Shown piece by piece: positions 1-64,000 of a DNA stretch of 64,000 bases. Position 1 is the stretch's first letter. Every line of letters begins with the position of its first letter. Origin of the DNA: Alkalitalea saponilacus (GTDB taxonomy: Bacteria; Bacteroidota; Bacteroidia; Bacteroidales; Marinilabiliaceae); assembly GCF_900168165.1 (NCBI RefSeq), contig NZ_FUYV01000016.1, positions 1 to 64,000 of the forward strand, in the 5' to 3' direction. The position numbers and the translations under genes are program-made. Under the pieces are notes generated by a model, which saw only the letters and a program-made list of their open reading frames with translations, was not told the origin of the DNA and searched no databases.

Positions 1-165
1 AGTAGCTACGTTTGGAAGAGATAAGTGCTGAAAGCATCTAAGCACGAAGCTCGTCTCAAGATGAGATCTCCATATAGGGACGTTGGAGACTACAACGTTG
101 ATAGGCTGCAGGTGTAAAGATGGTGACATCAAAGCCGAGCAGTACTAATTACCCGAAGCTTTCTG
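1..165 (+). rRNA. rrl: 23S ribosomal RNA, 3' end (partial)
   Basis: The sequence carries the conserved 3' end of bacterial 23S rRNA: the block CTGAAAGCATCTAAGC near 29-44 and the terminal AGTACTAATTACCCG near 141-155. Most of the gene lies left of the window. The exact 3' end is estimated at about 165, where conservation fades before an AT-rich spacer of about 55 bases that leads to the 5S gene. The spacer holds no tRNA. Confidence 0.95.
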
Positions 166-219
166 AGCAAGTATTATTGTGGTGTTTTATTTTTCGATAG
201 GTCAATTTGTCAAAGATAT

Positions 220-333
<114 letters not shown>

Positions 334-340
334 GATAAAG

Positions 341-372
341 AAGCCGATTCAGCAATGAATCGGCTTTTTTTG
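341..372 (+). terminator. Intrinsic terminator of the rRNA operon
   Basis: A perfect 10-bp stem (AAGCCGATTC at 341-350 with GAATCGGCTT at 357-366), a six-base loop and a run of T. It lies just after the 5S gene and ends the rRNA operon. Confidence 0.93.
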
Positions 373-376
373 TTTA

Positions 377-396
377 GACAGGGCATGCCCTGTCTG
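377..396. repeat. 20-bp perfect palindrome
   Basis: AGACAGGGCA followed by its exact reverse complement TGCCCTGTCT. There is no T-run, so it is not an obvious terminator. It resembles the GC-rich palindromes at 17671-17686 and 38778-38793 and is probably a dispersed intergenic palindrome. Confidence 0.6.
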
Positions 397-544
397 TACT
401 ATAGATTTATGCCTAAAAAAGTACAGGAATCCCCCTATGTCTATTGTGTACCTTGAGATAACATTGTGCCCATAGTGGTTAAATTCTTATGTGGTTTAAG
501 TTGCACACCTCCGGCGTGCCGCGTGTCAGATGGTTATTATATTT

Positions 545-577
545 CTATCAACATTTGTCACCTACGGCGACACTCCC
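545..577. repeat. REP-like hairpin, copy 1
   Basis: A CTATCAACATT box is followed by a hairpin of the form TGTCACC-TAC-GGCGACA (7-bp stem with one mismatch, loop TAC). A diverged copy with the same box and the same hairpin design is at 49368-49399. The remaining spacer from 397 to 690 is AT-rich with a GC-rich patch near 506-525, and I see no gene in it. Confidence 0.5.
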
Positions 578-690
578 AGCGGTTTTTATTATGTTTTTAT
601 ATCTAATTATGTATTAATTTGCATTACGAAAACTCGCTCCCGTTTCCTGTCTCCCTTTTCCTGTACTCTTATGTGCCTTATGTGGTGATT

Positions 691-1461
691 TTATGCAGAA
701 ACTGCCAACTTTACAGGAACCACTTTCCTTTGTTTTTTGAATTCTTTGTACAAGGCAGCTTTGTTTTTAAATTTCAAGGTCTCAACAATCATCTTGTTGG
801 TGTTGACAATCACACCCTGAAATCGTCCCATTGAGCATGACCCACAATTTATATACTGTTTCTTGTTTTGTAAGTAATAGGTCTTATAGGCTTCAAGTTT
901 ATGCGTATGCCCCATAATAACCATATCATAAGTCTTTAGCAACTTTAGTGCATGCTTCAGATATTTATATGAATTGTATTTTCTTGGAACTCTATTGATG
1001 GCGTCATCAAATTCCAGAATTTTAAAATAGGTTTTATGAGCCCATTTAAATTTGATGATTTGTCTGAGTATGGTATGAAGAAATGTTTGAATTTTACGAC
1101 CTATTCTTGATCCGTTCATGAAATCGACACTGTGGCCGTGCTCAATAAAAATGGTTTTCCCATCTTCGTTTGTTATGGTTAAATTCTCCCTTGCTTTGCC
1201 ATTAATTGCATCGTGATTTCCCTGTATCATAACGAATTTGGGATTTCTGAAATAGGAGATAAGTTTGTGTTGAGTCTCACAAATTTCGTTGTATGTATAT
1301 TTGTATAGTTCAAAGATGTCTCCATTTAATATAACCTTATCAATTTTGGCTTTTTTTATCACCAATTCCATTGATTCAATAAACTCATCAGCATCCCAGC
1401 CAAATGTTTCAAAAAAGTCGTTGTTGCCTATATGAAGGTCAGCTATAACCAAAATGTTCAT
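691..1461 (-). CDS. Metallophosphoesterase, LpxH-like (UDP-diacylglucosamine hydrolase family)
   Basis: A 256-residue calcineurin-like phosphoesterase. The full set of metal-binding blocks is visible: ADLH (D8, H10), NGD (D48), GNHD (residues 81-84), HGH (108-110) and GHTH (184-187). The size and the GDxxE-type block fit the LpxH/UDP-2,3-diacylglucosamine hydrolase branch, which releases lipid X in lipid A synthesis, but substrate cannot be fixed from motifs. No signal peptide is present, so it is cytosolic or membrane-peripheral. It is the last gene of a three-gene minus-strand set, 12 bases after the glycosyltransferase at 1474, which supports a role in a lipid or glycolipid pathway. The ATG start at 1461 is directly before the first motif. 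Confidence 0.85.
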   Translation of the reverse strand: MNILVIADLHIGNNDFFETFGWDADEFIESMELVIKKAKIDKVILNGDIFELYKYTYNEICETQHKLISYFRNPKFVMIQGNHDAINGKARENLTITNEDGKTIFIEHGHSVDFMNGSRIGRKIQTFLHTILRQIIKFKWAHKTYFKILEFDDAINRVPRKYNSYKYLKHALKLLKTYDMVIMGHTHKLEAYKTYYLQNKKQYINCGSCSMGRFQGVIVNTNKMIVETLKFKNKAALYKEFKKQRKVVPVKLAVSA

Positions 1462-1473
1462 TTTAATTTAATG

Positions 1474-2604
1474 TTAGGTTGTAACTATGAATCGTGATAC
1501 TTGTGGTGTTCCGTTTCTAAGTGAAGCTTTTTGAATGTTTTGCTTATAATATTCCAGTTTCATGGGGTCTCTTAATAAACTTCTGGTTTTTAATGGAAGT
1601 TTTTTAATGTCCCGTTCATAAATCCCCAGATTATTATCCCTTACAAACTCCATATTTCCTTTTTCCTGCTCCCATATGTAATTGTTGATTACCGGAATTT
1701 TCCCGCTTAATAGTATCTCCATAAAAGTGCTGGCACCGCATTTGGTAACCACTATCTCTGCAATGCTTATTAATTCATGCACAAAATCGATAAACGCATA
1801 CAGTTTCAAATTATGAAGCTGATGTTTCTCTTTCATCTTTTCTGCTTTATTATATAACTCTTTATTATTACCACATACAATGGCGACATAATCATCAGGG
1901 TTGTCCTGAAGGAAAGATTTCAGAATCCTTTTCCCTTTTGGAATTCCATCTCCACCACCAAGTATGAGTATTATTTTCCTTTGAGGATCAAACCCCAGTT
2001 CTTGTTTTATTTTATTGGTTTTTTCCGGCGACAGGGGTTGGGTGAATTTTTCGTCGAGAATAAATGGGAAATGTGCTACCCGGCTTTTTTCGATTCCGAT
2101 ATTAAGGCAATGCTCTTTTATTCTTTGGGAGAAAACAATAAACTTTGGCGATTTATCAAGAAACCAGATTGGATGGGCAGTAAAAGGATCAGTAACAACT
2201 ACCATAACGGGTATTTTAAGGTTGTTGCTTCTGATGATTTCTAAAATTGGTTTAATAAGGAAAAAATGGAAAATGACTATTTTACTAGGGTTTTCCTTTA
2301 ATATCTTTGCTTCAAGGTTTTTTTTGATAAAATGGGAGACAATTACTGTAGTCAATAAAGCCACAGGCTTTATTTTATTAATGGCGTAGAGTAATTCAAA
2401 TGTCCAAACTGCAACGGATTGGGATATTCTGTAGCCATCCTCAACAAAGAATTTAATTAATTTCCCTGAATTGGTAAACCCATCGAATAAATCAATATGA
2501 ATGTTATTCTGGTATTTCGCGCTGATGTATTTCGCGACGGATTTGGCCGGAGCTAAATGTCCTCCACCAGTTTTTAAATAGAGGAAAAGATAGTTTTGTT
2601 GCAT
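1474..2604 (-). CDS. MGDG synthase-like glycosyltransferase (GT28 family)
   Basis: A 376-residue GT-B glycosyltransferase. The N-terminal acceptor domain opens with TGGGHLAPA (residues 12-20), the glycine-histidine motif of monogalactosyldiacylglycerol synthase and UgtP-type enzymes. The C-terminal donor half has GGGDGIPKG (216-224) and KCGASTFMEIL (288-298), matching the nucleotide-sugar site of GT28. Family members transfer a hexose from a UDP sugar to diacylglycerol at the inner membrane face; the exact sugar and lipid here are unknown. It lies between a distant glycosyltransferase-like gene and a phosphoesterase on the same strand, so a short glycolipid operon is likely. Confidence 0.82.
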   Translation of the reverse strand: MQQNYLFLYLKTGGGHLAPAKSVAKYISAKYQNNIHIDLFDGFTNSGKLIKFFVEDGYRISQSVAVWTFELLYAINKIKPVALLTTVIVSHFIKKNLEAKILKENPSKIVIFHFFLIKPILEIIRSNNLKIPVMVVVTDPFTAHPIWFLDKSPKFIVFSQRIKEHCLNIGIEKSRVAHFPFILDEKFTQPLSPEKTNKIKQELGFDPQRKIILILGGGDGIPKGKRILKSFLQDNPDDYVAIVCGNNKELYNKAEKMKEKHQLHNLKLYAFIDFVHELISIAEIVVTKCGASTFMEILLSGKIPVINNYIWEQEKGNMEFVRDNNLGIYERDIKKLPLKTRSLLRDPMKLEYYKQNIQKASLRNGTPQVSRFIVTT

Positions 2605-2717
2605 GGATTTGTTTAATTATCATTGGTTTTAATTCCCTTCCGTAGCAAAACTATCTTTCATTTATTACCTATTGATTAAGCAAATGTTATGATATAAAAA
2701 ACTTTAAGGTGAGTTTG

Positions 2718-4034
2718 TTATCGAAGTGTATCATCCGATTCAGGCATGTGCCCGTTTTGGATATAGTATTCTATATTAAAAGTGCCTTTTTTTCTTGCCT
2801 TGAGAAATCCTGCCCAGGCAGCTTCTGCCAGTCGCCCTTTATGCAGCAAGTCGGTTAGCCATTGATCGGTATATGCCGGGTTTTCCTGTTTAAAACCCGC
2901 CTGTATTTCTTGAAGCCATTTTTTATTAAACCTCTCCTGCGATCCGATGGTCGGTGTCATAATTATAGGAATCCCAAGAGCACAATAGAATGACAATTCA
3001 CTTGGTTTGCTCCATAAAACATCTGTTGTTTGCAAAGCTTCGTTCATTTTGTCAAAGTATTCATATATGTTCTTGCTGCAAATAACCTCTATGTTTTCTG
3101 ACTGAATGCTCTCTTTAACTTTATTGAAATAGTTGGCAACTTCAGGACGAGTGCCGGCCACCAGATTTAGCTTTATTTCTCCCTTTATTAGTTTTTCCTT
3201 TAGACTAAAGGCTATCTGTTTCCCTATTTTTGCCTGAGCACCAGCTCCACCCACAGCGTATGTAATGGTTAGGACTCTGGAGTTTTCAAATTCGCAATTT
3301 TCTTTTCCGAGGAAGTGTTTTACGCTCTTCTTATATAAAGACCAGAATCGTTTATTGGGATCCAAATAATGAAGCCTTTGACCCAGATTTTTCTTCAGAA
3401 CTGATAGGTTTTCATCACCCATCAGTTCTTTTGGAAGAGGAAATCCCGTTATATGTATATGATTCTCCGGGACCCCGTATGCTTTTAGTCTTCCGGCCGC
3501 GCGTCCGCATGGGGCAAAATAATTGATGTTGCTTTCCCATGGATCTTTTCTAACCCAAACTCTGTTCAGGTCGGTATCACATATTATGCAGTAAGTACGT
3601 GAATATCCTGCTAAATCTGCGGCTATGGCAGGAGCATAAAAACTGGTGGTCAGAGGCAAACCGGACAGGGTAACTTTTTCTATAATACTTCTGCAAAGAC
3701 CATTCTTTATGCTTGATTCAAGTATTCTCACCTGAAATGAGCTTTTCGAAAGATTACGGTATGGGTAGTATGATGGGATCATCAGGGAATAATCCAATAT
3801 TTTAAAAATCTGATTCCCAACTAAGGGAATTTCCCGTGCTCTGGAGAGTAATTCATATATTTTAAGAGTCCTTTTCCACAGTTTTCGTTCCGATGCCGGG
3901 GTGTTTTTATTGTTACCGACAGATACAATGTTTCCTTGCCCAATATTCCTCAGCGGATAAATTGCCCGCTGATGACCGTAACCCATGTCAGCTGTTACAA
4001 GCCATGTTGTTTTATTTGAACTGTTTTGCATCAT
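2718..4034 (-). CDS. Putative GT-B glycosyltransferase-like protein
   Basis: A protein of 438 residues from the ATG at 4034 (the frame is open further upstream only to a TTG). It opens with WLVTADMGYGHQRA (residues 11-24), which parallels the GxGH acceptor-binding motif of the neighbouring MGDG-synthase-like enzyme. A glycine-rich AVGGAGAQ stretch and SKPSELSFYCALGIPI in the C-terminal third parallel the GGG and KPG.S..E donor-site motifs of GT28. I infer a second GT-B transferase, perhaps modifying the product of its neighbour. I do not recognise a named family, and catalysis is unproven. The 113-base gap to the next gene is longer than inside a tight operon. Confidence 0.6.
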   Translation of the reverse strand: MMQNSSNKTTWLVTADMGYGHQRAIYPLRNIGQGNIVSVGNNKNTPASERKLWKRTLKIYELLSRAREIPLVGNQIFKILDYSLMIPSYYPYRNLSKSSFQVRILESSIKNGLCRSIIEKVTLSGLPLTTSFYAPAIAADLAGYSRTYCIICDTDLNRVWVRKDPWESNINYFAPCGRAAGRLKAYGVPENHIHITGFPLPKELMGDENLSVLKKNLGQRLHYLDPNKRFWSLYKKSVKHFLGKENCEFENSRVLTITYAVGGAGAQAKIGKQIAFSLKEKLIKGEIKLNLVAGTRPEVANYFNKVKESIQSENIEVICSKNIYEYFDKMNEALQTTDVLWSKPSELSFYCALGIPIIMTPTIGSQERFNKKWLQEIQAGFKQENPAYTDQWLTDLLHKGRLAEAAWAGFLKARKKGTFNIEYYIQNGHMPESDDTLR

Positions 4035-4196
4035 GTCGGTTTTTCGATATGCTTCTTTTGATTTATTCAATTTCTTCTTTTATCACCAGGTTATTGTGCT
4101 GCCAAATTGTTGATGGTTCAAAACTACCTAATGTTGATACATTGATGTTTACATTGATGTTAACTTTTTATTGCGATACTGTTAATGACTGGATAC

Positions 4197-4228
4197 AAAA
4201 AAAGGAGATGAATTTCTTCATCTCCTTT
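4197..4228 (-). terminator. Intrinsic terminator of the 4253-4750 gene
   Basis: A perfect 12-bp stem (4201-4212 with 4217-4228), loop of four. Read on the minus strand it ends in seven T. It lies 24 bases after the stop codon of the minus-strand secreted-protein gene. Confidence 0.9.
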
Positions 4229-4252
4229 CCTTACCAATATTTAAATCTCAAA

Positions 4253-4750
4253 TTAATTTGCAGCGTACAGGTTGTTTACGTTTACAAAAAGCTCAGGATA
4301 GTAACAGGCTATTAGGCCTAAAGCTCTTTCCAACGGAAGTTCTCCGTTACTTAAACGTGCTTGATACGAAAGTGCTTCACTGGATAAAAACAGCATGTTA
4401 GTTTGTTCTGGAAGCATGGCATATTGACTGTTTATTCTTTCGGCTCCAAATCCTGACCTTTTACAAGTGTACTGAACCTCCATAACATTGCTGCGTACAA
4501 TATAGTCGGTGCATCTTCTGCGCTCATTAACCAGAATGGTAACAGGAGCTGCTCCGTTTTCATATGTCAATACAAATTTGCGCATGGTGGCGTTACCAAC
4601 TTGTTCAGGTTCAACTTCCACGATGGTGTAGTCTCCAAGTATGGATGGAGTTTCTCCTTGTAATTTTAAAGTTTCAGCTGTTGCAAAGTTTACACTTGCG
4701 AAAAACATAACCATTGTTATGACTCCTGATAAAATGTTTGCTCGTTTCAT
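4253..4750 (-). CDS. Small secreted protein of unknown function
   Basis: A 165-residue protein with a clear Sec signal peptide: MKR, a hydrophobic stretch, then cleavage probably after FATA (about residue 25). The mature part of about 140 residues is mixed alpha/beta in appearance, with two cysteines near the middle (CTDYIVRS, QYTCKRSG) and a third near the C-terminus. I recognise no family. It stands alone: its own terminator follows, and more than 470 bases of spacer precede it. TGTTCGGAAAC and TGTTCGAAAGT about 120-150 bases upstream (4869, 4889) could be binding sites. Confidence 0.8.
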   Translation of the reverse strand: MKRANILSGVITMVMFFASVNFATAETLKLQGETPSILGDYTIVEVEPEQVGNATMRKFVLTYENGAAPVTILVNERRRCTDYIVRSNVMEVQYTCKRSGFGAERINSQYAMLPEQTNMLFLSSEALSYQARLSNGELPLERALGLIACYYPELFVNVNNLYAAN

Positions 4751-5205
4751 ATCGTTTTGTTTTTAATTGTTTTTTATTTGTTTGTGATAAATTGAAATCA
4801 ATCCGTGTGCCAAATATTGTAAGTGTCATACTATCAGCAATAAGAGGTGTTGTAAATTGAAGTTTGATGTTCGGAAACGGATAATTTGTGTTCGAAAGTG
4901 AACATATGGGAGCAATGATAAAAAAAACTATATCTGGATTGTATAAATCTTTTAAGTGCTGTATGTAGTGGGTTTAAATGGATATTTGAGATGTCTGATT
5001 TTGATCTGTTTACTGTTCGTTATATTTGTTGGCTTATGAAATGTAAGATATTAGGTCTAAAATATTGTTGAGATTGAATTAAGTATGTGTTGTAGCGCTT
5101 TAAATATCATAAAAACAAGGAGATAATGGTTGGTTATAATATGTAAGTTGAGTTGGTTTTGTGCTCGATTTAAAGCATTGTTTTTAATATGGAATGAATG
5201 GTGTG
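4751..5205. other. AT-rich divergent spacer
   Basis: About 455 bases between the secreted-protein gene (-) and ilvA (+). I see no gene. It holds a direct repeat, TGTTCGGAAAC at 4869-4879 and TGTTCGAAAGT at 4889-4899, the second of which also forms an inverted repeat (TGTTC 4889-4893, GAACA 4900-4904). These may be operators for the minus-strand gene. Confidence 0.4.
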
Positions 5206-5214
5206 TATATTTGC
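5206..5214 (+). promoter_or_regulatory. Bacteroidota -7 element of ilvA
   Basis: TATATTTGC fits the Bacteroidota -7 consensus TAnnTTTGC and ends 14 bases before the ilvA ATG, giving a nearly leaderless message. A TTG at 5178-5180 is a possible -33 element, but its 25-base spacing is long. Confidence 0.5.
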
Positions 5215-5228
5215 ACAAAAATGTACTC

Positions 5229-6470
5229 ATGATTTCTGTTGAAAAAATTGAAGCAGCTCACCAACAAATAAAGGAAGTTGTTGTGCGCACGCCATTGTTA
5301 TTCGATCCAGTTTTGTCTGAAAGATACAATGCGAACATATATTTAAAGAGGGAAGATCTACAGGTCGTTAGATCTTACAAAATAAGAGGTGCATATAATA
5401 AAATATCCAGTTTAAACCGATCTGAACTTAAGCATGGAATTGTTTGTGCCAGTGCAGGAAACCATGCACAAGGATTTGCATACTCTTGTCGTAAACTTGA
5501 TATCGCGGGAAGAATTTTTATGCCTGCCACGACACCTAAACAAAAAATCCGGCAGGTGAGCATGTTCGGAAAAGACCATATTGAAATAATTCTAACCGGC
5601 GATACCTACGATGATGCCTATAAGGCAGCAATGGAAGATTGCCGAGAGAAAGGGAGCGTTTTTATTCATCCCTTTGATGATGAAATGGTCATTTCAGGAC
5701 AAGGGACAGTAGGACTGGAAATTCTTGAAGATGCCGACTTCTCATTGGATTATGTTTTAGTTCCAATTGGTGGTGGTGGATTAATTTGCGGTCTTGGTTC
5801 CTATTTAAGGATAAAAAGTCCTGAAACAAAAATAATTGGAATAGAGCCCCAAGGAGCACCTGCCATGAAACAGTCTCTGGATAAAGGTGAACGTGTTGTT
5901 TTGGAAAATTTTGAAAAATTTGTAGATGGAGCAGCAGTTTCCACTGTAGGTGAAATAAATTTTTCGATGGCTGAAGAGGTTATCGATGAAATGGTGTTGG
6001 TTCCCGAAGGAAAAGTTTGTACAACTATTCTTCAGTTATACAACGAGGAAGCAATCGTGGCTGAGCCTGCCGGAGCATTAAGCATCGCCGCATTGGAATC
6101 CATGCGCCATCAAATAGCCGGCAAAAATGTAGTTTGTATTGTGAGTGGAGGTAACAACGATATTACCAGAACGGAAGAGATTAAAGAGAGATCACTTTTA
6201 TATGAAGGCCTTAAGCATTATTTTATCATTCGATTTCCACAAAGAGCAGGTGCATTAAAGGATTTTTTAAATGATGTTCTTGGTCCGGATGATGATATTA
6301 CACATTTTGAATATACTAAGAAAAATAGTCGTGACGCAGGACCGGCATTAGTTGGCATCGAAACAAAAACCAAGGATGATTATCAACTTTTAATAGAACG
6401 AATGAAGGAGAAGAGAATCAACTTTACACCGGTAAACGACTCCCCTGATCTGTTTCATTTGCTTATTTGA
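5229..6470 (+). CDS. ilvA: Threonine dehydratase (biosynthetic, short form)
   Basis: A PLP enzyme of 413 residues that deaminates threonine to 2-oxobutyrate, the first step of isoleucine synthesis. The PLP lysine is K51 in SYKIRGAYN, and the phosphate-binding loop is the run of glycines in VPIGGGGLICGLG. The last ~80 residues (YFIIRFPQRAGALKDFL onward) are a single ACT-like regulatory domain, as in the ~420-residue Gram-positive IlvA, so feedback control by isoleucine is plausible. The frame extends upstream, but the ATG at 5229 is chosen because family similarity starts there and a -7 promoter lies just before it. No other ilv or leu genes are adjacent. Confidence 0.95.
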   Translation: MISVEKIEAAHQQIKEVVVRTPLLFDPVLSERYNANIYLKREDLQVVRSYKIRGAYNKISSLNRSELKHGIVCASAGNHAQGFAYSCRKLDIAGRIFMPATTPKQKIRQVSMFGKDHIEIILTGDTYDDAYKAAMEDCREKGSVFIHPFDDEMVISGQGTVGLEILEDADFSLDYVLVPIGGGGLICGLGSYLRIKSPETKIIGIEPQGAPAMKQSLDKGERVVLENFEKFVDGAAVSTVGEINFSMAEEVIDEMVLVPEGKVCTTILQLYNEEAIVAEPAGALSIAALESMRHQIAGKNVVCIVSGGNNDITRTEEIKERSLLYEGLKHYFIIRFPQRAGALKDFLNDVLGPDDDITHFEYTKKNSRDAGPALVGIETKTKDDYQLLIERMKEKRINFTPVNDSPDLFHLLI

Positions 6471-6500
6471 TGAATGATTTAAAACTGGATGTATAAAAAC

Positions 6501-6534
6501 TAAACGGGAAGTGCCTGTGGCAACTTCCCGTTTA
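6501..6534. terminator. Hairpin between convergent ilvA and fabD
   Basis: TAAACGGGAAG-TGCC pairs with GGCAACTTCCCGTTTA around a TGT loop, with one bulged base. It lies 30 bases after the ilvA stop and 31 bases after the fabD stop and probably ends both transcripts. Its tip, TGCCTGTGGCA, is the reverse complement of the core of the hairpin at 7652-7676. Confidence 0.75.
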
Positions 6535-6565
6535 ATTTCATCTGGTTAAAGTAAAATTATTCTAT

Positions 6566-7456
6566 CTATTGCTGAAATTGTCCAATGCTTTCTGCTTCCG
6601 CGCTACGATCTATCTTTTTAATCAACCCCTGAAGAACTTTACCCGGCCCAATTTCAGTAAAATGAGTTGCTCCGTCGGCAATCATGTTTTGAACAGTTTG
6701 AGTCCAACGTACAGGTGCTGTCAACTGTGCAATCAAGTTTTCTTTAATTTCAGCAGGATCAGTAAAAGGTTTTGCACTTACGTTTTGATAAACCGGACAA
6801 ACAGGCTTTACAATATTGGTCTCTTCAATTGCTTTGGCAAGTTCAGCTCTTGCAGGTTCCATTAGGGGAGAGTGAAATGCTCCGCCAACCGGAAGTTTAA
6901 GTGCTCGCTTTGCACCTTTTTCTTTTAAAACTTCACAAGCCTTATCAATTCCTGATATCGATCCGGAAATCACCAATTGCCCTGGACAATTATAATTGGC
7001 GGCAACCACAACGTCTTCAATCGAGTCACAAACCTCTTCAACCACATTGTCTTCCAGTCCCACAATGGCAGCCATAGTAGATGGTTCTTTTTCACAAGCT
7101 TTTTGCATGGCCAATGCCCTTTGAGAAACAAGCTTTAGCCCATCCTCAAATGAAAGAGCTCCGGCTGCAACAAGAGCAGAAAATTCTCCAAGAGAGTGTC
7201 CTGCAGTCATTTCAGGCTGAAACGAATCGCCTAGAGTTTTGGCCAATATTACAGAATGCAGGAAAATTGCCGGCTGCGTAACCTTTGTTTGCTTCAGATC
7301 TTCGTCGCTGCCTTCAAACATCAGGTCAGTAATCCGAAATCCAAGGATTTCGTTTGCTTTCTCAAACATCTCTTTGGCTAAGGGAGATTGCTCGTACAAA
7401 TCTTTACCCATTCCGGTAAATTGCGCACCCTGACCAGGAAATACATAAGCTTTCAT
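6566..7456 (-). CDS. fabD: Malonyl-CoA:ACP transacylase
   Basis: A 296-residue cytosolic enzyme that moves malonyl from CoA to acyl carrier protein to feed type II fatty acid synthesis. It opens with YVFPGQGAQFTGMG. The nucleophile is S88 in GHSLGEFSAL, the conserved arginine is R113, and the catalytic histidine is H195 in GAFHSPLM. Length is normal for FabD. An upstream in-frame extension to 7612 is rejected: the family starts at MKAYVFPGQG and the promoter at 7584-7614 lies inside the extension. It is monocistronic here, away from other fab genes. Confidence 0.96.
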   Translation of the reverse strand: MKAYVFPGQGAQFTGMGKDLYEQSPLAKEMFEKANEILGFRITDLMFEGSDEDLKQTKVTQPAIFLHSVILAKTLGDSFQPEMTAGHSLGEFSALVAAGALSFEDGLKLVSQRALAMQKACEKEPSTMAAIVGLEDNVVEEVCDSIEDVVVAANYNCPGQLVISGSISGIDKACEVLKEKGAKRALKLPVGGAFHSPLMEPARAELAKAIEETNIVKPVCPVYQNVSAKPFTDPAEIKENLIAQLTAPVRWTQTVQNMIADGATHFTEIGPGKVLQGLIKKIDRSAEAESIGQFQQ

Positions 7457-7583
7457 ATAAGTATTGTTTTGATGTAATTTGAAATTACTGGTTTTTATTA
7501 ATATCTGATACTGTTTTTTATGTTCTGCTTCTTTTCCCTTCATGTATAATTTATGTATGATGAAGAGGTTAAAAAAATCAGGT

Positions 7584-7614
7584 GCAAAGATAGAATTATT
7601 TTTTGACGTCAAAA
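7584..7614 (-). promoter_or_regulatory. fabD promoter
   Basis: Read on the minus strand: TTTTG (7614-7610), 17 bases, then TATCTTTGC (7592-7584). This matches the Bacteroidota -33/-7 pattern (TTTG, TAnnTTTGC). It predicts a leader of about 120 bases before the fabD ATG. A perfect inverted repeat AAAATGAA-TG-TTCATTTT (7611-7628) overlaps the -33 element and could be an operator. Confidence 0.7.
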
Positions 7615-7651
7615 TGAATGTTCATTTTCCCCGGTGTTCCATATTAGCGCT

Positions 7652-7676
7652 TTTTTAGTGCCACAGGCACTAAAAA
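7652..7676. repeat. 25-bp hairpin in the fabD-rpsL spacer
   Basis: TTTTTAGTGCC, loop ACA, then GGCACTAAAAA: a perfect 11-bp stem. It lies upstream of both divergent genes, so it is unlikely to terminate either. The core TGCCACAGGCA is the reverse complement of the tip of the hairpin at 6501-6534 on the other side of fabD. Confidence 0.6.
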
Positions 7677-7742
7677 GATGTTAAATGGATAATTCTCAGC
7701 AAAAAAGAGTGTTGGAGTTTTTTTATTTATAATTTAATTTCC

Positions 7743-7751
7743 TACTTTTGC
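7743..7751 (+). promoter_or_regulatory. rpsL promoter P1 (-7 element)
   Basis: TACTTTTGC matches TAnnTTTGC. A start here would give a leader of about 110 bases before rpsL. No good -33 element at normal spacing. Confidence 0.5.
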
Positions 7752-7816
7752 ACCGCTTTTTGTGCCAAGGTGTGAAATTATTTGAAAATCAGCGGGGTTT
7801 TTAAATTAAAAAATAA

Positions 7817-7825
7817 TACCTTTGC
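7817..7825 (+). promoter_or_regulatory. rpsL promoter P2 (-7 element)
   Basis: TACCTTTGC matches TAnnTTTGC and lies 44 bases before the rpsL start. Together with P1 it suggests tandem promoters feeding the whole ribosomal superoperon. Confidence 0.6.
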
Positions 7826-7869
7826 AACCCGTTTTGAACGAGATTATTATAGTTTAAATTTAAGTATAT

Positions 7870-8247
7870 ATGCCAACAATTCAGCAATTAGTAAGAAAAG
7901 GACGTAATAAGCTGGTAGATAAAAGTAAGTCTCCAGCTTTGGATTCATGTCCACAACGCAGGGGTGTATGTGTAAGGGTATATACCACCACTCCAAAGAA
8001 ACCAAACTCAGCCATGCGTAAAGTTGCAAGGGTACGTTTGACCAACGGAAAAGAGGTGAATGCCTATATTCCCGGAGAAGGTCATAACCTACAGGAGCAC
8101 TCCATCGTTTTGGTAAGAGGAGGAAGAGTAAAAGATCTTCCTGGTGTTCGTTATCACCTTGTTCGTGGTGCATTGGATGCATCCGGTGTAGATGGTCGTA
8201 CCCAGCGTCGCTCAAAGTATGGAACTAAGCGTCCAAAGAAAAAGTAA
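7870..8247 (+). CDS. rpsL: Ribosomal protein S12
   Basis: A 125-residue decoding-site protein of the 30S subunit. [11 protein letters not shown] at the start, [17 protein letters not shown] in the middle and a basic [12 protein letters not shown] tail are typical. The lysine in TPKKPNS that corresponds to E. coli K43 is wild type, so nothing here suggests streptomycin resistance. It is the first gene of the superoperon, downstream of two -7 elements, and is separated from rpsG by 116 bases, the longest gap before the rpsK-rpsD spacer. Confidence 0.98.
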
Positions 8248-8363
8248 TTAACTGACTGATAGTTTTGTTTATTGGTTTGTGTTTAGGTTGAGTAAATGAA
8301 ACAAATCATTGAAGAGTCAAATACAGCCAGTAAATTTTTAAAGACTAATAAACAAAAAGAGAA

Positions 8364-8840
8364 ATGAGAAAAAGTAAACCAAAAAAGCGGGTACTGCTGC
8401 CCGATCCCAAGTTTAACGATACTCTGGTAACTCAATTCGTGAATAACCTGATGTTAGACGGGAAAAAATCCATTGCTTATACCATTTTCTATTCTGCTCT
8501 TGATTTGATGAAAGATAAAGCAGAAAAAGAGGGTAAACCAGCCCTTGAGATGTGGAAAAAAGCACTTGAAAACATTACCCCTTCTGTTGAGGTAAAAAGT
8601 CGCCGTGTGGGAGGTGCCACATTCCAGGTTCCTACCGAAATACGTTCCGAGCGTAAAGTGTCATATAGCATGAAGAATATGATTCTTTTCGCACGTAAAA
8701 GAAGCGGAAAGTCTATGGCTGAAAAACTGTCCGCTGAAATTGTTGCTGCATATAATCAGGAAGGCGGCGCTTACAAGAAGAAGGAAGACATGCATAAAAT
8801 GGCTGAAGCCAACCGCGCTTTTGCTCATTTCAGATTTTAA
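8364..8840 (+). CDS. rpsG: Ribosomal protein S7
   Basis: A 158-residue primary 16S rRNA binder that nucleates assembly of the 30S head. [19 protein letters not shown] at the start, [11 protein letters not shown] in the middle and [10 protein letters not shown] at the end are diagnostic. In E. coli S7 represses the str operon through the S12-S7 spacer; here the 116-base spacer before it is in the right place for the same, although I did not identify a matching fold. It is followed by fusA after 24 bases. Confidence 0.98.
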
Positions 8841-8864
8841 TAATCAGTTGATTGAGATAGACAA

Positions 8865-10973
8865 ATGGCAAGAGATTTAAAATATACGAGGAACATTGGA
8901 ATTATGGCTCACATTGATGCCGGAAAAACAACCACCACTGAGCGGATTTTGTTTTATACCGGTATCACTCACAAGCTGGGAGAAACCCATGATGGCTCTG
9001 CCACCATGGACTGGATGGAGCAGGAGCAGGAGAGAGGTATCACCATTACCTCTGCGGCCATAAGTACCCAATGGAATTACAACAACGAAGAGTATAAAGT
9101 CAACATCATTGATACGCCGGGACACGTTGACTTTACTGTAGAGGTTGAGCGTTCACTGAGAATTCTTGATGGCGCTGTTGCTCTTTTTTGTGCTGTAGGA
9201 GGTGTTGAACCACAGTCGGAAACTGTTTGGAGACAAGCTAACAAATACGGGGTGCCTCGTATTGGTTTTGTTAACAAAATGGACCGTTCAGGAGCCAATT
9301 TCTTTGAAGTTGTACGTCAGGTGAAGGAAGTATTAGGTGCGAATCCCGTACCTCTTCAGATTCCAATCGGTGCAGAAGAAACCTTCCGTGGAGTTGTTGA
9401 CTTGTTAGACAACAAAGCTGTGGTTTGGTACGATGATGATGTACTTGGACAGCGTTATGAGTTGGAAGCAATTCCTGCTGATATGGTTGACGAGGTTAAT
9501 GAGTGGAGAGGAAAACTTATTGAAGCTGTTGCTGAATATGATGACACGCTAATGGAGAAGTTTTTTGACGATCCCGACTCAATCACTCCGGAAGAATTAA
9601 TCGAGGTAACCCGTAAGGCTGTTGTGGACATGAAAATTGTTCCAATGCTTTGCGGTTCTGCATTTAAGAATAAAGGAGTTCAGCGTTTGCTTGATGCCGT
9701 CATTCGTTACCTGCCTTCACCAAATGATGTAGGCGAAATTGAAGGAACCAATCCTAAAACGGATAAAACCGAATCCCGTCCACACGAGGAAGATGCACCT
9801 TTTACTGCATTGGCATTCAAAATTGCTACTGATCCTTTTGTTGGTCGTTTGGCATTTATGCGTGTATATTCAGGTAAGCTTGAGGCAGGTTCTTATGTAT
9901 ATAACACCAGAAGCGAAAAGAAAGAGCGTATTTCACGTCTTTACCAGATGAAATCCAATAAGCAGATGCCAATTGAGAGCATTTCTGCCGGAGATATTTG
10001 CGCAGGTGTTGGTTTCAAAGATATCCGTACCGGAGATACTCTATGTGATGAGAAACATCCAATTGTTTTGGAATCTATGGATTTTCCGGAACCTGTTATT
10101 GGAATCTCTGTTGAGCCCAAGAGCCAGAAGGATATGGATAAGCTGGGAACTGGTTTGAGTAAACTGGCAGAAGAAGATCCAACCTTTAGAGTACATACCG
10201 ATCAGGATAGTGGTCAAACTGTAATTAGTGGTATGGGTGAGCTTCACCTTGAAATCATCATCGACCGTTTGAAACGCGAATTTAAGGTAGAGTGTAATCA
10301 GGGACGTCCTCAGGTTGCATATAAGGAGTCTATTAGCCAGACTGTTGACCACAGAGAAGTTTTCAAAAAGCAGACTGGTGGTCGTGGTAAATTTGCCGAC
10401 ATCATTGTCAAAGTAGGACCTGTTGATGAAGGAAAAGAAGGTCTTCAGTTCAATGATCTGGTTAAGGGTGGTAATATTCCGAAAGAATACATTCCTTCAG
10501 TTCAAAAAGGTTTCCAGAACGCTATGCAAAATGGTGTTTTAGCCGGATTCCCGGTTGAGAACCTTAAAGTGGAGTTGTTGGATGGTTCATTTCACCCTGT
10601 TGACTCTGATCAACTTTCATTTGAAATCTGTGCACGTCAGGCATTTAAGACTGCCTGTGCAAAAGCTAAGCCGACTCTGCTTGAGCCTATCATGAGGGTT
10701 GAAGTGGTAACGCCTGAAGAATATATGGGTGATATCATTGGCGACTTCAACAAACGTAGAGGCCAGGTTGAAGGAATGGAATCAAAGGCAGGAGCCCGAG
10801 TTGTTAAAGCCAGAGTTCCTCTGTCTGAGATGTTCGGATATGTTACTGCATTGCGTACCATTTCATCAGGTCGAGCAACTTCGTCCATGGAATTTTCTCA
10901 TTACGAAGAAGTATCCAAGGCTATTGCCACTGAAGTTGTAAAAGAAGCTAAGGGTAAAGTTGAATTATTGTAA
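8865..10973 (+). CDS. fusA: Elongation factor G
   Basis: A 702-residue GTPase that drives translocation on the ribosome. G1 is AHIDAGKTT, the switch II block is DTPGHVDF and G4 is NKMD, all intact; the five EF-G domains follow in normal order and length. In the classical str operon tuf would follow, but here rpsJ comes next after 22 bases, so EF-Tu must be encoded elsewhere, a usual arrangement in Bacteroidota. Confidence 0.98.
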
Positions 10974-10995
10974 GAACTCTTTCGCATATACCATT

Positions 10996-11301
10996 ATGAA
11001 TCAAAAAATAAGAATTAAACTGAAATCATACGATCACAATTTGGTAGATAAATCTGCTGAGAAGATCGTAAAAACGGTAAAGAGCACAGGTGCTGTTGTT
11101 AGCGGCCCCATTCCATTGCCAACTCACAAAAGAGTATTTACCGTTTTGCGCGCCACCTTCGTCAATAAAAAATCAAGAGAACAGTTCCAGTTGTCAAACT
11201 ATAAGCGGCTGATTGACATCTACAGTTCTACTGCAAAAACCATTGACGCTCTTATGAAGTTAGAACTTCCCAGCGGTGTGGAAGTAGAAATAAAAGTGTG
11301 A
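10996..11301 (+). CDS. rpsJ: Ribosomal protein S10 (NusE)
   Basis: A 101-residue protein of the 30S head that also serves in NusB-NusE antitermination. [22 protein letters not shown] and [16 protein letters not shown] are diagnostic. The frame is open back to 10960, inside fusA, but the ATG at 10996 matches the family start (MNQKIRIKL). First gene of the S10 block, with no separate terminator or promoter visible between fusA and it. Confidence 0.97.
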
Positions 11302-11325
11302 TAATTAATTGAAAATCGAAAAGCA

Positions 11326-11943
11326 ATGCCAGGATTAATTGGAAAAAAAATCGGAATGACATCCGTTTTCAGTGCCGATGGAAAAAATGTTCCATGCACT
11401 GTTATCGAAGCTGGGCCTTGCGTCGTTACACAGGTTAAAACGGTGGAAACCGACGGTTATGATGCCGTACAATTAGCCTACGACGAAAAAAGAGAGAAGA
11501 GTACCACCAAGCCCATGAAAGGGCATTTTCAAAAAGCAGGTACCACTCCAAAGGCCAAACTGGTTGAATTCAAAGATTTCGAGCAAGAGTTCAAACCGGG
11601 TGACGTAGTCACCGTTGACATGATATCGGAAGATACGTTTGTGGACGTATGCGGTATCTCTAAAGGGAAAGGTTTTCAAGGCGTTGTAAAACGCCATGGT
11701 TTCCGTGGGGTAGGAGATGCTACTCACGGTCAGCATAACCGTTTGAGAGCTCCCGGATCGTTAGGTGCTTCTTCATATCCTTCAAGAGTATTTAAGGGAA
11801 TGAGAATGGCCGGAAGAACCGGAGGCGACAGGGTTAAAGTTGAAAACCTACGAGTGTTAAAAGTGATTCCCGAAAGCAATCTGTTATTAATCAAAGGATC
11901 TGTGCCGGGCGCGAAAGGGTCATATCTAATTATTGAAGTGTAA
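11326..11943 (+). CDS. rplC: Ribosomal protein L3
   Basis: A 205-residue protein that binds early to 23S rRNA near the peptidyl transferase centre. [13 protein letters not shown] at the N-terminus and the loop [15 protein letters not shown] near the C-terminus are typical, as is the [15 protein letters not shown]-type extension. Its stop codon overlaps the ATG of rplD by one base (TAATG), which suggests coupled translation of L3 and L4. Confidence 0.98.
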
Positions 11944-12572
11944 TGGAACTGAATATATTAAACATCAACGGAGAAGATACCGGCAGAAAAATTGAGTTGC
12001 CTGATTCAGTTTTTGCTATTGAACCCAACGACCACGCCATTTATCTTGATGTAAAACAGTATCTGGCCAATAATCGTCAGGGTACTCATAAAGCCAAAGA
12101 GCGAAATGAGATTGCCGGGAGTACCAAAAAGATCAAGAAACAAAAAGGAACAGGTACTGCCAGAGCTGGTAGTATTAAAAGTCCTGTGTTTAGAGGCGGA
12201 GGCCGCATTTTTGGCCCCCGACCACGTAACTACAGCTTTAAATTGAATAAAAAGCTAAAAAGATTGGCGCGTTTATCTGCCCTTTCATATAAGGCTAAAA
12301 ACAATTCAATAGTAGTTGTTGAGGACTTTTCTATGGAAGTTCCAAAAACCAGCGAATTCAATAACATCCGTAAAAATCTAAAACTTGACGGAACACGTTC
12401 ATTGCTGGTGTTGAAAGAGATGGATCGTAATGTTTTTCTTTCTTCCCGGAACATTCAGAGAGCAGAAGTATCTGTTGCTTCAGGACTAAATACTTACAGC
12501 ATCATGAAAGCAAATTCATTGGTGTTGACTGAAAGTTCTGTAGAGCAAATCGGTAAACTATTTAATGAATAA
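11943..12572 (+). CDS. rplD: Ribosomal protein L4
   Basis: A 209-residue protein lining the peptide exit tunnel. The conserved tunnel loop is seen as [13 protein letters not shown] and [15 protein letters not shown]. In E. coli L4 represses the S10 operon at transcription and translation; whether it does here is unknown because no S10-type leader is recognisable. It overlaps rplC by one base. Confidence 0.98.
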
Positions 12573-12583
12573 GGAGATCAGTC

Positions 12584-12874
12584 ATGGATGTTATTGTAAA
12601 ACCCATAGTCACTGAGAAGATGACCCAACAGGGAGAAGCCCTGAACAGATACGGCTTTATTGTTAAGGATCGCGTAAGCAAGTCCGAAATCAAAAAAGCA
12701 GTAGAAGAGATGTACGATGTTACTGTTGCGACTATAAATACGATGCGTTATAGCGGTAAATTAAAAACCCGTTATACAAAAGGCGGAATTCTTTCCGGAC
12801 GTACCGCATCATACAAAAAGGCAATTGTAACATTAGCCGAAGGAGATAAAATTGATTTTTATAGCAATATCTAA
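12584..12874 (+). CDS. rplW: Ribosomal protein L23
   Basis: A 96-residue protein at the tunnel exit that docks trigger factor and SRP. It opens with [12 protein letters not shown], and the family loop around [11 protein letters not shown] is present. AAGGAG at 12571-12576, seven bases before the ATG, is a good Shine-Dalgarno sequence, which is uncommon in this phylum and overlaps the rplD stop. Confidence 0.97.
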
Positions 12875-12879
12875 TCAAA

Positions 12880-13704
<825 letters not shown>

Positions 13705-13724
13705 CCGCTTAATTATTTGAGATT

Positions 13725-13994
13725 ATGAGCAGATCATTAAAAAAAGGCCCTTTTATCGATTATAAACTGGAACGTAAGGTTTTAACCATGAACGATTCCG
13801 GTAAAAAATCAGTAATTAAGACATGGGCCAGGGCATCAATGATTTCACCTGATTTTGTAGGACATACCATAGCAGTTCATAACGGAAATAAATTTATTCC
13901 TGTATATGTTACTGAAAATATGGTTGGTCATAAACTGGGTGAATTTGCCCCGACACGAACATATCGTGGTCACGCAGGTAATAAAAAGAAATAA
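13725..13994 (+). CDS. rpsS: Ribosomal protein S19
   Basis: An 89-residue 30S head protein. [11 protein letters not shown] at the start, [22 protein letters not shown] in the middle and [11 protein letters not shown] at the end are family signatures. It is 20 bases after rplB and 34 bases before rplV. Confidence 0.98.
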
Positions 13995-14028
13995 TACCTG
14001 AAAGTGTTAATATTTTAATGCAAAAACA

Positions 14029-14445
14029 ATGGGTGCAAGAAAAAGAATAAAATCCGAACAACGAAAAGAAGCCAGAAAAACACAGGCTTACGCCCGCTTG
14101 CGAAATGTTCCGACGTCACCTCGCAAAATGCGCTTGGTGATTGACTTAATTCGCGGGAAAGAGGTGAATCTGGCCCTTGATATTCTAAAGTTTTCTACCA
14201 AAGAAGCTTCACGCAGGGTAGAAAAGCTCTTATTGTCCGCTGTTGCCAACTGGAAAGAGAAGAATGAGGGTGTGCGCATCGAAGATGCCAACCTTTATGT
14301 AAAAGAGGCTTACGTGGATTCAGCGAGAATTCTGAAAAGATTAAGACCTGCTCCACAAGGACGGGCACACAGAATCCGTAAAAGATCCAACCACGTGACT
14401 TTACTCGTGGATAGCAAAGTTTCAATCGTAAACCAGGAAAATTAA
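14029..14445 (+). CDS. rplV: Ribosomal protein L22
   Basis: A 138-residue protein that extends a beta-hairpin into the exit tunnel. [20 protein letters not shown] and the hairpin block [23 protein letters not shown] are diagnostic, and there is no deletion in the hairpin of the sort linked to macrolide resistance. It is longer than the ~110-residue E. coli form, mostly through a basic N-terminal addition that is common in the phylum. Confidence 0.97.
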
Positions 14446-14452
14446 TAGCCAG

Positions 14453-15172
14453 ATGGGACAAAAAGTAAATCCAATAAGCAACAGGTTGGGAATCATCCGC
14501 GGATGGGATTCCAACTGGTTTGGCGGAAAGAACTACGGCGATAAATTGCTGGAAGATTCTAAAATCCGTAAATATCTAAATGCTCGTTTGGCTAAAGCCA
14601 GTATTTCGCGCATTATTATTGAAAGAACTCTTAAGTTAATTACCATTACAGTTTATACCGCTCGTCCTGGTATCATCATCGGGAAAGGCGGTCAGGAGGT
14701 TGATAAGCTGAAGGAAGAGCTTAAGAAAATCACTGACAAAGAAGTTCAGATCAATATCTTTGAAGTTAAACGTCCTGAGTTGGATGCCATGATTGTTGCA
14801 AACAACATCGCACGCCAGGTAGAAGGTCGTATCGCATACCGTCGTGCCGTTAAAATGGCCATTGCATCAACCATGAGAATGGGAGCAGAAGGTATTAAGG
14901 TACAAGTTTCCGGACGTTTGAATGGTGCTGAAATGGCTCGTTCAGAAATGTATAAAGAAGGACGTACGCCTTTGCATACATTCCGCGCAGATATTGATTA
15001 TGCCAAGAGTGAAGCTCTTACAAAAACCGGACTGATTGGAATCAAAGTCTGGATTTGTAAAGGAGAAATCTATGGCAAGCCGGACTTGTCGCCAAACTTC
15101 AACGTCAAAGAAACTGGCGGCGGAGGAAAAAAAGGCGGCCAGGGAGGTGGTTTTAAAAAGAGAAGAAAGTAA
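14453..15172 (+). CDS. rpsC: Ribosomal protein S3
   Basis: A 239-residue protein at the mRNA entry pore with a type II KH domain ([19 protein letters not shown]) and a C-terminal S3 domain ([26 protein letters not shown]). The tail is a glycine/lysine-rich low-complexity run, [18 protein letters not shown]. The gene starts seven bases after rplV and is followed by rplP after 33 bases. Confidence 0.98.
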
Positions 15173-15205
15173 TCATCCGTTAACTGTTTAATCGACTTAG
15201 GAACG

Positions 15206-15637
15206 ATGTTACAACCTAAAAAAGTAAAATTTAGACGCCAACAAAAGGGAAGAATGAAAGGAATTGCTCAACGTGGGCATGAACTGGCATTCGGTTCTTT
15301 TGGAATAAAATCCCTTCAAAGTAAATGGATTACAGGTCGTCAGATAGAAGCGGCAAGGGTTGCCGTTACCCGTTATATGCAACGTCAGGGACAAATATGG
15401 ATCAGAATATTCCCGGATAAACCAATTACCAAAAAGCCAGCCGAAGTAAGGATGGGTAAAGGTAAAGGTAGTCCGGAAGGATTTGTAGCTCCTGTTACAC
15501 CCGGACGCATTCTCATCGAGTGCGATGGAGTACCTTTTAACGTAGCTAAAGAGGCATTACGCCTGGCAGCTCAAAAGCTACCCGTAACCACTAAATTTAT
15601 AGTGAGAAGGGATTTTGTTGAATCTTCAAATGCTTAA
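15206..15637 (+). CDS. rplP: Ribosomal protein L16
   Basis: A 143-residue 50S protein near the A-site t[22 protein letters not shown] at the start and the loop [22 protein letters not shown] are signatures; the conserved arginine and methionine of that loop, the site of arginine hydroxylation in E. coli, are present. rpmC begins four bases after its stop. Confidence 0.98.
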
Positions 15638-15641
15638 ACCG

Positions 15642-15839
15642 ATGAAAACTTCTGAAATTGTAGAGATGACCATCAGTGAAATTGAGGAGCGTTTGGATGC
15701 CCAAAAAGCTGAGCTGACACGCATGAAACTCAATCACCATATATCTCCATTGGAAAACCCAATGAAGATTAGAGAGACACGTAGGAACATCGCACGTATG
15801 CTGACCATTCTGCGTCAGAAACAAGTTAATGAAAAATAA
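15642..15839 (+). CDS. rpmC: Ribosomal protein L29
   Basis: A 65-residue two-helix protein at the tunnel exit beside L23. MKTSEIVEMTISEIEERL and the C-terminal RETRRNIARMLTILRQK fit the family. The frame is open back to a TTG at 15615 inside rplP, but the ATG at 15642 gives the normal length. Confidence 0.95.
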   Translation: MKTSEIVEMTISEIEERLDAQKAELTRMKLNHHISPLENPMKIRETRRNIARMLTILRQKQVNEK

Positions 15840-15848
15840 TTCAAGCAG

Positions 15849-16106
15849 ATGGAAACAAGAAACTTGAGAAAAGAACGTATTGGCGTTGTGGTGAGCGAAA
15901 AAATGGATAAAACCATTGTCGTTAGTGTTGTTGTTCGTGAAAAACACCCGATGTACGGGAAGTTTATGAAGAAAACCAAAAAGTTTTACGCGCACGACGA
16001 GCAGAACAACAGCCATGTCGGGGATACTGTTAAAATAATGGAAACCCGCCCGCTTAGTAAAACTAAACGTTGGAGATTAGTTGAAATCCTAGAAAGAGCT
16101 AAGTAA
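15849..16106 (+). CDS. rpsQ: Ribosomal protein S17
   Basis: An 85-residue OB-fold primary 16S binder. [19 protein letters not shown] at the start and [20 protein letters not shown] near the end are diagnostic. Two bases separate it from rplN, so translation is probably coupled. Confidence 0.97.
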
Positions 16107-16108
16107 TC

Positions 16109-16474
16109 ATGATACAGCAAGAATCCAGATTAGGCGTTGCCGATAACAGCGGTGCAAAAGAAGTTTTATGTATTCGTGTTCTTGGAGGAACAGGACGCAG
16201 ATATGCTTCAGTTGGAGATCGCATAGTGGTAACGGTTAAGAGTGCTGTTCCCTCTTCAGATATGAAAAAGGGAACAATTAGTAAAGCCGTTGTAGTGCGT
16301 ACAAAAAAAGAGGTTAGAAGAGCTGACGGATCATATATCCGTTTTGACGATAACGCCTGTGTACTGCTAAACAACGTCGGAGAAATGAGAGGAACCCGTA
16401 TTTTCGGACCTGTTCCCCGTGAATTACGCGAAGGATACATGAAAATTGTATCTCTGGCACCAGAAGTGCTTTAA
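16109..16474 (+). CDS. rplN: Ribosomal protein L14
   Basis: A 121-residue five-stranded barrel protein at the subunit interface. [19 protein letters not shown] and [14 protein letters not shown] are family signatures. First gene of the part that corresponds to the E. coli spc operon, but here it follows rpsQ by two bases with no promoter between them. Confidence 0.98.
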
Positions 16475-16495
16475 TCTATAAAGATTTAATCAGCA

Positions 16496-16816
16496 ATGGG
16501 AAAATTACATATTAAAAAAGGCGATATAGTTGTTGTTAACGCCGGAACAAGCAAAGGGATGGAAGGAAAAGTCCTGGAAGTGTTCCCCGAAAAGCAACGT
16601 GCTATTGTTGAAGGCGTCAATATGGTGAGTAAACACACCAAACCAAACGCCGAAAACCCACAGGGAGGCATTCTTAAGAAGGAAGCTCCCGTTCATATCT
16701 CAAATCTGAATTTGAAAGATCCTTCTTCGGGTAAAGCAACCCGCATCGGACGCAGATTAGGAGATGATGGAAAATTGGTTCGTTATTCTAAAAAGTCAGG
16801 AGAGGAGATCAAGTAA
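16496..16816 (+). CDS. rplX: Ribosomal protein L24
   Basis: A 106-residue assembly-initiator protein with an N-terminal KOW motif ([22 protein letters not shown]). [14 protein letters not shown] and [15 protein letters not shown] follow as expected. Its stop overlaps the rplE ATG by one base (TAATG). Confidence 0.97.
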
Positions 16817-17373
16817 TGAGCTATACACCAAGTTTAAAAACAAAGTTTCATGACGAAATTGTACCATCTCTTCAAAAAGAGTTTGGTTTCAAAAGCGTTA
16901 TGCAGGTTCCACACCTGGAAAAGATCGTGATCAACCAGGGTGTTGGTGCAGCGGTGGCAGACAAAAAACTTATTGAAACTTCAGTAAATGAACTAACTGC
17001 CATCACCGGACAAAAAGCTGTAGCTTGTCTTTCTAAAAAGGACATCTCTAACTTTAAACTAAGAAAGAAGATGCCTATTGGTGCAAAGGTTACTTTGCGT
17101 CATAATAAAATGTATGAATTTTTAGAAAGGCTTGTGAAGGTTGCTCTACCTCGTATCAGAGACTTCAAAGGTATTGAAAGTAAGCTTGATGGAAGAGGTA
17201 ACTATACCTTAGGTATTACCGAGCAAATCATTTTTCCTGAAATAAATATTGATAATGTGAGCAAGATTATGGGTATGAATATTACCTTTGTGACCTCAGG
17301 AAAAACTGATGAAGAAGCATTTGCGTTGCTTCGTGAGTTTGGATTGCCTTTTAAAAACCTAAAAAAGAATTAG
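16816..17373 (+). CDS. rplE: Ribosomal protein L5
   Basis: A 185-residue 5S rRNA-binding protein of the central protuberance. [17 protein letters not shown] near the N-terminus and [20 protein letters not shown] in the second half are diagnostic. In E. coli the L24-L5 junction carries the S8 repressor site; the one-base overlap here leaves only coding sequence for any such site. Confidence 0.98.
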
Positions 17374-17377
17374 TTAT

Positions 17378-17647
17378 ATGGCAAAGGAATCAATGAAAGC
17401 CCGGGAAGTTAAAAGGGCCAAACTTGTTGCCAAATATGCAGATAAGAGAGCAAGGCTAAAAGAAGAGGGAGACTATGAAGGGTTGCAGAAACTTCCTAAA
17501 AACGCCTCGCCTGTTAGAATGCATAACAGATGTAAACTGACTGGTCGTCCTAAAGGATATATGAGACAGTTTGGTCTGAGTCGTATCACATTCCGTGAAA
17601 TGGCTGCAGCAGGTTTAATACCGGGAGTAAAAAAGGCCAGCTGGTAA
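17378..17647 (+). CDS. rpsN: Ribosomal protein S14 (zinc-independent long form)
   Basis: An 89-residue S14 of the long, cysteine-poor type. The family end [23 protein letters not shown] is clear. Only one cysteine is present ([12 protein letters not shown]), so the CxxC...CxxC zinc site of the 61-residue form is absent. It is followed by a 60-base spacer with a GC-rich hairpin. Confidence 0.97.
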
Positions 17648-17666
17648 CAGTTGGTAAGTATTAAAT

Positions 17667-17691
17667 ATTGTCCCGGCTTGCCGGGATCAAT
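17667..17691. repeat. GC-rich hairpin before rpsH
   Basis: TCCCGGC (17671-17677), loop TT, GCCGGGA (17680-17686), extended by ATTG/CAAT across one bulge. It lies in the rpsN-rpsH spacer, 17 bases before the rpsH ATG. No T-run follows, so it should not terminate. It may be a translational control element or a dispersed palindrome. Confidence 0.6.
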
Positions 17692-17707
17692 TTAAACTTA
17701 ATTTAAA

Positions 17708-18103
17708 ATGACAGATCCAGTAGCGGATTTCCTGACACGAATCAGGAATGCCATCATGGCACGACATAAGGTTGTTGAGGTTCCTGCCTCTAACCTTAAA
17801 AGGGAAATGACCAAAATCCTTTATGACAAAGGATACATTCTCAATTACAAATTCCTTGAGGATGGAAAACAGGGAATTATTAAAATCGCTCTTAAGTATG
17901 ATCCGGTATCCAAAATACCGGCCATCAAACATCTGAGCCGTGTATCATCTCCAGGGTTGCGCAGATATACCGGTTACAAGACTGTTCCCCGAGTACTTAA
18001 CGGACTAGGAGTAGCGATTCTTTCCACTTCTAAAGGTGTAATGACCGATAAAGAAGCAAGGAATGAGAAAGTAGGTGGTGAAGTATTGTGTTACGTTTAT
18101 TAA
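17708..18103 (+). CDS. rpsH: Ribosomal protein S8
   Basis: A 131-residue primary 16S binder and, in E. coli, the spc-operon repressor. TDPVADFLTRIRNAI at the N-terminus and GVAILSTSKGVMTDKEAR near the C-terminus are diagnostic. The hairpin at 17667-17691 directly before it is a candidate control site. Confidence 0.98.
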   Translation: MTDPVADFLTRIRNAIMARHKVVEVPASNLKREMTKILYDKGYILNYKFLEDGKQGIIKIALKYDPVSKIPAIKHLSRVSSPGLRRYTGYKTVPRVLNGLGVAILSTSKGVMTDKEARNEKVGGEVLCYVY

Positions 18104-18106
18104 AAA

Positions 18107-18112
18107 AGGAGG
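18107..18112 (+). promoter_or_regulatory. Full Shine-Dalgarno sequence before rplF
   Basis: AGGAGG, six bases before the rplF ATG. Genes in this phylum rarely have such a site, and most others in this superoperon lack it. Confidence 0.75.
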
Positions 18113-18118
18113 ATTGTT

Positions 18119-18670
18119 ATGTCAAGGATAGGAAAAGCACCCATCAGCATACCCGCCGGCGTAAACGTAACGGTGAAGGATAACTTGGTTACTGTTAAAG
18201 GACCAAAAGGAGAACTTCAACAGGAGATTCACCCTGAGATGAAAGTAGAAATCAATGACGGTGTTCTCAGTGTAGAACGTCCTTCTGAGGAGAAAAGTTT
18301 TAAATCATTACATGGTTTATATCGCTCACTTATCAACAACATGGTGGTAGGTGTATCAGAAGGTTACCAAAAGAAACTTGAACTAGTAGGTGTTGGTTAT
18401 CGTGCCGCTTCTACTGGACAAATTCTTGAACTATCACTGGGATATTCACATGCCATTCATATACAGTTGCCTAAAGAAATTAAAGTGGAAGCTGTTACCG
18501 ACCGGAAAAGTAATCCGATCATAACACTTGAATCCATCGATAAACAACTCTTAGGGCAGGTTTGTGCCAAGATTCGTTCATTGCGTAAACCAGAGCCATA
18601 CAAAGGCAAAGGTATCCGCTTTGTGGGTGAAGTGATTAGGCGTAAGGCCGGAAAGAGTGCAAAAGTTTAA
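18119..18670 (+). CDS. rplF: Ribosomal protein L6
   Basis: A 183-residue protein near the sarcin-ricin loop. MSRIGKAPISIPAGVNV at the start and KIRSLRKPEPYKGKGIRFVGE near the end are diagnostic. It is 15 bases after rpsH and has an unusually strong Shine-Dalgarno sequence at 18107-18112. Confidence 0.98.
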   Translation: MSRIGKAPISIPAGVNVTVKDNLVTVKGPKGELQQEIHPEMKVEINDGVLSVERPSEEKSFKSLHGLYRSLINNMVVGVSEGYQKKLELVGVGYRAASTGQILELSLGYSHAIHIQLPKEIKVEAVTDRKSNPIITLESIDKQLLGQVCAKIRSLRKPEPYKGKGIRFVGEVIRRKAGKSAKV

Positions 18671-18688
18671 TTTGATTAATTTAGTGTT

Positions 18689-19045
18689 ATGGCTTTTTCA
18701 AAATTAGATAGGCGATTAAAAATAAAGAGACGCGTCCGCAGTAAAGTAAAGGGCACTTCAGACAGACCCCGGATGAGCGTTTTTAGAAGCAATAAGGAGA
18801 TCTCAGTGCAGATTGTTGATGACCTCAAAGGCAGTACACTTGTTGCTGCATCTTCACTGATCAAAGATATTGCCGAACAAAAAGGAACCAAAACAGATAA
18901 GGCAGCTCTGGTTGGAAAACTAATTGCTGAGCGTGCTAAAACCGCAGGTATCGAATCAGTAGTATTCGATCGTAACGGGTATCTGTATCACGGTAGAGTA
19001 AAACAATTAGCGGATGCTGCTCGCGAGGCAGGTCTTAAATTCTAA
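18689..19045 (+). CDS. rplR: Ribosomal protein L18
   Basis: A 118-residue 5S rRNA-binding protein. [25 protein letters not shown] and the end [18 protein letters not shown] are diagnostic. Seven bases separate it from rpsE. Confidence 0.98.
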
Positions 19046-19052
19046 AAATATT

Positions 19053-19571
19053 ATGGCAGGAAATACAAAAAGAGTTCGTACAACTAACGACCTTGAATTG
19101 AAAGACAGATTGGTGGCCATTAACAGGGTAACCAAAGTAACTAAAGGGGGTAGAACTTTCAGCTTCTCAGCCATTGTTGTTGTAGGTAACGAAAACGGCA
19201 TTGTAGGTTGGGGACTTGGTAAAGCCAATGAAGTTACCACCGCCATTGCCAAAGGAGTGGAAGCCGCTAAAAAGAACCTGGTTAAAGTTCCTATTGTTAA
19301 CGGAACCATACCTCACCAACAAGCTTTTCAATATGGTGGAGCCAGAGTTTTTATGAAACCAGCTTCTCATGGTACCGGACTGGTAGCAGGAGGTGCGATG
19401 CGTGCGGTACTTGAAAGTGCCGGTGTTATCGACGTTCTTGCAAAGTCTAAAGGTTCATCCAACCCTCACAACCTTGTTAAAGCAACAATTGAGGCGTTAT
19501 GTGAAATGAGAGACGCTCATACTGTGGCTCAACACAGAGGAGTAACTCTTGATAAAGTGTTTAACGGTTAA
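19053..19571 (+). CDS. rpsE: Ribosomal protein S5
   Basis: A 172-residue 30S protein involved in accuracy and mRNA unwinding. The N-terminal double-stranded-RNA-binding-like domain ([35 protein letters not shown]) and the C-terminal [15 protein letters not shown] are typical. The frame opens at 19014 within rplR, but the ATG at 19053 gives the family N-terminus. Confidence 0.97.
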
Positions 19572-19582
19572 GTTATTTAGAA

Positions 19583-19759
19583 ATGGCTAAGATAAAAGTA
19601 ACTCAAGTTAAAAGTAAAATCGGAGCAACCACACGTCAGAAAAGAACTCTGGAAGCGCTCGGTTTGAAAAAATTAAATAACACCGTAGAACATGATGACA
19701 CACCTCAAATCATGGGTATGGTGGATAAAGTGAAACACTTATTGAGTGTTGAGAAATAA
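19583..19759 (+). CDS. rpmD: Ribosomal protein L30
   Basis: A short 58-residue gene easily missed by length cut-offs. The product begins MAKIKVTQVKSKIGATTRQK and continues LEALGLKKLNNTVEH and MGMVDKVKHLLSVE, all typical of bacterial L30. It lies between rpsE (11 bases) and rplO (80 bases), its normal place in the spc order. Confidence 0.96.
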   Translation: MAKIKVTQVKSKIGATTRQKRTLEALGLKKLNNTVEHDDTPQIMGMVDKVKHLLSVEK

Positions 19760-19787
19760 TTGGTTTAACGATACTTTGAAAAACTAA

Positions 19788-19809
19788 GGATGTTTTTCAT
19801 AAAACATCC
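19788..19809. repeat. Hairpin before rplO
   Basis: GGATGTTTT (19788-19796), loop TCAT, AAAACATCC (19801-19809): a perfect 9-bp stem in the 80-base rpmD-rplO spacer. No T-run follows. Possible mRNA processing or translational control element. Confidence 0.55.
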
Positions 19810-19839
19810 CATGGTTTTTCGATTTCAAACTATAGAAAA

Positions 19840-20286
19840 ATGAAACTGAACGAATTGAAACCTGCATCCGGATCTACGCACAGCGAACGTCGCATCGGAC
19901 GTGGTCAGGGTTCCGGATACGGAGGTACCTCCACACGTGGACATAAAGGTGCCAAATCCCGCTCAGGTTATTCCAAAAAAATCGGTTTTGAAGGTGGTCA
20001 AATGCCACTTCAGAGAAGGGTTCCTAAATTCGGATTTAAGAACATCAATAGAAAAGAGTACAAATCAATCAATATTGATGTACTTCAGGGATTGGTAGAG
20101 AAAAACGGATGGAGCGTAATTAGCCCTGAAAACCTTATGGAAGCCGGTTTAATCAGCAAGAATGACCTGGTTAAAATCCTTGGAAATGGAAGCATTTCTG
20201 CTAAAGTTGAAGTAAAAGCTCATGCTTTTTCTAAAAGTGCAGAAGCTGCCATCGAAGCAGCACAAGGAAGCGTTGTGAAACTGTAG
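19840..20286 (+). CDS. rplO: Ribosomal protein L15
   Basis: A 148-residue late-assembly 50S protein. [37 protein letters not shown]-type N-terminus (glycine-rich and basic) and the end [22 protein letters not shown] are diagnostic. A strong hairpin separates it from secY. Confidence 0.98.
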
Positions 20287-20300
20287 AATAATGAAACTGG

Positions 20301-20339
20301 CCATACATTCAAATTACTAGTATGTAATTTGAATGATGG
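20301..20339. repeat. Long hairpin between rplO and secY
   Basis: CATTCAAATTAC (20306-20317), loop TAGTAT, GTAATTTGAATG (20324-20335): a perfect 12-bp stem, extended four more pairs (CCAT/ATGG) across one bulged A. It has no T-run. It sits 38 bases before the secY ATG, so it may set relative expression of secY against ribosomal proteins. Confidence 0.65.
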
Positions 20340-20377
20340 TAAGTTACATTTAGCAAAAGATTCAAAATATATTTTAC

Positions 20378-21715
20378 ATGAAGCTATTTGAAACCATCCG
20401 TAATATTTGGAAAATCGAAGATCTCAGAAGTCGGATACTGACTACTCTGGGTTTTATCATGATTTACCGTCTGGGTTCTTTTGTTGTACTGCCCGGTATT
20501 GATCCCAATCAATTAACCGCACTGGCAGACCAAACCAGTTCTGGTGTTTTAGGATTGTTAAATATGTTTTCCGGAGGAGCATTTGCTAATGCTTCTATTA
20601 TGGCGTTAGGTATTATGCCATACATCTCCGCTTCAATTGTAATCCAGTTGATGGGAATAGCAGTTCCTTATTTTCAGCGTTTACAGCGTGAAGGAGAAAG
20701 CGGACGTAGGAAAATTAACCAGATAACAAGGTATTTAACCGTTGTGATCTTGTTGTTCCAGGCTCCAGGTTATATTGCTAACTTATATGTACAGCTGCCT
20801 GAGAGTGCTTTTGTTACTACAGGATGGAGTTTCACAATTACCTCTACCATCATTCTTACAGCAGGTAGTATGTTTGTTATGTGGCTTGGTGAAAGAATAA
20901 CTGATAAGGGTATTGGTAACGGTATTTCTTTGATCATCATGATTGGTATCATTGCCATGTTGCCTTTCTCACTGTTTGCTGAATTTGTTTCCAGAGTTGA
21001 AGAAGGCGGCGGGTTGGTAATGTTACTAATTGAGTTCGTATTCCTGTTCTTTGTTTTCAAAGGTGCTATTCTGTTGGTACAGGGAACACGTCGTGTTCCT
21101 GTTCAGTACGCTAAAAGAATCGTTGGAAATAAACAGTACGGCGGTGTTCGTCAGTATATACCACTAAAGGTAAATGCTGCCGGTGTTATGCCTATCATCT
21201 TTGCTCAGGCAATTATGTTTATTCCAATTGTTTTTGCAGGATATGTAGATAGCGATGCAGCTACCGGATTTGCTGCCACTTTTGGTAATTTTACCGGATT
21301 TTGGTACAATTTCGTGTTTGCTACATTGATTATACTCTTTACCTATTTTTACACAGCTGTTACCATTAATCCAACGCAAATGGCAGAGGACATGAAACGT
21401 AACGGTGGTTTTATACCAGGTGTAAAACCAGGTAAGAAAACAGCAGAGTTTTTAGACTCAGTTATGTCGAAGATCACACTACCAGGTTCTTTTTGTCTGG
21501 CCTTTATAGCAATTTTACCCGCATTTGCAATGCTTGCAGGTGTTGATCAGAATTTTGCTCAGTTCTTTGGAGGAACCTCGCTTTTGATCTTGGTTGGTGT
21601 GGTGTTAGATACTTTGCAACAAATAGAGAGTCATCTGTTGATGAGACACTATGACGGACTACTGAAAACAGGGCGTATCAAAGGACGTTCTGGCGGTGGT
21701 GGAGCTGTATTGTAG
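20378..21715 (+). CDS. secY: Protein translocase subunit SecY
   Basis: The 445-residue channel of the Sec translocon in the inner membrane, with ten expected transmembrane segments. LSGGAFANASIMALGIMPYISASIVIQL-type plug/TM2 region, RVPVQYAKRIVG and FKNGGFIPG-like MKRNGGFIPGVKPGKKTAEFL are present (loops that contact SecA and the ribosome). It keeps its usual place after rplO. adk, which often follows in other phyla, is replaced by map. Confidence 0.98.
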   Translation: MKLFETIRNIWKIEDLRSRILTTLGFIMIYRLGSFVVLPGIDPNQLTALADQTSSGVLGLLNMFSGGAFANASIMALGIMPYISASIVIQLMGIAVPYFQRLQREGESGRRKINQITRYLTVVILLFQAPGYIANLYVQLPESAFVTTGWSFTITSTIILTAGSMFVMWLGERITDKGIGNGISLIIMIGIIAMLPFSLFAEFVSRVEEGGGLVMLLIEFVFLFFVFKGAILLVQGTRRVPVQYAKRIVGNKQYGGVRQYIPLKVNAAGVMPIIFAQAIMFIPIVFAGYVDSDAATGFAATFGNFTGFWYNFVFATLIILFTYFYTAVTINPTQMAEDMKRNGGFIPGVKPGKKTAEFLDSVMSKITLPGSFCLAFIAILPAFAMLAGVDQNFAQFFGGTSLLILVGVVLDTLQQIESHLLMRHYDGLLKTGRIKGRSGGGGAVL

Positions 21716-21734
21716 AAAAAGAGGTAGTATATAG

Positions 21735-22514
21735 ATGGTTTATTTAAAGACTGACGAAGAGATTGAGTTGTTGAGGGAGAGCAATCTTCTTGTAGCAAAA
21801 ACCCTTGGGGAATTGGCAAAGGTCATTAAACCCGGAGTTACTACACTCCAATTGGATAAAATTGCAGAAACTTTTATCAGGGATCACAAAGGTGTTCCCG
21901 GATTCCTTAATTACCAAGGTTTTCCTAATACCCTGTGTACTTCTGTCAATGATCAGGTGGTACATGGAATTCCAAATGATAAGCCACTGAACGATGGTGA
22001 TATAGTTTCAATTGATTGTGGAGTTTTATTAAACGGTTTTTATGGCGATTGTGCCTATACTTTTGAAGTAGGACAAGTTGACGAAAAGATTAGAAGACTT
22101 TTACAAACAACAAAGGAATCTTTATATAAAGGCATCGAACAGGCTTTTGAAGGAAACAGACTGGGAGATATTGGACATGCTGTACAAACCTTGTGTGAAT
22201 CCAGAGGATATTCAGTTGTACGAGAGATGGTGGGACATGGAATAGGACGTAAACTGCACGAACCCCCTGAAGTACCCAACTACGGACGAAAAGGATCCGG
22301 AATTAAGTTGAGAAAAGGGATGGTAATTGCAGTGGAACCAATGATAAATCTTGGTAAAAGAGATATCAAAATGTGGAATGATAACTGGACTATCAGTACT
22401 ATTGATAAAAGCATTTCTGCACACTATGAGCACACCATTGCCATAGGAAAAAATGAAGCTGATATATTATCTAGTTTCAAATTTGTAGAAGAAGTATTAA
22501 CTTTGCAGTCTTAA
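21735..22514 (+). CDS. map: Methionine aminopeptidase, type I
   Basis: A 259-residue cytosolic metalloenzyme that removes the initiator methionine. The pita-bread metal ligands are visible: D in SIDCGVLLNGFYGD (two aspartates), H in MVGHGIGRKLHE, E in AVEPMINLG and the C-terminal E in HYEHTIAI. Length fits the short type Ia form. It is 19 bases after secY and 22 before infA. Confidence 0.97.
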   Translation: MVYLKTDEEIELLRESNLLVAKTLGELAKVIKPGVTTLQLDKIAETFIRDHKGVPGFLNYQGFPNTLCTSVNDQVVHGIPNDKPLNDGDIVSIDCGVLLNGFYGDCAYTFEVGQVDEKIRRLLQTTKESLYKGIEQAFEGNRLGDIGHAVQTLCESRGYSVVREMVGHGIGRKLHEPPEVPNYGRKGSGIKLRKGMVIAVEPMINLGKRDIKMWNDNWTISTIDKSISAHYEHTIAIGKNEADILSSFKFVEEVLTLQS

Positions 22515-22536
22515 AATCAAAAAAATAAATTGAGCT

Positions 22537-22755
22537 ATGGCTAAACAAGCCTCTATAGAACAAGACGGAACCATCGTAGAAGCACTATCTAATGCCATGT
22601 TTCGCGTGGAATTAGAGAACGGACATGTGATCACCGCTCATATTTCCGGTAAAATGCGAATGCATTATATTAAAATTCTACCCGGTGATAAAGTGAAGGT
22701 TGAAATGTCACCTTATGATTTAACAAAAGGTAGAATCAGTTACAGATATAAATAA
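22537..22755 (+). CDS. infA: Translation initiation factor IF-1
   Basis: A 72-residue OB-fold factor that occupies the ribosomal A site during initiation. [39 protein letters not shown] and [12 protein letters not shown] are diagnostic. It lies between map and rpmJ in the superoperon. Confidence 0.98.
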
Positions 22756-22773
22756 TACTCAATACTTATTACA

Positions 22774-22890
22774 ATGAAGGTAAGAGCATCTGTTAAAAAG
22801 CGTAGTGCCGACTGTAAAATTGTACGTCGCAAAGGCCGCTTGTATGTGATAAACAAGAAAAATCCAAAGTTTAAACAACGTCAAGGATAA
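22774..22890 (+). CDS. rpmJ: Ribosomal protein L36 (zinc-independent form)
   Basis: A 38-residue gene below usual length cut-offs. It starts [19 protein letters not shown] and ends with NPKFKQRQG. The usual zinc ribbon (three cysteines and a histidine) is lost: only the cysteine at residue 14 remains, and the normal final C and H positions are N and F. It is 18 bases after infA and 12 before rpsM. Confidence 0.95.
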
Positions 22891-22902
22891 ATTTTATAGA
22901 AT

Positions 22903-23280
22903 ATGGCAAGAATTGCAGGAGTAGACATCCCGGCAAACAAAAGGGGTGAAATTGCATTGACCTATATTTATGGAATCGGACGCAGCAAAGCGAGCACCAT
23001 TTTGAAAGAAATTGGTGTTGATCCAAGTATGAAGGTCAAAGAATGGCAGGATGAACAAATTACTGCTGTTCGTGAATACATTGGCAACAATGTTAAAACT
23101 GAAGGTGAGTTGCGTTCTGAGGTGCAATTAAATATCAAACGATTAATGGATATTGGTTGTTACAGAGGAATTCGTCATCGTATTGGATTACCGGTACGTG
23201 GACAATCTACAAAGAACAACGCTCGTACACGTAAGGGTAAAAAGAAAACTGTTGCTAATAAGAAGAAGGCTACTAAATAA
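22903..23280 (+). CDS. rpsM: Ribosomal protein S13
   Basis: A 125-residue 30S head protein that makes an intersubunit bridge. [22 protein letters not shown]-type start, [26 protein letters not shown] near the end and a lysine-rich tail are diagnostic. First gene of the alpha-operon part. Confidence 0.98.
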
Positions 23281-23290
23281 TCATTAGAAA

Positions 23291-23680
23291 ATGGCAAAAA
23301 AGGCAGGATCATCTAAAAAAAGAGTTGTAAAAGTTGATGCACTTGGACAGGCGCACATTCACTCGTCGTTCAATAACATCATTGTTTCTCTTACAAACTC
23401 TAACGGCCAGGTTATCTCCTGGTCAAGTGCCGGTAAAATGGGATTCCGCGGATCAAAAAAGAACACCCCATATGCCGCACAAACCGCTGCAGCTGATTGC
23501 GCAAAAGTGGCTTATGACTTAGGCTTGCGCAAAGTGAAAGTGTATGTTAAAGGACCGGGTAATGGTCGTGAATCAGCTATTCGCTCTATTAATTCTACAG
23601 GAATTGATATTATGGAGATTGTTGACGTAACACCAATGCCTCATAACGGTTGTCGCCCACCAAAAAGAAGAAGGGTATAA
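23291..23680 (+). CDS. rpsK: Ribosomal protein S11
   Basis: A 129-residue platform protein of the 30S subunit. [24 protein letters not shown] and the end [17 protein letters not shown] are diagnostic. A 144-base spacer, the longest in the superoperon, separates it from rpsD. Confidence 0.98.
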
Positions 23681-23790
23681 TTTTAATAATAACTAGTTGT
23701 TAACCATAAGTTTTTGTTTTGAATTTTGAATACTGGGTGGTTATTATAACCTTCCTTTCTATCATCTTGCGGCTGTCATATTCAATTTTT

Positions 23791-23818
23791 AAAATCAAAA
23801 ATTTAAAATCAAAAATTT
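23791..23818 (+). repeat. Tandem 14-bp duplication before rpsD
   Basis: AAAATCAAAAATTT occurs twice head to tail (23791-23804, 23805-23818), ending six bases before the rpsD ATG. It is perfect and forms much of the rpsD leader. Confidence 0.8.
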
Positions 23819-23824
23819 AGTAGA

Positions 23825-24430
23825 ATGGCTAGATACATTGGTCCAAAGACTAAAATTTCACGTAAATTCGGAGAACCTATTTATGGTCCCGATAAATATT
23901 TCGAAAAGAAGAACTATCCCCCTGGACAACACGGTGCAAACCGTCGCAAAAAAACCAGCGAATACGGAGTTCAGTTAAAGGAAAAACAAAAAGCCAAATA
24001 TACTTACGGTGTATTGGAGAAGCAATTCCGTAATTTGTTTGAAAAAGCAAACCGGTCTAAAGGTATTACCGGTGAGGTATTACTCTCGTTGCTTGAGGCA
24101 AGATTAGATAACGTAGTTTACCGTTTAGGAATTGCTCCTACTCGTGCAGCTGCCAGACAACTTGTTTCACACAGACACATTACTGTAGATGGCTCAGTAG
24201 TAAACATCCCATCCTATTCACTTAAACCAGGACAACTGGTTGGTGTAAGGGAAAAATCAAAATCATTGGAAGCTATTGCTAATTCATTAAGCAGCTCCAG
24301 TGTTCATAAGTTCTCATGGTTAGAGTGGGATTCAGATAAAATGGTTGGTAAGTTTATGAACCTTCCTGAAAGATCTGACATTCCAGAAAACATTAAAGAA
24401 CAGTTGATCGTTGAATTATATTCTAAATAA
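23825..24430 (+). CDS. rpsD: Ribosomal protein S4 (cysteine-free N-terminus)
   Basis: A 201-residue primary 16S binder; in E. coli it is the alpha-operon repressor. The S4 RNA-binding fold is seen in [34 protein letters not shown]. The N-terminal zinc-binding cysteines of some S4 proteins are absent ([16 protein letters not shown]). It is preceded by a long spacer and a tandem repeat that could serve feedback control. Confidence 0.98.
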
Positions 24431-24439
24431 TTTATTCTT

Positions 24440-25432
24440 ATGGCAATATTAGCGTTCCAAAAACCTGATAAGGTCATCATGCTTGATGCTGATGACAAGT
24501 TCGGTCGTTTCGAATTCCGTCCTCTTGAACCAGGATATGGTATTACTGTTGGAAATGCCTTAAGAAGAATTTTGCTCTCTTCTTTAGAGGGCTTTGCGAT
24601 CACAACTGTTAAGATCGAAGGTGTTGATCATGAGTTTTCCAGTATTCCCGGGGTTGTAGATGATGTTACCGAAATCATTATGAATCTGAAGCAGGTTCGT
24701 TTTAAACAAACTGTTGAAGATAATGACAGTGAAAAGGTGACCATCTCAATTACAGGAAAAGAGGCTTTAACCGCCGGGGAATTGAATAATGTATTATCAA
24801 ATTTCAAGGTTCTTAACCCTGATTTGATCATTGCAAGAATGAACCCCGAGGTGAATCTTCAAATGACCATTACGATCAATAAAGGAAGAGGCTATGTTCC
24901 GGCTGAAGAGAATCGGAATTCTGAAATGGAATTTGGAACCATCGCGGTGGATTCAATTTTTACACCTATTCGTAATGTTCAATACTCCGTTGAAAACTAT
25001 CGTGTAGAACAAAAAACCGACTACGAAAAATTGTTGGTGGAAATCAGCACCGATGGATCAATTCATCCTAAAGATGCATTAAAGGAAGCTTCTAAGATAT
25101 TAATTTATCACTTCATGTTATTCTCTGATGAGAAGATTACTCTGGATACAGATGAAAAGTCCGGAAATGAGGAGTTTGATGAGGAGGTGCTTCATATGCG
25201 TCAACTGTTAAAAACCAAGCTTGTAGATCTTGATCTATCTGTGCGTGCATTGAATTGCCTGAAAGCTGCAGATGTTGAGACTCTTGGAGAATTGGTTCAA
25301 TACAACCGGAACGACTTGTTAAAGTTCAGAAATTTCGGAAAGAAATCTCTTACCGAGTTAGATGATCTTTTGGTTAACCTGAATCTGAGTTTCGGTATGG
25401 ATATAACGAAGTATAAATTAGACAAGGAATAA
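24440..25432 (+). CDS. rpoA: RNA polymerase alpha subunit
   Basis: A 330-residue protein. The N-terminal assembly domain has the family blocks [24 protein letters not shown] and IDPKD-like [11 protein letters not shown]; a flexible linker near residues 230-255 leads to the C-terminal domain with [26 protein letters not shown] and [12 protein letters not shown], which binds UP-elements and activators. It is nine bases after rpsD. Confidence 0.98.
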
Positions 25433-25438
25433 TTAACG

Positions 25439-26041
25439 ATGAGACATAATAAGAAATTTAACCACCTGGGGAGAACCAGTTCGCACAGAAAGGCGATGCT
25501 GTCCAATATGGCATCTTCGCTGATCTTGCATAAGCGCATCAAAACCACAGTGGCAAAAGCTAAAGCATTAAGAATGTATGTTGAGCCGTTGATCACCAAA
25601 TCAAAGGATGATACAACGCATTCTCGCCGTATTGTTTTCAGTCACTTACAAAATAAAGAGGCTGTATCAGAACTGTTTCGTGAGATTTCACAAAAAGTGG
25701 CAGATCGCCCAGGAGGATATACAAGAATTCTGAAATTAGGAAACCGGTTTGGTGATGCTGCAGCAATGTGTTACATTGAATTGGTTGACTATAACGAGAA
25801 CATGCTTGTTGGTAAAGAAGGTGCAGCAGACGAAACGAAAAAGACTCGTAGAAGTAGAAGAGGTAGTAAATCTACCGCAAAAACTACTGAGCCTGTAGCC
25901 GCCGTAGCAGCAGATGTTGCAGAAGTTATTGAATCTGGTGAAACTACAGAAGATAAAGTGTCTGAGGTAGAAGCCCCGGAAAGTACCACTGATGAAGCTG
26001 CTTCAGCAGAGTCTGAAGATAAAATGGAAACTAAGGAATAA
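25439..26041 (+). CDS. rplQ: Ribosomal protein L17 with long acidic C-terminal tail
   Basis: The first ~125 residues are a normal L17 ([40 protein letters not shown]). Residues about 125-200 form a low-complexity tail, first basic ([11 protein letters not shown]), then rich in alanine, glutamate, threonine and valine. E. coli L17 is about 127 residues, so the tail is an addition of some 75 residues, expected to be disordered. Last gene of the superoperon, followed by a terminator. Confidence 0.96.
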
Positions 26042-26080
26042 TTACAGATATGAATGTATCTGTTTAGATATTGTTCTTGA

Positions 26081-26118
26081 AAAAAGGGATAAAGACTTGT
26101 TGACTTTATCCTTTTTTT
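26081..26118 (+). terminator. Terminator of the ribosomal superoperon
   Basis: AAAAAGGGATAAAG (26081-26094) pairs with CTTTATCCTTTTT across one bulge and runs into a T-tract ending at 26118. It begins 40 bases after the rplQ stop. Confidence 0.88.
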
Positions 26119-26203
26119 ATGAAACACGAGGGAGATTGAAAATCATCTCATGATAGGTCTTCCCCCAGATAGAGTCTGATGGGAAAATTAAACTTCATAA
26201 TAA

Positions 26204-27574
<1,371 letters not shown>

Positions 27575-27600
27575 TCATTCAATGTGATTATTTTGATTGC

Positions 27601-27630
27601 AAAAAGGGGCACGTAAGTAGCCCCTTTTTT
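27601..27630 (+). terminator. eno terminator
   Basis: AAAAAGGGGC (27601-27610) pairs with GCCCCTTTTT (27620-27629), a 10-bp stem running directly into T. It lies 26 bases after the eno stop. Confidence 0.92.
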
Positions 27631-27771
27631 GTATATTATGAGGGAAAAGCATTTTAAAGCATTTTTATAAAATTGATAGGGTAGGAGAACTTTTTTGATA
27701 TGTTGAGTGTTTTTTATTTACGATAATAAATCATTTTGTCATATCTTAATACCAAAATAAATTTATGAGCT

Positions 27772-29082
27772 ATGGATCAAGTTAAACAAAGGTTAAAAGA
27801 AGTAGGTGAATCAAAATCGGAACAACTTAAGGAATTAGTCAGAGAACATGGGGATAAAGTACTCCAAGAAGTAACCATCGGACAGGTATTGTCCGGTATG
27901 AAAGGGGTTGTTGCGTTGTTAACTGATACATCAAAACTTGATCCGTCAGAAGGAATTCGATTCAGGGGTTATTCTATACCTGAGCTGCGTGCAAAGCTTC
28001 CAAAAATTAGAGAAGATGGAGAACCTTTGCCCGAAGGGTTGTTCTACCTGATGCTTATTGGAGAAATTCCAGATAAGGCTACGGTGGATTTTATTTCACA
28101 AGAATGGGCTCGCAGAGCCCAGGGTATCCCTGATCATGTATTTAAAGTAATCGATTCTTTGCCAATAACGGCACACCCAATGATTCAGTTTAATACTGCA
28201 ATATTGGCCATGAGTACCGAATCTCATTTCCGAAGAGCCTACATGGCAGGCATGGACAAAAAGGATTACTGGGGTCCAATGTACGAAGGAGTAATGGATT
28301 TGATTAGCAGGCTACCGGTAATTACAGCTTATATATATCGCCGTTGTTTTCATGGACAAAAACATATAAAACCAGATCCTTCACTGGATTGGGCTGGAAA
28401 TATTGCTCACATGATGGGGCACTCTTCTGAAGAAGCAAAGCGCCTCATGCGCCTTTACATGGTTTTGCATGCCGACCATGAAGGTGGAAACGTTTCAGCG
28501 CATGCCACCCATCTTGTTGGAACTGCCTTATCAAATCCATATTACAGCTTTTCGGCCGGTATGAACGGATTAGCGGGGCCTTTACATGGAATGGCAAACC
28601 AAGAGGTTATGCACTGGCTTGAAAAACTAATAAAAGAAATTGGAACAGAAACACCCTCGGTTGATCAGATAAAAGAGTATGCAATAGCAACTCTGGAACA
28701 AGGACGCGTTATACCCGGATACGGACACGCCGTATTAAGAAAAACTGATCCAAGGTTTTCTGAACAGCTAAACTTCGCAAAAAAGTACATTCCCGACGCA
28801 CCCCTCATTCAGTTGGTAAGTAAAATATACGAGGTTGTACCTGACGTACTAGCCTCAACCGGGAAAGTAAAGAATCCCTGGCCAAATGTTGATGCCATTT
28901 CAGGCAGTTTGTTATCCAGCTACGGGATTAAGGAATTCCCTATTTACACAGTGCTTTTTGGAGTTTCACGATCATTGGGTGTACTCACATCTCTTATTTG
29001 GGACAGAATATACGGAATGCCGTTGGAAAGACCTTCTTCACAAACATTTGACTGGTTTGAAGAACAGGGCAAACAAAAATAA
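27772..29082 (+). CDS. gltA: Citrate synthase, mitochondrial-like type
   Basis: A 436-residue TCA-cycle enzyme joining acetyl-CoA and oxaloacetate. Catalytic residues are visible as H in GPLHGMANQEV, H in IPGYGHAVLRKTDPR and D in NPWPNVDAISG. These blocks, with EGIRFRGYSIPE, read more like the mitochondrial enzyme than the NADH-regulated hexameric GltA of E. coli. It stands alone between two terminators. Confidence in the reaction is high; the subtype is my reading of motifs. Confidence 0.95.
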   Translation: MDQVKQRLKEVGESKSEQLKELVREHGDKVLQEVTIGQVLSGMKGVVALLTDTSKLDPSEGIRFRGYSIPELRAKLPKIREDGEPLPEGLFYLMLIGEIPDKATVDFISQEWARRAQGIPDHVFKVIDSLPITAHPMIQFNTAILAMSTESHFRRAYMAGMDKKDYWGPMYEGVMDLISRLPVITAYIYRRCFHGQKHIKPDPSLDWAGNIAHMMGHSSEEAKRLMRLYMVLHADHEGGNVSAHATHLVGTALSNPYYSFSAGMNGLAGPLHGMANQEVMHWLEKLIKEIGTETPSVDQIKEYAIATLEQGRVIPGYGHAVLRKTDPRFSEQLNFAKKYIPDAPLIQLVSKIYEVVPDVLASTGKVKNPWPNVDAISGSLLSSYGIKEFPIYTVLFGVSRSLGVLTSLIWDRIYGMPLERPSSQTFDWFEEQGKQK

Positions 29083-29227
29083 AGTCTTATGCAATGTAAT
29101 TTGTCAGATCTAACAATCTGCCTGATGCATTAATATAAAGAGATGCTCAGGAAGTTTTTTAAATGCAGAGTTAAATGTATGTGAGCAAGATGAAAATAGA
29201 ATCTCTCATATAGCATACAAAACTAAA

Positions 29228-29257
29228 AAGGACTGTTAGGACAGTCCTTATTTTTTG
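29228..29257 (+). terminator. gltA terminator
   Basis: AAGGACTGT (29228-29236), loop TAGG, ACAGTCCTT (29241-29249), then ATTTTTTG. A perfect 9-bp stem with a T-run, 146 bases after the gltA stop. Confidence 0.88.
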
Positions 29258-29446
29258 TTTCCAATAAAGCTACAGAGGGGTTGTATCCAACAAATATTGC
29301 CATAATAAACTAGAACCCAAATAAAACATTCGTCACAAAAATGTCGTATACTAGAGGTTGAGAGATAATTAAAGTAAGAATTTCATAATGATAAACTTTG
29401 TTGCTCTTAGCTATTTTAAGCATATTTGTCTGACTTAAATAAGATC
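29258..29446. other. Spacer between gltA terminator and sensor gene
   Basis: AT-rich sequence without a gene. TAAACTTTG at 29394-29402 resembles the -7 element (TAnnTTTG) with one extra base and could drive the next gene. Nothing else stands out. Confidence 0.35.
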
Positions 29447-32400
29447 ATGGGCTTGATAGAAGTGAAATACATCCGGCAGTTTCTCGGGCTGCTCTTTTGC
29501 CTGCTGCAGCTTCCATTATCTGCAGCTTTATCTTCGATACAGCAATTTACGATCATGGATGGACTTTCCAATAATTCTGTGAACACTATATTTCAGGATA
29601 GTCGTGGATTTTTATGGGTCGGTACTGAAGATGGATTAAACCGATATGATGGCTATAGATTTGAAGTCTTTCGATTTATTCCCGGGCAAAATGAATGCCT
29701 CACTGGCAACCGAATTGTAGCAATTACAGAAGATTCTCATGGCAATATATGGATTGGTACCCGCAGTCGGGGAATCAGTGTTCTTCAGAAAAAAGACGGA
29801 CGATTTCGGACATTTCAGCACGATCCGCAAAACCAACATTCCCTGCCTGAAAACGCAGTTTTTGGATTCTTTACATGCAATATGGGAGAATTGTGGGTAA
29901 AAACAGAGAATTACCTCTGCAGATATGATTCATTTACCGATAATTTTCATGCATTCGGTCACTTCTCTAATGTGTTCAAAAGAATCCATGCTTTCGGGCT
30001 ACCGGTTTTTGAAGATTCAGACAGTACTTTTCTCATAGGAACAAAAGATGGATTGAATCGCTTCGACCGGAAAAGAAGAGTTTTTCACCGTTTGTACATG
30101 GAGCCCGAATCTCAGGAAGGTAATCAACATGCAGTATTGGATATTCTATCAATTAATAATGAACGGGTTTTACTTGCCACCACCGGTGGTCTTAAAATGT
30201 TAAATCTAAATGAGTCAAGCGTAACTCTTATCCCCGGTGCGGACAGGCATACAAAGGTTACGGTAAACTCTTTAATGCGAGATAAAACCGGACGATTATG
30301 GGTTGGGACTAATAGCGGGCTGGATATTTTTGATCATCAGCGATTTCAGCACAGGAGTGCTCCTCTTGGAGGGATTGAGGCTGAACCACTAGACAGAAAG
30401 GAAATAACCAGTGTATTTGAAGATGAATCGGGAATAATATGGGTAGGTACCAGGCATCATGGTATTTTTAAACTCAACTTTCTTCCCTATAAATTTCAGT
30501 CGATTGGAAGATCAGATTTAGAGCAGTGGCCTGGCCACTCCTTAAATATTCTTTCAGTAATAAATGATAGCCAGGGAAATATTTGGGCCGGGACTTTAAC
30601 ACGTGGATTGTTTAAATTCAACAGAGAAAAAAGAGTTATCAATCATTATATAATTAACAGGGAGTCGTACCTTAACAAAAAAGATGCAGTTTGGTCACTA
30701 CATGAAGATTATCAAGGACGGATATGGATTGGCACAGAACGTGGGATTTACTACATTGAGCCCTTTAGCAATGTTTTACGAGAATTTAATTACGGATATG
30801 ATGCTCGTTACGCAACTTTATTAAGGAATAATGTCATCACATCAATAACCAGCAATCATTCAGGAATTTGGTTTGGCTCACGCTTTGGTTTGTACCAATA
30901 TATAAATGGTCGGGTTGTCGGTTACTTTAAAGGGCAAGGAGCTATTAATGGACTTAACTCTGACGAGATTCTTTCATTATCAACCGACCAATCAGAAACA
31001 TTATGGATCGGAACCTCATCGGGAATAAATTATTTTGATGAGCTGATGGGAGAGATAAGGGAGGTAAATTTAATGTCTTCCGGATTAGAATCATTGAATC
31101 AGGTTTTTTCAATAGCTCATGATCAGACCGGAAACATCTGGTTAGGAACAGGATCGGGATTGCTGCGAATGCATAAAACTGAATCCGATTCCATGCGGAC
31201 TGAACTATTGCCAGGCCTGTCAAATGAGCTCATTGCTTCGGTCATTACAGATAAAAACCGAAACATTTGGTTTAGTTCAAGCAGAGGTGTTTCATTGTTA
31301 ACACCTGATGGAGTAATCAGAGATTTTGATACACATGATGGTTTACCGGGGCATCAATTTAATACGGGGAGTGGCTCTTTAGGAAGTGAAGGCGAAATAT
31401 ACTTTGGTGGGGTTAATGGACTTTGCTGGATTCGTCCGGACTCCATTCAATACAATCTACACCAGCCGAGGGTTACAGTAACGGGCATTACATTATGTCA
31501 CAGAGGCGAGTGCACCGAAATTTTAGAAGGATATCCCGATCAGGTGAAATTTCGTTTCAAACCTGGTATGCTTATGGAAATAAATTATGCAGCCATGGAT
31601 TTTGCCCAACCACACAAGAACAGTTTTAAAGTAAAGCTGGTTGGATATGATAAAACCTGGCGTCCATTAACCCGAAACAACTCTGTTGTTTTCTCCAATT
31701 TGTTACCCGGAAAGTACAAATTTATGGTTTTAGGATCCAATAATGACTTAATTTGGAGTGAAGCTCCATTTGAAATGAAAATTGAGATTACTCCACCCAT
31801 ATGGATGACTAATTATGCCTACGCTTTTTATTTATTAATGATCATTTTTTTAATTCAGATGATCATCAATTACCGCATAAGACATTATAAGAAAGTGAAC
31901 CGGACGCTCACTGAGAAAAGCGTAGATAAAATAAGGCTGGAACAACAACGGGAAGCTTTAACACGCATCAATCAAAACCTTACTGACAGCATCAATTATG
32001 CAACCAGAATTCAATCAGCAATGATTCCTTCAGAAAAGGTATTCCGTAGTGTGTTTCCTCAATCTTTTATCTATTTCAGGCCACGTGATTTGGTTAGTGG
32101 CGATTTTTACTGGATGCACAAAGATGATCACAGATTATATGTTGCAGTGGTAGATTGTACAGGACATGGCGTTCCGGGAGCTTTCATGTCAATTATTGGA
32201 ATGGATTTATTAAAAAACATCATTACAGGGAAACAAATAGATAGTCCTGCTCAGGTTCTAAAACAATTAAGCCTGGAATTAGATGCCACATTACGAAAAA
32301 ATGATCAGAGCCTTTTTGGCTCTGAGACCATAAAAGACGGAATGGATATGGGGCTGTGTATGATCGATACCCAAAAACGCGAAATCGAATTTGCAGGTGC

Positions 32401-32767
32401 TGTCAATGGTTTGTATCTGATCCGAAATAACGAATTGCAAACATACAAAGGAGATCGCTTTGCCATTGGGCGGTTTAATGAAGGAAATATTCCGGAATAC
32501 TCCGCTAAGCGCATTGAACTCATGGAGGATGATATCATCTATCTGTTTACCGATGGCTATGTAGATCAATTTGGAGGTGCAGAAAAGAAAAAGTTTAAAT
32601 ACAGAAGATTCCGTCACCTGCTCTTAAATATTCACAAACTACATCCGGATGATCAGAAAGCCATTCTTCACCAGAAACTTGAAGAATGGAGAAATGGTGA
32701 AGATCAGGTTGATGACATTCTGATTGTAGGTTTGAAGCCCTTAAAGGAAGACGCTCCTGAGTACTAG
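29447..32767 (+). CDS. Propeller sensor fused to PP2C/SpoIIE-type phosphatase
   Basis: A membrane sensor of 1106 residues. A signal peptide/anchor (residues 1-25) is followed by a periplasmic part made of two-component propeller repeats (units such as GFLWVGTEDGLNRYDG, recurring about every 40-50 residues) and a Y_Y_Y domain (about 700-780). One transmembrane helix at about 788-810 leads to a short coiled coil and a cytosolic SpoIIE/PP2C domain (about 870-1105) with metal-site motifs SGDFYW, DCTGHGVPGAFMS, DGMDMGLC, TDGYVDQFGG and QVDDILIVG intact. Most proteins with this sensor end in a histidine kinase; here output is serine/threonine dephosphorylation, probably acting on an anti-sigma antagonist-like or STAS partner, none of which is adjacent. 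The ATG at 29447 is preferred to an upstream TTG. Confidence 0.88.
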   Translation: MGLIEVKYIRQFLGLLFCLLQLPLSAALSSIQQFTIMDGLSNNSVNTIFQDSRGFLWVGTEDGLNRYDGYRFEVFRFIPGQNECLTGNRIVAITEDSHGNIWIGTRSRGISVLQKKDGRFRTFQHDPQNQHSLPENAVFGFFTCNMGELWVKTENYLCRYDSFTDNFHAFGHFSNVFKRIHAFGLPVFEDSDSTFLIGTKDGLNRFDRKRRVFHRLYMEPESQEGNQHAVLDILSINNERVLLATTGGLKMLNLNESSVTLIPGADRHTKVTVNSLMRDKTGRLWVGTNSGLDIFDHQRFQHRSAPLGGIEAEPLDRKEITSVFEDESGIIWVGTRHHGIFKLNFLPYKFQSIGRSDLEQWPGHSLNILSVINDSQGNIWAGTLTRGLFKFNREKRVINHYIINRESYLNKKDAVWSLHEDYQGRIWIGTERGIYYIEPFSNVLREFNYGYDARYATLLRNNVITSITSNHSGIWFGSRFGLYQYINGRVVGYFKGQGAINGLNSDEILSLSTDQSETLWIGTSSGINYFDELMGEIREVNLMSSGLESLNQVFSIAHDQTGNIWLGTGSGLLRMHKTESDSMRTELLPGLSNELIASVITDKNRNIWFSSSRGVSLLTPDGVIRDFDTHDGLPGHQFNTGSGSLGSEGEIYFGGVNGLCWIRPDSIQYNLHQPRVTVTGITLCHRGECTEILEGYPDQVKFRFKPGMLMEINYAAMDFAQPHKNSFKVKLVGYDKTWRPLTRNNSVVFSNLLPGKYKFMVLGSNNDLIWSEAPFEMKIEITPPIWMTNYAYAFYLLMIIFLIQMIINYRIRHYKKVNRTLTEKSVDKIRLEQQREALTRINQNLTDSINYATRIQSAMIPSEKVFRSVFPQSFIYFRPRDLVSGDFYWMHKDDHRLYVAVVDCTGHGVPGAFMSIIGMDLLKNIITGKQIDSPAQVLKQLSLELDATLRKNDQSLFGSETIKDGMDMGLCMIDTQKREIEFAGAVNGLYLIRNNELQTYKGDRFAIGRFNEGNIPEYSAKRIELMEDDIIYLFTDGYVDQFGGAEKKKFKYRRFRHLLLNIHKLHPDDQKAILHQKLEEWRNGEDQVDDILIVGLKPLKEDAPEY

Positions 32768-32977
32768 AAACTGATTCAATTGTTACTTCAAGCCATAGGG
32801 GCATGATGAAGTCTCTTATGATGCGATATTTCAAGCATGCAGTAATCTCTTCATATCTTATTTGCCCATCTAAATAATTACGCTCTTAAAATCCTGAAAT
32901 TTCTGTTGCAAGAAAACAAAGCAGATCCTTAATCAGGATTTACTAAATGTTACAACATTAATCAAGCCAACCACTGG

Positions 32978-34723
32978 TTAGCTTGATAAATGCTGTTTTA
33001 TTTTATCAATCAGTTCCTCCGGTTGAAAAGGCTTACTGATATAATCATCCATTCCTGAAGCCAGGCATCGCTCTTTATCTTCCGGGAAAGCATTGGCCGT
33101 AACTGCAATAATTGGAACACGCGTATTTGTGCTTTTTTCCAGTTCTCGAATCTTAATGGTTGCTTTAAACCCATCAATAATAGGCATTTGAACATCCATC
33201 AGTATCAAATCGTATTTAGCCATTCCGAACTTCTCCAGAGCCTCTTTTCCATTAAAGGCAAAATCAATTTTCTTGACCTTATTCCTGATATATAAATTGA
33301 TGATTTGCTGATTACTAAAATTGTCTTCAACCAACAGAATGTGTGCATCTTTCATGTCTACTATTGGCTTAAACGTGGTGTTGCTGTTTCGGCTTTTATC
33401 TGAAGCAACAATATTGGCGAAGTTTGAAGACGCAGTTGAGAAGGTGGCACCAAATTCAAAAATGGTTTGATCGGGTTGTGGTGTAATATTTAATGAGTGC
33501 CCGTCTACTTCAATCATCTTTTGAGTAATCCCCAAATCAAGATAGTTGATGATTTTCCCGGCATTGAGCTTTACCAGGTCCTGATAATTGAAAAAACCTT
33601 CTTCGGAATGATTATCCTTTTTTGAAGAATATATAAAATCGCTGATGATGCGGAAAATAAGTTCCACCCTGTCGGGCATACTATCAACTTTAACTACCTC
33701 CAGTGTAATATGCTTTTGCTCAGCTTTGTTTTCTCTGATAATGCTGTTGATGAGATTCAGCAGTATTTGTTTAATTTTTATATTATTTCCGGTGAGTTGA
33801 GTTGGAATATCGGGGGCAAGAGAAAGATTAAACCTGACTTTGCTCTCTTCGTAAGGAAAAAGTCGGAGGACATTGTTCAAAGTATTGTAGAGACTGAAAT
33901 TGGTTATCTCTTGTGAATCAGACGGATTTGATTTAGATGTTAGCACCAGGTTATTGACTACACTTACCAGGTTATTTGCTGAAGCATGAATCGTGTTAAT
34001 GTAATCTTTTTGCTCATTATTCATTGAAGTTGACTCAAGCATGTCAATTATTCCTGTGATGTTACTTAGAGGCGTTCGGATCTGGTGCGATAGTTTTGAT
34101 AATAAATCTTCTTGTGCTTTATTTTTATTCTGGCTATCGAGTATAATCCTCTCCTTTTCCAATAAAACCTCCGAACGAATAAACTGAAAGGCAAAAGCAA
34201 TGATGATGCTAAAAACAAAAAGAATAAGGTAAAAAATACTGCTTTCAGTCGAATATTGTTGGAAAAAAGGACTAAGGTTTTGAATAAAAAAGAAATGAGC
34301 CAGCATGAAGAGAGCCAAAATAGCGGTCCATCGGTAACCTGTTCTTCGTCCGCGAATGGCTGTAGTAAAAAAAGGAAAAAATAGAACCCATACAATTCCC
34401 AATTCTGTGTTGCCACCTAAAAGAACGAAAAAAACGCAGGCAAGAAAAAGGATGGAAAGTAGAAGGTTCTGATGAATCAATCCTGTGAATTTTCTTAAAT
34501 AGAGATGACTTATGGCAAGTAAAAAACTCAGGGAAAGAAAAGGAATTGCCAGCTCTGCGTGATCTAACACCAGTGCCCAGATTCCCTCGGCAAGTACGAT
34601 AAGGGTAAATGAAAGACTCGCTATATTTAACAGCAAAGATTTTACTTTTGTATCCATATCCGCCTTTTCATCTTGCTCAGAAATAAAAAGGCCTATGAGA
34701 CGGTTAAGAAGATTGGTTACCAT
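32978..34723 (-). CDS. Hybrid histidine kinase with degenerate ATPase domain
   Basis: A 581-residue protein: about six N-terminal transmembrane segments (residues 25-180), a HisKA helix with the phospho-acceptor in KLSHQIRTPLSNI (about residue 211), an ATPase-like domain, and a C-terminal receiver (about 455-580) with LVEDN, the phospho-acceptor LILMDVQMP and the lysine in YISKPFQPEE. The N-box region (IKIKQILLNLINSII) is recognisable, but the G1 DxGxG motif is missing and where GxGLGL is expected the protein has INYLDLGITQKM. It may not bind ATP and may act as a relay or need a partner kinase. Start: ATG at 34723; the TTG two codons upstream is less likely. It converges with the phosphatase-sensor gene. 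Confidence 0.85.
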   Translation of the reverse strand: MVTNLLNRLIGLFISEQDEKADMDTKVKSLLLNIASLSFTLIVLAEGIWALVLDHAELAIPFLSLSFLLAISHLYLRKFTGLIHQNLLLSILFLACVFFVLLGGNTELGIVWVLFFPFFTTAIRGRRTGYRWTAILALFMLAHFFFIQNLSPFFQQYSTESSIFYLILFVFSIIIAFAFQFIRSEVLLEKERIILDSQNKNKAQEDLLSKLSHQIRTPLSNITGIIDMLESTSMNNEQKDYINTIHASANNLVSVVNNLVLTSKSNPSDSQEITNFSLYNTLNNVLRLFPYEESKVRFNLSLAPDIPTQLTGNNIKIKQILLNLINSIIRENKAEQKHITLEVVKVDSMPDRVELIFRIISDFIYSSKKDNHSEEGFFNYQDLVKLNAGKIINYLDLGITQKMIEVDGHSLNITPQPDQTIFEFGATFSTASSNFANIVASDKSRNSNTTFKPIVDMKDAHILLVEDNFSNQQIINLYIRNKVKKIDFAFNGKEALEKFGMAKYDLILMDVQMPIIDGFKATIKIRELEKSTNTRVPIIAVTANAFPEDKERCLASGMDDYISKPFQPEELIDKIKQHLSS

Positions 34724-34814
34724 CGACAAATATGATTTAGAAATCGGATTGTTTTTTTCGCAAAATAGTTAAAAAACATAATTTATTAAAACATCGCGAC
34801 TTAATTCTACATAA

Positions 34815-34938
34815 TTCGTTATTTTGTTTTAGGAGTGATGCATTAAACCACTTATAACAGGCATTAAGCAATCCCAATAACATCAGTACTTTGAGAGGCC
34901 ATGCAGACAACAATTCCATAACAGTTGTCTGTTTTTTT
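34815..34938 (+). ncRNA. Candidate small RNA or regulatory leader
   Basis: Inferred from the orphan terminator. TTATTTTG at 34821-34828 is one base short of the TAnnTTTG -7 element and could start a transcript of about 100 bases ending at 34938. GCATTAA occurs twice inside it, and TGATG/CATCA can pair. I match it to no known RNA family; the 5' end is a guess. Confidence 0.25.
34904..34938 (+). terminator. Orphan intrinsic terminator
   Basis: CAGACAAC (34904-34911) pairs with GTTGTCTG (34924-34931), followed by seven T. It reads on the plus strand, but no plus-strand gene ends upstream: the neighbour (34723) is transcribed away on the minus strand. It may end a small RNA or act as an attenuator in the leader of the lipoprotein gene at 35005. 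Confidence 0.8.
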
Positions 34939-35004
34939 GTTTTGACCAATAAAAAATTATGTATTAACTTGACCATATTAAGTTTAACCTTTCAAATCTC
35001 TATT

Positions 35005-35472
35005 ATGTCAAAACTGTCTTACTCCTATTTTCTGCCAAAACACTTCTTTGTTCTCATTTTTGCATTTTTGCTCATAACCTCATCATGTCGCATTCAGTTG
35101 ATAGCTGATTATGATGCAAATGTAGCTGAACAGATAGGTAGAACGGCTATGAAGGTCGAAAGATTTTATCTGACAATGCTCGAAACTACAACTGTTGAAA
35201 ACAATGGTCGTGCATACGACCATTTTACTGAAGGCTATATTGATGTAGAGGTTGAGTTGATATCGTTACTAAACCGAAACCGGGTTCGACCACTGAACGA
35301 GAATTCGGTAAGAATTTGTGAAATCACTCTTGAATTGTGGCAAAAATATAAAATGGAGCACAAGGAGGACAACTCTATCAGTGATGGGGTTATAGGGTTG
35401 AACAGACTAACTTTCAGTGATCTTTTCTTTGCCATGCAAGTGGCAGAAAGAGCTAAAGAACTAATCGATTAA
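35005..35472 (+). CDS. Small putative lipoprotein of unknown function
   Basis: A 155-residue protein with a hydrophobic N-terminus ending in LLITSSC; the cysteine at about residue 27 is the probable lipidated residue, although the -3 position (T) is not classic. The mature part of about 130 residues looks mostly helical, charged, and has no other cysteine pairs of note. I recognise no family. The ATG at 35005 is chosen over an earlier in-frame ATG because the lipoprotein signal starts there. It is 12 bases before the next unknown gene, with which it surely forms an operon. Confidence 0.75.
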   Translation: MSKLSYSYFLPKHFFVLIFAFLLITSSCRIQLIADYDANVAEQIGRTAMKVERFYLTMLETTTVENNGRAYDHFTEGYIDVEVELISLLNRNRVRPLNENSVRICEITLELWQKYKMEHKEDNSISDGVIGLNRLTFSDLFFAMQVAERAKELID

Positions 35473-35484
35473 AACTTCTAAACT

Positions 35485-35802
35485 ATGAGTGAATTTAATA
35501 TTGACACAACATTAAGAGAAATGGCAGACGCCATAGGGGACACCATTTCAAAAGACAAAGAGAAAATAAAGGAAATTATAGTAAAAATTCTAAACCGAAG
35601 AAGAGAGCGAATGAAGATGTTGGTTGAGTTGCGAATTACCGGAGACCTAACGCAACAACGATTCGAATCAAGATTAGAGGATGAGAAAAAAGTACTTGAA
35701 GCGGAATTCAATGCCATTGCAGCATTGAATAAAGCAATGGTGCAAAAAGCGGTCAATGCAGCTTTGGATGTATTGACTAAAACAGTCCGAGCCTTACTGT
35801 AA
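35485..35802 (+). CDS. Helical charged protein of unknown function
   Basis: A 105-residue cytosolic protein with no signal peptide or membrane segment. It is almost entirely predicted helix and highly charged, with heptad-like runs (KEKIKEIIVKILNRRRERMK, then FESRLEDEKKVLEAEFNAIAALNKA), so a coiled coil or helical bundle is likely. I recognise no family. It sits between a lipoprotein and a secreted protein of unknown function and is probably co-transcribed with the first. Confidence 0.7.
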   Translation: MSEFNIDTTLREMADAIGDTISKDKEKIKEIIVKILNRRRERMKMLVELRITGDLTQQRFESRLEDEKKVLEAEFNAIAALNKAMVQKAVNAALDVLTKTVRALL

Positions 35803-35940
35803 TCCGAGATTTCAATTCAAAATGGCTCCATCCTGTAAATACACATTTTTTTTGTCATGATTATTGAAACCAAACATGCAGCATTCATGTATTAATGTAA
35901 AGTGACTGATTTAATCAATAATCATCTATAATTCCTATTT

Positions 35941-36783
35941 ATGAAGAAATATGTTGTTGCATTATTAATTATTGCCATACCAATTGTAACGTTCTCACAA
36001 CAGCACGTTCCCGAAGTGGAAGATTACGAGCGCTTTCTGAAGTCTAAAACCTTGGTGGTTTTAGATGACGCCTTAATGAGTTTTTACAATTCAAGAATTC
36101 AAGAGGTGGTTGAACGCTCATGGACTATCACTCCCTATGAATTTATCTCCTCACGTGAGTTTGAAGAGAAAAAACACGATCCCAATCTCTCTTTTCTGCT
36201 GACAACCATTGTCACTTTTGACCGTGACAAAACACGAGCAAGGTATAATTTTCTGAGTCTGCTTATGGGACAACCCAATGCTGATGTAAAAACCATGCCA
36301 GATTTGTGTTCACTGCCTTTATCATATCTGGATGTCGAAGAAGATAGCTATCTGTATAAGCTTGAGGCATTTGTTTTATTCATGCAGAGTCATGTTAGAA
36401 ACGCACTTGAGGACAGCAGATTTATTGGTGACCGAGGATTTCGACGATACAACAGAGAACGCGGAAGCCTGGAAGGCAAAAAACTTCTCTTAACCAAAGA
36501 AGATCTTGCACCAGATATCTCAACCCGCGCAGCCATTGCCCAAAACTATCCATACGATTTTGAGATTGTAACCCGCGATGAGATTGAAGCAGCCATCGCC
36601 CGTCAGGATCCTGATGTGGTTTTTTTACACAAAGTAGGTCCGGAGGGAACAAGAATTCGTGCAAGAGTATACAAACTTTTGGTTGGTGCTGCCGATTCAA
36701 AACTTTACTACTGGAATTATCAAATGATTAAACACAGAAGCGATGATGCATTTCAAAGACGGGATCTCAGGAGGCTTCGATAA
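35941..36783 (+). CDS. Secreted protein of unknown function
   Basis: A 280-residue protein with a Sec signal peptide (MKKYVVALLIIAIPIVTFSQ, cleaved about residue 19-20). The mature part has two ends of interest: an N-terminal stretch around KTLVVLDDALMSFYNSRIQEVVERSW and a C-terminal part (DEIEAAIARQDPDVVFLHKVGPE, KLLVGAADSKLYYWNYQMI) that suggests an alpha/beta fold. I recognise no family. A perfect 21-bp terminator follows. It is 138 bases after the helical-protein gene, same strand, and probably the third gene of this set. Confidence 0.75.
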   Translation: MKKYVVALLIIAIPIVTFSQQHVPEVEDYERFLKSKTLVVLDDALMSFYNSRIQEVVERSWTITPYEFISSREFEEKKHDPNLSFLLTTIVTFDRDKTRARYNFLSLLMGQPNADVKTMPDLCSLPLSYLDVEEDSYLYKLEAFVLFMQSHVRNALEDSRFIGDRGFRRYNRERGSLEGKKLLLTKEDLAPDISTRAAIAQNYPYDFEIVTRDEIEAAIARQDPDVVFLHKVGPEGTRIRARVYKLLVGAADSKLYYWNYQMIKHRSDDAFQRRDLRRLR

Positions 36784-36809
36784 TAAAAGTTAACACTAAT
36801 TTATGTTCG

Positions 36810-36853
36810 AAAACAAGGCGCTATAACTCATTTGAGTTATAGCGCCTTGTTTT
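36810..36853 (+). terminator. Exceptionally long perfect terminator hairpin
   Basis: A perfect 21-bp stem (36810-36830 with 36833-36853) closed by a two-base TT gap, then T-rich sequence (TTTATTTTTAT). It lies 27 bases after the stop of the secreted-protein gene. The A-rich left arm would let it also act on the minus strand. Confidence 0.88.
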
Positions 36854-36942
36854 ATTTTTATCCGGTTTGTTATAAGAAAAACCTAATAGTGCTTTTGTGT
36901 TGGATTTTAGCAGGTTGGTGTTTTGACACATAGCCAGACTGT

Positions 36943-36960
36943 AATCATAATCATGATAAT
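36943..36960. promoter_or_regulatory. Fur-like triple hexamer
   Basis: AATCAT-AATCAT-GATAAT, three adjacent NATNAT hexamers, the array that Fur recognises. It lies about 115 bases before the secreted-protein gene at 37076. The match is loose and chance is possible in AT-rich DNA. Confidence 0.25.
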
Positions 36961-37075
36961 GTAAATATTTTGTCTGCTATTTTAGAACAATTCATCTACC
37001 CCCTCATTGTTAAATCTTGTATATTATTGTCATGTGATTTTAATTAATCGTTTTTACCTTAAAACAATACACATT

Positions 37076-38695
37076 ATGAAAAGAATTACTCTTTTGGTGT
37101 TTGCGATATTGATTTGTATATCGTCAGCACATGCTCAATTGGTTGTAATATATGAAACCGATTTTAATTTAAGAGCCTTAGGCGCTGAGAATCATGCTCA
37201 GTCCGGGGATCTATCAGAAGATCAGGGAGGTTTCTGGTGGAATGGCCCCAGATATAACGATACTTCAAACAGACCCGGAATTATGGTAGATGGCTCTGCT
37301 GTGGAACAAGACCCTAATGACCCGGATGTGAATTACATGAGAACAGGCTCCAATGCCACAATCACAGATGGAGTACCTACATCGCATCATTTTAGGGTTA
37401 CTCCTGCGACTCCATTTCTAAACGGAGGAAAGGTTTCCATCACCTATACTGTTCATGGTGGCGGTGGTGCAATAGATATCTATGATATGACTGATGGTGG
37501 ACTATTGGGAAGCGTAAGTACTGATGGTCCTTCACGCGTGCCTCGTACCGCGGTGTTGGATCTTCCAAATGACTTTAGCGGCATAAAAACCATTGGTTTT
37601 ACAAGAGGTAACGGAGTTACTTATTTTGCCTGGGATTTAAAAATAGAAACCAACGAGGATGATAATGGTGATGGTGGTGACAATGGAAATGGTGATGATG
37701 TTGAACCTTTCTATATGAACTGGAATTCAAACCCAAGTGCTTTTCCATATGACTATACAGTTGGAGATATTACAGTAAGCATCGACCCTGTTTCAGGTTC
37801 AACCAGCACGTCAGATCCATTATGTGGATTCGATGAAAGCGATGTTGTTATAGAAAGAAGACTTCAAACCAACACATTAATTCTCGAATTAAATGGAATC
37901 TCAATGGCTGAATTCCATGTGGCAGGAGGTTCGAGTGGAGGAACATCCTCACGTACAATTCACAGTGTGTTTCTGTTGGATGCAGAGGACAACGAAGTAT
38001 TGATCAGTAATCCTGATAATATTTACTCTACAATTGTTGGTGATGGTTGTGGCTTAACAGGAGTTACTGGTCTGGAAGTTCCAGACGGTTCCAGAGTTAA
38101 GATATTATTTAATACATCCTTAACAAGCAATGTTGAAACTCCTCAAAATGTGAGAGTTGGAGAAATGAAGATTGTTCCAATGTCAGAAGATCTTGAACTT
38201 AGTGATGCAAAAGAGATTCTCTCTGCAGTTGTACCCGGAATGGAATCTAGTGACATAGAAAGCTCGGCCAAATTGGTAACAATTAAAATGCCAGCAGGAA
38301 CTGATTTGACTGCCATTGAGCCTCAATTTTCAATTTCAGATGGTGCTTCAATTCTACCTGACGGACCACAGGATTTCTCAGTTGGAATGGTTGTATACAC
38401 AGTTACAGCTGAAAATGGTTCTACTGCTGAATGGTCGGTTTCTGTAATTGCAAATGGAACAGTATCTATTTCCGATAACGGCAAATCAGCGATCTGGTAT
38501 GTGTCAGGTAACACAATTAATCTAACCAACCTGGAAGCAGGAAGCATTGTGCAGCAGATTGCATTATCCGGATCTGTTGTAAGTGAAGGCGTTGCTTATG
38601 GCAATAATTATGAATTACCTTTGGTGAGCGGAGTTCAGATTATTCGCATCATTTCAAACAATTATGTTGAAGTGATTAAAGTTACAGGCAAGTAG
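37076..38695 (+). CDS. Secreted protein with DUF5018-like domain and type IX-style tail
   Basis: A 539-residue protein: signal peptide (MKRITLLVFAILICISSAHA), a ~170-residue beta-rich domain that resembles lectin/CBM-like folds (GGKVSITYTVHGGGGAIDIYD), an acidic asparagine/glycine linker (EDDNGDGGDNGNGDD), a second beta domain, a domain at about 370-460 that resembles DUF5018 (LSDAKEILSAVVPG ... YTVTAENGSTAEWSVSV), and a ~75-residue C-terminal domain like those that direct type IX secretion (ISDNGKSAIWYVSGN ... GVQIIRIISNNYVEVIKV). The role is probably extracellular or surface-attached; no enzyme motif is seen. The ATG at 37076 begins the signal peptide. Confidence 0.75.
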   Translation: MKRITLLVFAILICISSAHAQLVVIYETDFNLRALGAENHAQSGDLSEDQGGFWWNGPRYNDTSNRPGIMVDGSAVEQDPNDPDVNYMRTGSNATITDGVPTSHHFRVTPATPFLNGGKVSITYTVHGGGGAIDIYDMTDGGLLGSVSTDGPSRVPRTAVLDLPNDFSGIKTIGFTRGNGVTYFAWDLKIETNEDDNGDGGDNGNGDDVEPFYMNWNSNPSAFPYDYTVGDITVSIDPVSGSTSTSDPLCGFDESDVVIERRLQTNTLILELNGISMAEFHVAGGSSGGTSSRTIHSVFLLDAEDNEVLISNPDNIYSTIVGDGCGLTGVTGLEVPDGSRVKILFNTSLTSNVETPQNVRVGEMKIVPMSEDLELSDAKEILSAVVPGMESSDIESSAKLVTIKMPAGTDLTAIEPQFSISDGASILPDGPQDFSVGMVVYTVTAENGSTAEWSVSVIANGTVSISDNGKSAIWYVSGNTINLTNLEAGSIVQQIALSGSVVSEGVAYGNNYELPLVSGVQIIRIISNNYVEVIKVTGK

Positions 38696-38714
38696 TTCTC
38701 ATAGATAATGATTG

Positions 38715-38748
38715 AAAAGGGAGGGATTGATAAATTTCTCCCTTTTTT
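38715..38748 (+). terminator. Terminator of the 37076 gene
   Basis: AAAAGGGAG (38715-38723) pairs with CTCCCTTTT (38738-38746) across a 14-base loop and runs into further T. It lies 20 bases after the stop. Confidence 0.85.
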
Positions 38749-38777
38749 CATGTGTAAATAATTTGTTTTTAAGTTGA

Positions 38778-38793
38778 TCCCGAGTACTCGGGA
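38778..38793. repeat. 16-bp perfect palindrome
   Basis: TCCCGAGTACTCGGGA. Same style as the palindromes at 377-396 and 17671-17686: GC-rich, in a spacer, no T-run. Confidence 0.6.
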
Positions 38794-38865
38794 GAACTCG
38801 CCAAAGAATAATGCTTCATCGTGAGAAAGTATAACTTATGGCTCGTTTCATTTGATGGTTTTTGA

Positions 38866-38874
38866 TACATTTGC
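38866..38874 (+). promoter_or_regulatory. -7 element of ettA
   Basis: TACATTTGC matches TAnnTTTGC and lies 36 bases before the ettA ATG. No clear -33 element at normal spacing. Confidence 0.6.
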
Positions 38875-38909
38875 ATCTTGAAATTTGTCAAAAATTTAAT
38901 AACAAAAAT

Positions 38910-40601
38910 ATGTCAGACGATAAGAAGATTATTTTCAGCATGGTGGGTGTAAGTAAAGTTTACCCTCCTCAAAAAAAGGTTTTAAGCAACATTTACCTTT
39001 CGTTTTTTTATGGTGCTAAAATCGGTGTTATTGGTCTGAATGGCTCCGGGAAATCTACCCTTTTGAAGATCATTGCCGGTTTGGAGAAAAACTACCAGGG
39101 AGAAGTGGCATTTTCTCCAGGATATTCGGTTGGATATCTGGCTCAGGAACCAGAACTGGATAACAGCAAAACTGTAAAACAGGTTGTTGAAGAGGGGGTA
39201 CAGGAAATTGTGGACGTATTAAAGGCTTACGAGGCCGTTAACGAAAGATTTGGAGATCCTGAAGTGCTGGAAAACCCTGATAAAATGGAAGCCTTAATGG
39301 ATGAACAGGCAAAACTTCAGGAGAAAATTGATCAGTATGACGCATGGAACCTGGACAGCCGTTTGGAGCGAGCTATGGATGCATTGCGCTGTCCTCCTGA
39401 AGATCAGCTGGTGAGCGAACTATCAGGAGGTGAGCGTCGTCGCGTGGCATTGTGCCGATTATTGCTTCAAGAGCCCGATATATTGCTTCTTGATGAGCCA
39501 ACCAACCATCTGGATGCAGAGTCTGTTCAATGGCTGGAGATGCACCTTCAGCAGTATAAAGGAACCGTTATCGCAATCACTCACGACCGCTACTTCCTTG
39601 ACAATGTTGCCGGGTGGATTCTTGAACTGGACAGAGGCGAAGGCATTCCCTGGAAAGGAAATTATTCATCGTGGCTTGAGCAAAAATCTAAACGCCTGGA
39701 GCAGGAAGAGAAACAAGCCTCGAAACGCAGACTAACACTTGAGCGTGAACTCGAATGGGTTCGAATGGCACCAAAAGCGCGTCAGGCAAAGTCAAAAGCA
39801 CGTTTGGCTGCCTACGAAAATTTGCTTAAAGAAGATGTAAAGCAGAAAGAAGAAAAACTTGAAATTTTTATTCCTAATGGCCCCCGTTTGGGAGAAAAGG
39901 TTATTGAGGCTCACGGCGTAGCCAAGGCCTTTGGAGAGCGTTTGTTGTTTGAAGATTTAGAATTTTCATTGCCCCGCAACGGAATTGTAGGTATTATTGG
40001 CCCCAATGGTGCAGGAAAAACTACCCTGTTCAGAATGATTATGGGACAACAGCCTGTAGATAAAGGAACCTTTGAAGTTGGTGAAACCGTTAAAGTTGGG
40101 TATGTAGATCAATCTCATACAGATATTGATCCCGAGAAAACGGTGTACCAGGTTGTTTCAGCAGGACAAGAGACCATTCGGATGGGAGGCAGGGAAATTA
40201 ATGCACGCGCGTTTTTATCGAGATTTAATTTTGCCGGAGCCGATCAGGAAAAGAAATGCGGAGTGCTTTCAGGGGGAGAACGAAACAGGCTTCACTTGGC
40301 CATGACACTGAAAGAAGAAGCCAACGTTTTGCTTCTGGATGAGCCAACCAACGACATTGATGTTAACACTTTACGTGCTCTTGAAGAAGGTTTGGAAGAT
40401 TTTGCCGGGTGTGCCGTCATCATCTCTCACGACCGCTGGTTCCTCGACAGAGTAGCTACCCACATCATTGCTTTTGAAGGCAACTCTACGGTCTATTCCT
40501 TCGAAGGTGGATATTCCGATTACGAAGAAAACCGCAAAAAACGTCTGGGAAATGAAGGCCCCAAGCGAATCAGGTACAGAAAGCTGGTAAAAGACAGTTA
40601 A
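38910..40601 (+). CDS. ettA: Energy-dependent translational throttle protein EttA
   Basis: A 563-residue ABC-F ATPase without membrane segments that binds the ribosomal E site and gates early elongation according to ATP/ADP. First cassette: GLNGSGKSTLL, LSGGERRRVALCRLL, LLLDEPTNHLDAES; second: GPNGAGKTTLFRM, LSGGERNRLHLAM, LLLDEPTNDIDV. The inserted arm and the basic linker (KARQAKSKARLAAYENLL) fit the EttA group rather than Uup or antibiotic-resistance ABC-F. The ATG at 38910 gives the family start; an earlier in-frame ATG overlaps the promoter. Its stop codon overlaps that of the convergent receptor gene. Confidence 0.95.
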   Translation: MSDDKKIIFSMVGVSKVYPPQKKVLSNIYLSFFYGAKIGVIGLNGSGKSTLLKIIAGLEKNYQGEVAFSPGYSVGYLAQEPELDNSKTVKQVVEEGVQEIVDVLKAYEAVNERFGDPEVLENPDKMEALMDEQAKLQEKIDQYDAWNLDSRLERAMDALRCPPEDQLVSELSGGERRRVALCRLLLQEPDILLLDEPTNHLDAESVQWLEMHLQQYKGTVIAITHDRYFLDNVAGWILELDRGEGIPWKGNYSSWLEQKSKRLEQEEKQASKRRLTLERELEWVRMAPKARQAKSKARLAAYENLLKEDVKQKEEKLEIFIPNGPRLGEKVIEAHGVAKAFGERLLFEDLEFSLPRNGIVGIIGPNGAGKTTLFRMIMGQQPVDKGTFEVGETVKVGYVDQSHTDIDPEKTVYQVVSAGQETIRMGGREINARAFLSRFNFAGADQEKKCGVLSGGERNRLHLAMTLKEEANVLLLDEPTNDIDVNTLRALEEGLEDFAGCAVIISHDRWFLDRVATHIIAFEGNSTVYSFEGGYSDYEENRKKRLGNEGPKRIRYRKLVKDS

Positions 40602-42991
40602 AATAAGATTCTATATTGAGGAATAATTAAACGGGCAGGCTGGTAAACCATCTCGGTTTCCCCTGTCTGTTTATTAAAACTTTCGCTAAAAATATTCTTT
40701 CTATTGAATAAATTGGTTATTTCCAATCCCCATTGTTGTGTAATTCTTCCTCTATTTGTTTTTAGGGTAATTGAAAAATCAGTGCGTGCATAGTTTTTTA
40801 GCTTTCTTGAAAAAGCTCTGGTGTAATCAAACTCTCGTTCATATTCATTAAGTTCACTATTAAATGATGCAGTCCATGGAGTGGTACGCATGCCACCGGC
40901 ATGCGTAGTCTTAAAATCAAAAGCAAGCATTTGTCGTGAATTTAGATTGCTTTTTCTTATTTCAAACTCTTTGCCCACAAGCGCATTAACCACATGATTG
41001 TTGTTGAAAGCTGTACTACTTGAAATCTCATTACTTCCTTTATAAACTGATTCAAAAAAAGATGCCGTTATCAGGTAATAAAAGCCTTTATTGAGAAATC
41101 GTTCCAATGTTAATTCTACGCCATGGTTACTGCCCGTACCTTTACTTTTCATAAATTCAGCCAATTCAAACTGAAAAGAAGCACCCTGATTTAGTACAGA
41201 CCATGCATTGCGTTCAGCGGCATCAATTGCGGCACGGGATATATCCTGTCGGTAAATCTCCGTTTTAATGCGTGTAAAAGCGTTGATACGAAAATCATAT
41301 CCCATTACCAGGTGTCTGCTTCTGATAAAGTCCAGATTCCGGTTTGGCATTATAAATTCTCCATTATTATTCACTTGCAGAAAATAGAGAATAGGTGAAG
41401 GTGTCAGGTGATGCATCCCATAACCAAAGCTGAATATGTGTCGAGGTAAAGGTTGCCACTTTATTCCCAACCGCGGGTCAAATGCACTCTTCCCGTTTAG
41501 TGTATTATGTTGATGATTAATCCCTGTATTTAAAGTAATTTCATCAATTGGAATATACTGCCATTGGAGGTATGATTGCAATAACGTGAAGTTTCCTTTA
41601 TGGTTAAATTGTTGTTCCCAGCGTTGTTCATACTTTCGGTGAATGCTGTCCTGAAGACTGGGAAAAACTATGGTTGATGAAAAGCCGGCTCGCAACAGAT
41701 GTCGGAAAGAGAAACTTCTATTGAGCATGACCGAAGCAAAAAGTCTGTTGTCAGTCATGTTATCCCGGTAAAAAGGTTCAATTGAGTATGTCTCCGGGGT
41801 GATTGTGTCAACTTTATTGGTTGCTGATTGCGTCATTGCCGCCAGTGTAACCCGCGTATATGTGTTTGAGTTGATATGATAAAGCTGATTTAGTCCAACA
41901 ACACCAGTTCGTGCTGAACTGGTTATATCAAACCCATCAATCCCATACAAATCGAGCCTCTCATTGATTGTGTCCTTACGGCTGTCCCAAATTTCAATAA
42001 AACTCTTTCCTCCCAACCCAAACAAAGATATTCGCCCCAGCCTTGTATTTGGGAAATTGACTTTAAAAGAAATATCCTGATAGTATGGCACCCCAACGGT
42101 GCCAAAATCCATCCCAAACCTCTCAAATAAAGCAAGTGTTGAGTAGCGATAATTAATGAGAAATGATGACCCTTTTTCTTTTCTTATGGGGCCTTCAGCG
42201 CCCAATTCAAAACCATTAAAACCTACCTGTCCGAGAAATTCGTTTTGCTCATTGTTTCCATTTCGCATTCGCAGGTCGAACACTCCAGAAATGGCATTGC
42301 CATATTCAGCCGGGAAAGCACCGGTAAAAAAATCGGAATTACTTAACAGTGTGTTGTTGAGCATAGAAACAGGTCCACCTGTGCTTCCCATCATTCCCCA
42401 ATGATTAGGGTTCGGAACATCCACACCATCAAGTTTCCAGAGAAGCCCGACTGGAGAATTCCCCCTGATGATGATGTCATTCCGAGAATCGTCATTCCCC
42501 ATTACTCCGGCAAAGTTGGCAGCCATTCTTGCCACATCGTTAAACGATCCGGCGTAGCGTTCTGTCTCTTCAACTGTAAAACTCCTTGCGCTTACCGTTG
42601 CCAATCTGTTAATTGGTGCAGTCTTATCTACATCAGCAGTAATGGTAACTTCCTCCCCAAATATGCCGGATTGATCCAATTCTATATTCAGAACAAGTTC
42701 CCTTCCCGATTGCAACTCCAAATTATTGAGAACAATATTACGATAACCAATGAAAGATACAGTAATACTGATTCTGCCAACAGGTACATTCTCAAAACGG
42801 AAATATCCGTTTTGATTCGAAACGGCTCCCCGTTGAGGATCCAGGCTTGTGATCACAATATTGGCTCCCGGAAGTGTAGTCTGGGTCTGTCGGTCAATCA
42901 CTGTTCCTCTAACGGTTTGAGTTAAGGATATTGAATAAAGAGAAAAGTGAAAAACCATCATCACGCAAAGCAGTATAATGGCTTTTATCAT
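40598..42991 (-). CDS. TonB-dependent outer membrane receptor
   Basis: A 797-residue protein: signal peptide, a carboxypeptidase-D-like regulatory domain (about 28-110, GTVIDRQTQTTLPGANIVI ... VSFIGYR), a plug domain (about 130-240, with IIIRGNSPVGLLWKLDGVDVPNPNHW) and a C-terminal beta-barrel ending in an aromatic residue. It imports an unknown ligand across the outer membrane using TonB energy. No SusD partner is adjacent, so it is not a polysaccharide locus; a metal chelate, peptide or vitamin is more likely. Its stop codon overlaps that of ettA. Confidence 0.92.
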   Translation of the reverse strand: MIKAIILLCVMMVFHFSLYSISLTQTVRGTVIDRQTQTTLPGANIVITSLDPQRGAVSNQNGYFRFENVPVGRISITVSFIGYRNIVLNNLELQSGRELVLNIELDQSGIFGEEVTITADVDKTAPINRLATVSARSFTVEETERYAGSFNDVARMAANFAGVMGNDDSRNDIIIRGNSPVGLLWKLDGVDVPNPNHWGMMGSTGGPVSMLNNTLLSNSDFFTGAFPAEYGNAISGVFDLRMRNGNNEQNEFLGQVGFNGFELGAEGPIRKEKGSSFLINYRYSTLALFERFGMDFGTVGVPYYQDISFKVNFPNTRLGRISLFGLGGKSFIEIWDSRKDTINERLDLYGIDGFDITSSARTGVVGLNQLYHINSNTYTRVTLAAMTQSATNKVDTITPETYSIEPFYRDNMTDNRLFASVMLNRSFSFRHLLRAGFSSTIVFPSLQDSIHRKYEQRWEQQFNHKGNFTLLQSYLQWQYIPIDEITLNTGINHQHNTLNGKSAFDPRLGIKWQPLPRHIFSFGYGMHHLTPSPILYFLQVNNNGEFIMPNRNLDFIRSRHLVMGYDFRINAFTRIKTEIYRQDISRAAIDAAERNAWSVLNQGASFQFELAEFMKSKGTGSNHGVELTLERFLNKGFYYLITASFFESVYKGSNEISSSTAFNNNHVVNALVGKEFEIRKSNLNSRQMLAFDFKTTHAGGMRTTPWTASFNSELNEYEREFDYTRAFSRKLKNYARTDFSITLKTNRGRITQQWGLEITNLFNRKNIFSESFNKQTGETEMVYQPARLIIPQYRILF

Positions 42992-43017
42992 GAATTAGAA
43001 ATTGAGGTTAACAGGTA

Positions 43018-43041
43018 TTAATTTGCTATTTCGCAAATTAA
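43018..43041. terminator. Hairpin between cyclase gene and receptor gene
   Basis: TTAATTTGC (43018-43026), loop TATTTC, GCAAATTAA (43033-43041): a perfect 9-bp stem. It starts two bases beyond the cyclase stop codon at 43043, in the 51-base gap. Read on the minus strand it lacks a T-run, so it may be a weak terminator or an operator for the receptor gene. Confidence 0.45.
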
Positions 43042-43042
43042 A

Positions 43043-44152
43043 CTAAAAAAAGGTATTTTGGTAGGGGTGAAATTCGTTAGTTCTGGAAATTTTTGAAACA
43101 ATCGGCCTGTGCAGATAATACATATTGAGTGAACCTTTGCCTTTAACCTTTCGGGAAATGCGTTTAATCAGTGTATAATAATCCTTTATCAGGTCGTAGG
43201 TTGATTGAGACACATTAATCTGCATCGGATTTGAGTATCCCTGCATTCGTGCAGCAGTATTTACAGTGTCTCCAAAAATGTCGTATGACAGGTTGTCTTC
43301 GCTGATGATTCCGGCAACAATGTCACCGGAATTCAATCCAATACGAATTTCCCAATCTATTTTGTACTTCTGATTGTGTTCAATAATATACTGCCGCATT
43401 CGTTCAGCCATTTTGGCTGCCACAAGAGCATGGTTTCTATCATTGTTCCACATTCCGCTTACCGCCAGGTAAGCGTCTCCAATTGTTTTAATTCGTGTAC
43501 AGTTAAATTTGCTGGAGATTTTATCAAAGGCAGTAAATATGGTTTTTAGCTCATCCAACAGACGCTTTGGCGACATCTTTTGTGACTTTGGCGTGAAGTC
43601 AACCAAATCGGCCATGATAACTGTTACATTCCTGAATCGTTTTGGAGCAATGACATCCGAAGTCTTAAGAGACTCCAATATCTGAGCAGGCAGTAACCCC
43701 TTAAGAATGTTGTCTGTTTTTACTTTTTCCGCCTCAAGTTCACGCTTCTGCAAACGAAGCTCCTTCAGTGTATTTGCCAGGGTGGCTGCTGTTCGGACTC
43801 GTGCCAGCAATTCGTCAGGCTCAATTGGTTTACGGAGATAATCTATGGCACCGGCCTCAAGAGCCATTCTTACATGATCCGACTTAGTGAAGCCACTGAC
43901 CATAATAACAGGAATATCTTTTGTTTCTTCATGCTTATTAAGTGTTTGAAGTGCATCCATACCTGAAAACTCAGGCATCTCCCAGTCCAATAATATTAAA
44001 TCCGGTTTTTTTCTCATAGCAATAGTAAACACCTCATAACCATTATGTGCTCTGTAATAGGTAGCATTGTTGCACATGGTATCCAGGTGGCTTTTTATAA
44101 ACTCCACCAGGTAATCTACATCATCAGCTATAAGAATTTTAGGACTCTCCAT
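43043..44152 (-). CDS. Response regulator with class III adenylate cyclase domain
   Basis: A 369-residue cytosolic protein. The receiver (1-120) has the phospho-acceptor D56 in LILLDWEMPEFSG and the lysine in YLRKPIEPDE. A helical linker (about 120-165) leads to a class III cyclase domain (170-355): metal-binding D181 and D225, adenine-selecting K221 (KTIGD) and D290 (SYDIFGD), and N297/R301 in VNTAARM. All are in place, so it should make cAMP, controlled by phosphorylation from an unlinked kinase. The hybrid kinase at 32978 is a possible partner but not adjacent. Confidence 0.93.
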   Translation of the reverse strand: MESPKILIADDVDYLVEFIKSHLDTMCNNATYYRAHNGYEVFTIAMRKKPDLILLDWEMPEFSGMDALQTLNKHEETKDIPVIMVSGFTKSDHVRMALEAGAIDYLRKPIEPDELLARVRTAATLANTLKELRLQKRELEAEKVKTDNILKGLLPAQILESLKTSDVIAPKRFRNVTVIMADLVDFTPKSQKMSPKRLLDELKTIFTAFDKISSKFNCTRIKTIGDAYLAVSGMWNNDRNHALVAAKMAERMRQYIIEHNQKYKIDWEIRIGLNSGDIVAGIISEDNLSYDIFGDTVNTAARMQGYSNPMQINVSQSTYDLIKDYYTLIKRISRKVKGKGSLNMYYLHRPIVSKISRTNEFHPYQNTFF

Positions 44153-44178
44153 TTAGTTGATTAATAAGCTAGCCGTGT

Positions 44179-44186
44179 CAAAATTA
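44179..44186 (-). promoter_or_regulatory. -7 element of the cyclase gene
   Basis: On the minus strand TAATTTTG matches TAnnTTTG, 27 bases before the ATG at 44152. No clear -33 element. Confidence 0.5.
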
Positions 44187-44318
44187 ATATTTTTTAGCAG
44201 TTTAATACTGTTGTTTAGCAATATTTATTTCGGATGAAATAGTGTAAAATATGAATTGTAAATTGCATTCAAATATCATTTATCTTAAATTGCATTTTCT
44301 TATTAAAACACCAAAGTT

Positions 44319-44651
44319 ATGACAGAAAAGAATTGGCACTTGTTGTGCCATCTATCGGCATTGGCCATGTTCATTATTCCATTTGGGAATATCGTTGGGC
44401 CGTTAATCATCTGGCTTTTAAAAAAAGATGAATTTCCAATTGTAGATCAGGAAGGTAAAGAGTCGTTAAACTTTCAGATTACAGTAAGCATCGCGGTATT
44501 TGTGGCAGGAATCCTGACTTTTGTTTTAATCGGCATTCCGCTATTAATTTTAATTGCCTTGGCCAATATCATATTGATCATCATGGCTTCGGTAGAAGCT
44601 AATAATGGCCGCGCTTATAAATACCCGTTTAATTTAAGATTGATTAAATGA
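44319..44651 (+). CDS. DUF4870 membrane protein
   Basis: A 110-residue protein with three hydrophobic segments. WHLLCHLSALAMFIIPFGNIVGPLIIWLLKKDE and DQEGKESLNFQITV are the DUF4870 (Tic20-like) signature. Function is unknown. Its stop overlaps the ATG of the cupin gene (ATGA), so the two are translationally coupled. Confidence 0.9.
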   Translation: MTEKNWHLLCHLSALAMFIIPFGNIVGPLIIWLLKKDEFPIVDQEGKESLNFQITVSIAVFVAGILTFVLIGIPLLILIALANIILIIMASVEANNGRAYKYPFNLRLIK

Positions 44652-45118
44652 TTCTGATTAACAGGGAACTTTTGGATGAAGTATCAAGCCAGGCTAAAAG
44701 TTCACCCCGCTTAAGAAAGAATTATAACTTCCATTCTTCCTTGGAAGACCCTATTAACAGGATGCTTAATGCATTTGAGCCTGACACTTACGTCAGGCCT
44801 CATATGCATAAAAGTCCCGACAAAAGAGAAGTATTCATAGTGCTGAGAGGCAAATTGGCTATGTTTTTCTTTGGCGAGGATGGTATTGTTGAAAACGTTA
44901 TAATTCTTGATGCTTTAAAAGGAAATTACGGGGTTGAAATACCCCCCGGAGTTTGGCACGCTGTTTTTTGTATGGAAACAGGAACTATTGTTTATGAAAT
45001 AAAGGATGGTCCTTATAACGTTACCGATGATAAGCATTTTGCTCCGTGGGCTCCCGAAGAAGGGAGCCCGGAAGCAATCAATTACCTGAATGAACTAAAG
45101 AAACACCTGCCCAAATAG
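44648..45118 (+). CDS. WbuC-family cupin metalloprotein
   Basis: A 156-residue cupin. Motif one is RPHMHKSPDKREVFIVLRGK (His, His, Glu metal ligands) and motif two IPPGVWHAVF; the C-terminal FAPWAPEEGSPEAINYL block is typical of the WbuC family, which is often near O-antigen genes although its reaction is not established. Here it is coupled to a DUF4870 gene instead. The stop lies 10 bases from that of the convergent HTH gene. Confidence 0.85.
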   Translation: MILINRELLDEVSSQAKSSPRLRKNYNFHSSLEDPINRMLNAFEPDTYVRPHMHKSPDKREVFIVLRGKLAMFFFGEDGIVENVIILDALKGNYGVEIPPGVWHAVFCMETGTIVYEIKDGPYNVTDDKHFAPWAPEEGSPEAINYLNELKKHLPK

Positions 45119-45128
45119 AATCCTGTAT

Positions 45129-45305
45129 TTATTTGGGTTCCCAAAAGCATCTTTTAGGGGATACTATTTTTTCTTCTTTCTTAAGTTCTTTCATTGCAGC
45201 ATCCACACTGCTCTTATCTAAACCGGAGAGGTCGGCTATTTCTCCTGCTTTAAGAGGTTTAGCCGCTTTTTTCATAGCGTCTAGTACTTTTGCAACATTA
45301 TCCAT
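45129..45305 (-). CDS. Small winged-helix (HTH) protein
   Basis: A 58-residue gene, below common length cut-offs. The product MDNVAKVLDAMKKAAKPLKA... has a helix, then GEIADLSGLDKSSVDAAMKELKKEE (a clear helix-turn-helix) and the wing-like end KIVSPKRCFWEPK. Similar single-domain proteins occur in Bacteroidota and archaea. It would bind DNA as a dimer or act as an adaptor. A spurious frame on the plus strand covers the same DNA. No SD sequence; the ATG is the only good start. Confidence 0.8.
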   Translation of the reverse strand: MDNVAKVLDAMKKAAKPLKAGEIADLSGLDKSSVDAAMKELKKEEKIVSPKRCFWEPK

Positions 45306-45382
45306 TGTATACAGTTTTTAGTAATTATTCCTTCAAATAATAAGCAATAACTTTGTGCGACTTGCATTAAAAGCCAATCCGG

Positions 45383-46459
45383 TTATACAAGGCTTTCTGA
45401 ATTATCCATCAACCATGCATTTTTCTCATCCACTTCAAGCCACAATCGATCACCAGGAAAATGAAAATCAGGTGAAAGATGCACAAGTAAATCATTCTCT
45501 GATTCAAATCCGGATTTAGTATTGCAAATGAGTTCGGTATACTCGCCCATAAAAATACGCTTTTTTACTTTAACCGGAACTGTACCTGTCTGTGCGGTGG
45601 TGTGTACTAAAAATGAATTGGGACGAACTGATATCGAAATACTTTTCCCAAGATCTTTGCTTTTAGATAAATTGAATACCCCAATTTCAGATTCAACTTT
45701 CCCTTTTTCAACAACATCACCTTTAAATATATTTGTTTTGCCAAAAAAATGAGCAATATATTCGTTTGCCGGATGGTTGAATATTTCTTTCGGCGTTCCT
45801 TCCTGCATTAACACACCTTCTTTCATAACAGCAACCCGGTCTGCAATAGCCAAAACATCTTTGGTATCATGAGTCACAAAAACTACTGTTGTTCCGGCAG
45901 CCTTTAATATCTCTCTGATCTCTTCTCTGATTTGATTTTTTTTCATGGAGTCGATGTTGGAGAAAGGTTCATCCATGAGTAAAACTCCAGGGTTTGGAGC
46001 CAATGCCCTCGCCAACGCGACCCTTTGCTTCTGACCGCCAGATAATTGATGAGGATATCTGTTTTCATACCCCTTCAAACCAGTTAAAGAAAGAACTCTC
46101 TCGGCCACAGATTGCTGTTCATTTTTGGGAAGTTTATTAAGACCAAATACGATATTCTTCCATACAGTTTTGTGTGGAAATAGAGCATAATCCTGAAATA
46201 CGATTCCAACACCCCGGTTGTTAGGTTCTGTAAAGAGCCGTTCATTTGCCATAACCCGGTTATTAATAATAACCTCCCCCTTTTCTGAACTCTCGAATCC
46301 AGCAATAATTCTCAGAGCTGTAGTTTTTCCACAACCACTTTCGCCGAGCAGCGCTGTTATTTGACCTTTTTCTACACTAAGATTAAAATTAATCAGCGAC
46401 CGGTATTTATTTCCCGGGTATGTTTTCGTAAGATTTTTTGCGCTAAGGATGATGGACAT
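45383..46459 (-). CDS. fbpC: Iron(III) ABC transporter, ATP-binding protein
   Basis: A 358-residue ATPase. Walker A GESGCGKTTA, Q-loop VFQDYALFPH, signature LSGGQKQRVALARAL, Walker B VLLMDEPFSNID and the switch histidine in FVTHDTKD are intact; a TOBE-like domain fills the last ~110 residues. Arrangement and sequence fit the FbpABC/AfuABC ferric-ion type. It overlaps the permease gene by 17 bases, last gene of a three-gene operon. Confidence 0.9.
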   Translation of the reverse strand: MSIILSAKNLTKTYPGNKYRSLINFNLSVEKGQITALLGESGCGKTTALRIIAGFESSEKGEVIINNRVMANERLFTEPNNRGVGIVFQDYALFPHKTVWKNIVFGLNKLPKNEQQSVAERVLSLTGLKGYENRYPHQLSGGQKQRVALARALAPNPGVLLMDEPFSNIDSMKKNQIREEIREILKAAGTTVVFVTHDTKDVLAIADRVAVMKEGVLMQEGTPKEIFNHPANEYIAHFFGKTNIFKGDVVEKGKVESEIGVFNLSKSKDLGKSISISVRPNSFLVHTTAQTGTVPVKVKKRIFMGEYTELICNTKSGFESENDLLVHLSPDFHFPGDRLWLEVDEKNAWLMDNSESLV

Positions 46460-48110
46460 AACCTTGCTTTTTTAGTGTTTTTCTTAATAAAAGTACGGCC
46501 ATTAGACCAACAATAATAATTACCAATGAAGCGGGGGCAGCTTCGGGAACCCGCTCGTCCGACGCAAACTCAAATGCACGAATCGCCAGTGTGTCAAAAT
46601 TGAACGGGCGGAGAATCAGTGTAAGAGGCAACTCTTTTAAAACATCAATAAAGACCAGTAAAGCTCCGGCCAGAATTCCGGGATGAATCACCGGGATCAA
46701 TATTTTAAAGAGCGTGTTTCTGTTTGACATGCCCAGGGATCGTGATGCTTCATCCAGAGAAATAGACGTCTTTGCCATGACACTTTCAATGCTGTTGTAT
46801 CCAACAGCCATAAACCGAACCGCATAAGCAAATACCAGAGTGAACCATGTTCCGGTAATTATGATGCCACCAGTGCCTCCTGTAAAACGTGCCAGTTGAT
46901 TGTCAATCCAAATAAAAGGAACCAGCAACCCTACCGCTATAATTGCCCCGGGAATGGCATAACCAATGGTAGCAAACCGGGTCATGAAACGAGCCATTCT
47001 GGAAGGAAATGTACGAACTGTAAACCCGATTAAAACGGAAATAGCGATAACCAGCACGGCAGCCAATGAAGCCAGTAGAAAACTATTTTTTAGAAGGCTG
47101 AAAAAGCGATGATCAAAGGCCAGATGACTGGTTTGAATGCTCCAGTATATCAACATCGCAACAGGCAAGATAAATCCGAGTAAAACAGGTATCATAACAG
47201 TGAACATTGCCAGAAATCCATTCAGACGGTTTAATTTCTTTTGTCGCAAAGGGCGAAACTGACTACCAACAGAATCATACCTTCTGTCACCTCTGTGCAG
47301 CCGTTCTGCCATTAATAATATCAGTACAAATATCATCAGATATCCACTCAGTTTAATGGCTGAAACAGGACTTCCAAAAGCAAACCAGGCAGAAAATATG
47401 CCAGTGGTAAATGTGTCAACACCAAAATAACTCACAAGTCCGTAATCGTTTAACACTTCCATCAAAGCCAAAGAAACACCTGCAACCAAAGCTGGGCGTG
47501 ACAATGGAAGCGCAATTCTAAAGAAAACGGATAGCGGTTTGTGTCCCAGTGAGTATCCGGCTTCTAAAATAGAGGCTGATTGTTGCATGAACCAGGTTCG
47601 TGCCAACAGATATACATATGGATAAAAAGAGAGAGAGAGTATGACGATAGCGCCAGGCATCGACAGGATATTGAAAAACAAAAACTGACCGGTTTCAAAA
47701 CCAAAATTATTTCTTAAGTACACATAGGCCGGAGAGGTGTAGTCCAGCATACCAACCCATGTAAAACCTAAAATATATGCAGGAATTGCAATGGGGAGAA
47801 CCAATAACCATTGAAATACACGCCTGCCCGGAAACTTGTACATGCTCACCAACCAGGCGGTTGAAACACCAATCAGGGTAACCAGCACCGCAACTCCGCC
47901 CATGAGAATCAGCGTGTTGATGGTATAAGCAGGCAGCAGATTCCCGGTAATGTGTTGCCACGAAGCATCCCCTGTTTTAAAGAGATGCCCGAAAATAATC
48001 ATCAATGGGAAAGCCACAGCCAGACATACCAGAAACGAGATGCCCATCCAGCCGTTAAAGTAGTTTCTAATGCGAATCGGTGTTGAAAACCGTTTTAGTT
48101 TTTCAATCAT
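46443..48110 (-). CDS. fbpB: Iron(III) ABC transporter, fused permease
   Basis: A 555-residue inner membrane protein of about 12 segments with two permease halves, each carrying an EAA-type loop (EAGYSLGHKPLSVFFRIALPL and DEASRSLGMSNRNTLFKILIPV). This duplicated form is usual for FbpB. It overlaps the ATPase gene by 17 bases and lies nine bases after the binding-protein gene. Confidence 0.92.
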   Translation of the reverse strand: MIEKLKRFSTPIRIRNYFNGWMGISFLVCLAVAFPLMIIFGHLFKTGDASWQHITGNLLPAYTINTLILMGGVAVLVTLIGVSTAWLVSMYKFPGRRVFQWLLVLPIAIPAYILGFTWVGMLDYTSPAYVYLRNNFGFETGQFLFFNILSMPGAIVILSLSFYPYVYLLARTWFMQQSASILEAGYSLGHKPLSVFFRIALPLSRPALVAGVSLALMEVLNDYGLVSYFGVDTFTTGIFSAWFAFGSPVSAIKLSGYLMIFVLILLMAERLHRGDRRYDSVGSQFRPLRQKKLNRLNGFLAMFTVMIPVLLGFILPVAMLIYWSIQTSHLAFDHRFFSLLKNSFLLASLAAVLVIAISVLIGFTVRTFPSRMARFMTRFATIGYAIPGAIIAVGLLVPFIWIDNQLARFTGGTGGIIITGTWFTLVFAYAVRFMAVGYNSIESVMAKTSISLDEASRSLGMSNRNTLFKILIPVIHPGILAGALLVFIDVLKELPLTLILRPFNFDTLAIRAFEFASDERVPEAAPASLVIIIVGLMAVLLLRKTLKKQGYVHHP

Positions 48111-48119
48111 ATATCTGTT

Positions 48120-49139
48120 CTACTCCCAGCCTGCGTTGTTAAAAGTAATCATAGCCTGATGAATAAATTCGCCCAAGTTATGTAACGGTAATGTATCTGA
48201 TTTAAACTCTCCCCAGCTTTTTAACAATTCCGGCCACTCAACATTAGGGTTTACAGGGTATTCATAATTCTCACTGGCAAATACATTCTGCGCATGTTCG
48301 CTCAAAAGGAATTCCGTCAGTAATACTGCATTATTATAGTTTGGAGAATTCGCTGTGATTCCAATTCCACTAATATTTACATGCGTACCCCGATCGTTCT
48401 GGTTTGGAAAAAACACCCCCATTTGTGAAGCCACTTCCCGCTCTTCCCTGTTCACCGAATTTAGCATCAGACCAATATAGTACGTATTTGCAATGGCAAT
48501 ATCACCTTCTCCCGCAGCGATTCCCTTGATTTGATCCCTGTCGTTACCAATGGGATTTCGTGCCATGTTATTTACAATTCCGCGTGCCCAGTTCTCTGCA
48601 CCTTCCCCTCCATGAGCAGCCAAAACTGAGGCCATCAAAGTTTGGTTATAGTGATTCTGAGAAGACCTGACAAGCACCCGGCCGTTCCAATGATTCTCAG
48701 TAAGGGACTCATAACTGTCAAGTTCAGATGGATTAATTCTTCCTTTGGGATAAATTATTACGCGTGCGCGCTTAGTGAATCCCAGCCAGAAATTTTCGCT
48801 ATCGCGAAAATGCAAAGGCACCAGCTGTGTTGCCTTTTCAGAATAAATTGGCTGTAATAATCCTTTCTCTTTGGCAATGATAAGTCGCCCGGCATCTGCC
48901 GTGATGATGATATCAGCAGGTGACCTTTCACCTTCCATCTCCAGCCTGTTAAGTAATTGATCTGAATTGGCCTTTACAAGGTTTACCCGGATACCTGTCT
49001 GTTCGGTGAACTCTCTGAACAACCGCTCATCGGCCTGATAATGACGACCGGAATAAACATTTACCACCTCCGCGTGACGAGTACACCCAAACATTAGAAC
49101 AGCTGCAACAGATATTGCCAGCATACGTTTTAATAACAT
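48120..49139 (-). CDS. fbpA: Iron(III)-binding lipoprotein
   Basis: A 339-residue solute-binding protein with a lipoprotein-type signal (VLMFGC, C19). VYSGRHYQAD near the N-terminus and the tyrosine pair Y220-Y221 in IANTYYIGL are the iron-binding features of FbpA-type proteins (transferrin-like). It delivers ferric ion to the permease encoded next. A promoter with an embedded palindrome lies about 75-100 bases upstream. Confidence 0.92.
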   Translation of the reverse strand: MLLKRMLAISVAAVLMFGCTRHAEVVNVYSGRHYQADERLFREFTEQTGIRVNLVKANSDQLLNRLEMEGERSPADIIITADAGRLIIAKEKGLLQPIYSEKATQLVPLHFRDSENFWLGFTKRARVIIYPKGRINPSELDSYESLTENHWNGRVLVRSSQNHYNQTLMASVLAAHGGEGAENWARGIVNNMARNPIGNDRDQIKGIAAGEGDIAIANTYYIGLMLNSVNREEREVASQMGVFFPNQNDRGTHVNISGIGITANSPNYNNAVLLTEFLLSEHAQNVFASENYEYPVNPNVEWPELLKSWGEFKSDTLPLHNLGEFIHQAMITFNNAGWE

Positions 49140-49212
49140 AGATATCTTTTTTAGTTATTTCTTCCTCCGGATTCTCCAAACCCGAAGGCATTCTTTATCC
49201 ATTTTTCAATCT

Positions 49213-49221
49213 GCAAATTTA
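49213..49221 (-). promoter_or_regulatory. -7 element of the iron-uptake operon
   Basis: On the minus strand TAAATTTGC, a full match to TAnnTTTGC, predicting a start near 49206 and a leader of about 67 bases before fbpA. Confidence 0.7.
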
Positions 49222-49222
49222 A

Positions 49223-49237
49223 TTAGAATCATTCTAA
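49223..49237. promoter_or_regulatory. Fur- or DtxR-like operator
   Basis: TTAGAATCATTCTAA, a perfect 7-1-7 inverted repeat. It has the same architecture as the Fur box TGATAATNATTATCA (10 of 14 arm bases equal) and also has TTAG/CTAA ends as in DtxR-type sites. It lies one base upstream of the -7 element, inside the promoter, where a bound repressor would block polymerase. Confidence 0.6.
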
Positions 49238-49327
49238 ATAGAAAGGATTAATCAGTTTTTTGAAATCTTTCAACCATTAATGTCCGGTAAATTTTTAGAC
49301 AAGATGCTATAATGCCTGCTAATTGTT

Positions 49328-49344
49328 GTGTCCCTAAGGGACAC
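49328..49344. repeat. Palindrome inside the MITE-like element
   Basis: GTGTCCCT-A-AGGGACAC, a perfect 8-1-8 inverted repeat. Related arms (TCCC/GGGA, CCCC/GGGG around GTTA) recur at 49394-49409 and 49445-49462. Confidence 0.7.
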
Positions 49345-49367
49345 TTGGGATTGGGGTTAAATTTTCT

Positions 49368-49399
49368 CTACCGACATTCTGCGCCTACGGCACAGTCCC
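49368..49399. repeat. REP-like hairpin, copy 2
   Basis: CTACCGACATT followed by CTGCGCC-TAC-GGCACAG, the same design (7-bp stem with one C/A mismatch and loop TAC) as at 545-577. Confidence 0.5.
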
Positions 49400-49609
49400 G
49401 TTAGGGACTAAAGATCGGTAAAGCAATTAGTTGGAAAAGAACTATTGCCCCGTTAGGGGCAAAACAACTTTTTACCGGACACTAATGTCTTTAAACAAAC
49501 ACATCATCTCTTTTCTTTATAGACAGGCTTCAATCCCTGTTTATTCAATTTCAAAATTGAATAAAGATTATTCATTAATTTATTAGAATAAATTATCTCA
49601 ATTTAAAGA

Positions 49610-49618
49610 TATATTTGC
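49610..49618 (+). promoter_or_regulatory. -7 element before the PagL-like gene
   Basis: TATATTTGC fits TAnnTTTGC and would give a leader of about 140 bases. That leader contains a perfect hairpin TTTTATT-GT-AATAAAA near 49666-49682. Confidence 0.5.
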
Positions 49619-49763
49619 AATCCATTATTTTACAAGAATGGATCTCATATTTGAACACTTAAGATGTTTTATTGTAATAAAACCTATAAGGTGATTTTCG
49701 AAATCTCGAATTTCGGAAAGATTATATGTATCTTGCGGAGCTAATTCTAGCTCTGACTCAAAT

Positions 49764-50912
49764 ATGTTAATCATGTTGTTAAAACCGCATATCTTACTCA
49801 TCGCCATGTTTCTGGCAGGAGCCTTAAAGGCTCAACATATGCCAAACCACCGCGATTTTCGTTTCCTTGAAATACGCGGTCATTCAGGAAGCCATTTATA
49901 TACAGGAGAATCACTTTCTGAAGCCCTGTCGAACGGATACGGAGCCTTACAGGTGCGATATGGCTGGCAAAGCAGCAACCCTGAGGGTTGGCAAAACATG
50001 TATCTATACCCGGCATACGGTTTTGGCTGGTACAGCGGTTTTATTGGCAATCCCGATTTACTGGGAACCCCAAGTGCGGTGTATGGATTTATTTCCTTCC
50101 CACTGTTTCATCATCATCGTCACCAAATGGTTCTTGATCCCGCTCTGGGTTTGAGTTATGACTTAAAGCCATTCGACGAAGAGAAAAATTACCTGAACGA
50201 TGCCATTGGCTCCCGATTTAATGTGTATTTCAATTTAAACATTGGAGCCAAGTACCGACTTAACCGCGAATTGGATTTTCTTTATGGTCTGGATATCACT
50301 CACTTCAGCAACGGTCGTACTTTTCGTCCAAATGCAGGATTAAATATGTGGGGATTTAATTTGGGGTTGAGATATCATTTTAATATACAACAAAATAGAA
50401 TAGACAACACTTCCCATCCAACCACATTACTGGATGTGCGACCGATGTTAGAGGTGTTTAAATCTCCCGAGAAAATTCGTACGGGATCTTTTTGGATTTA
50501 TGGTGCTGGCGGCTTTGTTCAAAACGATGAAGACAAAGGAACCGGGAAACAATATGGAACCATTACCGCCACAGCAGAGTACCAGTATAAACTGAACAGT
50601 AAAAACGGACTTACCGGCGGTCTGAATTTTTTCTATGACAATAGTCTGAAGTCCAGATATCCGGATAAGCGACATGACTTCTATGGAGCACATACCGGTT
50701 ATGATTTCATGTTTTGGCAATTAACTTTAAGAATGCAGGTTGGAACCTATCTTCATGCCAGAGGACACGATTTGAAAGGAAATTTCTTTTTAAGACCTGC
50801 AATTAAAATGGATGCCGGAGAACGTTTATATTTTCAGCTGGGGCTTAAAACCCAGGCCGGCTTTAAAGCCGACTGGGTAGAATATGGTGTAGGTGTGCGT
50901 TTATGGCAATGA
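49764..50912 (+). CDS. PagL-like lipid A deacylase / acyloxyacyl hydrolase
   Basis: A 382-residue outer membrane beta-barrel with an N-terminal signal peptide (ending near LAGALKAQ). The catalytic histidine-serine pair is seen in THFSNGRTFRPNAGLNMWGFNLGLRY, the PagL signature; repeated aromatic beta-strands flank it. PagL removes the 3-O acyl chain of lipid A. At 382 residues it is about twice the size of Salmonella PagL, with a C-terminal half that may be a second barrel region, as is usual for the Bacteroidota branch. ATGs at 49764 and 49773 are both possible. Confidence 0.85.
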   Translation: MLIMLLKPHILLIAMFLAGALKAQHMPNHRDFRFLEIRGHSGSHLYTGESLSEALSNGYGALQVRYGWQSSNPEGWQNMYLYPAYGFGWYSGFIGNPDLLGTPSAVYGFISFPLFHHHRHQMVLDPALGLSYDLKPFDEEKNYLNDAIGSRFNVYFNLNIGAKYRLNRELDFLYGLDITHFSNGRTFRPNAGLNMWGFNLGLRYHFNIQQNRIDNTSHPTTLLDVRPMLEVFKSPEKIRTGSFWIYGAGGFVQNDEDKGTGKQYGTITATAEYQYKLNSKNGLTGGLNFFYDNSLKSRYPDKRHDFYGAHTGYDFMFWQLTLRMQVGTYLHARGHDLKGNFFLRPAIKMDAGERLYFQLGLKTQAGFKADWVEYGVGVRLWQ

Positions 50913-50930
50913 TATTTTGCGATTCTTTTT

Positions 50931-50939
50931 TAACTTTGC
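50931..50939 (+). promoter_or_regulatory. -7 element of hisS
   Basis: TAACTTTGC matches TAnnTTTGC, 63 bases before the hisS ATG. Confidence 0.6.
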
Positions 50940-51002
50940 ACCCCTGAATTCATTATCCCACTTTAAAGCTAAATAAAATCATAAGTCGTAAAAGAGTAAA
51001 TC

Positions 51003-52373
51003 ATGGCACAGAAACCATCCATACCAAAAGGCACCAGAGATTTTTCACCATTGGAAATGGTGAGACGAAATTACATATTTGACACAATAAAGGGTGTTTT
51101 CAGGATGTATGGATATATGCCAATTGAAACTCCTGCCATGGAGAATCTGGACACTCTGCTGGGAAAATATGGTGAGGAAGGTGATAAACTGCTTTTTAAA
51201 ATTCTCAATTCGGGGGATTTCTTATCGAAAGCAGACAAAGCTCTTCTTGAAGCAGGAGATTCCGGCCGCGTTACTGGCCAAATAAGTGAGAAGGGTTTGC
51301 GTTATGATTTAACTGTACCATTTGCCAGATTTGTTGTACAACATCAGAACGACCTCACTTTTCCATTCAAAAGATACCAGATACAACCCGTTTGGCGCGC
51401 CGACAGACCTCAAAAAGGAAGATACCGGGAGTTTTTCCAGTGCGATGTGGATGTTATAGGCAGTGATGGTTTACTAAACGAAGTTGAATTAATTCAGATA
51501 GTGGATGAGGTTTATCGGCAATTAAACATTCGGGTGGTTGTAAAGCTCAACAATCGTAAGGTTTTGGCTGGCATTGCTGAGATAATCGGTGAACCAAACC
51601 GCATGGTTGATATCACCGTGGCGATTGACAAACTTGAGAAAATTGGACTACAAAAGGTTAATCAGGAGCTTGAAGACAAAGGGTTGAGTAATGAAGCCAT
51701 ATCAAAACTTCAGCCAATATTGGCTCTTTCGGGCGATAATTTCTCAAAACTAAACGCATTATCAAGTGTGCTGGCTTACTCTGAAGTGGGATTAAAAGGC
51801 GTGGATGAACTGAAAATTGTTTTGAATCACACCAAGTCGCTTGGGTTAAACACGCCTGTTGAAGTTGATCTGACGCTGGCACGCGGACTAAATTACTATA
51901 CCGGGGCAATTTTTGAAGTCAAAGCTCTTGATGTAGAAATTGGTAGCATTACCGGTGGTGGTAGATACGATGATCTAACCGGAATATTTGGGCTCAAAAA
52001 TGTTTCGGGAGTGGGCATCTCTTTTGGTGCAGACCGCATTTTTGATGTCATGAATCAGTTGGATTTGTACCCAACAGATGTGACCGCTGCCACTCAGTTA
52101 CTTTTCGTAAATTTCGGAGAGAAAGAGGCTGCCTTTGCTTTAAAAATTGCCAACACCATGCGTAAAAATGGAATTCGCACGGAAATATATCCGGATGGTG
52201 CCAAAATGAAAAAGCAAATGAATTATGCCGATAAAAAAGGTATTCGGTTTGTGGCCATCATTGGTGAAAGCGAGTTAAATTCAAACCAAATAACCATAAA
52301 AGACATGAACGCGGGAACTCAGGAAACTTTATCTGTTGAGAATGCCATCCAAACAGTCGTTAGTGGTTTATAA
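51003..52373 (+). CDS. hisS: Histidyl-tRNA synthetase
   Basis: A 456-residue class II enzyme. Motif 1 region near the N-terminus, motif 2 as [14 protein letters not shown], the histidine-A motif [15 protein letters not shown] and GGGRYDDL, and a C-terminal anticodon-binding domain are present and complete. Its last 55 bases overlap the 3' end of the convergent Spy-like gene. Confidence 0.97.
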
Positions 52374-52870
52374 AAAACACCCTCACAGGAGATCTCAGAA
52401 TCTGATCCCGGCTCATTCATAAATTTTGCATTTAATTCGCGAATCTGTCGGATCAGTCGCATTCTGAATTCATGTTCCGCCTGATAAAGTTTTATCAGCT
52501 GATCAACGGTTAGTATTCTTTTGAATTTCTCGTGATAATGTCTATCGAGTTCGGCCTCCTGCCATCTCAGGCGAATTTGCAAATCAACCAAAGCCTCTTT
52601 TTCAGCGTTGGTCATATTAGCCATGTTAGTTTCAAGATTCCGTCTGGCCATACTCCTGGTCGCAATAAGGCTATCCTTTTTATGAGAGTAGTTATTATAA
52701 ACAGGCCAAAATCGATTTGAGGCGGCATCATTAAGACCAATTCTTTCAGATATAAATGATGTCTTCTGATCTTTAAACCTTTGAATCTGCTCTGCCTTGG
52801 AGCATTTCTCCTGCGAATACGCAGAGAAAAAAAGCATCCCTAAAAATATGATGGCTAATACTCTATTCAT
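52319..52870 (-). CDS. Spy/CpxP-like periplasmic protein
   Basis: A 183-residue protein with a signal peptide ([20 protein letters not shown]). The mature part is helical and resembles the LTXXQ/Spy fold: [19 protein letters not shown], then a long helix and [28 protein letters not shown]. Such proteins sense or chaperone misfolded envelope proteins. It is the third gene of an ECF sigma cassette. The last ~18 residues overlap hisS on the other strand and might be added by loss of an earlier stop. Confidence 0.75.
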
Positions 52871-52977
52871 GATCTATAAAATTTATCTTTTGACTTATTG
52901 TTGTAACCCAGGCTATAAACCCCAGCCTGATTCTCACAAACAAATCGGGTCTCAATATCTGTATCGTACTTAAAACT

Positions 52978-53394
52978 TTAATAGAATAAAGTCAACATTA
53001 TCAACTCTTCCTCGTCAATAGCATCAAAAAAGGTACTGTCCGGAAGAATAATCAGGCTTTCTGTTTCTGAAATGAACTCTAAAAGTTCATATTCTTTAAA
53101 GTAGTCAGCCGGTGTTACCTGGTAGAACTCAATTGACTGCACCGATTCTGTTTGCATAAAAGTATCCGGAAATATCCGTTCAGGCAGCTGCTTATATACA
53201 AGCGCAATGATTAAAAAAGCTGCAGCCATTCCAATCCATGGTGCAAAAACAGAAAGTTTCTTCACAGGTGTAACAACCTCTTCTTTTTCTTCGATATTGA
53301 TTTTTTGAAAAAGATTGGACTCAAACTCATTAAAGTACCCTTCAGGGACTTTAAAAGGAAGTTCTTTACTCCATATTTTCTTGTCTTTATCCAT
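52978..53394 (-). CDS. Single-span membrane protein, putative anti-sigma
   Basis: A protein of 138 residues with a cytosolic N-terminus (KELPFKVPEGYFNEFESNLFQKI, a block seen in Bacteroidota proteins beside ECF sigma genes), one transmembrane segment (FAPWIGMAAAFLIIALVY) and a ~60-residue acidic outer part. I infer an anti-sigma factor for the sigma gene just upstream, although a typical zinc-finger ASD motif is absent. An upstream ATG at 53433 would add 13 residues. Confidence 0.65.
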   Translation of the reverse strand: MDKDKKIWSKELPFKVPEGYFNEFESNLFQKINIEEKEEVVTPVKKLSVFAPWIGMAAAFLIIALVYKQLPERIFPDTFMQTESVQSIEFYQVTPADYFKEYELLEFISETESLIILPDSTFFDAIDEEELIMLTLFY

Positions 53395-53534
53395 TGGCTT
53401 TATAAATGAAATGGAACCATATATCTCCGGCATTTATAATAACCGGTATTTCGCTCCCTACAAACAGCCGTATGGCGTTTGTTTATTTCTTTGATTGTTG
53501 GTTCTTTAAAAGGTTTAATCAATTAAATACCATA

Positions 53535-54086
53535 TTAAAATAGTTCATTATTAATCAATGCTTCAATCTTTTTTACTGCATGAAAATATGAAGCTTTTAG
53601 AGCACCCACAGAGGTGTTCAGAATATCAGCCATCTCTTCATACTTCAAATTATCAAAATACTTCATGTTAAAAACCAGCCTTTGTTTATCAGGAAGAGAG
53701 AGGATTGCTTTTTGAAGTCGCTTTTGGATCTCATCTCCAGTAAAAAGAGGATCTTCATCAATCCTGCCAGACATTATATTCTCCAAATCGTCGAATGAAT
53801 TCAGCAACTCTGTTCTTTTTTTGTTGAGATAATTAAGCGCCTCATTGGTTGCAATTCTGTATAGCCAGGTAAAAAGCGATGAGTCCCCTCTGAATCGATC
53901 CAGATTATTCCAAACTTTTACGAAAGTATTTTGCAACAAATCATCAGCATCCTCATGTATAACAACCATCTTTCGCAAATGCCAATACAGACGCTGACTA
54001 AACTTGTTAACGAGTAACTTAAAAGCTTCCTCGCGCTGCTGAGGCATCGCCATCATGGCTAATATTTCCTGATCGGAGAGGTGCAT
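53535..54086 (-). CDS. ECF RNA polymerase sigma factor
   Basis: A 183-residue sigma-70-family factor. Region 2 (about 15-90) includes HEDADDLLQNTFVKVWNNLDRFRGDSSLFTWLYRIATNEALNY, and region 4 (about 125-180) includes LPDKQRLVFNMKYFDNLKYEEMADILNTSVGALKASYFHAVKKI. It is first in a cassette with a membrane protein and a Spy-like protein, the arrangement expected for envelope-stress control. It lies 101 bases before the putative anti-sigma gene. Confidence 0.93.
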   Translation of the reverse strand: MHLSDQEILAMMAMPQQREEAFKLLVNKFSQRLYWHLRKMVVIHEDADDLLQNTFVKVWNNLDRFRGDSSLFTWLYRIATNEALNYLNKKRTELLNSFDDLENIMSGRIDEDPLFTGDEIQKRLQKAILSLPDKQRLVFNMKYFDNLKYEEMADILNTSVGALKASYFHAVKKIEALINNELF

Positions 54087-54145
54087 TTTTCGCTAACTAT
54101 AAGCTTTTCTTGGTTTACTTTTAAAATTTCGACCTACGAAGGTAC

Positions 54146-54180
54146 AAAAAAAGAGACTGTAAAATCAAACAGCCTCTTTT
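54146..54180 (-). terminator. Terminator of the 54277-55803 gene
   Basis: Arms 54149-54160 and 54169-54180 form a 12-bp stem with one mismatch; read on the minus strand it ends in seven T. It lies 97 bases past the stop of the secreted-protein gene. Confidence 0.85.
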
Positions 54181-54276
54181 ATAAAATATTTCCAGGTTAT
54201 CCTTTAAGCCATTATTTTTGTTAGATCTCTGATTTTGCTTAAGAGCATTGGCTTAAAAATCCTCCAGATGAATTCA

Positions 54277-55803
54277 CTATCGATTAAGTACTTTAAACAC
54301 CGAAAGCCGGGATGCAGACGCAATTCTTACTATATAGGCTGCAGAATGAGATGGTAAATCTAATGCATAAACAGATTGATTAGTCTGAACCGATTTCAAT
54401 ACCTGACCACACAAACTGATTAAACGAATTGAAAACAAATCTGAGTTACAATTATCCATATGAATTTCCAATCGGTTTCCGGATATATAAACAGCAACCG
54501 GCTTCTCATTGTATTTAGGACTGTAGATTTGTGTAGGAGCTCCGTTGTCATCACTTCTCACAAAAGATATTGTATAATCTTCAATCTCACCAAAGGCTAT
54601 ATTACCACATGCAGTTTCGGCATCCTCAAGAGTACTTGCCAAAATTATCCGAACTTTAATCTGTCCCTCTTCAACATCTTCTGATAATGGAATTTCCCAT
54701 ACAACTCCCGGGGAATCATGAGAATTAACCTCAATATACGGTGCTGAATCAAAAATGCCATCATTATTCCAATCAATAAATAATGCCCAAAACATTTGAG
54801 AGTTGAATGCCTGCCAATTATCGGCGGCAGCAGAAATTGTTAACTGGTCTAAAACCGATAAATCCACTTCATTATATACCCATGTAAAATCGGAGTATTG
54901 AGATCGATGTGAGGTATTAATATTTTCATTAATCGTTACACTTGAGATATGCCCATTGTAATAATCATTTGAAATAGCACTACAGCTAATGGTTAAAAAG
55001 TTTGGCTTGGAAATGAAATCACTTCCAAAAGAATTCTCAACCAATAATGTAACAGAGTACGAACCGTGGTTCCCAAAACTCACGATCGGATTTGCAGAGT
55101 TAGCTGATGTACCTTCCAGAAAAACAACATCTTCTGCCGGCTCAAAAAGCCATGTGTAATGGGTTGGAGCTTCTGTTGAAAGATCAAAAAAAGAAACCGA
55201 CTGATTGGTAGTTGCAGTTTTTAAATCAGATGTAAAATCAGATACTGGCTCAGCTGTTGCTTTCGAAGCAATTAATTGTATATCATCCAAAAAGGAGGCT
55301 GAACTACCGTGTGTTCCACCTTCAAAATTAAAACTAAGAACCAGAGAGCTGTGTTCCCACTCCGCCTCTGTCAGTGAAAACATTACTGTTTTAAACTGCT
55401 TGGTAGTATTTAGCACCTTGTAATTAGTTATATGTCCACCAGTTGGTGAATTTCCAGAACGTTCCTGAGATTCCCATAATGACAAATTAAGGGTCATTGG
55501 GATGTTGCTTTCCTGCTCTTCTGTTACTGTATTGTTGTACCTAAAGGATACTCTGATCTGGTCTGTATCATTCCAATCAATAGGTACTTCGGGACTTAGA
55601 ATTATGCCACCGGATGAAATTCGAAGCATCTCATCTTCAATTTCAACTCCATGACTCCACACCACATCCCATCCCCCTGAAGGGAAATCAACCATTGTTT
55701 CAAATGTCTCATTTAATAATATTGATGATTGAGACTGAACACTGACATGCAACATCAAAAGAAAAGTCACAAAAGTCAATGTTTTTCTTAATTCATTTTT
55801 CAT
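54277..55803 (-). CDS. Secreted PKD/GEVED protein with type IX sorting tail
   Basis: A 508-residue protein: signal peptide (to about VSVQS), a beta-sandwich domain that resembles a carbohydrate-binding or MAM-like module (about 27-185), a PKD domain (about 190-275, with SVSFFDLSTEAPTHYTWLFEP and FGNHGSYSVTLLVENSFG), a GEVED domain (about 330-415, ALFIDWNNDGIFD ... GEIEDYTISF) and a type A C-terminal sorting domain (about 435-508, VYISGNRLEIHM ... YIVRIASASRLSVFKVLN). It should be exported by the type IX system; ligand unknown. Confidence 0.85.
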   Translation of the reverse strand: MKNELRKTLTFVTFLLMLHVSVQSQSSILLNETFETMVDFPSGGWDVVWSHGVEIEDEMLRISSGGIILSPEVPIDWNDTDQIRVSFRYNNTVTEEQESNIPMTLNLSLWESQERSGNSPTGGHITNYKVLNTTKQFKTVMFSLTEAEWEHSSLVLSFNFEGGTHGSSASFLDDIQLIASKATAEPVSDFTSDLKTATTNQSVSFFDLSTEAPTHYTWLFEPAEDVVFLEGTSANSANPIVSFGNHGSYSVTLLVENSFGSDFISKPNFLTISCSAISNDYYNGHISSVTINENINTSHRSQYSDFTWVYNEVDLSVLDQLTISAAADNWQAFNSQMFWALFIDWNNDGIFDSAPYIEVNSHDSPGVVWEIPLSEDVEEGQIKVRIILASTLEDAETACGNIAFGEIEDYTISFVRSDDNGAPTQIYSPKYNEKPVAVYISGNRLEIHMDNCNSDLFSIRLISLCGQVLKSVQTNQSVYALDLPSHSAAYIVRIASASRLSVFKVLNR

Positions 55804-56140
55804 AATGTCTTGTTTTAGTAGATGTTGATAAGGCTAAATGTGCGGTAAAAATATCTTTTTTTATGAACTTCACTAATTTTTTGTTAATCAGTTTTGACAA
55901 AAAGTGAAATTTAATTGAGCAATTGACTACACCTCAGTGTTAACTGTAAAGTTTCTCGATTAGGTTTTTTGAAAATCTCGCTCTCGAAGGCCTCAATTCA
56001 AAAACAAACTCCTTTTGTAAATAAAAAAAGTCAAAGACCTCTCTTCATTTCAAAATCATAGATTTTGAAATGAGTGTGACCAATTAATCCTCAATGAGAA
56101 AATTAAACTAGCTCCATCACGCATATCGAAAAAAATAGAT
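55804..56140. other. Spacer with a 13-bp hairpin
   Basis: Divergent spacer without a gene. TCATTTCAAAATC (56045-56057), loop ATA, GATTTTGAAATGA (56061-56073) is a perfect hairpin with no T-run; it could be an operator or a processing element ahead of ychF. Confidence 0.45.
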
Positions 56141-56149
56141 TACTTTTGC
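56141..56149 (+). promoter_or_regulatory. -7 element of ychF
   Basis: TACTTTTGC matches TAnnTTTGC, 80 bases before the ychF ATG. Confidence 0.6.
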
Positions 56150-56229
56150 AGTCGATTTTTTTGTCTGGCTGCAATTATTGCTTAGTGACAGACATTATTA
56201 TGAATTACTCACGAGTGAATTAATTAGAG

Positions 56230-57330
56230 ATGGCTTTAAAGTGTGGAATAGTTGGACTTCCTAATGTTGGAAAATCGACACTGTTTAACTGCTTGTCGAA
56301 TGCAAAAGCACAATCGGCAAACTTTCCTTTTTGTACAATTGAACCCAATGTTGGAGTTATAACTGTGCCTGACGACCGGTTAACAGAGCTTGAAAAACTT
56401 GTTAAACCGCAAAGGGTTGTTCCCACCACTGTTGAAATTGTTGATATAGCAGGATTGGTTAAAGGTGCCAGTAAGGGAGAAGGATTGGGAAATAAGTTTT
56501 TGGCGAACATCCGCGAAACGGATGCAATCATTCATGTATTGCGTTGTTTTGAGGATGACAATGTAACCCATGTTGACGGATCTGTAGATCCGGTTCGCGA
56601 TAAGGAGGTTATTGATATAGAACTCCAGTTGAAAGATCTGGAGACCATTGAGACCCGTTTGCCAAAGGTTGAGAAAATTGCCAAAACAGCAAAAGACCCT
56701 GACAGCAAAAAACTTTATGAGGTACTCGTAAAGTACAGAGATGCTTTACTACAGGGAAAATCGGCTCGCACAGTTGAGTTATCCGTTCCCGAAGAAAAAG
56801 TTGCAGGTGAATTGTTCCTTTTGACCAATAAACCTGTGATGTATGTTTGTAATGTTGACGAGAATTCAGTTGTTAATGGCAACCAACATGTTGAAGCTGT
56901 AAAGGAAGCCATAAAAGAAGAGAGTGCAGAGATATTGGTTATCGCAGCACAAACAGAGGCAGACATAGCTGAATTGGAGACTTACGAGGAGCGACAGATG
57001 TTTCTGGAAGACATCGGCCTTAAAGAGTCGGGCGTGGCGAAACTGATCAGGAGTGCATATAAACTGCTTGAACTACAAACATACTTTACTGCGGGAGAAA
57101 AAGAAGTAAGAGCCTGGACTTTCCCGAAAGGTGCACTTGCGCCTCAGGCTGCCGGGGTAATCCACACTGACTTTGAGAAAGGATTTATTCGCGCAGAAGT
57201 TATTAAATACAATGACTATGTAAAATATGGTTCGGAGCATGCCTGTAAAGAAGCAGGCAAAATGAATGTTGAAGGGAAGGAGTATAAAGTTTGTGACGGA
57301 GACATCATGCATTTCCGATTTAACGTGTAA
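56230..57330 (+). CDS. ychF: Redox-regulated ATPase YchF
   Basis: A 366-residue Obg-family P-loop protein that prefers ATP. G1 is GLPNVGKST, the switch II block is DIAGLVKGASKGEGLGN, and the canonical NKxD is replaced by NVDE, as expected for YchF. A helical domain and a C-terminal TGS domain (WTFPKGALAPQAAGVIHTDFEKGFIRAEV) follow. It binds the ribosome and is linked to oxidative-stress control. Confidence 0.96.
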   Translation: MALKCGIVGLPNVGKSTLFNCLSNAKAQSANFPFCTIEPNVGVITVPDDRLTELEKLVKPQRVVPTTVEIVDIAGLVKGASKGEGLGNKFLANIRETDAIIHVLRCFEDDNVTHVDGSVDPVRDKEVIDIELQLKDLETIETRLPKVEKIAKTAKDPDSKKLYEVLVKYRDALLQGKSARTVELSVPEEKVAGELFLLTNKPVMYVCNVDENSVVNGNQHVEAVKEAIKEESAEILVIAAQTEADIAELETYEERQMFLEDIGLKESGVAKLIRSAYKLLELQTYFTAGEKEVRAWTFPKGALAPQAAGVIHTDFEKGFIRAEVIKYNDYVKYGSEHACKEAGKMNVEGKEYKVCDGDIMHFRFNV

Positions 57331-57548
57331 AAACAATCTTGCATCGTGTGTTTTGGGGTAAAATGTAAAAAGAACACTTTGTCTGAAAACAATTTTTAAT
57401 TTTTCATCCCGGAAAAGCCTTATTTTATCAGGAAAAAGAGTTAAATTATCATAAACCTATGATGCAGTGGTTGGAAGAGTAAATTTTAATCTTTTTATTT
57501 GTAGTTAGAGAGTGTCAAATAAGAATGTTGTTTTGAAAAAAAAGAAAA
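57331..57548. other. Spacer after ychF
   Basis: AT-rich sequence without a supported gene or clear terminator; it leads into the candidate small membrane-protein frame at 57549. Confidence 0.35.
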
Positions 57549-57701
57549 GTGAAGTTTAATATTTTAAGAACAGAGGAGAAGGAGACAGAAACCATTGCTA
57601 AACTTAAACGCAAGATTTTTATTTATTCTGTTATTGAGGTGATTATAGTACTAGTACTAATCGCTTTCGGTACTTTCTTGTTTAGCATAACCCTCTCTTA
57701 A
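57549..57701 (+). CDS. Candidate 50-residue membrane protein
   Basis: A frame with a GTG start: about 23 charged residues (RTEEKETETIAKLKRK), then one hydrophobic helix (IFIYSVIEVIIVLVLIAFGTFLFS). It fills an otherwise empty spacer, and its stop overlaps the stop of the convergent DUF3859 gene by two bases. Against it: no ATG, no RBS and no known family. Confidence 0.35.
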   Translation: MKFNILRTEEKETETIAKLKRKIFIYSVIEVIIVLVLIAFGTFLFSITLS

Positions 57702-58096
57702 TCGTTATCGCTGCTATATAAATTGAATGTTTTCCTGGCAATCTCTTCCCCGTCAAGAAAAGTAATCAATTCCCATATACCTGCTTTATCCTCGTATGGA
57801 GGCCAAACAGTATCTCCCAGGAAAAAAGACCAATCATTACTGTTCACAAATTCGCTTCCTTCAAAAGGAGGTGATACATTGCCCTCACTATCTCTGAAAG
57901 GTGGGTGATTCATTATAAAGGTAATTTTAGAACCTTTGGCTTTCCTGATTTTTAATACGTAACCAAATTCAATTTCCGGTTCAACGGGTATATAAGTTGT
58001 AATCTTCAGTAATTTTGGAATTTGCTTGGACTCTCTGTCCCAGGGTGCATAAATTCCATAACTGTATAGTTCTATAACAGCTTTCTTTTTGGGCAT
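57698..58096 (-). CDS. DUF3859 domain protein
   Basis: A 132-residue protein with no signal peptide. IELYSYGIYAPWDRES, IEFGYVLKIRKAKGSKITFIMNHPPFRDSEG and GIWELITFLDGEEIARKTFNL follow the DUF3859 pattern, a beta-sandwich of unknown role. It has 94 bases to the TPR gene downstream on the complement, with no terminator seen between them, so co-transcription with that gene is possible. Confidence 0.8.
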   Translation of the reverse strand: MPKKKAVIELYSYGIYAPWDRESKQIPKLLKITTYIPVEPEIEFGYVLKIRKAKGSKITFIMNHPPFRDSEGNVSPPFEGSEFVNSNDWSFFLGDTVWPPYEDKAGIWELITFLDGEEIARKTFNLYSSDND

Positions 58097-58189
58097 ATTT
58101 CCTGAAATATTTATCTAGTAATATTGGAATCTTCAAAGACAAACAGTAAGCGAGTCTTTTCCACCTCTTTAATGAAATAAACAATAATA

Positions 58190-60400
58190 TTAAGATTGCA
58201 GATAATACCTTAATTGATCTATCATAATGGGTATATCAGTTTCATCTACCCCGTGTTTAGTTAATATCTCTTTGTCGTTTTGGAGCGTATCCAGAAACTC
58301 TTTCATTGAAAACCCGGGCTGCTTTATTCCCTTTTGGTACCATTGCAGAGCTTCTTCACGGTTCTTTTCACACCACTTAACGTGTCCCATATTGATGTAA
58401 TCATGGTACGAAGGCTGGTTCTGCAACAACTTATCACAGTACTTCCCGGCCTGATCAAATTTGCCGAGGGCCAAAGCACACCAAACAATAGGTCGCCATA
58501 CTTTTTTATTATCAGGAGCCAGATATTCTACTTTAAAATAGTATTTCAGAGCTTGTTCAAAATCCTTCAACTCCAATAAACAGTGACCTATACTCAATTG
58601 GTTGTGGAGATCGTCAGGTTTTACTTTTTCTGCTTTCTGATAGTATTCCAGTGCTTTTTCCGGATTGTTGAGATGACGGTAACAGAGTGCAATTTTTTTT
58701 AGATTCCAAACCTGTTTATCATTAAACAGGTCGGCTTTTAAATAAAGATCTAAAGCCTGCTTATATTGTGCATTTTGCTGATGGCAAAATGCCTGCTTTT
58801 GTAAAATCTGCATGGTAGGCTTTGCCATATCTGAGGCCGCATTATAACATTCTAATGCCTCGGGGTATCGATCCTTATTAAAGAGGTATTCTCCAAGTTT
58901 CAGATAAAAATCACCATCTTTAAAAATGGTTTGTACAAACCATTTGTTATAAAAATCGAGGCTCCATGAAAATGGATCTTCAAAACCATCCTTTTTAGGA
59001 TAAACCCTGAAAAACCGATACAGATCCTGTATGTATTGATTTGAGATGGAAAGAGCCTGTTTCTCGGGGCCTATTAATTGGTCGCTCTTCTCAATTTCTC
59101 GAATTGCTCCAATTTCAGCCATAAACATCTGTCCCATCATTCCCTTCTGGGCTGATGGCATTTGCGGAATGCTCAAAATCAGCGAAAACTTATCTGAATT
59201 ACATAAAATTCCGGATTCTGCCATACCTTTCAACAGATCGGGATTTTGAAATGGAGCCGATTCATTTTTCAAAATATCAGCCACAATTGGGTTGGGGTAT
59301 GAAAACGGGAGAAACCAATTGTCCATGCGGCTAAAAAACGGGAAATGTTTCAGCATTCTGAATGTTGAAAGAAACAGATCAGATCCCTCCATTTGAAGTT
59401 TTGAAAACTCTTCAAGTTTATTCATCAGTTCCGGAGAATCTGAAAAGATATCTTCCCAATCGGGATTTTTCCCCTCCTTAAATTTATCGCCAATGATGTT
59501 ATCCAAATCAAGTCGATTTCTTAGGTTTGGATGAATGCGAGCAACTTCGGGAAGAATTTCATCTGTAAGTTTCCTCGCCAGTTTTTCGGTTTCGCGGGTG
59601 CGCATGATCTGAATAACCGCAGTCTGCAATATGGTTTCTGTAACATCAGATTCCTTCATTTGAGCAAGTCTTTCAGTTATTTCTCCATAGAGTGACAAGC
59701 GGCTGTCGTATTTGTATAAAACCAGTAATAGCCCTGCAAGCGCTCGTTGTTTTATCTCCTGATGTGGATGTTTAAGCAGATCAAACAAGAGCTGAAGTGC
59801 AGAATAATTAAAGTGCATCAGCAGGTGAATGGTGATGGCACTTACAAAAATGCACTGGCGAGGCCAGGGCATTTTTTCTCCTTTAAACAGATTTGCTACA
59901 GCGCTCTCATCTTTTAGTGCATATAACTCTTCCCGGCTGAGAAGCAACTCAAATAATTTCAGGAATTCCTGGTTGAGTTCATCACCATAAGGTTGGTCAT
60001 CACCCTCCATTAGGCTGTACTTATCCAACTCGTCAATAGCATTATTAAATGTATTAATGTATATTGACTCCGGGTTATCCTTATATTTCCTTCGCAAATC
60101 GTAAAACACCCCCTGACCAAACCTTGTGTTTAAAGATAGGAAAGTGTCATCGGCCAGTTTATAGATGTCGGTAACCAGATGGTTGTATATTTTCTGGCGT
60201 TCAGGATCGGTAAATCCTTCAACAGTATATTTTAACAGGCTTTTATAAGTCATTTCAAGATTGTAGTGACTGTCAATGATCTCACTGTTATGTGTTTCAC
60301 GTACCAGATCTGAAAGTAAATCAAGGGCTTCCTTAAGCCTTTTTTCGTTAATCAGGCCATTTACTTTTTGCTGGTTTTTTCGAATAACCAAATAGTCCAT
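58190..60400 (-). CDS. Large tetratricopeptide-repeat protein
   Basis: A 736-residue cytosolic protein. The first ~480 residues are helical without a named domain but include a HEAT-like stretch (HPHQEIKQRALAGLLLVLYKYD); residues about 495-690 are at least five TPR units (YPEALECYNAASDMAKP, PEKALEYYQKAEKVKPDD, FEQALKYYFKVEYLAPDN). Likely a scaffold. The ATG at 60400 lies four bases after the stop of the TamB-like gene; a TTG at 60415 would overlap it and is less likely. Confidence 0.8.
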   Translation of the reverse strand: MDYLVIRKNQQKVNGLINEKRLKEALDLLSDLVRETHNSEIIDSHYNLEMTYKSLLKYTVEGFTDPERQKIYNHLVTDIYKLADDTFLSLNTRFGQGVFYDLRRKYKDNPESIYINTFNNAIDELDKYSLMEGDDQPYGDELNQEFLKLFELLLSREELYALKDESAVANLFKGEKMPWPRQCIFVSAITIHLLMHFNYSALQLLFDLLKHPHQEIKQRALAGLLLVLYKYDSRLSLYGEITERLAQMKESDVTETILQTAVIQIMRTRETEKLARKLTDEILPEVARIHPNLRNRLDLDNIIGDKFKEGKNPDWEDIFSDSPELMNKLEEFSKLQMEGSDLFLSTFRMLKHFPFFSRMDNWFLPFSYPNPIVADILKNESAPFQNPDLLKGMAESGILCNSDKFSLILSIPQMPSAQKGMMGQMFMAEIGAIREIEKSDQLIGPEKQALSISNQYIQDLYRFFRVYPKKDGFEDPFSWSLDFYNKWFVQTIFKDGDFYLKLGEYLFNKDRYPEALECYNAASDMAKPTMQILQKQAFCHQQNAQYKQALDLYLKADLFNDKQVWNLKKIALCYRHLNNPEKALEYYQKAEKVKPDDLHNQLSIGHCLLELKDFEQALKYYFKVEYLAPDNKKVWRPIVWCALALGKFDQAGKYCDKLLQNQPSYHDYINMGHVKWCEKNREEALQWYQKGIKQPGFSMKEFLDTLQNDKEILTKHGVDETDIPIMIDQLRYYLQS

Positions 60401-60404
60401 TCTG

Positions 60405-63400
60405 TTACCTTTCAAATTTTAAAATCAAGTCCACTCCAGAGTCCTTTACATCTCCCTGCATCAGCCTCAACGAAAGACGACGGCTGATTTCATATTCCAA
60501 AGTAATGGTTTCTGGCGTTATAGCATCACTTCCTGCTTCGCCAAAACTTCTTTGATAGGTTACAAAGAGGTTGTTGGTGATATATTTCCCCACCATAAAG
60601 GTCGTGTTTTGCCAATTATCGCCGGCATCAATCTCAATCATATCAAGATTAAATGTTGAACCGATGGTTCTTGTCAGCTGTGCTGAAACCAAACCGGTAA
60701 GCAATCTTGAGGGAACGGCGTTTGAAACGCCTTCCTGGTTGCCAAAACTAAGTTCATCAAAGGGTTGTCCAAACAATAAATATGCCATGGCATCCTGCTC
60801 GGTAATATCATTGCTATCTAACTCAAACCTAATTTCAGGATCGGTAGCTCTTCCCGACACAATCAAAGTCAGCACGTGCCGGACTCTGTCACGGGATCTG
60901 AATACATATTCGGCGCGAAGATTCACAATGGGATCAAAAGTATCGCCACCGGTAAAATTTAATTCACCCTGACGAATCGTCAGTCTTTTTCCATAAAGCG
61001 TATAAAACCCACGATGAATTCCCAGATTGCCAAATAGTTCAAAAATCTCACTGTTTTTAACAATGTCTAAATCTCCAAATAGCTCCATCTGCATATCAGG
61101 TGAACGAATCCAGGTGTTCCGCGGGATGTTCAATTTAATGGAACCGGTGAGCTGATCCATCAACCCAGTTCTTCTTTCGCGTACCTCCCTGATACGAATG
61201 GTGTCGGCGCCTTCTGTTTCGGCCATCTGTTCGCGCCTTACAGCTTGCACCAACAAAGGTTCATTTACTTCGGCCTCGTCATGAGCCAGTTGCATAATGG
61301 CCGGTAAATTCCAATTGGAACGCAACACCCTTATGTTTCCACCAAAGCGGGGATTGTCATCAACATCCCTGAAAAAAGCATCTGCATTAATCTGTGCTTC
61401 AAAATCACGATGGCGGGTAACGTAAAACTGACGGGCTCTCATTGACACATCAGTTGATTTAACTTTGCCCGAAAACAAGGTGGAGTCCATCACAATCTTT
61501 CCCTGGGCAAGCATCGATCCATTAAAATGCCTTACAAAAAGGGAGTCGAGGTCAATGTTGGTTCCGTCAACCAAAAGTTTTAAACGGATGTCATTGTAAT
61601 TTATTCCAAATCGCGGCAAAGGCACTTCTCCATTTATAATATCAATGGATCCTTTTATGTGAGGATCATTGATGTGTCCATCGGCTTTTAAGTCGATGGT
61701 CATTAATGCTTTTGGCTGATCTATACCTGGTAAATTCTGGAAGAAACCACTTAACCTGGTTTGATTGGCCCACAAATGAGCTCTGACTGTTTGCGGCCAG
61801 GAAATCACAAGACTGTCAGTCAGATTCATGACGAGTGGGGTTTCGGCTTTTATGTTGATGGATTCATCAGATCGGTTATATATGGCAGTTTCAATCTTCA
61901 CGGTGTCGCCGGGGTAATAAATATTTGTTGCGATTCTTGATACAGCAAGTGGCTCCAACTCCACATCATCCAGTAAAGAGTGCCCATCAATTCGGAAACC
62001 ATTACGATTTCCTTCAACAGATATATCCAAATTGGCTAAACCTTTCATATAGGTTTGAGAAATCCCGAACCATGAGAGTAATTCCAAGTTGAAATTCTGA
62101 ATTGAAGTGCTCAACCTCAATGAGTCTCCATGTTGAAACATGGCTTCGACTTTGAGATGAAAATCTTCGTTATTTTTATCAAACAATCCAAAATTTTGCA
62201 AATGAATGATTGAATCACTGTAAGTGATTCGAACCGGAGGATCCATTAGGGCAATATCCGTATAAGGCGAATCGAAATCCAACTGGTGCAGTTCAATTTC
62301 CATTACATCTCCAATGTTTCCGGAAGCATCCAGAATCAACTTCATTTTTTCAGGCAGAATGGATGTCACAAGTGCATTCCAACGGTCATCCCTGTAACTG
62401 CCGGCAAGAGTGAGTGTGTCAACCTCATTTCCGGAAGCATTGATTCCAGCTGCTAAAAGCGAAAGTTCAACGTCTGGCTTCATTTTTATTAGCTGACCTG
62501 ATGCGAGAAGCTCCAGATATTTTACAGCAAGTGTTGTGTCTAGTTTCAGATGTGAAGACTCTCCTGACAAAGAGACTGTCAGACTGTCGGTATGACCATG
62601 CGCCTGTAGGTTCAACGAGAGCTTTTCCCAATCCGCAGGTTGGGAAAACCAGGCCGAAAAAGCCTCGGTATTGTAAATCTCTGCAATCAAATCAGCATGA
62701 ACATATCCACTCAATGAGTAATCTGCTTTAAGTTTAACATCCACAGACTGATTTTTAATCATCAGCGTATCAAGCGTCAGCAAATCATCTGCAAACAGAC
62801 CTGAAAGAAACATGGAGTCAACAGGCACTTTTTCGATTATTGAATTTTGTAGTGATACTTCAAAACGAGCTCTCAGATCCCCGGTCCCAACACCTTCGCC
62901 TTTTGCGTCCAATTGCAAGCTTACCCAAGTGCTGTCAACTACTTCAGGCAAAATCTGGTGAATTGCCAGGTTGTCTGTTTTTATATTCGCAACGAATGGC
63001 CCATTTGGATCATTGATGTTAAGCGAAGCGATGGTTGACAGACTCCCGAAATCTCCGAGAATATTAATATTGGCTCTGGTATCTCCGGCAAGATAGGTGA
63101 TGTCGATATCTCCGGTTTCCAGAAAATAGTTTGCCCATCTTGTTCCGGAAATACTGCCTCTCACTCGCAAAGGCATACTGTTGGTTGTAAGTCCGTTTCC
63201 ACTGATGTTTAACCGGGTGTTCAGCAACAGCGGCAAATCAGCTGTTTCAATCCAGTTCCCCGGAATGAAATTATCAACTCTCAAGTCCAGGTTGATAATA
63301 GTCTTTTCTCGTCGGCTACTGTCCGACAAAGCACTAAAGCCATCAGCATACCCTGAAACCTGAATCTCCTCTTCATGGTATTTCAATCCCAATCTGAATG

Positions 63401-64000
63401 TTAGCCTGTCATCCTTGAGACTGGCATTAAACAAAAAGTCAGGATTTGCCGGAATTACAATGTCCGGCAATGCAAATGCAAACTCTTCCGTTTTAACCGA
63501 AGGCCAGTTTAAGTCCGCATCAAAAGCCTCCATCCCTTCATACAAAGCATTTGCATTTATGGAGTTATGTGCAGTTTCCAGATAGAAATTACGAATATTG
63601 TATTTCTGAAAGTCAGTCTCAAATAAAAGCGTCAATGTTCTTAACTCAAGATCGGGGTTTTGGGTTTTAAATGAAATGTTGTTCAAAGAGGCTTTAAGTG
63701 TTTCCCCGCTATATGAACCATTTAAGTTGATGTCGAGATTTTCAATTCGATCGGGGATTATGGTGTCTTTCATGGCCAGATGAATATTTCCATCTGAAAG
63801 ATGAAAGGAGCCAATCTTAATTGAAAAAGGAAATGGTTTAATCTGAGTTGAATCAGGAACATCCTTTGGATGTTCCTGTTGTGGCAGAAAGTGATGAAAA
63901 TTCCATACTGAATCATTTTCCTGTTGGAGAAAAGCCTCAGGTCGCTCCATTAAAATGTCATCAATTTTGATGACGTTTTTAAGCAAATGCCATGGTGAAT
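60405..64000 (-). CDS. tamB: TamB-like translocation/assembly protein (partial, 5' end outside)
   Basis: At least 1198 residues with the frame open to the window edge, so the N-terminus (including the expected membrane anchor) is missing. The visible part is almost wholly beta-strand repeats, as in AsmA/TamB proteins that form periplasm-spanning lipid grooves, and it ends in a clear TamB C-terminal domain (GRLTIRQGELNFTGGDTFDP-like, AMAYLLFGQPFDELS, TFMVGKYITNNLFVTYQRSFGEA, YEISRRLSLRLMQGD). It probably works with an outer membrane TamA-like partner in transport of lipids or barrel assembly. The TPR gene follows five bases after the stop. Confidence 0.88.
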   Translation of the reverse strand, partial: SPWHLLKNVIKIDDILMERPEAFLQQENDSVWNFHHFLPQQEHPKDVPDSTQIKPFPFSIKIGSFHLSDGNIHLAMKDTIIPDRIENLDINLNGSYSGETLKASLNNISFKTQNPDLELRTLTLLFETDFQKYNIRNFYLETAHNSINANALYEGMEAFDADLNWPSVKTEEFAFALPDIVIPANPDFLFNASLKDDRLTFRLGLKYHEEEIQVSGYADGFSALSDSSRREKTIINLDLRVDNFIPGNWIETADLPLLLNTRLNISGNGLTTNSMPLRVRGSISGTRWANYFLETGDIDITYLAGDTRANINILGDFGSLSTIASLNINDPNGPFVANIKTDNLAIHQILPEVVDSTWVSLQLDAKGEGVGTGDLRARFEVSLQNSIIEKVPVDSMFLSGLFADDLLTLDTLMIKNQSVDVKLKADYSLSGYVHADLIAEIYNTEAFSAWFSQPADWEKLSLNLQAHGHTDSLTVSLSGESSHLKLDTTLAVKYLELLASGQLIKMKPDVELSLLAAGINASGNEVDTLTLAGSYRDDRWNALVTSILPEKMKLILDASGNIGDVMEIELHQLDFDSPYTDIALMDPPVRITYSDSIIHLQNFGLFDKNNEDFHLKVEAMFQHGDSLRLSTSIQNFNLELLSWFGISQTYMKGLANLDISVEGNRNGFRIDGHSLLDDVELEPLAVSRIATNIYYPGDTVKIETAIYNRSDESINIKAETPLVMNLTDSLVISWPQTVRAHLWANQTRLSGFFQNLPGIDQPKALMTIDLKADGHINDPHIKGSIDIINGEVPLPRFGINYNDIRLKLLVDGTNIDLDSLFVRHFNGSMLAQGKIVMDSTLFSGKVKSTDVSMRARQFYVTRHRDFEAQINADAFFRDVDDNPRFGGNIRVLRSNWNLPAIMQLAHDEAEVNEPLLVQAVRREQMAETEGADTIRIREVRERRTGLMDQLTGSIKLNIPRNTWIRSPDMQMELFGDLDIVKNSEIFELFGNLGIHRGFYTLYGKRLTIRQGELNFTGGDTFDPIVNLRAEYVFRSRDRVRHVLTLIVSGRATDPEIRFELDSNDITEQDAMAYLLFGQPFDELSFGNQEGVSNAVPSRLLTGLVSAQLTRTIGSTFNLDMIEIDAGDNWQNTTFMVGKYITNNLFVTYQRSFGEAGSDAITPETITLEYEISRRLSLRLMQGDVKDSGVDLILKFER

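Follow-up and report, generated by a model that had tools for sequence, protein, structure and literature searches.

In phage lysis cassettes, the slot behind the endolysin gene often holds spanin genes. In the Type 10 secretion system (chiWXYZ of Serratia and the lysis cassette of Y. entomophaga), holin, endolysin, i-spanin and o-spanin serve lytic release, according to the consulted part of PMC10847048. The excerpts of PMC10598620 describe eCIS as being released through lysis of the producer, and name holins, lysins and spanins for R-tailocins. For flavobacterial phages, the sections consulted in PMC8776804 include an N-acetylmuramidase, an amidase and an L-Ala-D-Glu peptidase among the lysis genes; endolysins are named there for several phages and a (unimolecular) spanin, by name, for just two. 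Across the partial texts covered, outer-membrane breakage by phage-like elements of Bacteroidota is thinly described. Here we report two adjacent small genes, P1 and P2, a pair hitherto without a name that occurs in Bacteroidota and on a Vibrio replicon and has probably spread by horizontal transfer. They encode a lipoprotein and a helical hairpin and, lying behind endolysin-like genes, are a direct candidate for outer-membrane breakage in Bacteroidota. No description of the pair was found among open PMC papers at the level of titles and abstract starts, nor in the consulted portions of PMC10847048, PMC10598620, PMC8776804, PMC8894135 and PMC8213781.

The pair lies in a 64,000-nucleotide stretch of Alkalitalea saponilacus (contig NZ_FUYV01000016.1), hereafter the window (Table 1). 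An earlier note on this DNA had placed three plus-strand genes at 35005-36783, and all three open reading frames are present there; we refer to them and their products as P1, P2 and P3. Its statement that the products match no recognised family was borne out by profile searches: no match of P1, P2 or P3 attains the curated cut-off in Pfam or NCBIfam, and of the three only P2 has matches in PHROGs, the best at E 0.03. BrxL_N (E 0.049) and ATP synthase b (E 0.0052) were rejected as relatives of P2, their scores being far below the family cut-offs. P1 and P2 are separated by 12 nt, P2 and P3 by 138 nt. Between the window and Natronoflexus pectinivorans DSM 24179, a member of the same genus, dN/dS is 0.14 for P1, 0.05 for P2 and 0.04 for P3; given the first two values, we regard P1 and P2 as real genes. 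P3 is 98% identical between the two genomes.

Table 1. Features of the locus; positions are those of the window.
Feature	Position	Strand	Length and basis
P1, lipoprotein, first gene of conserved pair	35005..35472	+	155 aa; translation, family alignment, profile matches, dN/dS
P2, second gene of pair; long alpha-helical hairpin that lacks an N-terminal anchor	35485..35802	+	105 aa; translation, AlphaFold2, family alignment, dN/dS
P3, probably exported protein with two apparent units, from an unnamed family; resident neighbour outside the pair	35941..36783	+	280 aa; distribution, synteny, AlphaFold2
Strong intrinsic-terminator-like hairpin behind P3	36810..36853	+	inverted repeat, terminator scan, RNA folding
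Weak terminator-like hairpin and T run upstream of P1	34904..34938	+	read from sequence

The three genes had been taken as one set, and this grouping did not survive comparison with other genomes. Of 61 genomes, 45 carry P3, the window genome among them, and only two of these 45 carry P1 and P2 as well; these two, the window and its genus mate, are also the only genomes of the 61 in which P1 and P2 were matched. Seen from the other side, full-length P3 occurs in just two of 44 P1-bearing genomes, both of the window genus. The 42 P1-bearing genomes of other genera gave no P3 in 40 cases and a weak partial match in two (E 7e-7 across 105 positions and E 3.5e-5 across 65), with only 56 first-look candidates scored in many of the 44. 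On distribution and synteny, a three-gene operon with a single function was rejected. Co-occurrence in other genomes holds for P1 with P2 and breaks down for P3 with the pair; the proposal that the set works across the envelope remains plausible for the linked P1 and P2, and P3 drops out of it.

P3 is long established in its order, probably as an exported protein, and is a neighbour unrelated to P1-P2, which are the newcomers at the window locus. A divergent histidine-kinase gene directly adjoins P3 in 17 of the 34 P3 loci examined (our own count), and the gene often found downstream is one that we take to encode an ABC-F-type ATPase. P1 and P2 lie between the histidine-kinase gene and P3 in the window genus only (2 of 61 genomes). 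The gap between kinase and P3 accepts insertions, since two other genes separate them in Alkaliflexus (L052) and a different secreted-protein gene, cluster c18, lies directly upstream of P3 in five loci (L038, L041, L042, L066, L069). By eye, the Alkaliflexus genes (L052, 5469-9569) are amylase-like and AraC-type regulator genes. The five genomes concerned belong to other families; their c18 protein is conserved, about 220-250 aa long, and possibly the true partner of P3. One genome, that of L038, has two P3 copies in tandem.

The N-terminus of P3, MKKYVVALLIIAIPIVTFSQ, is by eye a plausible signal peptide, in line with the earlier description of a secreted product, and P3 is probably exported. 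An AlphaFold2 model built from 65 sequences (pLDDT 88.4, pTM 0.84) contains two successive units with the same order of elements. Compared with each other as profiles, the two halves give a weak match (probability 2.4%, E 0.019), while 20 column shuffles reach at most 1.0%. Structural matches of the model include PelC, LpoB, CsgG and TolB, all of them weak; the best is PelC, with Z 5.0 and rmsd 4.3 across 110 residues, and Foldseek returned zero matches at E 0.001 or better. From the model we infer that P3 may be a CsgG/TolB-N-like periplasmic protein, which would differ from the single PelC, LpoB, CsgG and TolB-N type domains in having two such units in tandem. Searching solved structures with the P3 sequence gave best E values of 0.7 and 0.2, to unrelated proteins, and an identification with GldN/PorN was unsupported by Pfam and NCBIfam. 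A His-Lys-Val-Gly-Pro motif is kept in at least 90% of 35 rows of the family alignment; the 65-row set was chosen by this motif.

The pair itself is found well beyond the window genus. On the 1.85-Mb replicon of Vibrio sp. THAF191d, a P1 homologue is directly followed by a P2 homologue (26% and 30% identity). Three genes before this P1, at 1663-3741 of the Vibrio locus (L152), lies a gene for a protein with a Cache/PDC-type sensor domain, the C-terminal part of which resembles, by eye, a ligand-gated channel. The P2 profile has matches in 12 of 395 Bacteroidota genomes. Six of the 11 matches outside the window were read, five from the same genus as L169 being left out: a lipoprotein gene lies ahead of P2 in four (L164, L165, L167, L168), and the other two are a short P2-like piece (L166) and a match inside another protein (L169). 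In one family, 35 of 397 genomes match the P1 profile, and in three further families 5 of 79, 14 of 92 and 26 of 195 match a larger P1 profile; the neighbourhood reading leaves out matches in G530, G734 and G761 of the first family, G408 of the family with 14 and G1018 of that with 26. Altogether 79 bacterial loci were read, window and genus mate included. P1 is present in 78 of them (L231, which has no P1 under the final model, was dropped), with P2 next on the same strand in 72 and a median gap of 12 nt (one outlier, 393 nt). When the 24 IMG/VR loci described below are added, P2 follows P1 in 96 of 102; it was not found behind P1 in L228, L260, L266, L271, L272 and L279.

The window type and the commoner type, to which most hydrolase-linked loci belong, match at 95.3% (P2) and 95.1% (P1) in hhalign profile comparison and, judged by their sequences, are one family. 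In the tree of P1 and P2 the window pair falls into a clade of eight loci together with three other Bacteroidota families and Vibrio (support 0.99), a mixture of families and phyla that suggests transfer between lineages. Only two loci of this clade have a hydrolase, patatin or eCIS neighbour, namely L165 (lysozyme-like, by eye) and L295 (patatin).

The signal peptide of P1 ends in a lipobox-like SSC at Cys28, which agrees with the earlier assignment as a probable lipoprotein. Over the 37 rows of the family alignment, the Cys28 column is conserved at 90% or more and Asn98 is invariant. A lipobox pattern is present in 73 of the 78 bacterial P1 proteins; of the remaining five, four have by eye a cysteine behind a hydrophobic stretch, and the open reading frame of the fifth (L275) looks mis-started. 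P1 is probably located in the outer membrane.

P2, already proposed to be helical, is modelled by AlphaFold2 from its single sequence as two long helices (residues 6-52 and 57-104; pLDDT 89.6, pTM 0.65), with no N-terminal membrane anchor. The turn at Gly-Asp-Leu-Thr is identical in the Vibrio protein and differs in some other members (alignment of 37 rows). Within residues 1-40, none of 96 P2 sequences contains a 15-residue window whose mean hydropathy is at least 1.5. The hydrophobic part is the C-terminal end, where the median is 1.60 against 0.23 in the N-terminal part, and where 55 of the 96 sequences reach 1.5 or more, as against none in the tested N-terminal and middle parts. The window P2 is mildly hydrophobic at its C-terminus, at 0.95 versus the median of 1.60. 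One TM-like stretch occurs in 6 of 72 bacterial and 4 of 24 IMG/VR P2 proteins. A fold search with P2 had no match at E 0.001, and the hairpin of ribosome recycling factor (rmsd 1.0 across 76-77 columns, E 1.9) was taken as a generic likeness.

Our strongest evidence on the surroundings of the pair comes from tail-type gene clusters in IMG/VR. A profile of the commoner P1 type matched 24 IMG/VR contigs, while IMG/VR scans with the window-type profile or with single proteins had no match; no member of the pair was found in the phages collection. All 24 loci have the same order: an endolysin-like gene (-1), P1, P2 and five conserved gene families (+2 to +6), the latter read by eye as tail-type, baseplate and fibre genes. 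In the six loci whose spacing was read, 1-4 nt separate the endolysin-like gene from P1, and a gap of 3-5 nt precedes P2. The -1 proteins (160-231 aa) form one family, and its endolysin identity was matched for L307, the other 23 being relatives by clustering alone; the L307 protein matches solved phage L-alanyl-D-glutamate peptidases (2vo9, 1.1e-26; LysB4, 9.4e-24) and ChiX (1.9e-4). At +7, an open reading frame of family v11 or v12 is present in 23 of the 24 loci, with TM segments in all but one 63-aa fragment, and is a holin candidate. The 24 loci are alike and may represent few independent events; L301, on the same contig as L309, was left out.

Like two-component spanins (Rz/Rz1), P1-P2 combine a small lipoprotein gene and a small helical-protein gene that lie close together and, in the 24 tail-type loci, behind an endolysin-like gene. 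Unlike these spanins, P2 has no N-terminal membrane anchor (0 of 96), the lipoprotein gene comes first, and neither protein falls into a recognised Pfam, NCBIfam or PHROGs family; the position next to an endolysin-like gene, common to 24 of 24 IMG/VR loci, is absent from the window locus. We do not call P1-P2 a spanin because P2 lacks the anchor of an i-spanin. With Type 10 secretion the link is ChiX, which is related to the endolysin-like partner of one tail-type locus; however, no spanin pair is recognised around P1-P2, the enzyme nearby varies from locus to locus and none adjoins the pair in the window. Where that system has holin, endolysin and spanins in one operon, the tail-type loci have an endolysin-like gene, a holin candidate only at +7 and no canonical i-spanin. 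Some P1-P2 pairs lie inside eCIS or putative R-tailocin clusters, whereas most bacterial loci read, and the window, have no tail genes.

In 17 of the 78 bacterial loci a peptidoglycan hydrolase is encoded at -1, +2 or +3. These are seven Amidase_3 proteins, three N-acetylmuramidases, two Amidase_2 proteins (counted among 78 neighbours, with only L261 traced), one GH25, one GH46, one protein with a PG-binding domain only and two recognised by eye; 14 of the 17 belong to a catalytic Pfam family, directly or through close similarity. All seven Amidase_3 genes are at -1, directly ahead of P1, and by eye their products start inside the catalytic domain. The 17 hydrolases have no evident signal peptide, since in a simple hydropathy test none attains 1.8 across 12 residues of its start region (highest 1.74, L217). 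A patatin is encoded in nine loci, three of them together with a hydrolase, and eCIS clusters host six. L203, L204 and L215 each have a patatin-like membrane protein followed by an Xre/MbcA-type antitoxin gene and by a gene that, by eye, is RES-type. At least one of hydrolase, patatin and eCIS is present in 26 of the 78; the 52 outside these lists, window included, are an upper bound, the neighbour families seen being the best 25 of 56, of 36 and of 91. When syntenic loci are merged, hydrolases occur in 12 of 50 contexts and hydrolases or patatins in 16 of 50, the merging being crude in that it groups the window with seven loci sharing cluster numbers.

Hydrolases are more frequent near the pair than distally (Fisher test, p 2.9e-7, all 17 counted), a value biased toward near genes because the queries of the positional test were enzymes found near P1. 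Among 148 distal proteins used as a control, no peptidoglycan-hydrolase family is in the best 25 of 150 families, a list in which LysM is found in two proteins and families with a single member do not appear. Membrane proteins are not enriched around the pair (45 of 221 near versus 38 of 227 far), and a general association of P1-P2 with them was discarded. A family of small membrane proteins, c6, occurs at varying positions around P1-P2 in eight loci (L274, L276-L279, L281, L282, L290), and a Bestrophin-like family in four. In the window the pair is an orphan, with no adjoining hydrolase gene: by eye, neither a hydrolase nor a holin gene is recognised among the open reading frames listed around it, nor any sheath, tube, baseplate or eCIS_core gene. 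A PF13699 search of the window genome gave no match, and 14 control genomes were equally empty. Elsewhere in the window genome there are two Amidase_3 matches, the open frames being 373 and 326 residues long.

How might such a pair work? We give a probability of roughly 0.5 to P1-P2 being a mobile two-gene lysis-accessory module that acts at the outer-envelope stage. In this mechanism a lysis cassette would produce a cytosolic peptidoglycan hydrolase (endolysin), which a holin or another lesion would allow to reach the wall; P1, probably in the outer membrane, and P2 would then jointly finish the breakage of the envelope. The P2 hairpin may contact the inner membrane through its hydrophobic C-terminal end, so that the job of a spanin would be done by proteins without the i-spanin anchor. 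In the window genus the pair may work with a hydrolase from another locus or serve the envelope in a different way. In favour of a lytic role we count the constant pairing, the place behind endolysin-like genes in the tail-type loci, the hydrolases and patatins of the chromosomal loci, and the single family formed by the window type and the commoner type. We also count N-acetylmuramidase, amidase and L-Ala-D-Glu peptidase, three of the classes found near P1-P2, which are lysis classes of flavobacterial phages in the consulted part of PMC8776804. Counting against it are the 52 of 78 loci outside the lists, the missing P2 anchor, the unenriched membrane neighbours and the lack of any member in the phages collection. 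More tentatively, and with some doubt on our part, P1-P2 may form a separate class of outer-envelope lysis proteins that replaces spanins in tail-type clusters of Bacteroidota, works with many unrelated endolysins and with phospholipases, and serves as stand-alone modules in free-living bacteria. The pair could also serve as a marker for release modules of the lysis type (tailocins, eCIS, stand-alone cassettes) in genomes where the family of the partner enzyme varies.

Alternatively, P1-P2 could be the core of a defence or programmed-death system. It would detect intruders or damage to the envelope and then set off an effector that destroys the envelope and can be exchanged for another: an amidase, muramidase, patatin, membrane protein or caspase. 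The diversity of effector-like neighbours would suit it (hydrolases in 17 of 78 loci, patatins in nine, and one caspase), as would Xre-type antitoxin genes beside the patatin in three loci and the type IIG restriction enzyme, SIR2 and HerA carried by L257. However, PADLOC, run on 78 neighbours of the later 40 loci, gave L257 as the one clear defence island among the best 25 of 68 matching families, the other matches among those listed being mad8-type (two proteins) and CARF-type (three), and the endolysin-P1-P2-tail order of 24 of 24 loci fits lysis of the producer better; we consider a defence core unlikely.

Contractile systems offer a different way to connect the pair with hydrolases: they could shoot hydrolases or phospholipases at other cells, with P2 as the adaptor for these effectors and P1 as an immunity lipoprotein. 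Six of 78 loci do lie in eCIS clusters, and the neighbours include patatins and hydrolases without evident signal peptides. Yet immunity proteins are usually effector-specific, while here a single conserved lipoprotein occurs with hydrolases from unrelated families, and the six eCIS loci are the only bacterial ones for which a delivery system was noted, which makes this decidedly improbable. We rate lowest an ordinary role in envelope maintenance in most hosts, with repeated recruitment beside hydrolases: most loci, the window included, have no recognised hydrolase nearby and the genes are under purifying selection in the window genus, but the patchy spread (2/61, 35/397, 5/79, 14/92 and 26/195 genomes) and the mixed clade suggest a dispensable, transferred function.

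The exceptional 21-bp terminator that the earlier note had seen behind the third gene is confirmed. Its inverted repeat (36810-36830/36833-36853) is perfect across 21 nt with a spacer of 2 nt, and the energy of its RNA fold is -32.4 kcal/mol (z -10.2), a stability equalled by none of 200 shuffles. The sau-5971 RNA matches at this site with 31.9 bits (E 0.0047), where the gathering score is 90, and we read this as a chance likeness between hairpins. At the equivalent place behind P3, N. pectinivorans also has a hairpin, by eye of a different sequence. Upstream of P1 the fold of 34890-34945 reaches -12.1 kcal/mol at a z of merely -1.5, and the terminator scan did not detect the weak hairpin and T run listed in Table 1. 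These lie on the P1 strand between the divergent kinase gene and P1, and could be the end of a short RNA.
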